Assembly: GCA_945863205.1 (NCBI GenBank)
Contig: CAMAZK010000014.1
Location: 1 to 40,224 of the forward strand
Length of the DNA: 40,224 nucleotides
Direction of reading: 5' to 3'
Source: Akkermansia muciniphila
GTDB lineage: Bacteria; Verrucomicrobiota; Verrucomicrobiia; Verrucomicrobiales; Verrucomicrobiaceae
Below the pieces are notes generated by a model. That model did no database searches and was not told the origin of the DNA. It saw only the letters and a program-made list of their open reading frames with translations. Positions within the stretch are counted from its first letter, which is position 1; each line of letters opens with the position of its first letter. The translations under genes were made by a program, and so were the position numbers. This document shows, piece by piece, positions 1 through 40,224 of the stretch.

Positions 1-749
1 ATGAAACCTTCGCCCATCTGCTGCGGCACAACGGCAGCCTCACGCGCCTACTCAAGAGCGACGAAATCCACGTCAACGGCCTGCTCGCCACCTACTACGG
101 CATCGAAGGCATCAGCGGCGATGCGTTTCAAAAAGTGAAACTGCCCGCCGGCTCGCCTCGCGGCGGATTGCTCGGCATGGCGGCCATTCTCGCGATGGGC
201 AGCAACGGCGAGCGCACCAGTCCGGTCGAACGCGGCGCCTGGGTGCTGCGCAAGCTCCTCCACAACCCGCCTCCGCCCGCACCGCCCAATGTCCCGCAGA
301 TCACGCGACTCGAAAACAAGCTGCTCAACACCCGCGAGCGCTTATTGGCGCATCAGGAAGAGCCGCAGTGCCTGCAATGCCATCGCAAGATCGACTTCAT
401 CGGCTTTGGCCTCGAAAACTTCAACGCCGCCGGCAAATGGCGCACCGAGGAAACCTACGAGAAGCGCGGCGTCGGCAAGAAAACCTGGCCCATCGACCCC
501 AGCGGCCAGTTCTACAACGGCCCCGCGTTCCAAGACTACTTCCAGCTCCGAGACCTCATCGCCGCCAAGAGTGAAGACTTCGCGCGAGGCTTCACCGAAG
601 CCCTCATCGAGTATGCGCTCGGCAGGCCGTATGGCTTCACCGATGCCGCGCTCGCGGATGATGTCGTGAAGCTCGCGAAGGCGAAAGGCTTTGCGATGAA
701 AGAGTTCTTTGTCGCGCTAGCCGCCAGCAAAGAATTTCGCCGCAAATAG
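1..749 (+). CDS. DUF1592/DUF1588/DUF1585 planctomycete-type cytochrome c protein, C-terminal part (5' truncated)
   Basis: The reading frame is open from base 3, so only the C-terminal ~248 residues of a longer gene are present. The segment RGGLLGMAAILAMGSNGERT followed by a proline-rich stretch (NPPPPAPPNVP) is typical of DUF1588. The motif CLQCH (about base 369) is a c-type heme-binding CxxCH, followed by KIDFIGFGLENF, as in the DUF1585 end of these proteins. Family members are large exported cytochromes found mainly in Planctomycetota and Verrucomicrobiota. They are usually encoded directly upstream of a DUF1552 protein, as here, with a 37-nt gap. A role in extracytoplasmic electron transfer is inferred from the heme motif; the substrate is unknown. 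The ATG at 135 is internal and not a real start. Confidence 0.88.
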   Translation, partial: ETFAHLLRHNGSLTRLLKSDEIHVNGLLATYYGIEGISGDAFQKVKLPAGSPRGGLLGMAAILAMGSNGERTSPVERGAWVLRKLLHNPPPPAPPNVPQITRLENKLLNTRERLLAHQEEPQCLQCHRKIDFIGFGLENFNAAGKWRTEETYEKRGVGKKTWPIDPSGQFYNGPAFQDYFQLRDLIAAKSEDFARGFTEALIEYALGRPYGFTDAALADDVVKLAKAKGFAMKEFFVALAASKEFRRK

Positions 750-786
750 CGCCACGAACAGCGTTTCACTGCCGCCGCACTTCCCC

Positions 787-2073
787 ATGAAAACCCGCCG
801 TCACTTTCTCCAGTCCAGCACCTCGCTCATTGCTCTGCCCGCTTTGGAGTCGCTGGGCTTCCGTCGATTTGCTTCCGCAGCGGCTCCGGCAGTGCCGCCG
901 AAGAGGCTGGTGTTTCTTGGCTTTGGCTGGGGGATCACGACGGAGACTTGGTTTCCGGACATCAAGCAGACGGGGAAGGATTACACGCTGCCGGAGGGCT
1001 TGAGGCCGTTGGCGAGGCACAAGGCGGACTTCACGGTGGTGCAGGGGCTTTGGAACAAATACTCGAACGAAGGGCACTGGGGCAGCACGATGTGGCTCAC
1101 GGGCGCGAACCGATTCGCGGAACCGGGGCAGACGTTTCACAATAGCATCTCGGCGGATCAGGTCGCGGCGGCGAAGCTGGGCATGGACACGCGTTTTGCG
1201 TCGCTACAGCTCAATGGCAGCGAGAACGCGGAGGCTTCGGGGCATGGGCCGGGGCTTTCGATGGCTTGGGATGTGAGCGGCAAGCCCATCGGCGGTCACA
1301 AAGGCCCCGTGGAGGCGTTTCATCGGCTCTTTTCGAAGGACACAACGCCCATCGAGCAGCAGAAGGCGATGCTCGCGCAGAAGCGCAGCGTGCTCGACAC
1401 GGTCATGGAGAACGCGAAGGCCATGCAGCGAGGTCTTGGCAAGAACGACCGGGCGAAGCTCGACGAATACTTCCAAGGCATCCGCGACATCGAGACGCGG
1501 CTCGCGAAGGACGAGCAATGGATCGGTGTGCCGCAGCCGAAGGCACCGATTCCTCAGCCGCAGGAAGGTCTGGCGGGCAAGGAGGAGATCAAGATCATGT
1601 ATGACATCATCCTCGCCGCGATGCAGACCGACAGCACCCGCGTGCTGACGTATCGCCAGCCGGTGAGCACGCTGCTGACGAGCATCGGCATCAAAGTCGC
1701 GCCACATGACATGAGCCACTACCACTCGACGATGGGCGAAAAGCTCGCCGCCTCGCAGCAGCGCGATCTCGTGCAGAGCGAGTTGCTCGCCGGACTCCTC
1801 GACAAGCTCAAAGCCACCAAGGAAGCCGATGGCAGCCGTCTTTTCGATCACGTCGCCCTCGCCTACGGCAGCAACATCCGCACCGAGCACAACCTCGACA
1901 ACTGCCCCACGCTCCTCACCGGCGGCGGCGCGGGCATCAAGCTCGGCCACAACATCGTCGCACCGAAGGACACCCCACTTTGCAACGCGTGGCTGACCTT
2001 GCTCCATGGCATCGGCGTGAATGCCGAGCGCCATGGCGACAGCTCGGGCGTGCTCAAGGAGATTGTGGCCTGA
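787..2073 (+). CDS. DUF1552 family exported protein (Tat signal)
   Basis: The 428-residue protein begins with MKTRRHFLQ, a twin-arginine (RRxFL) signal followed by a hydrophobic stretch and an AAAP region that fits signal peptidase cleavage. Tat export suggests the protein folds, perhaps with a cofactor, before reaching the periplasm. Segments such as LVFLGFGWG near the N-terminus, LTYRQPVSTLLTSIGI in the middle and the HDMSHYHST region match the DUF1552 family, which almost always follows a DUF1592-type cytochrome. The fold is often compared with the sulfatase/alkaline phosphatase superfamily, but no reaction is established and I assign none. It probably shares a transcript with the upstream gene, because the gap is only 37 nt and has no terminator. 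Confidence 0.9.
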   Translation: MKTRRHFLQSSTSLIALPALESLGFRRFASAAAPAVPPKRLVFLGFGWGITTETWFPDIKQTGKDYTLPEGLRPLARHKADFTVVQGLWNKYSNEGHWGSTMWLTGANRFAEPGQTFHNSISADQVAAAKLGMDTRFASLQLNGSENAEASGHGPGLSMAWDVSGKPIGGHKGPVEAFHRLFSKDTTPIEQQKAMLAQKRSVLDTVMENAKAMQRGLGKNDRAKLDEYFQGIRDIETRLAKDEQWIGVPQPKAPIPQPQEGLAGKEEIKIMYDIILAAMQTDSTRVLTYRQPVSTLLTSIGIKVAPHDMSHYHSTMGEKLAASQQRDLVQSELLAGLLDKLKATKEADGSRLFDHVALAYGSNIRTEHNLDNCPTLLTGGGAGIKLGHNIVAPKDTPLCNAWLTLLHGIGVNAERHGDSSGVLKEIVA

Positions 2074-2099
2074 TCATCGGGCATCTGTCGGGATTCGTC

Positions 2100-2125
2100 A
2101 AAAATCCGTCCGGGAGGGGATTTTT
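2100..2125 (+). terminator. Terminator-like hairpin after the DUF1552 gene
   Basis: Arms AAAAATCC (2100-2107) and GGATTTTT (2118-2125) are perfectly complementary around a 10-nt loop and end in five T. It lies 27 nt after the DUF1552 stop and 57 nt before the next gene, so it probably separates the two transcripts. The A/T-flanked symmetry would also let it act on the opposite strand. The stem is AT-rich, so it may be a weak terminator. Confidence 0.5.
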
Positions 2126-2182
2126 CTTGTCCGGTTCCGGCTTCTGGTGCGGTATATCGGTCCCCTCCCGTTTTCTCCAACC

Positions 2183-5100
2183 ATGAAGCACCTCCTATTC
2201 TCACTCGCACTCCTCAGTTCGGTCGCGTCCGCGCAGGAATATCTCGAAATGGCCGCGAATCCCGTGGGCGCTGGCAAAGGCCGGACGATCGTGCTGGTCG
2301 CGGGTGATGAGGAGTACCGCACGGAGGAGTCGATGCCGATGCTGGCGAAGATTTTGGCAAAGACGCATGGCTTCAACTGCATCGTGCTCTTTTCCACGGA
2401 CGAAAAGTCGGGCTACATCGACCCGAACAACCAGAAGCACATCCGGGGCACTGAAAAGCTCAATGACGCCGACCTGCTCATCATCGGTACGCGTTTCCGC
2501 CAACTGCCGGACGCGGACCTGGCTCATTTCGCGAAGTTTCTGAACGCCGGGAAGCCGGTGATCGGCTTCCGCACGGCGACGCATGCGTTCACGGGCGGCG
2601 CGAAGACGGGCGATTTCAAATGGAGCGAGTTCGGGCTGAAAATCCTCGGTGAGAAGTGGGTCAGCCATCACGGCCAGCACAAGAAGGAAGGCACGCGCTC
2701 GGTGGTCGAAGCCGCGAACGGCTCGAACGAAGTGCTGCGCGGCGTGGGTGAGATCTTCGCGCTGAGTGATGTGTATGGAGCCCCGGATGTGAAGCCTGAA
2801 AATTCCACGATCCTCCTGCGCGGTGCGGTGACGGAGTCGCTGGATCCGAAGTCGAAGAACCTGACGGGCGCAAAGAACGAGCCCATGCAACCGATCGCCT
2901 GGCTGCACAACTACACAGCACCGAACGGCACCACGAAGGGCCGGTCCTTTTGCACGACGATGGGTGCATCGGTGGACTATCAGGATGAAAACCTGCGTCG
3001 GCTCATCGTCAATGCAGCGCATCACCTGCTCGGCCTGCCAGTGCCGGAAAAGGCGGATGTGGCCTTCATCGATCCCTTCAACCCGACGTTCTACGGCTTC
3101 ATCAAGAACGCAGACTACTTCAAGCAGCGCAATCTGAAGCCCGGTGATTTCGCGACGGGTAGCAGTCCTTCGATGGGGCTTCCCGAAGACAAGCCGAAGC
3201 AGGTGGTCGCCAAAAAGAGCGCCGAGAAGAAAAAGAAAGATGAACAACCTGCGGGTGCGCCGCATCAGCCCGCCGTCGAGGCTCCCGCAGCCACCTCGGC
3301 ACGCAGTCAAAGCGTCGCGCCGCCGGAGAAGGGCGAACGCATCGTGCTCGTCGGCAACGGTCTCGCCGAGCGCGACACGTGGTACAGCCGCATCGAGACG
3401 GAGCTGCAGCTTCGTTATCCCGACCGCGATCTCTATTTCCGCAACATGGGCCATGTCGGCGACACGCCGGGCTTCCGTCCGCATCCATCACGCACGTCTC
3501 AGTGGGCCTTCCCCGGCGCGGAAAAGTTTCATCCGGACAAGACGATCCACAACGGCCAGGGCTTCTACGCCACGCCGGATCAGTGGCTCACGCATCTGAA
3601 GGCGGACACCGTGGTCGGCTTCTTCGGCTACAACGAATCCTTCGACGGCCCGAGCAAAGTCGGCAATTTCGAAGCGGAACTCGACGCCTGGGTCGTTCAC
3701 ACGCTGAGCAAGGCCTACAACGGCAAGACCGCGCCGCGCGTCGTGCTCGTCTCGCCTGTCGCTTATGAAAATCAGAGCGCGAAACGCGATCTGCCGAAGG
3801 GCGACGTGGAAAACTCGAACCTGCTGCTTTATGCCGCCGCCATCGAGAAAGTCGCGAAGAAGCACAAGCTGACCTACATCGACCTCTTCTCGCCAACGCA
3901 GGCGATTTACTCGAAGGGCGGCGAGTTCTTCACCACGGGCGGTTTCGTGCCGACGGACAAGGGCTACGAGACCATCGCCGAACTGCTCGCGACCGGCATG
4001 TATGGCCACCAGAGCCGCGAATCGAGGGCGGATCCAGCCCTGGTCCACGCGGCGGTGAAGGAGAAGGACTGGATGTGGAACAACGACTACAACATCCTCA
4101 ACGGCGTCCACGCGCACGGCCGCCGCTACAATCCGTATGGCCCGCAGAACTATCCTGACGAAGTCAAAAAGACCCGCGAGATGACCGCGCTGCGCGATGA
4201 TTTGATCCACCAGGTCACGGCTGGCAAGACGACCGAACTGAAGGTCGATGACAGCAAGACGCACGCTCTGCCCGCCGTGCCGACGAACTACGTGCCCAGC
4301 GTGAAGAACGGCAGCGAGAAGTATCTCTACGGCGAAGAAGCTGAGAAGTCCCTGACCGTGCCGGAAGGCTACAAGGTGCAGCTTTTCGCCAGCGAGAAGG
4401 AGTTCCCGAACCTCGCGAACCCGATGCAGATGAGCTTTGACAACAAAGGCCGCCTGTGGGTCGCCACGATGCCCGCGTATCCGCATTACAAGCCCGGTGA
4501 CCCGATGCCGGACGACAAGCTGCTCATTTACGAAGACACCAATGGCGACGGCAAAGCCGACAAGGAAACCGTCTTCGCCGACAAGCTGCACCTGCCGATC
4601 GGCTTCGAATTTGCCCCTGAAGGCGTCTATGTCTCGCAGGAGCCTAACCTCGTGCTGCTTCGCGACACGAACGGCGACGACAAGGCCGACAGCATGGAGA
4701 TCATCCTCGGCGGCTTCGACACGCACGACACGCATCATGCCGTCAGCGCCTACACCGCCGATCCGAGCGGCGCGTTCATGATGTGCGAGGGCGTCTTCCT
4801 CCACTCAAACATCGAAACGCCCTACGGCCCCGTGCGCTGCGTCGATGGCGGCTTCTTCCGCTACAGCCCGCAGCGCGGCCAGCTCGAGCGCACCATCCAG
4901 ATGAGCATCCCGAACCCCTGGGGCTTCGTGTTTGACCAGTGGGGCCAGGATTTCCTCCTCCACACCTCCGGCACCACGATGAACTGGGCGCTGCCTGTCG
5001 AAGTGAAGCCCGCCTTCGGCAGCAAGACGCCTTCCGCCGCCGATCTCGTGCCGAAAGACCACAAAGTACGTCCGACGAGCGGCCTGGAGATCGTTTCCTC

Positions 5101-6376
5101 ACGCCACTTCCCCGACGAAGTGCAGGGCGACCTCATTTACTGCAACGCCATCGGCTTCCTCGGCATCAAGCAGGTGAAAATCGAAGACGAAGGCACCGGC
5201 TGGAAGACGGATCACCGCCACGACCTGCTCGTCAGCAAGGACGGCAACTTCCGCCCCGTCGATCTCGAATTCGCACCCGATGGCAGCCTCTACGTCATCG
5301 ACTGGCACAACGTCCTGATCGGCCACATGCAGCACAACGCGCGCGATCCGCTGCGCGACCACGTGCATGGCCGCATCTACCGCATCACGTATCCGTCGCG
5401 TCCGCTCGTGAAGCCAGCGCCTGTCGCCGGTGCGCCGGTGGAGGCGCTTTTGGAAAACCTGAAGGCTCCTGAGCTTCGTCAGCGCTACCGCACGCGTCGT
5501 GAGCTGCGTGGTCATTCCGCAGAAGAAGTTGTTCCGGCCGTCAAAGCCTGGGCCGCGAAGCAGAACGACACGCACGCGAAACTCGAAGCCCTCTGGGTCA
5601 CCTGGGGCGCGAATCAGGTCGATGAAGGCCTCCTGCGCGAAATGCTCGCCTCCAGCGACTTCCACGCCCGCTCTGCTGCCGTTCGCGTGCTGCGCTACAA
5701 CACCCACGTCATCGCCGATCACGTGGCGCTGCTGGAAAAAGCCGCTGCCGATGAACACGGTCGCGTGCGCCTTGAGGCCATCGTCGCCGCGAGCTGGCTG
5801 CCAAACATTCCTGCCGCGAAAAACATCGTCGCCATCGCCTCGAAGCTCCCGCTCGACGACTGGAACAAGGCCGCCGCGCAAACCGCCGCCGATCGCCTCG
5901 CCGGCATCGTCGAAGTGGTGAAACCTGAATACACCGCCGTGCCACCGCCCGCGCATCTCAGCGCTGTGGCGAAAGCGCAGTTCACCGCCGGGCAGGAAGT
6001 CTATTTCCGTGAAGGCCACTGCGTCACCTGCCATCAGCCGAACGGCGCCGGCCTTGATCCCGCCTTCCCGAGCATCGTGAACAGTCCATGGGTCACCAGC
6101 GACCGTGACCGGCTCATCAAGATCGCGATGTATGGCCTCATGGGCCCCATCAAAGTCGGCGACAAGGAATACAACGGCCAGGTGCCCATGACGCCCTTCG
6201 GCGGCATGCTCAAGGACGAGGAAATCGCCAACGTCCTCACCTTCGTTCGCAATCACTTCGGCAACAAAGCCGACCCGATCACGCCAGCCGAAGTCAAAGC
6301 CATCCGCGACGCCAGCAAAGGCCGCATGATGCTCTACACGACCGACGAGCTGCTCAAGGAGCATCCGATGAAGTGA
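2183..6376 (+). CDS. Exported multidomain protein: ThuA-like, SGNH hydrolase-like, PVC-type dehydrogenase, HEAT-like and cytochrome c domains
   Basis: The start chosen is ATG 2183, because MKHLLFSLALLSSVASAQE is a good signal peptide; the frame runs back to 2021 but that extension overlaps the previous gene and is not signal-like. The protein has 1397 residues. Residues ~30-290 look ThuA-like (IVLVAGDEEYRTEESMPML). A Lys-rich, Ala/Pro-rich linker follows at ~350-380. Residues ~385-620 look like an SGNH hydrolase (IVLVGNGLAERDTW, later FFGYNESFDG). Residues ~720-1085 match the PVC 'membrane-bound dehydrogenase' beta-propeller (LTVPEGYKVQLFASE), with two Ca-loop-like DTNGDGKAD/DTNGDDKAD segments at ~786 and ~829 and IDWHN near 1039. 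A helical HEAT-like region follows. Residues ~1265-1375 are cytochrome c with CVTCH at 1280-1284. The likely role is extracytoplasmic oxidation of a sugar or related substrate with electron transfer to heme; the substrate is unknown. Confidence 0.9.
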   Translation: MKHLLFSLALLSSVASAQEYLEMAANPVGAGKGRTIVLVAGDEEYRTEESMPMLAKILAKTHGFNCIVLFSTDEKSGYIDPNNQKHIRGTEKLNDADLLIIGTRFRQLPDADLAHFAKFLNAGKPVIGFRTATHAFTGGAKTGDFKWSEFGLKILGEKWVSHHGQHKKEGTRSVVEAANGSNEVLRGVGEIFALSDVYGAPDVKPENSTILLRGAVTESLDPKSKNLTGAKNEPMQPIAWLHNYTAPNGTTKGRSFCTTMGASVDYQDENLRRLIVNAAHHLLGLPVPEKADVAFIDPFNPTFYGFIKNADYFKQRNLKPGDFATGSSPSMGLPEDKPKQVVAKKSAEKKKKDEQPAGAPHQPAVEAPAATSARSQSVAPPEKGERIVLVGNGLAERDTWYSRIETELQLRYPDRDLYFRNMGHVGDTPGFRPHPSRTSQWAFPGAEKFHPDKTIHNGQGFYATPDQWLTHLKADTVVGFFGYNESFDGPSKVGNFEAELDAWVVHTLSKAYNGKTAPRVVLVSPVAYENQSAKRDLPKGDVENSNLLLYAAAIEKVAKKHKLTYIDLFSPTQAIYSKGGEFFTTGGFVPTDKGYETIAELLATGMYGHQSRESRADPALVHAAVKEKDWMWNNDYNILNGVHAHGRRYNPYGPQNYPDEVKKTREMTALRDDLIHQVTAGKTTELKVDDSKTHALPAVPTNYVPSVKNGSEKYLYGEEAEKSLTVPEGYKVQLFASEKEFPNLANPMQMSFDNKGRLWVATMPAYPHYKPGDPMPDDKLLIYEDTNGDGKADKETVFADKLHLPIGFEFAPEGVYVSQEPNLVLLRDTNGDDKADSMEIILGGFDTHDTHHAVSAYTADPSGAFMMCEGVFLHSNIETPYGPVRCVDGGFFRYSPQRGQLERTIQMSIPNPWGFVFDQWGQDFLLHTSGTTMNWALPVEVKPAFGSKTPSAADLVPKDHKVRPTSGLEIVSSRHFPDEVQGDLIYCNAIGFLGIKQVKIEDEGTGWKTDHRHDLLVSKDGNFRPVDLEFAPDGSLYVIDWHNVLIGHMQHNARDPLRDHVHGRIYRITYPSRPLVKPAPVAGAPVEALLENLKAPELRQRYRTRRELRGHSAEEVVPAVKAWAAKQNDTHAKLEALWVTWGANQVDEGLLREMLASSDFHARSAAVRVLRYNTHVIADHVALLEKAAADEHGRVRLEAIVAASWLPNIPAAKNIVAIASKLPLDDWNKAAAQTAADRLAGIVEVVKPEYTAVPPPAHLSAVAKAQFTAGQEVYFREGHCVTCHQPNGAGLDPAFPSIVNSPWVTSDRDRLIKIAMYGLMGPIKVGDKEYNGQVPMTPFGGMLKDEEIANVLTFVRNHFGNKADPITPAEVKAIRDASKGRMMLYTTDELLKEHPMK

Positions 6377-6903
6377 TCCTGCCCCTTCGCAGCCTTGCCA
6401 CGATTGTCGGATGACGTGGGCCTTCTTCATGAAGCTGTGGAGCGACAGGGACGTGCGGGAGAGCGTGACGCCGAGGCATTTAGAGCGGCGGATTTCACTG
6501 TCGAGTTCGCCCAGCGGCATGCGCTGGGCGGGCCCTTGCTCGTGCGCCACTCACTAGCTTATAAATTCGGACCGCCCATTTTGTCAGCCAGTTGCACCCT
6601 TTCCCCGTTTCCCTGCCCCAGCTTGCGCATCGCCTCAGGTGGCTCGCCCGATGATCGACCTCCTCCGTCTGCGGCGGCAACCTGCGGCTCTTGAGCTCCT
6701 CGCTCACCGCCCGCTTGTCCAGTCGCTCCGCCATCTCTCGCCGACCCGCCGCCGTGTCTGCCAAGTTGAAGGCCTTGAGGCCGGCTGCAGCATCCAGCAC
6801 CTTGCGGCCGCGGTGGGAGTTTGGGTGCGCAACCCCTGCTTTTTCCTGCGTTCGGGGGAAATCGGCGTGGAATTGTTGCGGGACCGTGCTCGCTTCAGCC
6901 TGC
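6377..6903. other. 527-nt intergenic region, no convincing gene
   Basis: Open frames exist on both strands, but none has recognisable protein motifs or a convincing start. A 48-codon frame begins at ATG 6411 (MTWAFFMKLWSDRDVRE) and ends at the TAG near 6555; it could be a small gene or a gene remnant. A strong hairpin lies at 6508-6530. An AT-rich patch near 6560 (TTGCTC, 18 nt, TATAAA on the plus strand) could be a promoter but lies ~340 nt before the next gene. Much of 6640-6900 reads like decayed coding sequence; I cannot name its origin. Confidence 0.45.
6508..6530. repeat. Perfect 9-bp inverted repeat
   Basis: Arms CGCCCAGCG and CGCTGGGCG flank a 5-nt loop. The stem is very GC-rich. It has no T tract on either side, so it is not a classical intrinsic terminator, though it could stabilise a 3' end. 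It sits 131 nt after the large dehydrogenase gene. Confidence 0.45.
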
Positions 6904-7368
6904 ATGAATCACTGGCTGCTCAAATCCGAACCCGATGTGTTTTCCTTCGACGATCTGAAGTCGCGGGCGAAGAAGACGGAACCCTGGAACGGTGTGCGGA
7001 ACTACCAGGTGCGCAACATGATGCGGGATGAGATGGCGCAGGGAGATCTCGGCTTCTTCTACCATTCGAGCTGCGCGGTGCCAGGCATCGCGGGCGTGGT
7101 GAAGATCGTGAAGGAAGCTTACCCGGACTCGACCCAGTTCGATCCCTCGTCCGAATACTTCGACGCCGGCAGCAAGCGTGAAGAACCGCGCTGGCTGATG
7201 GTGGACGTGAGGTGGGAGGCCGACTTCGAGACCTTCGTCACGCTGGAGATGCTGCGCACCGATCCGAAGCTGGCGGACATGCTGATCCTGCGGCGCGGGA
7301 ACCGGCTGTCCATCACCCCGGTGGAAAAGAAGCACTGGGACCGGATCTGCAAGCTGGGCGGCCTGTAG
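6904..7368 (+). CDS. EVE domain-containing protein (DUF55/thymocyte nuclear protein 1 family)
   Basis: The 154-residue protein is a single EVE domain. It has the hallmark N-terminus NHWLLKSEPDVFSFDDL, then WNGVRNYQVRNMM, GFFYHSS, the GIAGVVKIVKEAYPD strand and a C-terminal LSITPVEKKHWDRI. The family adopts a PUA-like fold and is thought to read modified bases in nucleic acids; the target here is not known. ATG 6904 was chosen because the conserved domain starts immediately there; the frame is open to 6691 but the extra residues are low-complexity and unlike the family. The gene stands alone and converges on the next gene with an 8-nt gap and no visible terminator. Confidence 0.93.
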   Translation: MNHWLLKSEPDVFSFDDLKSRAKKTEPWNGVRNYQVRNMMRDEMAQGDLGFFYHSSCAVPGIAGVVKIVKEAYPDSTQFDPSSEYFDAGSKREEPRWLMVDVRWEADFETFVTLEMLRTDPKLADMLILRRGNRLSITPVEKKHWDRICKLGGL

Positions 7369-7376
7369 GACCGCGG

Positions 7377-7967
7377 TTACTTCTCCACGGTCACGCCCTT
7401 CACACTCACGGTGCCGAAGGCGAAGCCGATGCTGAGGTTCGTCTTGGCGCGGGAGAAGGAGGCGTGCTCGTAGATCCTGGCGAAGTCGCCCACCTTGAGG
7501 CTGGCTTTGGTGCCGTGGAGTTCGAGGCTGACCTGCGTCCACTCGCCGGGCTTGAGTTTGAGATCGGGCTCGGTGCCGACGGCGATGGAGGCGTGGTCCG
7601 CTTTTCCTTTTGGCGGAAAGGCACGGATAGAGGCGCCGGCCTTGCTGAAGACGATGCGGAAGATGTGCCCGTCTTCGCCATTGCTGGTATAAACGACACT
7701 CTTCGTGTCCGCGTCCGGCTTGAAGGCGAAATGGACAGCCGCGTCCGTGTAGGCGAGGTCGTAAAAGATGATCGGGCCGTGGTCTTTGAACTTTTTGTAC
7801 AGCTCGTCGTCCTGCGTGCAGGTGGCGATGTTGTCGGCGAACTTCCACTCGCCCCGCAAGGCGCGGCGGGAGGCGAGTTTGGCATCGGAGAAATCGTCCT
7901 TCAGCAGCGGAGCATCGACGGCGAGGGAGGTCAGGGCGAGGAGCAGAAAAAGGGCGGCGGTTTTCAT
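7377..7967 (-). CDS. Exported DUF1080-like (concanavalin/jelly-roll type) protein
   Basis: The 196-residue protein starts with a signal peptide (MKTAALFLLLALTSLAVDAP). The mature part resembles DUF1080/3-keto-disaccharide hydrolase-type or LamG-like beta-sandwich proteins: LRGEWKFADNIATCTQDDE, then alternating strands, KPGEWTQVSLELHG and a C-terminal strand ending VKGVTVEK. Such domains bind or process carbohydrates outside the cytoplasm; no catalytic residue can be assigned here. It lies 43 nt downstream of the esterase gene on the same strand and is probably co-transcribed with it. The protein at 9137-9862 on the other side of the esterase has the same build, so the two may be distant paralogues. 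Confidence 0.75.
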   Translation of the reverse strand: MKTAALFLLLALTSLAVDAPLLKDDFSDAKLASRRALRGEWKFADNIATCTQDDELYKKFKDHGPIIFYDLAYTDAAVHFAFKPDADTKSVVYTSNGEDGHIFRIVFSKAGASIRAFPPKGKADHASIAVGTEPDLKLKPGEWTQVSLELHGTKASLKVGDFARIYEHASFSRAKTNLSIGFAFGTVSVKGVTVEK

Positions 7968-8010
7968 GATGCGGAGCGCCTGAAACGCGAGGAGCAGCGA
8001 AAGCTAGCAG

Positions 8011-9066
8011 CTACTTTGCGCCCTTCACCCGGCGATCCATCCACTGCAGGGTCTTCTCCCACATCTCCGGCAGATAGACGTGCCCGACTCCGGGATGGAT
8101 CGAGTTTTCAAAGCTGGCGTCCGCATCTTCGCCGTGCAGCGCATAGACCTGGCGGACGATCCCGCCGAGGCGCTTCACGCCTTCGAGAGGCGAGCCTTCG
8201 TCCTGATCGCCGGTCATGAAGAGCATGGGGCGCGGAGCAGCGAGGGCGATGACGGCTTCCGTGTCAAAGTGCCTGAGCATGCCAGGCACGAAGTAGTAAA
8301 TGCCGTGCGCCTTGAGCATGCCGGCGCGGATGAGTTCCTCGTAGCGCGTCATGCAGGCCACGCACACGGCGGCACGCGGGCGGTCGTCCAGCGCCATGAT
8401 CCACCAGCTCCGCGTCGAACCCATGCTGATGCCGGTCACGCCGATGCGCTGCGCATCCACCTCCGGTCGCGAGCAGAGGTAATCGAGCGCAGAGAGATCA
8501 TCCCGGATGATCATGCCCCAGAGCGTGCGCCCGGCCCAGAGGTGAAACTTCGCGGCCGTCATCTCACCGGCGCTGCCGTTCTGCTGCGGGCCGTCGGGGC
8601 CGCGGCCATCGCGCTCGCCGAAGCAGGGCGCGTCGATGCCCAACACGACATAACCGGCCTCCGCCAGCGCAGGACCGGGCGCGACCGGAGTGGCGTTCGT
8701 TTGCAGCAGCTCGTCTTTGCCGATGTCATACTGCCCGCCATGCCAGTGACAGTAGAGGATGGCGGGGGCTTTGCTGCGCGCGGTAGCGGACTTCGGCACA
8801 AAGAGGAGCCCTTTCACCATCTCGCCCGCGTCGTTGTCGAACTGGATCGTCTCCTGCGTGTAGCCGCCCCTGTCCTCCTTCGCGATGACTTGAAACGCGG
8901 ACAGCGGCGGTCGCGGCGGCAGATCGCCGAGCAGTTCATGGAGCTTCGCACGAATCTCCACGCGCTGCTTTTGCCAGGCTTCGAGTGCTGAAGGCACCTG
9001 CCACGGAGGGGCGATCCGGGCACGGTGCAGCCAGGCGTCGGCGGGGGTGGGTTCGGCGGATTGCAT
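8011..9066 (-). CDS. Alpha/beta hydrolase, acetylxylan esterase/dienelactone hydrolase-like
   Basis: The 351-residue protein has an alpha/beta-hydrolase layout. An oxyanion-type segment HWHGGQYD lies at ~107-114, the nucleophile elbow GISMG has Ser214, an acid candidate lies in TGDQDEGSP (Asp287 or Asp289), and the C-terminal His329 is in HPGVGHVYLPEMW. This triad order and the N-terminal cap resemble family 7 and AXE1-type esterases common in PVC bacteria, which remove acyl groups from polysaccharides. No clear signal peptide is seen at the chosen ATG 9066, so location is uncertain: it may be cytoplasmic or exported without a classical signal. It is followed by an exported jelly-roll protein on the same strand and is divergent from a similar one, which suggests a carbohydrate-related role. 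Confidence 0.82.
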   Translation of the reverse strand: MQSAEPTPADAWLHRARIAPPWQVPSALEAWQKQRVEIRAKLHELLGDLPPRPPLSAFQVIAKEDRGGYTQETIQFDNDAGEMVKGLLFVPKSATARSKAPAILYCHWHGGQYDIGKDELLQTNATPVAPGPALAEAGYVVLGIDAPCFGERDGRGPDGPQQNGSAGEMTAAKFHLWAGRTLWGMIIRDDLSALDYLCSRPEVDAQRIGVTGISMGSTRSWWIMALDDRPRAAVCVACMTRYEELIRAGMLKAHGIYYFVPGMLRHFDTEAVIALAAPRPMLFMTGDQDEGSPLEGVKRLGGIVRQVYALHGEDADASFENSIHPGVGHVYLPEMWEKTLQWMDRRVKGAK

Positions 9067-9136
9067 GTGCAGGAGGTTCTATCAGGCCGCGAAAATAGGC
9101 GCAACATGCATCGCGAGGTCGCGTTTTCAGCGGCCC

Positions 9137-9862
9137 ATGAAAAACACCAGCCTCCTCTCCCTTTGCGTCGCGCTCGCCGCGTTCGGCGTCCGTGCCGAAG
9201 ACAAGCCCCTCATCGCCATCCCGGGCAAGGTCATCTACGAGAGCAATCTCAGCGACGGTGCCGGAGCCCCGTGGAAAGCAGCCAAAGGCAAGTGGGAGGC
9301 CGCCGACGGGGTGCTGCGCGGCTCCGAGCTCGAAGCGGACAAACACGGCGCGGTCCTCCGCCTGCCGAACAAGCTGCAGGACTTCATCATCGAATACGAA
9401 TTCAAGTTCTCCGGCGCCCGCACCACCAGCCTTTCCATCAACGCCGTGAAGGATCACATGGCGCGCATCAACATCACGCCGAAGTCGGTGACCGTGCAGC
9501 GCGATGACAACGACCATGAAGGCCCGGACAAGGCGGTAGTCTTCGCCCGCTTCCCCGCAGACCTCGGTGACGGCTGGCACAAGGTCCGCCTCGAAATGGT
9601 CGGCGACAAAATGCTGGGCAAGGTGGACGAACTCGCGGCCTGGGGCGCGGACGCGCTGTTCCTGACCGAAAAGGCCGCCCCCGGCTTCACCGTCGGCGGT
9701 GAATCGGTCGAATTCCGCAATTTTTCGATCCATGAAGCCACGCTGAACCCCGACTGGGAAAAAGCGGTGAGCAAGCTCCCGAAGCCGGGTGAAAAGGTGG
9801 CCCCGGCCGGAGCGAAAGGCGCCGCCAAGGGCAAGGCGAAAGCCAAGAAGAAGGCGGAGTAG
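9137..9862 (+). CDS. Exported DUF1080-like protein with Lys/Ala-rich tail
   Basis: ATG 9137 was chosen because MKNTSLLSLCVALAAFGVRA is a clear signal peptide; the frame extends to 9047 without signal character. The 241-residue protein resembles DUF1080-like beta-sandwich proteins: AKGKWEAADGVLRGSELE, LQDFIIEYEFKFSGA, DGWHKVRLEMVGDKMLGKVD and VEFRNFSIHEATLNPDW, which is typical of the last strands. After residue ~210 comes a low-complexity basic tail of Lys, Ala, Gly and Pro (KGAAKGKAKAKKKAE). Such tails can bind anionic surfaces or polymers, which is inference here. It is divergent from the esterase gene with a 70-nt spacer. A palindromic repeat follows at 9881-9928. Confidence 0.8.
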   Translation: MKNTSLLSLCVALAAFGVRAEDKPLIAIPGKVIYESNLSDGAGAPWKAAKGKWEAADGVLRGSELEADKHGAVLRLPNKLQDFIIEYEFKFSGARTTSLSINAVKDHMARINITPKSVTVQRDDNDHEGPDKAVVFARFPADLGDGWHKVRLEMVGDKMLGKVDELAAWGADALFLTEKAAPGFTVGGESVEFRNFSIHEATLNPDWEKAVSKLPKPGEKVAPAGAKGAAKGKAKAKKKAE

Positions 9863-9880
9863 CCTGAAATGACGAGGCCT

Positions 9881-9928
9881 GAATGACGAATGAACGACCA
9901 AGCCCGACGGGAGCTTCATTCGTCCTTC
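9881..9928. repeat. Palindromic intergenic repeat (REP-like)
   Basis: Arms GAATGACGAATGAA (9881-9894) and TTCATTCGTCCTTC (9915-9928) pair at 13 of 14 positions around a 20-nt loop that itself contains a CCC/GGG pairing. A partial extra copy of the motif (GAAATGACGAGGCCTG) lies just upstream. The shape suggests a dispersed repeat that folds as a cruciform or RNA hairpin between two same-strand genes. It may also act as a transcript end for the upstream gene. Copy number elsewhere in the genome cannot be seen here. Confidence 0.6.
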
Positions 9929-9972
9929 TCCCGTCAGTTTGACTCCGCCATGTCCCGTGGCTAAAAGGCGGC

Positions 9973-10404
9973 ATGGCATTTCCTATTCGTTCTCCTCGTG
10001 ACCTCGTCGGCGGCATCGCCGTGTTCGGTCGCATCCTCGACAAGATCCGGCTCAACGCCCGGGAGGGCCAACTGCCCGAGGGCTACCACCTGGGCGTCAT
10101 CCCCGGGAAGCGCACCTTTGATGATCGCGTCTGCCGCCTCCTGGATGTGGACTTCGATGTGCTGACGCAGCGCACCCTCGCGGGTGGCAGCGACGAGGAA
10201 ATCCTGGAATGGTGCTTCCAAACCGGCCGCAGGCCCGATGCCGAGCAGATCGAGATCTGGAACGGCTTCATGCACAAGCGCGGCTGGCGTGATGCGGCCT
10301 CGAAAGGCCTGGAGGAACAGAAAGCCGAGGCGGGCCTCGGCCATCGCGACGACATCGTCACCTTCTTCGACCTGATGGATGCCGAGGAAGGTCGCGCACC
10401 GTGA
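9973..10404 (+). CDS. DUF5069 domain-containing protein
   Basis: The 143-residue cytoplasmic protein matches DUF5069. It starts with SPRDLVGGIAVFGRILDKIR, has the acidic DEEILEWCF segment and ends in a helical region with DDIVTFFDLMDAEEGR. The family is small, common in Verrucomicrobiota and Planctomycetota, and has no known function. There is no signal peptide or membrane helix. The gene ends exactly where the convergent lipoprotein gene ends: the two stop codons abut in the sequence TGATCA, with no room for a terminator between them. Confidence 0.85.
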   Translation: MAFPIRSPRDLVGGIAVFGRILDKIRLNAREGQLPEGYHLGVIPGKRTFDDRVCRLLDVDFDVLTQRTLAGGSDEEILEWCFQTGRRPDAEQIEIWNGFMHKRGWRDAASKGLEEQKAEAGLGHRDDIVTFFDLMDAEEGRAP

Positions 10405-11418
10405 TCAGCCGGCCGGAGTCAGCACGACCTTCTGCACATCGAGCACGGCGCTTTTTGCCTTGCTCACCGGATCGATGACGAGACGGGTCAGCCCCGTCTT
10501 GGCGATCTCGATTTCACCGATGGAGAGTTCCTTCCATTTCTGGAAGCCGCCGGTGTCCTGGGTGGTGAATTTCAGCTCCTGCCCGCCCAGTTTCACGGCC
10601 ACCTCGCTGCCTTCATTGCCGCCGCCGCAGCCGTGCACCACGGTCACCTTGTAGCGGCCCGGCTTGGTGACGTTGAAGGTCCACTCGGCCAGATCGTCCT
10701 CGCTGGTCCAGAAGCCGAGGCAGTTCTTCTCAGGCTTCGGCTCGTAGCGCATGTTTTCCGACCAGGTGGTGGCGGACTTGGCCTCCAGAACGAGGGTGCC
10801 GTCCTCCTGCTGCTCCGGGGCGGGGCCTTCCGGGGCGGGCGCGAATGCGATCTCGTGGACCTCGAACCCGGCCTCCGCGCCGGTCGCGGCGATGTAGAGG
10901 ACGAAAGGATAGGTGCCGGGCTTTTCCACATAGACCTCGCCGTAAACGATGCGCTTCGGCTGGCTGGAGGCGACGAGCAGTTTTTTCATCGCCTGCTGAC
11001 CGAAGCGGAACTGGGAGCCCAGCGTGGCGTGGCGCAGCGTGTAGGTCACCCGGACCTCGTAGCGGCCCCAGCGCTTCAGCGTCAGGTTCGTGCAGTCAAA
11101 CTGCTCCCAGTGAGCGGCGGTCATGCGCTTCACATCTTTCAGATCGACCTTGATCACGCCGCGTGCGGGCTCGTCCGTGCGGATAGGGGGCTCGTCGCTG
11201 CCGAAGCCGTTCAGATGCACCGGCGGCGCGAAATCCGGCTCCTTCGGGGTCTCCGGCGCATCGGCCACCTTTGCCACCTCCGCCGGTTTTTCAGGAGCAG
11301 GAGCCGCCTCCGGCACGGGTTTCGTCTCCGAGGCCTGCGGCGGCGTGCTCTTTTCGCAGGCGTTCAGAAAAAGGGCGAAGGCAAACGCGGCGGCGTGGAA
11401 TGGGACGGCGGATTTCAT
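10405..11418 (-). CDS. Lipoprotein with Pro/Ala-rich linker and CBM6-like C-terminal domain
   Basis: The 337-residue protein has a lipoprotein signal with lipobox LNAC, giving lipidated Cys21. Residues ~22-68 are a Pro/Ala/Glu/Lys linker of the type that spans from a membrane. Two beta-rich domains follow. The second, ~245-337, contains GRYKVTVVHGCGGGNEGSEV, then a DTGGFQKWKELSIGEI segment and a TRLVIDP strand. This pattern resembles the CBM6-like or DUF5077-type modules attached to fucosidases and other glycan enzymes. The protein probably binds a glycan at the cell surface or in the periplasm; no catalytic domain is apparent. Gene-specific function is unknown. Confidence 0.8.
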   Translation of the reverse strand: MKSAVPFHAAAFAFALFLNACEKSTPPQASETKPVPEAAPAPEKPAEVAKVADAPETPKEPDFAPPVHLNGFGSDEPPIRTDEPARGVIKVDLKDVKRMTAAHWEQFDCTNLTLKRWGRYEVRVTYTLRHATLGSQFRFGQQAMKKLLVASSQPKRIVYGEVYVEKPGTYPFVLYIAATGAEAGFEVHEIAFAPAPEGPAPEQQEDGTLVLEAKSATTWSENMRYEPKPEKNCLGFWTSEDDLAEWTFNVTKPGRYKVTVVHGCGGGNEGSEVAVKLGGQELKFTTQDTGGFQKWKELSIGEIEIAKTGLTRLVIDPVSKAKSAVLDVQKVVLTPAG

Positions 11419-11463
11419 GAGTGGCCGCCATCATGCAGCGGCGGCCCCCGCCGGCAACCAAGG

Positions 11464-11496
11464 AAAAAGGCGCACGGGGGGCAGCCCCGTGCGCCT
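11464..11496 (-). terminator. Rho-independent terminator for the outer-membrane protein gene
   Basis: A 12-bp perfect GC-rich stem, AGGCGCACGGGG (11468-11479) against CCCCGTGCGCCT (11485-11496), has a 5-nt loop. Read on the minus strand the stem is followed by TTTTT (11464-11468). It lies 28 nt beyond the stop of the minus-strand barrel gene and separates it from the lipoprotein gene. Confidence 0.88.
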
Positions 11497-11523
11497 GCAC
11501 CTACTCGCAACTCGACCAAAAAA

Positions 11524-12429
11524 TCAGAACCGGATGCACATGTCCATGGTCAGACGGTTGTTCGTCAGACCGTAGGGGCGGATCGCGGCGATCTCGTAGG
11601 CGACGCCGAAGTCCACGTTGTTGAGAACGCGGCTGCGGAAGCCGACCCCGAGCATGCCCTGGGTGACGCCGCTTGTGTTGCCGCCGCCGAAGTTGATCAC
11701 ATCGTAGCCGTTGCCGCGCAGGCCGGGGATGTTGTTACCATCGCTGAGGCTCGTCCAGAAGTTCGCCGTGACGAAGGGGATGAACCAGCGGCAGGTGTAA
11801 TAGTCCACCATCACGCCGTAGTTCGCCACGAGGTTCTGTTCGTTGCTCACCACGGGGATGCGCAGTCCCACGTTTCCGGTGATGTGCAGGTCGCCGTAGC
11901 CCTTCTGAAACGAAACGAAGGGACGGAACTCGCCGCCGCCGCGGCCCTGGAAGATTTCGCGGTCACCTGTGGGGATGTGGAAGGTCAGGCCGGGCGTGAG
12001 GATGAACTGATTCGCCGCGTCGTCGATGAGCGCATACTTGAAGCCTGCGGCCAGATCCATCCAGCCGTCCACGTCCAGGACAGGTGAGTCGATGTCAAAG
12101 TGGCCGTCCAGCGTGGCGATGAGGCCGAGGCGCTCCGTCGCCGCGTAGCGCAACTGCACCGCGAAGAGCGTGGCGTGCCCGCCCTGGGTGATGAAGCTGT
12201 TGTCGATCGTGTGATAGACGAAGATCGGGCGGATCTCGGAACGGATCACCGGATCTTCGAAGAACACCGGGTTGGTGACGGGGGCGATGGTGTGCGCTTT
12301 CCAGTCGGCTGCCTCCACCGGGGTCGGTGCGGGCGTGCCTGCGGTGGCTGTGGAGAGTGACACGGCTGCCAGCGCACTGAGACCCAGTGCGGGCAACCAA
12401 CGGTTACGGGAGGTTGGTTTGTGGTCCAT
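11524..12429 (-). CDS. Outer-membrane beta-barrel-like protein
   Basis: ATG 12429 was chosen because the signal peptide (DHKPTSRNRWLPALGLSALA and onwards to ATAG) starts there; an upstream in-frame start at 12483 would add 18 residues that look non-coding. The 301-residue product is made of alternating amphipathic strands rich in aromatic and small residues (ATLFAVQLRYAATERLGLIA, FVSFQKGYGDLHITGNVGL, GFRSRVLNNVDFGVAYEIA). It ends in MCIRF, with the terminal Phe typical of proteins inserted by the BAM machinery. It resembles generic 'transporter' or phenol-degradation-type barrel proteins, but no substrate can be assigned. A strong terminator follows the gene. The methyltransferase stop lies 57 nt upstream on the same strand, so both may share a transcript. 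Confidence 0.82.
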   Translation of the reverse strand: MDHKPTSRNRWLPALGLSALAAVSLSTATAGTPAPTPVEAADWKAHTIAPVTNPVFFEDPVIRSEIRPIFVYHTIDNSFITQGGHATLFAVQLRYAATERLGLIATLDGHFDIDSPVLDVDGWMDLAAGFKYALIDDAANQFILTPGLTFHIPTGDREIFQGRGGGEFRPFVSFQKGYGDLHITGNVGLRIPVVSNEQNLVANYGVMVDYYTCRWFIPFVTANFWTSLSDGNNIPGLRGNGYDVINFGGGNTSGVTQGMLGVGFRSRVLNNVDFGVAYEIAAIRPYGLTNNRLTMDMCIRF

Positions 12430-12486
12430 GCGAGAACAAAAGCACAGCCGGGGCCGCTTCGATCCGCGTGGATTGGCATCCATTGC

Positions 12487-13155
12487 TCAAGTTATGCGGC
12501 GAGCTTGAGACGCAGTATCGGCACGCCTCCATACCGCGCTGTAAAGCATGCCGTGATCCATCTCCACGCATCGTTCGCAGGTGAATCCGTGCGCTTGGAG
12601 AAGCGGGGCTGGATCCACCAACTCACGACCGGACAGGCGAGTCATCATGCGGAAGAAAAGGTAAAGGATTCCCACGACGAACCGGCTCCGCGCACGCCGC
12701 AGCCCCGACGCGGCGATTTGAAAATCCGACACCACCCACCGGGCGCCTCCCTCACCGGCACTGGCGATGCGCGGGATCAAAAACCGCAGTTGATCCCCGC
12801 GAAAGCAGTCGAGGAAGAAACAGGTGACGATGAGATCGAAAGCGGAGGCCGCAGGTTCCCAGCTCAGCGCATCCGCCTGCACAAATTCCACTTTCGCAGC
12901 CTCCAGCCCCGCCCGCCGCAAACGCGATCGTGCGAGGTCGATCATCACCCCGCTCTCCTCCACCACCGTCACCCGCGCCGCCGGGAAGCGTCGCAGCAGC
13001 TCCGCCAGGAAGCGGCCGTTCCCCTCGCCGTAAATGAGCACCCGCTCCGGCGGCGGAATCGCATCCAGCAGCGCCACACGACAGCGCTGAAGCCGTTCCC
13101 GGGCAAACAACGCCTCGATCCAGCGGTAGTGCGGCGCCAACCGGTCAAAACTCAT
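12487..13155 (-). CDS. Class I SAM-dependent methyltransferase
   Basis: The 222-residue protein has a Rossmann methyltransferase layout. It begins MSFDRLAPHYRWIEAL, like UbiE-type enzymes. Motif I is VLIYGEGNGRFLAEL, motif II is the acidic VTVVEESGVMIDLA, a motif III-like segment is VEFVQADALSWEP and motif IV is FDLIVTCFFLDCF. A hydrophobic segment near residues 155-170 (FVVGILYLFFRMMTRL) could be a membrane-facing helix, suggesting a lipid or quinone-like substrate; that is inference. It is divergent from exonuclease III with a 93-nt spacer and is followed 57 nt later by the barrel protein gene. Confidence 0.85.
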   Translation of the reverse strand: MSFDRLAPHYRWIEALFARERLQRCRVALLDAIPPPERVLIYGEGNGRFLAELLRRFPAARVTVVEESGVMIDLARSRLRRAGLEAAKVEFVQADALSWEPAASAFDLIVTCFFLDCFRGDQLRFLIPRIASAGEGGARWVVSDFQIAASGLRRARSRFVVGILYLFFRMMTRLSGRELVDPAPLLQAHGFTCERCVEMDHGMLYSAVWRRADTASQARRIT

Positions 13156-13248
13156 GCTTCAGCAGGAGCCGAAATCGACCGACGACGCAACCTTCGCCGA
13201 TTCCTTCCTTTCCCGGCTTTAGTTTCCAGCCTATTTCGTCTTCCCCTC

Positions 13249-14004
13249 ATGAAGCTCACCTCCTGGAACGTCAACGGCATCCGCGCCTCCCTCAAAAAAG
13301 GTCTCCGTGAATACATGGACACCTGCGATGCCGACGTCATCTGCCTGCAGGAAACGAAAGCACAGCAGGAGCAGGTCGATCTCGACTGGTTCACCGGCTA
13401 CGACGCCGTCTGGAACAGCGCAGAGAAGAAAGGCTACTCCGGCACGCTCATCCTCAGCCGCGTGCCTTTCAAGACGACCACGCTCGGGCTCGGCATCGAC
13501 GAGCACGATCGCGAGGGTCGGCTCATCACCGCCGAGTTCCCAGACTTCTACGTCGTGAACGTTTACACGCCGAACTCCCAGGCCGAACTCGCCCGCCTCG
13601 ACTACCGCCTGCGCTGGGACGATGCCTACCGCGCTCACTTGAAGAAGCTGGAGAAGAAAAAGCCCGTCATCGCCTGCGGCGACCTCAACTGCGCCCATCA
13701 GGAGATCGACCTCGCCAATCCGAAGTCAAATCGGATGAACCCCGGCTTCAGCGACGAAGAACGCGCCAGCCTCACCCAGCACCTCGACGCCGGCTTCCTC
13801 GATGTCTTCCGCCAGTTCGACCCCAGCCCGGGCCGCTACACCTGGTGGACGCAGCGCACACCCGATGCTCGGGCAAAGAACATCGGCTGGCGTTTGGATT
13901 ATTGGCTCGCCTCGGAGAAGCTGAAGCCCGCGCTCAAGTCATGCACCATCCGCGATGACATTCACGGCAGCGATCATTGCCCGGTGGAGCTGGTCGTTGG
14001 GTAA
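13249..14004 (+). CDS. xth: Exodeoxyribonuclease III (xth/exoA family AP endonuclease)
   Basis: The 251-residue protein starts MKLTSWNVNG, the exact family N-terminus, so ATG 13249 is the start although the frame is open from 12421. Catalytic residues of the EEP nuclease fold are visible: Asn7, Glu35 in LQETK, Asp145 and Asn147 in GDLNC, and the Asp242-His243 pair in GSDHCPVEL. The enzyme cuts DNA at abasic sites and removes 3' blocking groups during base excision repair in the cytoplasm. Length and motif spacing are normal. A palindromic repeat begins 19 nt after its stop. Confidence 0.96.
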   Translation: MKLTSWNVNGIRASLKKGLREYMDTCDADVICLQETKAQQEQVDLDWFTGYDAVWNSAEKKGYSGTLILSRVPFKTTTLGLGIDEHDREGRLITAEFPDFYVVNVYTPNSQAELARLDYRLRWDDAYRAHLKKLEKKKPVIACGDLNCAHQEIDLANPKSNRMNPGFSDEERASLTQHLDAGFLDVFRQFDPSPGRYTWWTQRTPDARAKNIGWRLDYWLASEKLKPALKSCTIRDDIHGSDHCPVELVVG

Positions 14005-14023
14005 AAAGCGTCCATGTCCGCGC

Positions 14024-14180
14024 CAGCGTCGTGGAGTGCGGTGGCAGAGATGCAAGGGGCACCTTGCATCGGCGACGCCGCTGTCGCGAGCATGATGCAG
14101 ATTCGTGAATCCCAGTCGTCTTCGAGAGCGCTGACGGCGGTGTCGCGCTTTAGCGCTTGCCACCGCACTCCACGACGCTG
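14024..14180. repeat. 157-bp palindromic element with perfect 23-bp terminal inverted repeats (MITE-like)
   Basis: The ends 14024-14046 (CAGCGTCGTGGAGTGCGGTG plus GCA) and 14158-14180 are perfect reverse complements over 23 bp. Between them are further inverted repeats, for example GATGCAAGG/CCTTGCATC around a GGCA loop (14049-14070), and GACGCCGCTGTCGC- and GACGGCGGTGTCGC-like stretches. No protein is encoded; open frames across it are by-products. No clear target-site duplication is seen. The form fits a miniature inverted-repeat element or a large REP-like repeat inserted between the xth gene and the convergent MmcQ/YjbR gene. Confidence 0.8.
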
Positions 14181-14197
14181 CCGTGAATCTCGCGTCG

Positions 14198-14563
14198 TTA
14201 CGACGCTCGTCGTGTGGCGATCTCCTCCCGCACCTTCTTTGGCAGCGCCCCGACCACGAGCTGATACGAATGCTCCACCAGTTCACGCACGAGCTTTGGC
14301 GGCACGCTGCCGTCGAGCAAGACGGTGTTCCAGTGCTTCTTGTTCATGTGCCAGCCAGGCTTGATGCCCTTGTACTCATCGCGCAACTCGACGGCGCGTT
14401 CGGGGTCGCACTTGAGGTTGATGCGCGGCGGAAAATCCTCCGGCACGGTGATGGCGAACATCTTGCCGCCCACCTTGTAAACCAGCGCCTCGGGGCCAAA
14501 CGGCGTCGTCTCCTCCGCACCGGGCAGGCTCAGGCATTGAGCGATGACTTCCGGCAGGTCCAT
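14198..14563 (-). CDS. MmcQ/YjbR family protein
   Basis: The 121-residue protein matches the MmcQ/YjbR family: LSLPGAEETTPFGPEALVYK, the KMFAITVPEDFPPRINLKC strand pair, the GIKPGWHMNKKHWNTVLLDG segment and the C-terminal helix with ELVEHSYQLVVGALPKKVR. The fold is CyaY-like; many members are annotated as DNA-binding proteins, but the cellular role is unclear. The start ATG 14563 gives a normal family length; an open extension to 14800 overlaps the SprT-like gene and is discarded. The gene follows the SprT-like gene by 5 nt and is the last member of the cysE-sprT-mmcQ minus-strand group. Confidence 0.92.
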   Translation of the reverse strand: MDLPEVIAQCLSLPGAEETTPFGPEALVYKVGGKMFAITVPEDFPPRINLKCDPERAVELRDEYKGIKPGWHMNKKHWNTVLLDGSVPPKLVRELVEHSYQLVVGALPKKVREEIATRRAS

Positions 14564-14568
14564 GGTCT

Positions 14569-15195
14569 TTACTTTTTCACCAGCACCAGCTTGAAGCGCT
14601 CGTCGTAGCGGCCGCCGGCGTGCTTGTTGCAGCAGGACAGGCAGGCGGTGGGTGCGCGGAATTTGCGCACGCGATGCACCGGCTTCTGGCAGGCAGGGCA
14701 GGCATAGATCAGTTTTCGCGTGACCTCCTTGCGTGGTAGCGGCAGGAGGTGATGCGCCTTTTCTCCCGGGATGCCCAGATCGGCGCAGGCCTGACGCCAC
14801 TCGCCGCCGTGCGGCTCGATGCGGCGGCGTCCGCTGCGGTGGTAGGCAATGAGATGCGCCAGCTCGTGCTTCAGCGTGCGCTCCACCTGGCCTTCAAAGT
14901 CACGCAGCAGCGGATTGAGCTCCACCACCCACTTCGGGTAACGCGCGTAGCCCGCCGTGCTGCGCAGCCGGGTGTTCCAGATGACCGTCAGCAGCTTCGC
15001 CCCGCCGGGAAGCCCCAGCGCCAGCAGCCAGCCGCGTGCTTGCTCCTCCAGTTCCGCGTCACGCCCGGACTCCGCGGCTTCCTCCGGCATTTCTGGCGGG
15101 TCTTCCGCCTTCAGGTCGCGCACGGACTGAAACGGCGTCCACACGGGGGATGCCGTGAAGTCGAAGCAGAGCTGGGCGAAGTCGCGCATGGTCAC
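14569..15195 (-). CDS. SprT-like zinc metalloprotease domain protein with C-terminal zinc ribbon
   Basis: The 208-residue protein contains the zinc protease signature HELAH (His110-Glu111-His114), then the third-ligand region EPHGGEWRQAC with His129, as in SprT/SPRTN proteins. A C-terminal zinc ribbon follows, with Cys166/Cys169 (CPAC) and Cys185/Cys188 (CLSC). SPRTN-type proteases digest DNA-protein crosslinks; bacterial SprT-like proteins are less well understood. I chose GTG 15195, because its 4-nt GTGA overlap with the cysE stop and a GGAG 8 nt upstream suggest coupled translation; ATG 15189 is the alternative. Closeness to xth may hint at DNA repair, but the operon partners are metabolic or unknown. 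Confidence 0.88.
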   Translation of the reverse strand: MTMRDFAQLCFDFTASPVWTPFQSVRDLKAEDPPEMPEEAAESGRDAELEEQARGWLLALGLPGGAKLLTVIWNTRLRSTAGYARYPKWVVELNPLLRDFEGQVERTLKHELAHLIAYHRSGRRRIEPHGGEWRQACADLGIPGEKAHHLLPLPRKEVTRKLIYACPACQKPVHRVRKFRAPTACLSCCNKHAGGRYDERFKLVLVKK

Positions 15196-16073
15196 TTCTT
15201 CTTTTTCTCCTTCACCTGGTGCTCCTGCTGGCCCAGTGCGTAAAGCATGTCGGGCGCCACGGATTCGAGGATGAAAACATTCGCGCCGATGGTGCTGCGC
15301 GCGCCGATCACCGTGTCACCGCCGACGATCGTCGCGTTCGCATAGACCGTGACGTGATCCTCCAGCGTCGGATGCCGCTTCTTCCCGCGCAGCGCCTGTC
15401 CGGCGGCCAGCGACCGCGCCACGAGGCCCACGCCCTGATAAAGCTTCACATGATTGCCAAGTGTCGCCGTCTCGCCGATCACCACGCCGGTGCCGTGGTC
15501 GATGAAAAAGTGCGTGCCGATCTCCGCGCCGGGATGGATGTCGATCCCCGTGCGGCCGTGCGCCCACTCCGTCATCATGCGCGGGATCAGCGGAACGTTT
15601 TCCTTGTACAGGACATGCGCCGTGCGCTGGATGGCGATCGCCTCCAGTCCCGGATAGGCCAGGATGATCTCCTCAAAGCCGCGAGCTGCCGGATCCCCCT
15701 CGAAAGCGGCCTCCACGTCTGTTTGCAGCAGCGCCCGGACTTCCGGCAGCGCCAGCATGAAGCGGCAGACGAGCGCCGCCGTGTCCACGTCCTTCGGACC
15801 TTCCGCGCCGTTCAACCGCATGCTGCGGCGCACCTCCACATTCAGCCGCCCGCGGATGCCGGCGACGAGTTCGTTCGTCATCACCTCCAGTTCCTGCGAA
15901 GACACCGCCTCCTCCGAGAAAAAACCCGGAAACAGCAGGTGCAGCAGGTCCTCGCAAAGCGTCGCGATGGCATGCTTTGAGGGAAGGTTCCCGCAATCCA
16001 CATGATTGATCCCGCCCACTTCGCAGTATGAGGCCATCAGGCTGGTGACGATTTCGTTTTGGCGGCAATCCAT
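15192..16073 (-). CDS. cysE: Serine O-acetyltransferase
   Basis: The 293-residue protein is of the EpsC/CysE type. A helical N-terminal domain is followed by the left-handed beta-helix acyltransferase domain. Family motifs are visible: MTEWAHGRTGIDIHPGAEIG, HFFIDHGTGVVIGETA, KLYQGVGL and RHPTLEDHVTVYANATIVGG. The conserved His/Asp of the IDHGTG segment form the active site. The enzyme makes O-acetylserine from serine and acetyl-CoA, the committed step to cysteine. The protein ends in a short Lys-rich tail (KEKKKK) instead of the usual feedback-sensing tail. It is the first gene of the minus-strand group and overlaps the SprT-like gene by 4 nt. Confidence 0.95.
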   Translation of the reverse strand: MDCRQNEIVTSLMASYCEVGGINHVDCGNLPSKHAIATLCEDLLHLLFPGFFSEEAVSSQELEVMTNELVAGIRGRLNVEVRRSMRLNGAEGPKDVDTAALVCRFMLALPEVRALLQTDVEAAFEGDPAARGFEEIILAYPGLEAIAIQRTAHVLYKENVPLIPRMMTEWAHGRTGIDIHPGAEIGTHFFIDHGTGVVIGETATLGNHVKLYQGVGLVARSLAAGQALRGKKRHPTLEDHVTVYANATIVGGDTVIGARSTIGANVFILESVAPDMLYALGQQEHQVKEKKKK

Positions 16074-16211
16074 GTCCGGCCAGCGATACCGCAGCGGCGC
16101 ATGGATTCAAGCGCCGCGGCGGTGAGAATGCTGTGAATAACTCTTCAGCATCACCCTCAGCGTGTCGCATCATCGACATCGCGGAAGCGAGTGCTGCAAT
16201 ACGGCGGCCTG

Positions 16212-16277
16212 AAGTAGCTTCGATTGGCAATCGAAGCCGAATCACCCGGCGGATTCGACTGCCAGTTGAATCTACTT
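16212..16277. repeat. 66-bp imperfect palindrome folding into three hairpins
   Basis: The ends AAGTAG (16212-16217) and CTACTT (16272-16277) are complementary and the two halves are imperfect reverse complements of each other. Inside are two strong hairpins, GCTTCGATT/AATCGAAGC (16217-16237, loop GGC) and GATTCGACT/AGTTGAATC (16252-16272, loop GCC, one mismatch). A weaker central CGAATC/GATTCG pair joins them. Such a shape is typical of dispersed palindromic repeats. It lies in the 239-nt divergent region between cysE and the helicase and ends 36 nt before the helicase start, so it may affect expression. Confidence 0.65.
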
Positions 16278-16312
16278 TGCCACTTCGGCGACGCTGCTCT
16301 AAAGGCGAGCGC

Positions 16313-18778
16313 GTGCTCCCGTCACTCAATCAGCTCAAACTTCCCGATCCCTGGCAGCACCAGGCGGTGAATTTGTTGCGCGAGGGCACGGACGTGGTGG
16401 TGAGTGCGCCGACGGGCGCGGGCAAGACGTACATATTTGAACTCCTCCATCAGGCACGCCATCTGCAGGGCCAGGCGATCTACACGGTGCCGACGCGGGC
16501 GCTGGCGAATGACAAGTACGCGGAGTGGAAGGAGGCGAAGTGGAACGTGGGCATCGCCACGGGTGACATCGCGGAGAACGTGGATGCGCCGGTGGTGGTG
16601 GCGACGCTGGAAACGCAGCTCGAGCGCCTCGTGCGCGGCGAAGGACCGGCGCTGCTGGTGATCGACGAGTATCAGATGATCTCGGATCACTCTCGCGGCG
16701 CGAACTACGAGGCAGCGATCGCGCTGGCACCTGCGGAGACGCGGCTGCTGCTGCTGAGCGGTTCGGTGGCGAATCCGGAGGATGTGGTGGCTTGGCTGCG
16801 CGGTCTGGAGCGCAAGGCGGAGGTCGTTTTGACAAAGGACCGGCCGGTGCCGCTGGAAGAAGTGCCGATGGAGACGCTGCCGCAGCGTCAGCGCCAATTT
16901 ACCAACTACTGGCCGCGAATCGCCGCCGCCGTGATGATCGCCGACCTCGCGCCGCTGCTGATCTTCGCGCCCAGGCGCAAGGAGGCGGAATCCATCGCGC
17001 GACGGCTCGCCGCGGATCTGCCGATGGGTGATCCGTTGGAACTGACGCCGGAGCAGCGGGGCGTGTGCGGGAAGGATCTGGCGACGCTGATCGAGAAACG
17101 CATCGCCTTTCATCACAGCGGACTGTCGTATGGCGCACGCGCCGGCGTGATCGAGCCGCTGGCGAAGGCCGGACAGCTCCGCGTCGTCGTGGCGACGATG
17201 GGACTGGCTGCGGGCATCAACTTCTCCGTGCGCAGCGTGCATGTCGCCGGCACGACGTATCACGATGGCCGCAGCGAGCACAAACTCGCCCCGGACGAGC
17301 TTTTGCAAATGTACGGGCGGGCGGGACGTCGCGGGCTCGATGACAAGGGCCACGTCATCACCAGTCGCGACAGCCCTTCAATCTATGATGCGCGGCCCGC
17401 ACGGCTGCATCGCGGGGTCTTGCTCGCGTGGCCGATTTTTCTGCGGGTGATGAAGCATGCCGCGCTGAAGGAGGAGAATCCGTTCGAGGCGGCGAAAGTC
17501 TTCTCCGAGCGTCTTTTCGCCAAAGTACCGCCACTGCTGGGTTTGGAAGATCTTGAGCCGAATGTCGTGCCGCCCGAATTGGAAAATGCGAAGGCGCTGT
17601 TTGGTCTGGAAGCGACGGAAAAGCAGGTTTTGAACTCGGCGGGCGAGTGGGAGCGCCAGCACCGCCACGCGCTCCAGCGGGTGCCCTTGAGCCGCGTGCA
17701 TGCCACGCTGACCGTGCCGGCCTTTGCGGCGAAGTTCGCGCACGGCATCGGGCGGGTGGGGAAGATCCGGCGGGAGAAGGAAGTCATCTACGGCGTCGAG
17801 ATCAGCCTAGGCGTGCCGGACGGCGAGCTGATCAAGCCGACGAAGTCCGTCCGCCGCCTGCTCAAGCTACCGCGAAAGATGGAGACGATCCCGCTGGAGG
17901 AAATCACCGTGCTGCATGCGGGCGAGCTGGCGAAGGCGATCCTCGGGTCGGTCGATGATGTGGTGCAGGACGTCGCTCCCGAATTCATCGGCACGGTGGA
18001 GAAGGAGAATCTCGTGTTTGCCTGCTTTGACCTTTCTCCGGTGGAGGTGATGGCCTACGAGGACGGTCACGGGCGGCTGCTTTTCAAGCCGCAGGAGCGC
18101 AGCGTCGTGGTGAAGAACGAAACCGGCGTCCACATGCCGGAAACGGCCACCACCGACCGCGAGCCGCGCGTGGGATCGCCGATTCATGCCTGGCGCACAC
18201 TCGGCCTGATCGACGCTGAAGGTGTGCCGACGCGGCGCGGAGAGATTTTCAGCTTTTTTCAGCACGGCGAGGGGCTGGCCATCGTCGCCGCGCTGGAAGA
18301 CGAAAGCTACCCGGCGGACGACCTCGCGCACCACCTCGCGAACCTGCGCAGCGGCTCGAAGTTCGACCTGCCGCTGGCCTGCGGCTCCGAGCGCCTAGCA
18401 GCCGTGTGCAGGGGCACCTACGGATTTGTGAATCATCACGGCTATCTCGAAAACGGCCTTCCCATCGAGTATGGCGAGGGCGCGGCGGAGCTGCTCGATG
18501 CCATGCTGCATCCCGAGCAGCCGGGCGCCCAGGATTTGAAGGCCGGGATCGCCGAGGGCGACATTTCCCGAGCCTACGTCGAGTGGCTCAGTCTGCTGCG
18601 GCACATCAGCCATGCGCCGGATCATCCGTGGAAGCGCTGGGTTGCCCTCAAAGAAGCGGCGAAGGCGACTCTGAAGCACCACACCAAGACCCTGCGCCAT
18701 TTTTTCCACCTGGACCTGCCGCCACTGACGAACAAGCAGAAGCACGGCAAGACGCGGCATTATTTGATGGTGAAGTGA
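16313..18778 (+). CDS. Ski2-like DExH-box helicase
   Basis: I place the start at GTG 16313, preceded by AAAGGCGAG at good spacing, giving 821 residues; the frame runs back to 16133 but would read through the palindromic repeat. Motifs visible: Walker A APTGAGKT with Lys38, motif II DEYQ at 118-121, motif III-like LLLSGSVAN, a RecA2 domain with FHHSGLSYGARAGVIEPL and ATMGLAAGINF, and motif VI MYGRAGRRG near residue 335. These are hallmarks of the Ski2 family of RNA/DNA helicases. The ~400-residue C-terminal part has no motif I recognise, apart from a possible winged-helix/ratchet region. The substrate (RNA decay or DNA repair) is not known. It is not obviously co-transcribed with nuo: a 204-nt spacer follows. 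Confidence 0.88.
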   Translation: MLPSLNQLKLPDPWQHQAVNLLREGTDVVVSAPTGAGKTYIFELLHQARHLQGQAIYTVPTRALANDKYAEWKEAKWNVGIATGDIAENVDAPVVVATLETQLERLVRGEGPALLVIDEYQMISDHSRGANYEAAIALAPAETRLLLLSGSVANPEDVVAWLRGLERKAEVVLTKDRPVPLEEVPMETLPQRQRQFTNYWPRIAAAVMIADLAPLLIFAPRRKEAESIARRLAADLPMGDPLELTPEQRGVCGKDLATLIEKRIAFHHSGLSYGARAGVIEPLAKAGQLRVVVATMGLAAGINFSVRSVHVAGTTYHDGRSEHKLAPDELLQMYGRAGRRGLDDKGHVITSRDSPSIYDARPARLHRGVLLAWPIFLRVMKHAALKEENPFEAAKVFSERLFAKVPPLLGLEDLEPNVVPPELENAKALFGLEATEKQVLNSAGEWERQHRHALQRVPLSRVHATLTVPAFAAKFAHGIGRVGKIRREKEVIYGVEISLGVPDGELIKPTKSVRRLLKLPRKMETIPLEEITVLHAGELAKAILGSVDDVVQDVAPEFIGTVEKENLVFACFDLSPVEVMAYEDGHGRLLFKPQERSVVVKNETGVHMPETATTDREPRVGSPIHAWRTLGLIDAEGVPTRRGEIFSFFQHGEGLAIVAALEDESYPADDLAHHLANLRSGSKFDLPLACGSERLAAVCRGTYGFVNHHGYLENGLPIEYGEGAAELLDAMLHPEQPGAQDLKAGIAEGDISRAYVEWLSLLRHISHAPDHPWKRWVALKEAAKATLKHHTKTLRHFFHLDLPPLTNKQKHGKTRHYLMVK

Positions 18779-18897
18779 GAAGGAGTACGAACAGTGTCAT
18801 CGAAATCCCTGTCACGTCCAGGGCGGCAGCTGTTCACAGCGTTTCCAGGGGCGCCGGGAACCAAAAATGGGGCATTCGGGCGCGGTTTCCGGCCCCC

Positions 18898-18915
18898 TTG
18901 TGAAATTTTTCACAA
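18898..18915. promoter_or_regulatory. CRP/FNR-family-like operator palindrome upstream of nuoI
   Basis: TTGTGAAATTTTTCACAA is a perfect palindrome of 8-bp arms around TT. It contains TGTGA-N6-TCACA, the classical CRP half-site arrangement. It lies 67 nt before nuoI and its centre is about 50 nt upstream of the expected start site of the promoter at 18923-18950. The AT-rich core stands out in GC-rich surroundings. The regulator is not in this window. Confidence 0.65.
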
Positions 18916-18922
18916 ATAGCGG

Positions 18923-18950
18923 TTGCCGCCCTGCGGGACGACCGGATAAT
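18923..18950 (+). promoter_or_regulatory. Putative sigma-70-type promoter for nuoIJKLMN
   Basis: TTGCCG (18923-18928), a 16-nt spacer and GATAAT (18945-18950) form a fair -35/-10 pair. The predicted start near 18957 leaves a ~26-nt leader before nuoI. The CRP-like palindrome lies directly upstream. Confidence 0.5.
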
Positions 18951-18982
18951 CGACCCACTCCCCTCTCTGCGGTTTCCGCATC

Positions 18983-19528
18983 ATGGCTACCATCATCGTA
19001 CAACGCCCCAAGCTCGCCTGGCATGAACGCTGGTTCATTTCCACGCTGTGGAAGGGCCTCAGGATCACCGTCGGACACGGCATCAAGACCTTCCTGCAGA
19101 TCGCAGGCAAGAAACCGAAGGTGACGATGGAATATCCGGAGCAAAAGTGGGACGAGCATCTCCCAGAGTACTACCGCGGCGCCCCGGCGCTGGTCACTGA
19201 CGAGCATGACCGCGAGCGCTGCGTGAGCTGCCAGCTCTGCGAGTTCATCTGCCCGCCGAAGGCGATCAAGATCATCCCCGGAGAGATCCCGAGCGACGAC
19301 CCGTGGGCGAAGGTAGAAAAGCGGCCCAAGGTGTTCGAAATCGACATGATCCGCTGCATCTACTGCGGCATGTGCGAGGAAGTCTGCCCGGAGCAGGCCA
19401 TTTATCTGCGCAAGGACTACGCCATCACCGGTCTTTCCCGCAAGGAGATGGTCCATGACAAGAAGCGCTTGTATGAGATCGGCGGCAAGCGCATCGGCCT
19501 GGTGAACAAGTGGAATGATCTGAAATAA
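18983..19528 (+). CDS. nuoI: NADH-quinone oxidoreductase subunit I
   Basis: The 181-residue protein carries two [4Fe-4S] motifs of the CxxCxxCxxxCP type: Cys80/83/86/90 (RCVSCQLCEFICP) and Cys125/128/131/135 (RCIYCGMCEEVCP). These bind clusters N6a and N6b, which carry electrons toward the quinone-side cluster in complex I. The N-terminal amphipathic region (WKGLRITVGHGIKTFLQIAG) fits the membrane-docking helix of NuoI. It is the first gene of a six-gene operon here; nuoA-H are not upstream, where a helicase gene lies instead. Its stop overlaps the nuoJ start by one base (TAATG). Confidence 0.97.
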   Translation: MATIIVQRPKLAWHERWFISTLWKGLRITVGHGIKTFLQIAGKKPKVTMEYPEQKWDEHLPEYYRGAPALVTDEHDRERCVSCQLCEFICPPKAIKIIPGEIPSDDPWAKVEKRPKVFEIDMIRCIYCGMCEEVCPEQAIYLRKDYAITGLSRKEMVHDKKRLYEIGGKRIGLVNKWNDLK

Positions 19529-20109
19529 TGCCCTCGCTGTTGTTTTACCTGCTCGCACTGATCACCCTGGGCTTCGGCTTCATGGTCGTCACGGGTCGCA
19601 ATCCGGTGACCTGTGCGCTGTGCCTCGCGGCCAGTTTCACCGGTCTGGCGGCCCTTTTCATCGGCCTGGACGCCTACTTCATCGGCATCATCCAGATCCT
19701 CGTCTATGCGGGGGCGGTGATGGTGCTGTTCCTTTTCATCATCATGCTGCTGGACATCAAGGCGGAGGAAGGCAAAAAGCTGAACCTCGCGCCGATCATC
19801 TCGGGCGTCCTCGTCGCCGTGCTGCTGGTCGTGCAGATCGCCGCAGTCGTCAGCAGCACCGGGATCGCCGACAAAACCTCGGAAAACACCCCGCTGGCGC
19901 TTTCTGAAGCCTCCGGGAAGATCGGCCGGGCGGCACTGCCCACGATCACGAATGATCTCAAAGAAGGCACGCTGCCGGACGCGAAGCTCATCGGTTTCAC
20001 CTTGTTCGATCAGTACGGCTTCCACCTCCAGGTCATTGGCCTGCTGCTCCTGGTGGGCACGATCGGCGTGGTGGTGCTGAGCAAGCGTGAGAAAGGAGGC
20101 GCGGCGTGA
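19528..20109 (+). CDS. nuoJ: NADH-quinone oxidoreductase subunit J
   Basis: The 193-residue protein has about five hydrophobic helices, with the family segments ALCLAASFTGLAALFIGLDA and IIQILVYAGAVMVLFLFIIM in the first half. NuoJ is part of the membrane arm of complex I and contributes to the central proton and quinone-coupling region. A longer loop between helices four and five (about residues 110-160) contains no cofactor motif. The start ATG 19528 overlaps the nuoI stop by one base, so translation is probably coupled. The C-terminus ends in a Lys/Arg-rich cytoplasmic tail and overlaps nuoK by 4 nt. Confidence 0.95.
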   Translation: MPSLLFYLLALITLGFGFMVVTGRNPVTCALCLAASFTGLAALFIGLDAYFIGIIQILVYAGAVMVLFLFIIMLLDIKAEEGKKLNLAPIISGVLVAVLLVVQIAAVVSSTGIADKTSENTPLALSEASGKIGRAALPTITNDLKEGTLPDAKLIGFTLFDQYGFHLQVIGLLLLVGTIGVVVLSKREKGGAA

Positions 20110-20423
20110 TCACCCTGGGCCACTACCTCGTCGTCAGCGGCATGCTGTTCGCGCTCGGCCTGGCCGGCGTCATCGCCCGCCGGAACATCATCATCGTCTA
20201 TATGTGTCTGGAAATGATGCTGAGCGCAGCGAACCTCGCGCTGGTCGGCTTTTCGCGTTTCCACCTCGTCAACGGGCTGCCGGACTACACGGCGCAGTCG
20301 CTCGTATTCTTCACCATCACCGTGGCCGCCGCCGAGGTGGCCGTGGGTCTCGCCATCATCGTGGCGCTCTTCCGCACGAAGCAGAGCGTCGATGTCGAGT
20401 CCGTCACCAAACTTCAAGGATAA
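20106..20423 (+). CDS. nuoK: NADH-quinone oxidoreductase subunit K
   Basis: The 105-residue, three-helix protein starts at GTG 20106, preceded by a strong AGGAGG (20094-20099) with 6-nt spacing. The two membrane glutamates essential for proton coupling in NuoK are visible in MCLEMMLSAANL (helix 2) and VAAAEVAVGLAII (helix 3). The loop IARRNIIIVYMC is typical. It overlaps nuoJ by the GTGA tetranucleotide and is followed 9 nt later by nuoL. Confidence 0.97.
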   Translation: MITLGHYLVVSGMLFALGLAGVIARRNIIIVYMCLEMMLSAANLALVGFSRFHLVNGLPDYTAQSLVFFTITVAAAEVAVGLAIIVALFRTKQSVDVESVTKLQG

Positions 20424-20432
20424 CGCGCCGAC

Positions 20433-22313
20433 ATGAACGCCAGCATCCTCCTCCTGCTGCCCCTGTTTTCGGCGCTCATCATCCTGCTGGGCCACCGCCA
20501 GCTCAAAGGCGCCGCCGTCCTGATCTCCGTCGGTTCCTCGATCATCGCCTTTCTGGCCAGCATCGCCTTCCTGGGAGCGGATGACAACGAAGGCACCAAA
20601 ATGCTGCTGCCCTTCATCGACGTCGAAGGCTTCCGTGCCGGGATCGACGTGATGAGCGACAAGCAGAGCCAGGGGATGATGTTCATCGTCACCTTCATCG
20701 GCATGCTGGTGCACATTTTCTCGCTCGGCTACATGAAGGACGACGAGGCCAAACCACGCTTCTTCGGGGCGCTCTCCCTCTTCATGTTCTCCATGACCGG
20801 CATCGTGCTGGCGGGGAACCTGTTCATGATGTTCATCTTCTGGGAGCTGGTAGGCTTGAGCTCCTACCTGCTGATCGGCCACTGGTATCAGAAAAACAGC
20901 GCCGCCGACGCCTGCAAGAAGGCCTTCCTGACAAACCGCATTGGCGATTTCGGCTTCATGATCGGCATCCTCATCCTGTTCGGTCTGAACAAGGGGGATG
21001 TCGCCATCGACAATCTCCAGGACGCCTTTGTGCAGGGCGGCCCGCTGTTCGACATGCAGGCTTCGAATCCTGGCCTCATCACCGCCGCCGCGCTGTGCAT
21101 TTTCAGGGGTGCTGTCGGCAAGTCCGCCCAGTTTCCGCTGCATGTGTGGCTTCCGGACGCGATGGAAGGTCCCACGCCCGTCTCCGCCCTCATCCACGCC
21201 GCCACGATGGTCGCTGCGGGTGTGTACATGATGGTGCGCATGAGTTTCCTCGTCACCGCCTCCCCGCTGGCCGCAGAAATCATCGCCGGCATCGGCTGCG
21301 GCACGGCCCTGCTCGCCGCGCTGATGGCCACGCAGCAGAACGACATCAAGCGCGTGCTGGCCTACTCCACGCTCAGCCAGCTCGGCTACATGGTCATGGC
21401 CGTCGGTGCCGTGGCGATGGCTGCCCAGCACGGAGAAGCCGCCCACGGGCCTGATCCAGGACACGCAGCGATGTTCCACCTTTACACGCATGCCTTCTTC
21501 AAGGCGATGCTCTTCCTCGGCTCAGGCGCGGTCATCTATGCCTGCCACCACGAGCAGGACATCTGGAAAATGGGCGGGCTTCGCAAGCACATGCCGGTCA
21601 CGTTTTACACCTTTGCCATCGGCACCGCCGCACTCATGGGCGTGCCGCTGCTGAGCGGATTCTGGAGCAAGGAGGCCGTGCTCGGCACCGCCTATGACAG
21701 CGGGTGCAAGGTGCTTTTCATCATCGGTGCCGTCACCGCCGCTCTCACCGCCTTCTACATGACCCGCCTGCTGATCGTCGCCTTCTTTGGCAAGCCGCGC
21801 ACGGATTCCGCACATCACGCTACGGAAGCGCCGATGGTGATGATCCTGCCGCTGGCCATCTTGGCGATCTTCTCGGTCATTTCAGGCTACGACATCATGG
21901 CCACACCGCTGCAGGCCATGAAACCGCCGCATGTCGAAGGCCACCAGACCGTCTTTTGGGCCTCGATCGTGGCGCTGCTCCTGGGCGCCGGCAGCGCGAT
22001 CTATCTCTATCGCGGCAAGGACAAGGATCCGGTGAACATCAAGCTCTTCGCCAACAAGTTTTACTTCGACGAGATCTATGCCGTGATCGTCCGCATCGGC
22101 CAGGACCGCCTGGCGTGGATCGTGACCTTCCTGGAGCGCATCTTTGTCGATGGCATCGTCGCACGGCTTCCGGCGGCTATCGTTGCGCGGCTCGGTGCCG
22201 CCACCCGCATGCTGCAGGGCGGGCACCTGCAGGGTTACACCTTCCTGCTGGGCGGCGGAGTCATCGCCGTGATTTATCTCGTCGTGTTTGTGCTGCCCCG
22301 CATGGGTCATTGA
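20433..22313 (+). CDS. nuoL: NADH-quinone oxidoreductase subunit L
   Basis: The 626-residue antiporter-like subunit contains FIFWELVGLSSYLLIGHW, with the membrane glutamate of helix 5, and AVGKSAQFPLHVWLPDAMEG, with the helix 7 lysine and the P.H.WLPDAMEGPTPVSAL signature. The segment NDIKRVLAYSTLSQLGYM marks the helix 8 region. The C-terminal ~150 residues provide the long lateral helix and last transmembrane segment that clamp NuoM and NuoN. NuoL is the distal proton-translocating subunit of complex I. Length is normal. AAGGATAA before the start could serve as a ribosome binding site. Confidence 0.97.
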   Translation: MNASILLLLPLFSALIILLGHRQLKGAAVLISVGSSIIAFLASIAFLGADDNEGTKMLLPFIDVEGFRAGIDVMSDKQSQGMMFIVTFIGMLVHIFSLGYMKDDEAKPRFFGALSLFMFSMTGIVLAGNLFMMFIFWELVGLSSYLLIGHWYQKNSAADACKKAFLTNRIGDFGFMIGILILFGLNKGDVAIDNLQDAFVQGGPLFDMQASNPGLITAAALCIFRGAVGKSAQFPLHVWLPDAMEGPTPVSALIHAATMVAAGVYMMVRMSFLVTASPLAAEIIAGIGCGTALLAALMATQQNDIKRVLAYSTLSQLGYMVMAVGAVAMAAQHGEAAHGPDPGHAAMFHLYTHAFFKAMLFLGSGAVIYACHHEQDIWKMGGLRKHMPVTFYTFAIGTAALMGVPLLSGFWSKEAVLGTAYDSGCKVLFIIGAVTAALTAFYMTRLLIVAFFGKPRTDSAHHATEAPMVMILPLAILAIFSVISGYDIMATPLQAMKPPHVEGHQTVFWASIVALLLGAGSAIYLYRGKDKDPVNIKLFANKFYFDEIYAVIVRIGQDRLAWIVTFLERIFVDGIVARLPAAIVARLGAATRMLQGGHLQGYTFLLGGGVIAVIYLVVFVLPRMGH

Positions 22314-22325
22314 TGGAAAAACTGA

Positions 22326-23786
22326 ATGAGCGTCCTTGAAATCATCATCGCACTGCCGCTGCTGGCCGCCCTGGCGGTCGGACTCGGTGCGCCCGCCCGC
22401 GCCGCATCGCTCGGAGCCACGTTCATCAATCTGGTGCTCGTGCTCGTTTCGATGGTGCAGTATGCCGGCAAAAGCGGCCTCGCCTTCACCCAATCACGTC
22501 CGATCCTGGAAAATCCCTCGCTGAACTTCGCGGTGGGTGCGGATGGCGTCTCGCTCATCCTCGCGCTGCTCACCACGCTGGTCATGCTGGCCGCCGTCTG
22601 GCAGATTGAGGACCGCCCGAACATCTTCTACATCGCCTCGCTGCTGATCGGCGGCGGTGCGCTCGGTGCCTTCCTCACCACCGATGTTTTCTTCATCTAC
22701 GCCTTTCACGAACTGGCGCTGATCCCGACCTTCCTCATGATCGCCCTGCATGGCCGTGCCGAACCGGCGCAGCGGAAGGCGGTCGCCTGGAAGGCCACGA
22801 TTTACCTCGGAGCAGGGAGCCTCGTCCTGCTGGCCGGCCTGGCTTGGGTCGTGCTGGAGTTCAGCGGCGGATCGAAGCTGACCTTCGACCTCGAAGCCCT
22901 GCGCAATCAGGCCAAACTCACGCCGCTGCCGGTGGAAAAGCAGGGACAGCTCTTCTTTCTGCTGCTGGTCGGTTTTGGTTCCCTGGTGAGCCTGTTCCCC
23001 TTTCACAGCTGGGCTGCTCCGGCCTACGCCACCGCACCGACGCCCGTCGCCATGCTGCACTCGGGCGTCCTGAAGAAATTCGGCCTCTACGGCCTGCTGC
23101 GTATCGCCATGCCGCTGCTGCCGCAGGGAGCGCAGGTGGAATGGGTGCAGAATGCCCTGCTACTCATGCTCTTGGGCAACATCCTCGTCATGGGCCTCGT
23201 CACCATCCATGCGCATCGCCTCGATGACACGCTGGCCAATTCCAGCGTCATGCACATGGGCTACATCTTCCTGGCCTTCGCCGCGGGGACGGACATCGCG
23301 CTCAAAGGCGCGGTGATGCTCATGTTCGCGCACGGAGTCTCCATCGCCCTGCTGTTCGGACTCTGCGGCCGCATGCGCAACCAGCTCGGCACTCTGGAAT
23401 ACTCCAAGCTCGGCGGTCTGGCCTCCCACGCGCCCGCCTTCACCGTGCTTTTCGCTTTCGGGACCTTCGCCAGCATCGGGCTGCCCGGATTGAGCAACTT
23501 CGCTGGCGAGCTGATGATCTTCGCGGGCAGCTTCACCGGATTCAAAGGAACGCTGACCAACCTGCACTGGACCGTGATCCTGGCTCTCTGGGGCGTAGTG
23601 ATGAGCGCGGTTTACATGCTCCGTGCCTACCGCGGCATCTTCCACGGGGGCACGAACGCCGGTTTCTACATGATTGATCCCGCTTTCTCGCAGCGCCTGC
23701 CGTTCATCATGCTCGCCGCCACGCTGCTCGTCACCGGCTGCTGCCCCTGGCTGCTGCTCAACCTCATGAAAACCGCCCTGCCATGA
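22326..23786 (+). CDS. nuoM: NADH-quinone oxidoreductase subunit M
   Basis: The 486-residue antiporter-like membrane protein has the helix 5 glutamate in YAFHELALIPTFLMI. The helix 7 signature region FPFHSWAAPAYATAPTPVAM differs from the more common WLPDAH form, then continues as LHSGVLKKFGLYGLLR with the expected lysines. HGVSIALLFGLCGRM and the GLPGLSNFAGELMIFAGSF region fit the rest of the family. NuoM pumps a proton in the middle of the membrane arm. It follows nuoL by 12 nt and overlaps nuoN by the ATGA tetranucleotide. The signature variation suggests a lineage-specific subtype, not loss of function. Confidence 0.95.
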   Translation: MSVLEIIIALPLLAALAVGLGAPARAASLGATFINLVLVLVSMVQYAGKSGLAFTQSRPILENPSLNFAVGADGVSLILALLTTLVMLAAVWQIEDRPNIFYIASLLIGGGALGAFLTTDVFFIYAFHELALIPTFLMIALHGRAEPAQRKAVAWKATIYLGAGSLVLLAGLAWVVLEFSGGSKLTFDLEALRNQAKLTPLPVEKQGQLFFLLLVGFGSLVSLFPFHSWAAPAYATAPTPVAMLHSGVLKKFGLYGLLRIAMPLLPQGAQVEWVQNALLLMLLGNILVMGLVTIHAHRLDDTLANSSVMHMGYIFLAFAAGTDIALKGAVMLMFAHGVSIALLFGLCGRMRNQLGTLEYSKLGGLASHAPAFTVLFAFGTFASIGLPGLSNFAGELMIFAGSFTGFKGTLTNLHWTVILALWGVVMSAVYMLRAYRGIFHGGTNAGFYMIDPAFSQRLPFIMLAATLLVTGCCPWLLLNLMKTALP

Positions 23787-25246
23787 GTGTTTTCACCCTC
23801 GAAGCCGGAATCGCCCTCCTCGGACTCGCCCTGCTGATGGTCGAGGCCTTCAAGCCGGACATCTCCCGCCGCACCCTCGGACTCACCGCCATGGCCGGCA
23901 CCGCGCTGGCCCTGGTGCTACTGCCGTTCTGCGGGACGACGCAGCCGGGCTTCATGGAGGCCTGGCATCAGCTCGACACGCTGGCCATGTTTTACAAGGG
24001 CTTCGCGCTGGTCATCACGCTGCTCGTGCTCTGGCTCACCTTGGAATGCGCGCCCTACCTCACGCGATTCACGCTTGATGGCAGGCTGGCTGAAATGTTC
24101 AGCCTCCCGCTCATCACCTGCGCCGGGATGATGTGGATGGCCTCCGCCCGCGACCTCGTCACCGTTTTCGTCTCTTTGGAGCTCGTTACGGTCAGCTTCT
24201 ACGTCCTCGTCGCCTTCGCCCGCAAGAGTGCCTTCAGCCTTGAGGCTGGCGTCAAATACCTGATCCTCGGTGCGCTCTCCACCGGCATCCTCGTCTATGG
24301 CATCGCCTGGATCTACGGAGCCACGGGCTCGATGAACTTCGCCGCCATCGGCGAGGCGCTCGCCGACCCGGCCACCAGCAAGCCTGCTGCGCTGTTCGGT
24401 GCCGCTCTGCTGCTCTGCGGCCTCGGTTTCAAGGTGGCCGCTGCTCCCTTCCACATGTGGGTGCCGGACGTGTATCAAGGCGCACCCACTCCGGTGACCG
24501 CCTTCCTCTCCGTCGGTTCGAAAGCGGCCGGGTTCGTCGTCCTCACCCGTGCGCTGGACGCCTTCCTCGCCGAAGGCTCCATCATCGGCAGCGAAATCCA
24601 GGCGCTGCTCCTCGTCGCCGGCTCTCTCACCGCCCTGCTCGGCAGCCTGCCTGCGATGTTCCAGACCAGCGTGAAGCGCCTGCTCGCCTACTCCAGCATC
24701 TCGCACGCCGGTTACCTGCTCCTCGCCCTCGCCTGCCGCGAAAGCGCCCGTTTTGACATTTCCTCCAGCGGTATCGTCGCCTTCTACCTCGCCACCTACC
24801 TGCCGATGACCGTGCTCGGCTTCCTCGGTCTCGGCCTCATGCGTGCGAACGGCCTCGGTGAGGACATCAAGGACTTCGCCGGTCTCTCCAAGCGCAATCC
24901 CTTCCTGGCCTTGCTCATGACGATCAGCTTCGCCAGCCTCGCCGGCCTGCCGCTCACCGCTGGCTTCCTCGGCAAGCTCTTCGTCTTCCTCGGCCTCGCC
25001 GACCACGGCTACTGGGGCGCGCTGAGCTGCGCCGTCATCGCCGCCGCCGCCGGTTTCTACTACTACTTCAAGACCATCCTCGTGATGTACACCGTCGAAG
25101 GCAGCGACACCCCTGCCCTGACCATCAGCATGGCCTCCAAAGTCGTCGCCGGAGCGCTCGCCGCCATCATCCTCGTCCTGGGCGTCTATCCGAAGCCGCT
25201 GCAGAAGGTGCTGGCCGCGGATAAGCCTGCGATAGCGGCGAAATGA
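23783..25246 (+). CDS. nuoN: NADH-quinone oxidoreductase subunit N
   Basis: The 487-residue antiporter-like subunit has the helix 5 glutamate in VFVSLELVTVSFYVLVAF and the typical FKVAAAPFHMWVPDVYQGAP segment with the helix 7 lysine. SVKRLLAYSSISHAGYLLLA and LSKRNPFLALLMTISFASLAG are classic NuoN stretches. It sits next to NuoK in the membrane arm and pumps one proton per cycle. It is the last gene of the operon. Directly after its stop codon begins a strong promoter for the next gene. Confidence 0.97.
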   Translation: MSVFTLEAGIALLGLALLMVEAFKPDISRRTLGLTAMAGTALALVLLPFCGTTQPGFMEAWHQLDTLAMFYKGFALVITLLVLWLTLECAPYLTRFTLDGRLAEMFSLPLITCAGMMWMASARDLVTVFVSLELVTVSFYVLVAFARKSAFSLEAGVKYLILGALSTGILVYGIAWIYGATGSMNFAAIGEALADPATSKPAALFGAALLLCGLGFKVAAAPFHMWVPDVYQGAPTPVTAFLSVGSKAAGFVVLTRALDAFLAEGSIIGSEIQALLLVAGSLTALLGSLPAMFQTSVKRLLAYSSISHAGYLLLALACRESARFDISSSGIVAFYLATYLPMTVLGFLGLGLMRANGLGEDIKDFAGLSKRNPFLALLMTISFASLAGLPLTAGFLGKLFVFLGLADHGYWGALSCAVIAAAAGFYYYFKTILVMYTVEGSDTPALTISMASKVVAGALAAIILVLGVYPKPLQKVLAADKPAIAAK

Positions 25247-25276
25247 TTGACATCAGGGCGGCTGGCGGAGTTTAAT
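25247..25276 (+). promoter_or_regulatory. Strong sigma-70-like promoter for the C39-like peptidase gene
   Basis: TTGACA (25247-25252) is a perfect -35 box that begins right after the nuoN stop. An 18-nt spacer leads to TTTAAT (25271-25276). The expected start site near 25283 is only about 2 nt before the ATG at 25285, so the mRNA may be leaderless or nearly so. Confidence 0.6.
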
Positions 25277-25284
25277 CCGCACGC

Positions 25285-26532
25285 ATGACCCGATTTGCCC
25301 TGCTCTGCCTTGTCGTCGGCCTCACGGTTTGGAGCCAAGCCCAGGAGCGGCAGTTGCCGAAGCTTTCCGCCAATCTCGACGCCCTGCTCAATCTCTCCGC
25401 GATGTGGGGATGGACCACGGAGGACTTTGAAAAGCACTATGTCGTGAAGCTGGAGGACCAGTCCAAGCAGCAGAAGCCGCCGCAGTTCGAGTGGATCAGC
25501 AATGCCAGGCTGCGCGCCCGCTTTTCCCGGAACATGTTCTCGAACGTGGAGACGAAGCTGACGATGTTCGGCGGCTCGATCAATGTGGAGGAGGCCGTCA
25601 TCGAGTTTGTGGACGGCAAGGCGGCGCGGGCGACCGTTTCGTTCTACAACCGGGGGGACTCCGGCGACATCGACGCCGCCGAGTTTGACCGCATGTTCAG
25701 GACCATCGGCCAAAACCTCGGCCAGGTGACGAAGGTCGCGCCGAAGAAGCAGCTGAACTCCGCCAACGCGGCGCTCGACGTCACCAGCTGGATGTGGAGC
25801 TCGCCGACCGGCATCGCCCTGCTGGAATACAACGAGTACAACAAGCCGGGAAAGAGCACGAAGCCCGAGTTCCTGCGCATGAAACTGGCCGCGCCGGATC
25901 AGGCCAACTGGAGCATGGGCAAGATGGCCACCGGTGTGCAACGCATGGAACTGCTCCAGCGCGTCAAAAAGACCCCGGAGGGCGATGTTTACATCACTGG
26001 AGTGCCGATGGTGGACCAGGGACAAAAGGGCTACTGCGTGGCGGCAAGCTGCCAGCGCCTCTTCGAGTACATGCGCATCCCCTGCGACCAGCACGAGATG
26101 GCGCAACTGGTCAGCGTGGATGCGGAGCGCGGCGCCGACGTGCTGACGATGCAGAAGAGCCTGGCCAAGATCGACAGCGCCTTCAAGGTCACCTTCAAGC
26201 CACTGATCAACCCCGAGCAGTACTACACCACCAGCCGCAAGAGGCGTGTGTCGGAGAAGCAGTTCCTCTCGATTTTGCAGGAAAACGTGGATAAGGGCGT
26301 GCCGCTGCTTTGGGGCCTGATCCTGGGAGAGAAGCCGGAGGATCCACCGCTTCCCGGCGCGGGGCAAACGCGCGGCGGCCATATGCGCATGGTCATCGGC
26401 TACAATCTGGCCAAGCACCAACTGCTCTTCACCGACTCCTGGGGCGCAGGCCACGAACTCAAGCGCATGTCCATGCTCGACGCCTACGACGTCACCATGG
26501 GCCTCTACTCGATGGCCCCACGAGGATTCTGA
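25285..26532 (+). CDS. Secreted C39-like (papain-fold) cysteine peptidase
   Basis: The 415-residue protein has a signal peptide (TRFALLCLVVGLTVWSQAQ). The N-terminal ~220 residues form a domain I do not recognise. The C-terminal part resembles peptidase C39-like domains: VPMVDQGQKGYCVAASCQRL gives an oxyanion Gln and Cys251, GGHMRMVIGYN gives His366, and FTDSWGAGHE gives Asp384. Cleavage specificity and substrate are unknown; an adhesion, toxin-processing or surface-remodelling role is possible but not shown. A strong promoter sits directly upstream. The gene is monocistronic or followed by the small membrane protein 68 nt later. Confidence 0.8.
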   Translation: MTRFALLCLVVGLTVWSQAQERQLPKLSANLDALLNLSAMWGWTTEDFEKHYVVKLEDQSKQQKPPQFEWISNARLRARFSRNMFSNVETKLTMFGGSINVEEAVIEFVDGKAARATVSFYNRGDSGDIDAAEFDRMFRTIGQNLGQVTKVAPKKQLNSANAALDVTSWMWSSPTGIALLEYNEYNKPGKSTKPEFLRMKLAAPDQANWSMGKMATGVQRMELLQRVKKTPEGDVYITGVPMVDQGQKGYCVAASCQRLFEYMRIPCDQHEMAQLVSVDAERGADVLTMQKSLAKIDSAFKVTFKPLINPEQYYTTSRKRRVSEKQFLSILQENVDKGVPLLWGLILGEKPEDPPLPGAGQTRGGHMRMVIGYNLAKHQLLFTDSWGAGHELKRMSMLDAYDVTMGLYSMAPRGF

Positions 26533-26600
26533 TCACCCGTCTCTGCTTTCTTCGACATTCATCAGGCTGCCGCGTGCCTTCATGATCTAAAAATCTTCGC

Positions 26601-26972
26601 ATGCACCGCAGGCCGTCAAACGACGGGCTTTACGCCACCGAGCGATTTCATCGTCTCTTCATGGTCTTGTTCGCGCCTGCCTACGCGATCTTCCTTCCCT
26701 TCATTTTCACGGCTGCCACGTCCTGGTCCGCCAGAAACCATTCGCCGCGGCGGCTATGGCAGCCGTTGACCATCCTCTCGCTGGCGGCGGCGACCGTCTC
26801 AGCCGCCGGTGTGCTGGTCTTCGAGGCCACCCGCAGTAGTGGCGCCGGCAAGCTTCTCAAAGCCTGGGCTTTGTCCTACCTGGTCTTCTGTGCGGTTCTT
26901 CTGCCCCACAGCATCGGCAGACTCCTTGTGCTGCAACGCGCCCGAAACGCAACTCGTCGGCCGAAACGCTGA
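26601..26972 (+). CDS. Small membrane protein, unknown function
   Basis: The 123-residue product has three predicted membrane segments: LFMVLFAPAYAIFLPFIFTA, LTILSLAAATVSAAGVLVFE and LSYLVFCAVLLPHSIGRLLV. It has basic N- and C-termini (RARNATRRPKR at the end). Nothing in it identifies a family. The hydrophobic pattern supports a real gene, but no strong ribosome binding site or promoter is evident. It converges with the DenD-like gene, ending 26 nt from that gene's stop codon. Confidence 0.5.
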   Translation: MHRRPSNDGLYATERFHRLFMVLFAPAYAIFLPFIFTAATSWSARNHSPRRLWQPLTILSLAAATVSAAGVLVFEATRSSGAGKLLKAWALSYLVFCAVLLPHSIGRLLVLQRARNATRRPKR

Positions 26973-26998
26973 TTCGTCCAGCAGACGACCTGAGGCAC

Positions 26999-27967
26999 TC
27001 ACTTCGCCAAAAAGTCCTCCACAAACTGCTCCACGATCACCTTCAGCTCTGGCGGGCGCGGCAGACCGATCGCCTCGGCGCGTGCGCCGTCCACCTGCTG
27101 CGGCCAGTTATCGACGATGCCTTGAATGCGGGCATCGAAAGCGTCAACAATCGGCCCCAGCGTGATCCCACGCTCAGCGGCGACTTCGGTGATGACTTGT
27201 TCGGCGATCTGCGGCGTCACGCGATGCGCGGGCAGCACATAGGCGCGGTCTTTGCCGAGTTTCGATTCCTCGACTTCGCTCAAGGCGATGAACGACTCGA
27301 TCACCGTGCGGTAGCCGGTCATCGGATGCGGTTGATCGCGGCGGATCGGCAGCATGCAGGCTTCGCCGTTCAGCGGCTCGCGGAACATGCCGCTGGCCCA
27401 GCTCGAAGCGGCGGCGTTCGGCTTGCCGGGGCGCACGATCACCGTCGGCAGGCGCACGCTGCGGCCATCGAAGTGACCTTTGCGCGTGTGATCATTCACC
27501 ATCATCTCGCACATCGCCTTCGTCATGCCGTAGGTCGTCTGCGGGAGCTGCTTCGTCATGTCGGACATCATCTGCGACATGTCGATGCCGCCGTAGCAGG
27601 CCACGCTGCTCGCAAACACCACACGCGGCCTGCCTTCCGCAGCACGCGCCGCTTCGAAGACATTCCGGCCGCCATCCAGGTTCACACGCATCGCATCGTC
27701 GAAGCGCTCCTCGCACTCGCCGCTCACCATCGAGGCGAGGTGAAAGATCACGTCGAACTTCGATCCCGTCGCCGCGAAAACCGTCGCGCGGTCGCCGATG
27801 TCGCCCACCACCTGTTTCACGCGAGCATCCGTCGGTTCTCCGCGAAAAAACGCATCCAGCAGCACCATCTCGGTGATCGGCTGGCTGCACCACGTGCCGC
27901 GTTCGAGGAGCTTGTTTGCGAGTTGCGAGCCGAGAAAGCCGCCGCCGCCGGTGATGATGATTTTCAT
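26999..27967 (-). CDS. denD: DenD-like NAD-dependent dehydrogenase (D-erythronate dehydrogenase family, extended SDR)
   Basis: The 322-residue extended SDR starts MKIIITGGGGFLG, the NAD-binding glycine motif. The catalytic set Ser120/121, Tyr146 and Lys150 (TTYGMTKAMCEMM) is present. The segment NDHTRKGHFDGRSVRLPTVI and the later PGKPNAAASSWASGMFREPL are characteristic of the DenD branch, which oxidises D-erythronate at C2 in four-carbon sugar-acid catabolism. The kinase (DUF1537), aldolase and isomerase of that pathway are not in the window, so the substrate remains likely but unproven. A promoter with TATGAT lies upstream. Confidence 0.82.
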   Translation of the reverse strand: MKIIITGGGGFLGSQLANKLLERGTWCSQPITEMVLLDAFFRGEPTDARVKQVVGDIGDRATVFAATGSKFDVIFHLASMVSGECEERFDDAMRVNLDGGRNVFEAARAAEGRPRVVFASSVACYGGIDMSQMMSDMTKQLPQTTYGMTKAMCEMMVNDHTRKGHFDGRSVRLPTVIVRPGKPNAAASSWASGMFREPLNGEACMLPIRRDQPHPMTGYRTVIESFIALSEVEESKLGKDRAYVLPAHRVTPQIAEQVITEVAAERGITLGPIVDAFDARIQGIVDNWPQQVDGARAEAIGLPRPPELKVIVEQFVEDFLAK

Positions 27968-27999
27968 GCGTGGGTTGAGATCGGAAGTGAGGAGTGCGG

Positions 28000-28027
28000 A
28001 TCATAGATTGACCGCGCGGCAAGGCAA
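28000..28027 (-). promoter_or_regulatory. Putative sigma-70-type promoter for the DenD-like gene
   Basis: Read on the minus strand, TTGCCT (28022-28027), a 16-nt spacer and TATGAT (28000-28005) form a -35/-10 pair. The predicted start near 27993 gives a leader of about 26 nt to the ATG at 27967. It lies in the 127-nt divergent region shared with the beta-propeller gene. Confidence 0.5.
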
Positions 28028-28094
28028 CGGCCTTCCACCGACCACGGCAAAGAGCACGTCTCAAGCCGTGCCGCAGGCGTACTCCTCGCCGAAC

Positions 28095-29348
28095 ATGACC
28101 TCGATCCTCAATCCCGCCCGCCTGTCTTTCATCGCTGGCGCCCTGTCGCTGACCATCACCCCCGCCGTCGCCGCCGACTGGCCGCAGTGGCGCGGGCCGG
28201 ATCGTGACGGCCGGATCGAAGGCAAGGCATTCCCTTCCTCGCTGGGCGAAAAGGTGCTCCGCAAAGAGTGGCGGGTCGATCTGGGGCCGGGATACTCGGG
28301 ACCTGTCGTCGTGGGTGATCGCGTGTTCACCACGGAGACGGAGGATCGCGAAAAGGAAGTGGTTCGCGCTCTGGACCGCAAGACCGGGAAGGAAATCTGG
28401 CGGGCCTCATGGCCAGGTGCGATGAACGTGCCCTTCTTTGCCAAGGCCAACGGGGACTGGATCCGCGCCACGCCGGCATGCGATGGCGAGCGGCTCTACG
28501 TGGCCGGCATGCGCGATGTGTTGGTCTGTTTGAGCGCCGCCTCTGGCAAGGAACTCTGGCGCTTCGATTTCGTGGCGGAACTCAAGACACCCGAGCCCGC
28601 CTTCGGTTTTGTTTCCTCACCCCTGCTGGATGGCGACGCGGTTTACGTCCAAGCCGGAGCCGGAACCTGCAAGCTGGACAAAATGACGGGCAAGCTGCTC
28701 TGGCGCACGCTGACGGACCCGGGCGGCATGTCTGGCAGCGCCTTCGCCTCCCCTGTCATCGAGACGCTCGCCACCAAGCGGCAGCTCGTCGTGCAAACAC
28801 GCACGAAGCTCGCCGGCGTCTCTCTCACCGATGGCAAGGAGCTGTGGTCGCAGGAGGTGAAGGCCTTCCGCGGCATGAACATCCTCACGCCCACCGCCCA
28901 CAAGGGCGGCGTCTTCACCAGCACCTACGGAGGTGCGACCACGATGTTCGCCGTTGGCAAAGAGGGTGACGGTTTCAAAATCGGCGAGCAGTGGACGCTC
29001 AAGGAGCAGGGCTACATGACCTCTCCCGTCATCCTCGACGGCGTCGGCTACGAGGTGAACCGCGACCAGCGCCTCATCGCCGTCGATCTCGCCACCGGCT
29101 CGAAGCTCTGGGAGGTGAAGGACAAATTCGGCAAGTACTGGAGCCTCGTGACCGACGGGAAGAAGATCCTCGCCCTCGATCAAAAGGGCGAACTGCTCCT
29201 CTTCCAGCCCACGCGCGAGGGATGGAACGTCCTCGACCGCGTGGAGGTCAGCAAGGAAGAGTCCTGGGCTCACCTCGCTGTTTCTGACGGCCAGGTTTTT
29301 ATCCGCGATCTGAAAGGCATGACTGTCTGGCAATGGAGCGAACCCTGA
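28095..29348 (+). CDS. Exported PQQ-like beta-propeller repeat protein
   Basis: ATG 28095 was chosen because a signal peptide follows (LSFIAGALSLTITPAVAA); the frame is open back to 27798 but that part overlaps the DenD-like gene. The 417-residue protein begins its mature part with DWPQWRGPDRDG, the standard opening of PVC outer-membrane PQQ-like propellers. Propeller blades repeat the pattern V.ALDRKTGKEIWR, VCLSAASGKELWRFDF, CKLDKMTGKLLWR, AGVSLTDGKELWSQE and IAVDLATGSKLWEVKD. These proteins act as scaffolds or as relatives of quinoprotein dehydrogenases. I see no sure PQQ-binding residues, so an enzymatic role is open. The beta-hydroxyacid dehydrogenase gene follows after 55 nt. Confidence 0.88.
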   Translation: MTSILNPARLSFIAGALSLTITPAVAADWPQWRGPDRDGRIEGKAFPSSLGEKVLRKEWRVDLGPGYSGPVVVGDRVFTTETEDREKEVVRALDRKTGKEIWRASWPGAMNVPFFAKANGDWIRATPACDGERLYVAGMRDVLVCLSAASGKELWRFDFVAELKTPEPAFGFVSSPLLDGDAVYVQAGAGTCKLDKMTGKLLWRTLTDPGGMSGSAFASPVIETLATKRQLVVQTRTKLAGVSLTDGKELWSQEVKAFRGMNILTPTAHKGGVFTSTYGGATTMFAVGKEGDGFKIGEQWTLKEQGYMTSPVILDGVGYEVNRDQRLIAVDLATGSKLWEVKDKFGKYWSLVTDGKKILALDQKGELLLFQPTREGWNVLDRVEVSKEESWAHLAVSDGQVFIRDLKGMTVWQWSEP

Positions 29349-29403
29349 ATCACCATCGCCGATTGCATTTCCAGCCCTCCTGCGGTGTATGCATCAACCA
29401 CAC

Positions 29404-30276
29404 ATGAACAAGCCACTCACAGGACACAAGATCGGATTCGTCGGACTCGGCAATATGGGCCGGGCCAATGCACGTCATCTCCATGAAGCCGGAGCCGAGG
29501 TCTTCGTCTGGAATCGCAGTGATGCGCCTGCGGAGGCGGCGGTGGCTTTGGGCATGAAGCGGGCGGCCAGTTTGCCCGAACTCGCCCGCGAAATCGGTCC
29601 CGGCATCATCTGCATCAACCTGACGATGACCGATGTCGTCGAGAAGGTTGTCTTTGGTGAAGGCGGCTTGATCGAAGGCCTGCACCCCGACGCGCTCATC
29701 ATCGACTTCGGCACCACTGGGGTGCCGGAGACGAAAAAATGGGCCGAACGCGTGAACTGGGTCGATGCGCCCGTCTCCGGCGGCCAGGTCGGCGCAGAGG
29801 CCGCGACGCTCACGATCATGGCCGGCGGCAGCGAGGCGAATTTCCAGCGTGCTTTGCCGATTTTCCAGGTCTGCGGCAAAAACATCACTCATCTCGGCGC
29901 GAGCGGCAGCGGACAAGTGACCAAGCTCGCGAATCAACTCATCGTTGCCCAAACCATTGATGCCGTCGCACAGGCGTTGCGGATGGCGGAGCTCTCCGGC
30001 GTCGATGCTGCGCTCGTGCGCAAGGCCCTGCTCGGCGGCTTCGCCGAAAGCCGCATCCTCGATCTCCACGGCGACCGCATGGTGCGCCGCGACTTCGTCC
30101 CCGGCGGCCGTGCCGAGCTGCAGCTCAAAGACGTGCGCCTCATGGCCCAGCTCGCCGATTCCGTCGGCCTCGATTCACCCACGCTGAAGAACTCTCTCGC
30201 GCAGTGGGAGAAGTTTGTTCACGAAAAAGGCTTCGGGGATCTCGACCACTCGGGCTTGTTCAGGCTCTACGAATGA
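29404..30276 (+). CDS. Beta-hydroxyacid dehydrogenase (3-hydroxyisobutyrate dehydrogenase/LtnD family)
   Basis: The 290-residue protein has the NAD(P)-binding GFVGLGNMGRANARHL (GxGxxG) at its N-terminus, the substrate-site DAPVSGGQVGAE at ~121-131 and the catalytic Lys174 in GQVTKLANQL. These are the signatures of the family that includes 3-hydroxyisobutyrate, tartronate semialdehyde and L-threonate dehydrogenases. Substrate cannot be read from the sequence alone. A start at ATG 29389 would add MHQPH and is also possible; 29404 begins closer to the conserved fold. Its neighbourhood, with a DenD-like sugar-acid dehydrogenase 1.4 kb away, makes a four-carbon sugar acid a reasonable guess. Confidence 0.88.
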   Translation: MNKPLTGHKIGFVGLGNMGRANARHLHEAGAEVFVWNRSDAPAEAAVALGMKRAASLPELAREIGPGIICINLTMTDVVEKVVFGEGGLIEGLHPDALIIDFGTTGVPETKKWAERVNWVDAPVSGGQVGAEAATLTIMAGGSEANFQRALPIFQVCGKNITHLGASGSGQVTKLANQLIVAQTIDAVAQALRMAELSGVDAALVRKALLGGFAESRILDLHGDRMVRRDFVPGGRAELQLKDVRLMAQLADSVGLDSPTLKNSLAQWEKFVHEKGFGDLDHSGLFRLYE

Positions 30277-30467
30277 GACGAAGCGCGAGTATGGCGTAGC
30301 CCAGCTTTCAGATGCGGCATGCAGAAGGCCAAGGGACTCGGCAAAAAGTCCTGACTTTGGGGTGAAAACCCCATTTCTTGACTGCTTGGCGGTCTTCATG
30401 GTTTCGCCATGCGGACTCACTCCCGATTTCCAATTCGAGCCAATGACTTTACCAATGGGGCAGCGTC

Positions 30468-31667
30468 ATGAATGCACTCCCGCCTGGTATTCTGACCATC
30501 AACGCAGGATCTTCGAGCATCAGGTTTTCCGTCTATCGGGCGGGCGATCCTCTGCTCTTGGAACTGCACGGAAAAATGGATCGCATCGGCCAGGGGGGCA
30601 CGCGTCTGATTTTCAGGGACAGAGCTGAGGAACAGCAAGAAAGCCTGCCGGTCGCCGTGGCGGATCATTCGGCGGCGGCGATGTTTTTGATCGACTGGTT
30701 GGAGGGACGGAAGGTCTTCGATGCCGTTCGGGCGGTGGGGCATCGCGTGGTGCATGGGATGGCTCATGCCGAGCCGACGCTCGTCACGACGACGCTGGTC
30801 GGTGAGCTTCATCGCATCACGTCCTACGCGCCGGATCATTTGCCGCAGGAGCTGGGCCTCATCCAGGCGCTGCATTCCAGGCATCCTGAGCTGCCACAAC
30901 TGGCCTGCTTTGACACGTCCTTTCACTGCACCATGCCACGCGTGGCAAAGATGCTGCCCATCCCGCGACGCTACGAAACGCTGGGCGTGCAACGCTACGG
31001 CTTCCACGGCCTCTCGTATGCCTATCTGATGGAGGAACTCATGCGCCTGAATGATCCTGCTGCGGTGAAGGGACGCGTGATCCTGGCTCATCTGGGCAAT
31101 GGTGCCAGCCTGGCTGCGGTGCGTGATGGCGAGAGCCTGGACACGAGCATGAGCTTCACGCCAAACGCTGGTCTGGTGATGGGAACGCGCACGGGTGACA
31201 TCGACCCAGGCCTGATCAACTACCTGGCCAACACCGAGGGGATGACGACCGCACAGTTTCAGCACATGGTGAATCACGAGTCCGGCATGCTGGGCGTCTC
31301 AGAGACCAGCTCTGACATGCGCGATCTGCTGGAGCAGGAGGCCACCGATGTGCGTTCTGCGGAGGCTGTGGCGCTGTTTTGTTATCAGGCGAAGAAATGG
31401 GTCGGTGCCTTCTCCGCCGTGCTGGATGGACTCGACACGCTGGTCTTCTCCGGCGGCATCGGTGAAAATTCACCCCAGGTCCGCACGCGCATCTGCCAGG
31501 GCCTCGACTTCCTCGGCATCGAACTCGACGAAAAGCGCAACGCCAGCTCTGCGGCAGTGATTTCCTCAGAAAACAGCCGTGCCACGGTGCGGGTGATCAA
31601 TACGGATGAGGAACTCATGATCGCACGCTCGGTGTGTCGGGAGCTGCGGCTCGCGGAGGCAGTCTGA
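30468..31667 (+). CDS. ackA: Acetate kinase
   Basis: The 399-residue protein has all main acetate kinase signatures: ILTINAGSSSIRFSVYRAG, GHRVVHGM, ACFDTSFHCTMP, RYGFHGLSYAYLMEEL, HLGNGASLAAVRDG, DTSMSFTPNAGLVMGTRTGD and FSGGIGENSPQVR. It converts acetyl phosphate and ADP to acetate and ATP. No phosphotransacetylase or phosphoketolase lies next to it here, so its acetyl phosphate source is encoded elsewhere. It is the first gene of the metal and stress block and is followed 101 nt later by the DUF302 gene. The 191 nt upstream contain only weak hairpins and no clear promoter. Confidence 0.95.
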   Translation: MNALPPGILTINAGSSSIRFSVYRAGDPLLLELHGKMDRIGQGGTRLIFRDRAEEQQESLPVAVADHSAAAMFLIDWLEGRKVFDAVRAVGHRVVHGMAHAEPTLVTTTLVGELHRITSYAPDHLPQELGLIQALHSRHPELPQLACFDTSFHCTMPRVAKMLPIPRRYETLGVQRYGFHGLSYAYLMEELMRLNDPAAVKGRVILAHLGNGASLAAVRDGESLDTSMSFTPNAGLVMGTRTGDIDPGLINYLANTEGMTTAQFQHMVNHESGMLGVSETSSDMRDLLEQEATDVRSAEAVALFCYQAKKWVGAFSAVLDGLDTLVFSGGIGENSPQVRTRICQGLDFLGIELDEKRNASSAAVISSENSRATVRVINTDEELMIARSVCRELRLAEAV

Positions 31668-31768
31668 AAGGACAAACGCAGTGCGGTAGGTCATCACCCC
31701 ATGGCAGGTCGCAGCGGCATTTGGCAGGGTGGTGGGACTGGCGGCGAACTCCAACCCCTCACAACACC

Positions 31769-32155
31769 ATGCTGATCCAACTAACCACCCACAAGACTGT
31801 GAAAGAGGCCGCCGAGGCGCTGCACATCGCCGTCGAGGCTCATCACTTCGGCGTCATGCAGGTCCATGATCTCAAGGAGACCATGTGGAAGAAGGGCGTG
31901 GAGATCGCCCACGAGTGCCTAATCTTCGAAGTCTGCCAGCCGCAACAGGCAAAGAAGGTGCTCGATGCGAACATGAGCATCTCCACGGCCCTGCCTTGCC
32001 GCATCTCCGTCTATGAGGAGGGCGGCCAGACCACTCTCGCCACCCTGAAACCAACGGTGCTGCTGGCCATGTTCAACACGCCCCAGCTCAATGATGTGGC
32101 TCAAGAAGTGGAGGATGCGATTCTCGCGATCATGACGGCGGCTGCTTCCGCCTGA
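31769..32155 (+). CDS. DUF302 domain-containing protein
   Basis: The 128-residue protein fits the DUF302 family: TVKEAAEALHIAVEAHHFGV, then LKETMWKKG, CLIFEVCQPQQAKKVL, the LPCRISVYEEGGQTTLATLK strand pair and a C-terminal helix. The fold is a small alpha/beta domain related to TT1751; function is unknown, and members often lie near metal or stress genes. ATG 31769 is used because the domain begins right there; an open extension to 31634 overlaps ackA. It precedes the His-rich membrane protein by 40 nt and probably shares its transcript. Cys residues in ECLIFEVC and LPC could bind a metal, which is inference. Confidence 0.88.
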   Translation: MLIQLTTHKTVKEAAEALHIAVEAHHFGVMQVHDLKETMWKKGVEIAHECLIFEVCQPQQAKKVLDANMSISTALPCRISVYEEGGQTTLATLKPTVLLAMFNTPQLNDVAQEVEDAILAIMTAAASA

Positions 32156-32195
32156 TTCCCCTGCCCCTTCGCTCCACCCCATCCTAACGAACGCC

Positions 32196-33020
32196 ATGAA
32201 CGAGCAAGAGCATCCAGACGCCAAAGAGCCGGCTCTCCCCGAAGCCGCAGGCACTGCCGAATCTCATCCACATACAGTTCATGGCGCTGCCAGCGCGGTG
32301 GCATCAGCCGGACATCATCACGAACACGGTCCGACGAGTCTTCGCATCTACAGCCACTCCTCGCTGCTGTTCTGGTGGCCGGTCTGGGCGGTTGGCTATG
32401 TCATGGCTGCCCTCACTTATTGGCAGGGCAAGGCGCATCACTTGGAATCCGCTGGGCAGGTGCTGGAGTGGGTCCATCCCGGCAACAATCTCGGTGTGAT
32501 CTACTTCCTCACACTGTTCCTGATCATCCTGATCACGAACTTTTCCGTGCGCGGCCTCGCTTCGGGAATGGTCATCATGGGGGCAGCTTTGCTGACCGTG
32601 GTGCTGGCCTATCTTGGCTGGTGGGACGAGGTCTTCCGATGGTTTGGCAATCTCACCATCCACCTCACGATGGGCGCCTACTTCTGGTTCTCCACCCTGA
32701 TGTTCGTGACATGGGTCTTCACGGTGTTTGGAATGGATCGCCTGAGCTACTGGGAGGTCACGCCGGGGCAGATCACCCGCAAGGTGCTCTTTGGCGGTGG
32801 CTCAAACAGTTACAACACACAGGGCATGGGGCTGGAAAAGCATCGCGATGACATCTTCCGCCACTGGCTGCTGGGTGTCGGTTCGGGCGACATGAAGATT
32901 CGGACATCGGGAGCTACTCGCGAGCAGCTCGATCTGCCGAACGTTCTCTTCATCGGCTCAAAGGTGAACATCATGCAGAGGCTCATTGCCCTGGTGCCGG
33001 AGGGGCCGGATGATGTCTGA
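32196..33020 (+). CDS. His-rich four-helix membrane protein with possible PH-like C-terminal domain
   Basis: I do not recognise a named family. The 274-residue protein has a disordered N-terminus with many His ([17 protein letters not shown] within residues ~20-46). Four hydrophobic segments follow: [57 protein letters not shown] and [19 protein letters not shown]. The C-terminal ~85 residues ([18 protein letters not shown], then [18 protein letters not shown]) resemble a bacterial PH-like domain. The His cluster suggests binding of a soft or borderline metal. The gene overlaps the copper-pump gene by 8 nt, so the two proteins are probably made together. A metal-delivery or membrane-organising role is inference. 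Confidence 0.8.
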
Positions 33021-35145
33021 ATTTGGGCTCTACACCTGCCCGATGCATCCCGAGGTGCAGCAGGATCATCCTGGTGAGTGTCCGAAGTGCGGCATGGCGC
33101 TTGAACCGATGAAGGCGAAGGCAGGTGCTGAGGATGAGAAGGAAAACACGGAACTGAACGACATGACGCGGCGCTTCTGGATCGGCGCAGTGTTGACTTT
33201 GCCGGTATTCCTCCTCGCGATGGCACACATGATTCCCGCACTGGGTCGGCAGGCCTGGGTGACGGGTGATGTTTCGCGCTGGACACAATTTGTGCTCACG
33301 ACGCCCGTGGTCTGGTGGGCGGGCTGGCCGTTCTTTCAGCGCGGCTGGCGCTCGATCCTGTCGATGAACCTCAACATGTTCACGCTGATCGCCATCGGCG
33401 TGGGCGCCGCTTACCTGTTCAGCGCTGTGGCGATGCTCCTGCCCGATTTGTTCCCGCATTCGATGCAGCATGGCGGCAAGGTCGGTATTTACTTCGAAGC
33501 AGCCGCCATGGTCACGGTGCTGGTGCTGCTCGGTCAGGTGCTGGAACTCCGCGCACGCAGTCGCACCGGCACTGCGATCAAGGCATTACTCAATCTCGCT
33601 CCGCCCACGGCGCGTCTCATCGCGGACGGTGGCGACCAGGAAGTCCCGCTCGATCAGGTGAAAGTCGGCGACAAGCTGCGCGTCGTGCCCGGTGACAAGG
33701 TGCCCGTGGATGGCGAAGTCGTCGAAGGTCACTCCAGCGTGGAGGAATCCATGATCACCGGCGAACCACTCCCCGTGGAGAAAGCCGTTGGCGACAAAGT
33801 GACCGGTGGCACGGTCAACGGCACAGGTAGTTTCGTCATGAAAGCCGAACGCGTGGGCGATGATACGCTGCTGGGTCAGATTGTGACAATGGTGGCCGAG
33901 GCGCAGCGCAGTCGCGCGCCTATCCAAGGTCTCGCCGACAAGGTCGCGGCCATCTTTGTGCCTGCGGTGCTCGCGGTTTCACTGATCACTTTCGTCGTCT
34001 GGCTGTGGGTCGGACCTGAGCCACGGCTCGCACACGCCATCGTCAATGCGGCTGCCGTTCTCATCATCGCCTGCCCATGTGCGCTCGGTCTGGCAACGCC
34101 GATGTCCATCATGGTCGGCGTCGGACGCGGCGCTCTGCTCGGCGTGCTGGTAAAGAACGCCGAGGCTCTCGAACGCCTGGAGAAGGTCACCACGCTGGTC
34201 GTGGACAAAACCGGCACGCTCACCGAGGGCGAGCCCAAGCTCGTGGATGTCCTGCCGGTCGATGGATTCGATGCAAAGGAGTTTTTAAGCCTCGCCGCCT
34301 CCCTCGAGCAGAACAGCGAGCACCCTCTCGCCGCAGCGATTGTGCTCGGCGCGAAAGATCAGAGCCTCCCCCTCGACGAAGTGAAGGACTTCCGCTCAGT
34401 GACCGCCGGCGGTGTCGTCGGCACCGTCAAGGGGCGCGTGGTGATGGTGGGCAAACCGGATTTCCTGCGGGATGAAAAGGTCACGGATCTCGATTCACTC
34501 GAAGCCACGGCGGTGAAACTCCAGGAGGACGGCAAGACTGCGATGTTCGTCGCCATCGACGGCAAACCGGCCGGCATCCTCGCCGTCGCCGACCCGATCA
34601 AAGCCACCACCGCCGAAGCCATCAAAGATCTCCACGAACTCGGCCTGAAACTCGTCATGCTCACCGGCGACAACCGTCGCACCGCCGCAGCCGTGGCCAA
34701 GAAGCTCGGTCTCGATTCGGTGGAAGCCGAGATCGAACCCGCCGGAAAAGTCGCCCACGTGAAGAAACTGCAAGCCGAAGGCAAACACGTCGCCATGGCC
34801 GGTGACGGCATCAATGACGCCCCCGCGCTCAGCGAAGCCGAAGTCGGCATCGCCATGGGCACCGGCACCGACGTGGCCATGCAGAGCGCGGGCATCACGC
34901 TGGTGAAGGGCGACCTCCGAGGCATCGCCCAAGCCATCCGCCTCAGTCGCGCGACGATGAGCAACATCCGCCAGAACCTCGTCTTCGCCTTCCTCTACAA
35001 CGCGCTCGGCATCCCCATCGCCGCCGGCGTGCTTTACCCCTTCTTTGGTCTCCTCCTCAGCCCCATCATCGCCGGTGCCGCCATGAGCCTGAGTTCCGTC
35101 TCTGTCATCAGCAACGCCCTGAGACTGCGGAACATGAAGCTGTGA
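33013..35145 (+). CDS. copA: Copper-type P1B ATPase with N-terminal heavy-metal-binding domain
   Basis: The start ATG 33013 is chosen because GGAGGGG lies 7 nt upstream; ATG 33010 is possible. The 710-residue protein opens with a heavy-metal-binding domain, YTCPMHPEV then [12 protein letters not shown], in place of a ferredoxin-like HMA domain. The core is a standard P1B pump: membrane CPC motif (ACPCALG) at residues 354-356, TGEP in the actuator domain, phosphorylation Asp398 in DKTGTLT, an HP motif in [13 protein letters not shown] and GDGINDAP. The last helix, [15 protein letters not shown], carries the MxxSS pattern of Cu(I) pumps. Export of Cu(I) or Ag(I) is the most likely job. The stop overlaps the next pump gene as TGATG. 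Confidence 0.93.
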
Positions 35146-37133
35146 TGCACACCCCACCTCTTGATTCGCCCTCAGCGAAACCCGAACTCGTCGCTTCAGA
35201 AGCCGATCACGATCACGGCTTTGCGCCGACTTTCCTGCCCCACTGGATGCAGGAGCACTGGGCGGCGCTGACGGTGGCAGTTGCGGGAGTGGCGCTCATG
35301 ATCGGATTCTTCGGGGAGAAGTTCTTTGGACTTCCTGCGTCGGCGGCGCTCGGGTTCTACCTGATGTCCTACCTGGCAGGCGGCTACGATGTGGCTCGTG
35401 CGGCCTTGCCGGCTTTGTTTCGGGGCAAGTTCGACATCGACCTGCTCATGATCGCGGCGGCGGGCGGGGCGGCTTTGCTCGGCGAATGGGCGGAGGGCGC
35501 GTTTCTGCTGTTTCTCTTCTCACTCGGCCATGCAGGAGAGCACTACGCCATGGAACGCGCGCGCAATGCCGTCGGCGTGCTCGGGGAGCTCATGCCGCGC
35601 ACGGCTTTCACGAAACGCGGCGACCGGCTCGAAGAAGTGCCGGTGGAAGAACTCGCTTTGGATGACGTCGTCGTCGTGAAGCCGGGCGAACGCGTGCCGG
35701 TGGATGGTGTGATCACGGCGGGCGAAAGCAGCATCGATCAAAGCGCGATCACCGGCGAGAGCGTGCCCGTGGAGCGCAAACCCGGCGACGAAGTCTTCGC
35801 TGGAACGATCAATCAGGACAATGCGCTGGATGTGCGCATGACGCGGCTGGCCCGCGACAACACGCTCGCCCGCGTGATGCAGCTCGTCGCCGAGGCGCAG
35901 GAGCAAAAGAGCCCCACGCAACGCTTCACCGAGACATTTGCGCGGCGTTTTGTGCCCGCAGTGCTCGTCGGCACGCTGCTTGTCATCGTGCTGCTGCCAC
36001 TCGTGTTTGGCTGGACGTGGAGCGCGAGTTTTTATCGAGGCATGTTGCTGCTCGTGGCGGCTTCGCCCTGTGCGCTGGCCATCGGCACACCCGCTGCGGT
36101 GCTCGCAGGTATCGCCCAGGCGGCACGTCGTGGGGTGCTGATCAAAGGCGGTGTGCATTTGGAGAACCTTGGGCATTTGAAAACCGTGGCACTGGATAAA
36201 ACCGGCACGCTGACCACCGGTAGCTTCGCGGTCACGCAAGTCATCGGTTTTGAAGGCACGTCAGAGGACGAGGTCCTGCGCATCGCCGCTGCGGTCGAAG
36301 AACAATCCAGTCATCCCCTGGCCAAGGCCATCGTGAAGACAACCAACGAGCGAAACATCACCTTCCCCTCGGCTACCGAGATCGAAAACCTCGCTGGCAA
36401 AGGCATCCAGGCACAAGTCGAAGGCGCAGAAGTCCTGGTCGGAGCCATGCGGGCCTTTGCCGGCGATCCTGCGGCCGAAAAAGGCCAGCCGCTTGCCGAT
36501 GCGATCGCCAAGCTCGAAGGCGAAGGACAAACCACGGTGATTATCCGCCGTGCGGGAAAATTCATCGGCGTAATCGCCCTCGCCGACGAGCCACGCGCCC
36601 AAGTCAAAGAGGTGATGCAACGGCTGCGAGCGCAGGGCATCGAGCGGCTGGTGATGCTCACGGGCGACAACGCCTCCGTGGCCCATCGCGTGGCCGAACG
36701 TGTGGGAATCACCGATGTGCGCGCGGAGTTGCTGCCGGGAAACAAGTTGACCTTGATCCAGGAACTTCAGCGCGGTCACGGCGTCATCGCCATGATCGGC
36801 GATGGCGTGAACGATGCCCCCGCACTGGCCGCCGCCACCGTCGGCGTGGCGATGGGCGCGGGCGGCACCGCAGTCGCCCTGGAAACCGCTGACGTCGTGC
36901 TCATGGGCGACGATCTCGGCAAGCTGCCCTTTGCCATCGGCCTGAGCCGCGCCAGCGCGCGCATCATTCGCCAAAATCTCGTCATCGCGCTCGGCGTCAT
37001 TGGTCTGCTCCTGATCGCCTCGGGCTTTGGCATCATCCCGCTGAGCGTCGCGGTCGTCCTGCACGAAGGCAGCACCATTGTGGTCGTCTTGAATGCCCTG
37101 CGCCTCCTCGCGTGGCACGAGAAGATCGGGTAG
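35145..37133 (+). CDS. P1B-4-type metal-transporting ATPase (Co/Zn/Cd/Fe class)
   Basis: The 662-residue pump has no N-terminal metal domain beyond a short EADHDHG. Its membrane motif is SPC (ASPCALAIGTP, residues 307-309) instead of CPC, and the last helices carry HEGSTIVVVLNALRLL. SPC together with HEG(G/S)T defines the P1B-4 class, whose members (CoaT, CtpD, PfeT, CzcP) move Co, Zn, Cd or Fe(II). Asp351 in DKTGTLT, TGES, TGDN and GDGVNDAP complete the catalytic cycle. ATG 35145 overlaps the copA stop by one base; GTG 35142 is an alternative. Direct coupling to a Cu(I) pump suggests combined response to several metals, or one signal that disturbs metal balance. After its stop lie 178 nt with no feature seen. 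Confidence 0.92.
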   Translation: MHTPPLDSPSAKPELVASEADHDHGFAPTFLPHWMQEHWAALTVAVAGVALMIGFFGEKFFGLPASAALGFYLMSYLAGGYDVARAALPALFRGKFDIDLLMIAAAGGAALLGEWAEGAFLLFLFSLGHAGEHYAMERARNAVGVLGELMPRTAFTKRGDRLEEVPVEELALDDVVVVKPGERVPVDGVITAGESSIDQSAITGESVPVERKPGDEVFAGTINQDNALDVRMTRLARDNTLARVMQLVAEAQEQKSPTQRFTETFARRFVPAVLVGTLLVIVLLPLVFGWTWSASFYRGMLLLVAASPCALAIGTPAAVLAGIAQAARRGVLIKGGVHLENLGHLKTVALDKTGTLTTGSFAVTQVIGFEGTSEDEVLRIAAAVEEQSSHPLAKAIVKTTNERNITFPSATEIENLAGKGIQAQVEGAEVLVGAMRAFAGDPAAEKGQPLADAIAKLEGEGQTTVIIRRAGKFIGVIALADEPRAQVKEVMQRLRAQGIERLVMLTGDNASVAHRVAERVGITDVRAELLPGNKLTLIQELQRGHGVIAMIGDGVNDAPALAAATVGVAMGAGGTAVALETADVVLMGDDLGKLPFAIGLSRASARIIRQNLVIALGVIGLLLIASGFGIIPLSVAVVLHEGSTIVVVLNALRLLAWHEKIG

Positions 37134-37311
37134 TGCCGCGATGAGCCTGAGTATGACGGCATCACGGGCACCCTCGTCGTCCTCCGGGTAGGGTTACACC
37201 CCATCGCGGTGCTGCCCACCACGGCGCAGTCTGGGTGCAGTGCATCCGCGAGCGCTTCGTTCGCGGTAACCGAGATCTAAATCCTTCGAGGAACTGACCC
37301 CCTGAAAAACG

Positions 37312-38058
37312 ATGAACGATAATATCAAAGACAAAGTCGTGGTGATTACGGGAGCGAGCAGCGGGCTGGGCGAGGCCTCCGCCCGACTTCTATCCGCTCT
37401 AGGCGCCACCGTGGTGCTCGGCGCACGCCGCATCGAGCGACTCGAAAAATTGGCCCATGAACTGAACGGTGGCGGCGGCAAAGCGATCGCCGTGGAAACC
37501 GATGTCACCCACTGCGACCAAGTGAAGCATTTGGTGGAGGCCGCCGTGGAGAAATATGGGCGCGTCGATGTCATGCTCAACAATGCCGGTCTGATGCAAC
37601 AGTCGCCCCTGGAGTCTCTCAAGGTGGACGAGTGGGACAACATGATCGACATCAACATCAAGGGCGTGCTCTACGGCATCGCGGCGGCATTGCCCCACAT
37701 GACGAAGCAAAAGGCGGGGCACATCATCAACGTCTCCTCGGTGGCGGGACACAAGATCATGCCGATGGGAGCGGTCTATTGCGCGACCAAGCACGCGGTG
37801 CGGGCTTTGTCCGAAGGGCTGCGGATGGAGGTGAAGCCCTACAACATCCGCACCACGGTGATCTCACCGGGCGCGGTCGATACCGAACTGCCGAGCCACA
37901 TCACGGATGAAGAGTCTGCTGCTGGAATCATCAAATTTTACAAGGGCTGCGCCATTCCCGCCGACTCATTCGCGCGGGCGGTGGTCTATGCCATGAGCCA
38001 GCCGGATGACGTGGACATCAACGAAATCCTGTTTCGACCCACCAGCCAGGAGCTCTGA
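37312..38058 (+). CDS. Short-chain dehydrogenase/reductase (YdfG-like classical SDR)
   Basis: The 248-residue classical SDR has the cofactor motif TGASSGLG at ~13-20, the NNAG motif at 90-93 and the catalytic Ser143, Tyr156 and Lys160 (YCATK). Arg residues after the second strand (GARRIERLE) favour NADPH. The late [13 protein letters not shown] segment is typical. Members reduce hydroxy acids, aldehydes or ketones; substrate is unknown. It precedes the CurA-type reductase by 20 nt, so these two redox enzymes are probably co-transcribed. It is separated from the metal pumps by a 178-nt spacer. Confidence 0.93.
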
Positions 38059-38078
38059 GCGGAAATCGAACAACACAC

Positions 38079-39122
38079 ATGATCATGAAACAAACGATCA
38101 CGACCAACCGCCGCCTCGTTCTAGCAGAACGACCTGAAGGTGTGCCGACAGAGAGCACCTTGACGCTTAAAACAGAAGATGTCCCCTCCCCTCGAGAAGG
38201 CGAGATGTTGCTGCGCACGGAATTCCTTTCGCTCGATCCCTACATGCGTGGGCGGATGAGCGAAGCTCCTTCCTATGCACCGCCTGTCAAAATTGGCGAG
38301 GTGATGGTTGGAGGCACCGTCGCGCAAGTTGAGCTTTCCAAACTCGATGGTTTCAAGAAAGGCGAATGGGTTCTCAGTGCAAACGGCTGGCAGGACTACG
38401 CCATCTCGAACGGAGACGGCGTCACCTCGCTGGGCACCGATCCGGAGCATCCGTCTTGGGCTCTGGGCGTGACCGGCATGCCTGGATTCACGGCATGGGC
38501 CGGCCTCACGAAGATCGGCAAGCCGAAAGCGGGAGAGACTCTCGTTGTCGCAGCCGCCACCGGCCCCGTGGGTGCCACCGTCGGCCAGATCGGAAAGATT
38601 CTCGACTGCAAGGTGATCGGCATCGCAGGCGGTGCGGAGAAATGCGAATACGCGGTGAAGACTCTTGGGTTGGATGCTTGCCTCGATCATCATTCGACCG
38701 ACTTCAGCAATGAGTTGGTCGCGGCAACTCCAGGCGGAATCGATGTCTATTTCGAGAGTGTTGGCGGCAAGGTCTTTGATGCCGTTCTGCCTCAACTCAA
38801 CACCGGCGCGCGCGTGCCCGTGTGCGGCCTTGTCTCGCAATACAACGCCACACGCCCTCCCGAAGGTCCTGATCGAATGGGTTACCTGATGGGGCAGATC
38901 TTGCGCAAGCGAATCACCATGCGCGGCTTCATCATTTTCGAAGATTTTGCTCCCTTGTATCCTGAATTCGCCGCGGAGATGGGTGGTTGGCTCAAGGCCG
39001 GGAAAATGCACTACCGCGAGGACATCGTGGATGGATTGGAAAATGCCCCGGCGGCCTTCATTGGCATGCTGGCTGGAGACAATTTCGGCAAATGCGTGGT
39101 TCGCGTCGGCCCTTCGAAATAG
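38079..39122 (+). CDS. NADP-dependent zinc-independent medium-chain reductase (CurA/leukotriene B4 12-hydroxydehydrogenase-like)
   Basis: The 347-residue protein matches the CurA/PTGR branch of MDR enzymes. Visible are FLSLDPYMRGRMSE, GEVMVGGTVAQVE, TGMPGFTAWAGLTKIGKPKA, the nucleotide-binding AAATGPVGATVGQIGK, VIGIAGGAEKCEYA and YFESVGGKVFDAVLPQL. There are no structural or catalytic zinc ligands. Such enzymes reduce activated C=C bonds of enones and 2-alkenals with NADPH, which detoxifies reactive products. The start may be ATG 38079 or 38085 (MKQTI). By eye the gene is less GC-rich than its neighbours, a hint of transfer that needs a composition check. It follows the SDR gene and lies 47 nt before the HPF-like gene. 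Confidence 0.93.
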   Translation: MIMKQTITTNRRLVLAERPEGVPTESTLTLKTEDVPSPREGEMLLRTEFLSLDPYMRGRMSEAPSYAPPVKIGEVMVGGTVAQVELSKLDGFKKGEWVLSANGWQDYAISNGDGVTSLGTDPEHPSWALGVTGMPGFTAWAGLTKIGKPKAGETLVVAAATGPVGATVGQIGKILDCKVIGIAGGAEKCEYAVKTLGLDACLDHHSTDFSNELVAATPGGIDVYFESVGGKVFDAVLPQLNTGARVPVCGLVSQYNATRPPEGPDRMGYLMGQILRKRITMRGFIIFEDFAPLYPEFAAEMGGWLKAGKMHYREDIVDGLENAPAAFIGMLAGDNFGKCVVRVGPSK

Positions 39123-39169
39123 CGATCACCTGTTCATTTCCACCCAATGATCCAAAAATGGGACAAGCG

Positions 39170-39484
39170 ATGAAAATCCAGATCAACACAGACAACCACG
39201 TCACAGGCCGCGAAGAGCTGACCAAGCATGCCGAAGCGACGGTGGAAACCGCGATCGGCCATCTGGCGGAGCACATCACCCGCGTCGAAGTGCATCTCAG
39301 CGATGAGAACAGCGACAAGGGCGGCGCTCATGACAAACGCTGCATGATGGAAGCGCGCCTCGAAGGCCACCAACCGATTGCGGTCACGGATGATGCGGAG
39401 ACAATCCCCCAAGCCATCGCCGGTGCCGCTGAAAAGTTGAAGCGCTTGTTGGACCATACCCTGGCGCGACTGAATGCTCGTTAG
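39170..39484 (+). CDS. Small HPF/RaiA-type ribosome-associated protein
   Basis: The 104-residue product begins MKIQINTDNHVTGREELTKH and continues with a helix, a LAEHITRVEVHLSDEN strand, HDKRCMMEARLEG and a final helix of KLKRLLDHTLARL. This is the beta-alpha-beta-beta-beta-alpha order of the HPF/RaiA (sigma-54 modulation) domain without a C-terminal dimerisation domain. Such proteins bind idle ribosomes in stress or low-energy states. This group often lies near stress enzymes and P-type ATPases. An alternative start is ATG 39158, adding MGQA; neither has a strong ribosome binding site. The cation ATPase frame begins 12 nt after the stop. Confidence 0.85.
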   Translation: MKIQINTDNHVTGREELTKHAEATVETAIGHLAEHITRVEVHLSDENSDKGGAHDKRCMMEARLEGHQPIAVTDDAETIPQAIAGAAEKLKRLLDHTLARLNAR

Positions 39485-39496
39485 AGCCGGAATCCT

Positions 39497-40224
39497 TTGA
39501 CCGCGCGTCCCCCAATCTCGCCAAAAGCGAAGGCCCCAGCATGGCACAGCCAAGCTGGGGATGCTGTGTTAGCTCAGCTTGGCTCGTCCACGACCGGACT
39601 GTCAGCGCAGGAAGCAGCCAAACGTCTCGCGGCAGACGGACCGAATGAGCTGACTGAAGGCAGGCGCATCAGCCCTTTCCAGATTCTCCTCAGTCAGTTC
39701 AAAAGCCTCATCATTTGGATTTTGATCGGGGCGGGCATCATCTCAGGCGTTCTGGGCCAGGCCATTGATGCTATCGCCATCCTGGCCATCGTCGTGCTCA
39801 ATGCGGCTATCGGCTTCTATCAGGAATACCATGCCGAGAAGTCCATAGCTGCGCTCAGGCAGATGACAGCCCCTCAAGCCAAGGTGCGGCGAGATGGGCG
39901 GATCGCTGCGATTCCGGCCACGGACATCGTCGCGGGTGACATTCTCGCACTCGAAGCTGGCGACCTCATCGCCGCAGATGCTCGGCTTCTCACGGCGGCT
40001 TCGCTCAAGTGCATCGAGTCGCCGCTGACCGGAGAGTCTGAGGCGGTGAAAAAAAGGCCGGAGACCTTAGACCAAGAAGACATGCCGCTAGGTGATCGCG
40101 AGAACATGCTGTTCATGGGCACGAGTGTCGCGGCGGGCACGGGCGAGGCTGTTGTTATTGGCATTGCGATGAATACCGAGTTGGGCCGGATCGCGGGACT
40201 CATCGAAACGGCGGGCAACGAAAA
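39497..40224 (+). CDS. P2A-type cation-transporting ATPase, N-terminal part (3' truncated)
   Basis: The frame is open from 39485 to the end of the window. No ATG lies in frame before 39863, which is inside the conserved region, so I propose TTG 39497 as start. The protein begins with the cation ATPase N-terminal domain (WHSQAGDAVLAQLG, SAQEAAKRLAADGPNEL). Two membrane helices follow (SLIIWILIGAGIISGVLG, AIAILAIVVLNAAIGFYQE), then the actuator domain with LTGESEAVK (TGES near residues 178-181). This arrangement fits bacterial Ca- or other cation-transporting P2A pumps such as CtpF-like proteins. The phosphorylation site and ion-binding helices lie beyond the window, so ion specificity is open. 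Confidence 0.92.
   Translation, partial: MTARPPISPKAKAPAWHSQAGDAVLAQLGSSTTGLSAQEAAKRLAADGPNELTEGRRISPFQILLSQFKSLIIWILIGAGIISGVLGQAIDAIAILAIVVLNAAIGFYQEYHAEKSIAALRQMTAPQAKVRRDGRIAAIPATDIVAGDILALEAGDLIAADARLLTAASLKCIESPLTGESEAVKKRPETLDQEDMPLGDRENMLFMGTSVAAGTGEAVVIGIAMNTELGRIAGLIETAGNE

Follow-up and report, generated by a model that had tools for sequence, protein, structure and literature searches.

Research on REP sequences and their RAYT enzymes has mostly concerned Proteobacteria and the GT[AG]G guide. In Pseudomonas fluorescens SBW25, REPINs are described as two inverted REPs with a variable spacer, which form a hairpin, show compensatory changes and occur as dispersed extragenic copies; a RAYT in trans is flanked by the same REPs, and the REP type is tied to the RAYT type (PMC3116915). 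REPs have also been described in a verrucomicrobial genome, that of Opitutus terrae, where they are paired and most GTAG-20 elements carry GTGG (PMC3733652). In the present study, a repeat was analysed in a window of 40,224 nucleotides, the whole stretch of DNA under examination. This repeat is very probably a REPIN, in which a variable loop separates two inverted REP palindromes and which has its cognate RAYT in the same genome.

The element lies between two convergent genes, one encoding an Exo_endo_phos domain (12421-14004, forward strand; PF03372, E 2.2e-33) and the other a YjbR domain (14198-14800, reverse strand; PF04237, E 2.8e-35), and neither an Rfam family nor a tRNA was found in the window. 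An earlier note had described a 157-bp MITE-like element with perfect 23-bp inverted ends. The ends are indeed exact inverted repeats, at 14024-14046 (forward) and 14158-14180 (reverse), and an inverted-repeat search returned them as a 26-nt pair of 96% identity. The extent needs to be widened to about 14019-14185, without assigned strand, because the conserved arms run outward as small CGC-loop-GCG hairpins at which the boundaries were set. From outside inward, each arm consists of this outer mini-hairpin, a tag (N)TGGA[GC]T and a palindrome GCGGTG...CACCGC, in the loop of which a further hairpin is nested. In the left REP, on the forward strand, these parts are the mini-hairpin CGC-GCCA-GCG (14019-14028; assigned from the sequence and the genus pattern), the tag GGAGT 5' of the palindrome foot (14033-14037; the window copy reads GTGG-AGT), the nested hairpin (14049-14070) and the 5' side of the inner stem (14073-14085), which also closes the left palindrome with GCGGTG. 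A variable loop without assigned strand (14086-14132) leads to the 3' side of the inner stem (14133-14145, forward), placed by folding and paired-change analysis, and to a short, poorly conserved hairpin of the right REP (14146-14155, forward). The right tag GGAGT (14167-14171) and the right mini-hairpin, with one G-T pair (14176-14185), were read from the sequence of the reverse strand. The additional interior inverted repeats of the earlier note are thus present, and its description of a dispersed, non-coding repeat of MITE size is one with which we agree.

The 157-nt strand folds as DNA at -63.1 kcal/mol compared with -33.8 for shuffled sequences (z -9.3, reached by 0 of 200 shuffles) and as RNA at -106.9 kcal/mol (z -9.9). 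For the analysis of paired changes, 26 full-length copies of one architecture were aligned, 15 from the own genome and 11 from relatives, other fetched copies being excluded. Pairing was kept in 93.0% of 1214 cells, reaching 96.1% in the outer stem and 54.5% in the short hairpin of the right REP. Changes on both sides of a pair were observed in eight pairs and 25 cells, compared with 4.0 and 5.5 upon shuffling (25 cells in 0 of 500 shuffles), and the number of such cells exceeded that of all six slid versions of the structure; the first hairpin alone showed both-side changes in four of its nine pairs. These counts support the outer stem, the inner stem and the first hairpin. In the alternative fold, in which each arm closes on itself (GCGGTG with CACCGC), 99.4% of the stem cells are paired. 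Since these self-closing stems are equally well kept but nearly invariant, both folds, arm to arm and each arm self-closed, are possible. In some relatives, the arm with the long hairpin is the opposite one, or both arms have it.

The own genome is a draft of 4.95 Mb in 420 contigs (78.75% complete). A nucleotide search of this draft gave 57 matches, tallied as about 30 separate places, and a 20-mer of the end was found at 37 sites compared with four for the reversed pattern (up to three mismatches). The element is therefore neither single-copy nor confined to its own genome: matches were obtained in 16 of 37 genomes, the own genome included (24 of the genus, counting the own one, and 13 others of the order), and all 16 belong to the genus. 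Over 48 genomes, the arm pattern gave 516 matches and the reversed control pattern 40. Among the matches listed for named genomes, the repeat occurs in Brevifollis gellanilyticus, in Prosthecobacter and in further bins of Verrucomicrobiaceae, as well as in a few that bear the labels Methylacidimicrobium, subdivision 3 and Limisphaerales. A match in Acidovorax (L203), judged by reading to sit inside a LysR-like coding sequence, was taken as chance. The perfect ends had been read as a sign of recent spread, a reading that does not hold. The nearest full-length copy in the own genome is only 81% identical, and among 15 own copies the mean pairwise identity is 80% overall, 94-98% in the stems, 74-76% in the hairpins and 58% in the loop. 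Because the stems are kept while the loops have diverged, the perfect match of the two ends is the expression of a constraint seen in nearly all copies.

Half-elements and tandem arrays of the element also exist. One array in the own genome (L062, G000:C78:7579-8001) repeats every 190 bp with a common spacer and comprises two or more full copies together with part of a third; similar arrays were seen at L285 and L157. About 23 bases into one arm of a Prosthecobacter debontii bin (L172, end near 6385-6406), the element is interrupted by an insertion, the reading frame of which resembles, by eye, the start of an IS66-type TnpA; insertion sequences may thus target these repeats. An outward-facing pair of copies 3.4 kb apart (L174) was considered as a transposon and rejected, because a peptidase-like open frame and another full copy of the element lie between the two.

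The absence of an obvious target duplication was confirmed, with a direct repeat of at least 4 nt abutting the element in none of 27 copies (42 fetched copies less 15 in which one end was missing, degenerate or, under the search rule, too close to the end of a contig). In most copies, CGCG stands 1-2 nt outside the 157-bp unit, at one of two spacings. Its reading as a target duplication was rejected; it is the 5' side of the outer mini-hairpin, the loop of which has 3 or 4 nt, and this accounts for the one-base offset between copies. Among REPs near the RAYTs of the genus, GCGT[CT] precedes the tag in 89, of which 83 show CGCG directly ahead of that motif, and 114 of 134 form CGC-loop-GCG with a loop of 3 or 4 and a stem of at least 3, compared with 51.6 in mononucleotide shuffles; stems longer than 3 were not enriched in the genus REPs. 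In the phylum set, stems of at least 5 were found in 16 of 79 REPs, spread over 8 of 24 loci, compared with 1.9 in such shuffles. On either side of the element, at 3-8 nt beyond the outer hairpin, copies of the own genome and its relatives show a weak TTCGA-like bias, perhaps a target preference. In three relatives (G004, G060, G042), the convergent endonuclease-YjbR junction is a short gap without the element. The comparison with empty sites yielded element-free junctions, and no exact empty site was found among these three, the intergenic bases aligning too poorly to place the insertion point; nor did the analysis reveal a transposition event or an excision product; a CCGCGCG stretch at the G042 junction is suggestive only. 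Among 29 other fetched YjbR loci, no type I arm (the nested type seen here) lay within 450 nt 3' of the gene, save one arm 431 nt away.

A transposase with matching ends is present. RAYT genes directly between element copies were first found at two loci, L157 and L163. The L163 protein matches NCBIfam NF047646 (REP_Tyr_transpos) at E 2e-23 and 82.9 bits, barely above the 80-bit cut-off, and PDB 4er8 (TnpA-REP) at E 3.7e-6, and it scores 21.7 bits against Pfam Y1_Tnp, slightly below the cut-off of 23. A search with this protein gave matches at E <=0.001 in 38 of 48 genus genomes, weak distant ones counted. In the own genome, a RAYT 73% identical to that of L163 lies at G000:C282:6025-6552 and is open through 185 codons; a full element lies upstream, and a second begins right after the stop codon and is cut by the contig end. 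Its residues N69-H70-Y71-H72 and Y131, which from knowledge of HUH enzymes we take to be catalytic, are invariant across 28 aligned RAYTs. IS200-like Y1 genes were also considered as the mover and rejected. Among 30 loci from the search and 20 placed loci, only two, both in G005, had an arm nearby, and these were taken as chance neighbours since they have their own inverted repeats. No good arm was seen in a further set of Y1/RAYT loci (22 places, 20 loci).

The type of REP palindrome follows the RAYT clade, as judged from the sequences compared. The 52 fetched RAYT loci were initially labelled as 20 type I, 9 type III, 6 type II and 17 without type, by a type I rule of two mismatches that had wrongly included three loci: L291, the palindrome of which is simple GGCGGC, and its clade mates L292 and L306, which have the same stems. 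After these were dropped, 17 loci with type I arms remained, and they fall in three neighbouring clades, the only unlabelled member of which (L319) lies near a contig end. The type III rows form one clade of nine (support 98/91) and the type II rows one of six (88/93), and type labels shuffled on the RAYT tree never scored as low (0 of 200). In a further RAYT clade (L303, L304, L305, L321-L323), the REPs are of the GGACTGCGGCAGCC type and lack the outer CGC hairpin. Where a genome has the RAYT clade that matches type I, the median number of arms is 15.5 (n=16), versus 2 where that clade is lacking (n=32; one-sided Mann-Whitney p 4e-5, a test that treats related genomes as independent). However, the arms do not need a matching RAYT in the genome. 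In seven genomes that lack a clade-I RAYT, 12-87 arms were counted (G005 87, G018 30, G042 15, G012 15, G037 13, G001 12 and G002 12), and the two richest of these, G005 and G018, are 99% complete. Such arms could stem from loss of the enzyme, from the action of a sister enzyme or from vertical inheritance.

The association extends beyond the genus. A RAYT at E 1e-30 or better was found in 33 of 288 genomes drawn from Verrucomicrobiota, and the 27 loci that were new relative to the genus set were examined for tagged palindromes, defined as GGA[GC]T followed by 6 nt with their reverse complement within the next 62 nt. Such a palindrome occurred within 350 nt of the RAYT at 24 of 27 phylum loci, on both sides at 19, and at 700-1050 nt at two, a count that was not blind, since the REPs of the genus and an initial list of those of the phylum had been seen before the rule was fixed. 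The corresponding numbers at the genus loci were 44 of 52 within 350 nt and 1 of 52 at 700-1050 nt, and near control Y1 genes the palindrome was found at 1 of 30 IS200-like and 4 of 20 other loci. By the fixed rule, 8 genus and 3 phylum RAYT loci had none. Among 150 distinct REPs near RAYTs, tallied without nested/simple labels, the length cut of which fails to separate the types, T stands directly before GG in 124, and GT does so in 11. The canonical GT[AG]G tag is therefore not general among these REPs, and neither GTAG nor GTGG at 1 nt from the stem was clearly enriched at the phylum loci. Herein, we lean slightly towards the view that an old REP/RAYT superfamily extends throughout Verrucomicrobiota, its tag (N)TGGA[GC]TGC and its close GCTTT staying constant while the palindrome varies by clade and some lineages have gained nested and outer hairpins. 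Such a superfamily would add a third REP tag to GT[AG]G and CGTC, and its enzyme-repeat specificity could be read from sequence. A constant but differing tag combined with a clade-varying stem offers natural enzyme-substrate pairs for asking whether the RAYT reads the tag, the stem, the loop or the outer hairpin, and the persistence of such sequence populations could be followed in genomes that have the repeats but lack the matching enzyme.

The features observed at the locus are those of a REPIN: an inverted REP pair able to fold, dispersed copies, conserved arms with a variable spacer, and a RAYT with these REPs on both sides. The perfect ends, the size and the dispersal would also fit a MITE that a DDE transposase mobilises through 23-bp terminal inverted repeats, but this is very unlikely to be the correct reading, given the lack of target duplication in all 27 copies, the half-elements and tandem arrays, the covarying internal hairpins and the finding that the genes seen between facing copies are Y1/HUH RAYTs whose clades are tracked by the REP type. 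"MITE-like" is accordingly apt for the size and loose as a name, since the element is a REP doublet and not a deletion derivative of a DDE transposon. The earlier preference for a REP-type transposase over a DDE enzyme is borne out by association, through the Y1/HUH RAYT that has copies of the element beside it, both in the own genome and in relatives, and movement itself is what we infer from it.

The element might instead be a signal kept by the host in RNA or DNA, such as a bidirectional terminator, an mRNA-stabilising sequence or a gyrase/IHF-type site, now copied little or not at all, with the RAYT link a relic. Its place between convergent genes, the stability of the fold as RNA, the diverged loops and the many copies in genomes without the matching RAYT are in keeping with this possibility, which nevertheless seems improbable, because the copies are not kept at orthologous sites, the RAYT retains an intact reading frame and catalytic residues, and REP type and RAYT clade track each other. 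It may be partly true, since REPs have also been reported to act at the level of RNA (PMC3733652). Chance or an assembly artefact, to which the several copies at contig ends of drafts could point, is extremely improbable in view of the fold (z -9.3) and the excess over the reversed pattern (516 versus 40 in 48 genomes), and is refuted by the many mid-contig copies in independent assemblies, some on contigs over 1 Mb. For the preferred reading, a REPIN, a working like that of known REPINs is suggested by the anatomy and the RAYT association, and recognition, cutting and copying by the RAYT would proceed as follows. The arms would fold while the locus is single-stranded during replication or repair, and a RAYT encoded elsewhere in the genome would recognise the tag and hairpin. 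Using its tyrosine, the enzyme would nick the strand and attach it at a new site, leaving no target duplication. Copies might thus spread slowly, with the arms remaining constrained and the loops drifting.

No description of the REP family of the window element was found in the literature on repeats, REPs, REPINs and RAYTs of Verrucomicrobia and Prosthecobacter; the words Verrucomicrobi and Prosthecobacter are absent from the main text of PMC6006769, and among the matches listed for the string GGAGTGCGG, none concerned REPs by title. The main doubt on novelty is a possible common superfamily with GTAG-20 of O. terrae, which is likewise verrucomicrobial, paired and associated with GTGG (PMC3733652). 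The O. terrae REPs may overlap with the present family, GTAG-20 having been compared by its description with the superfamily form NTGGAGTGC...GCTTT. CGTC-tagged REPs have CGTC at one end, a stem of 8-9 bp, a loop of 4-5 nt and no transposase. The genus does have GCGTC 5' of the tag, but with another stem and loop and with an associated RAYT. With TnpA-REP and the GT[AG]G REPs, the present system shares a single-domain Y1/HUH enzyme, the REPtron layout and a conserved tag 5' of the hairpin foot, but GTGG in the window copy lies 3 nt from the GCGGTG foot and not at 0-2 nt, and the RAYT motif, N-H-Y-H with Y-[TV]-H-x-N, corresponds exactly to no single listed subclass (PMC8266576, PMC6006769). 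With the SBW25 REPINs, the likeness lies in the doublet, the compensatory changes, the dispersal, the RAYT flanked by the same REPs and the tie between REP type and RAYT. The window element differs from these in its arms of about 60 nt, the nested hairpin in the REP loop, the outer mini-hairpin, the tag (N)TGGA[GC]T and the verrucomicrobial host (PMC3116915). Its number is also smaller, about 30 copies in a 79%-complete draft compared with the hundreds typical of Pseudomonas. The element is thus of a known kind, a REPIN, which departs from the described systems in its tag and its nested hairpins.
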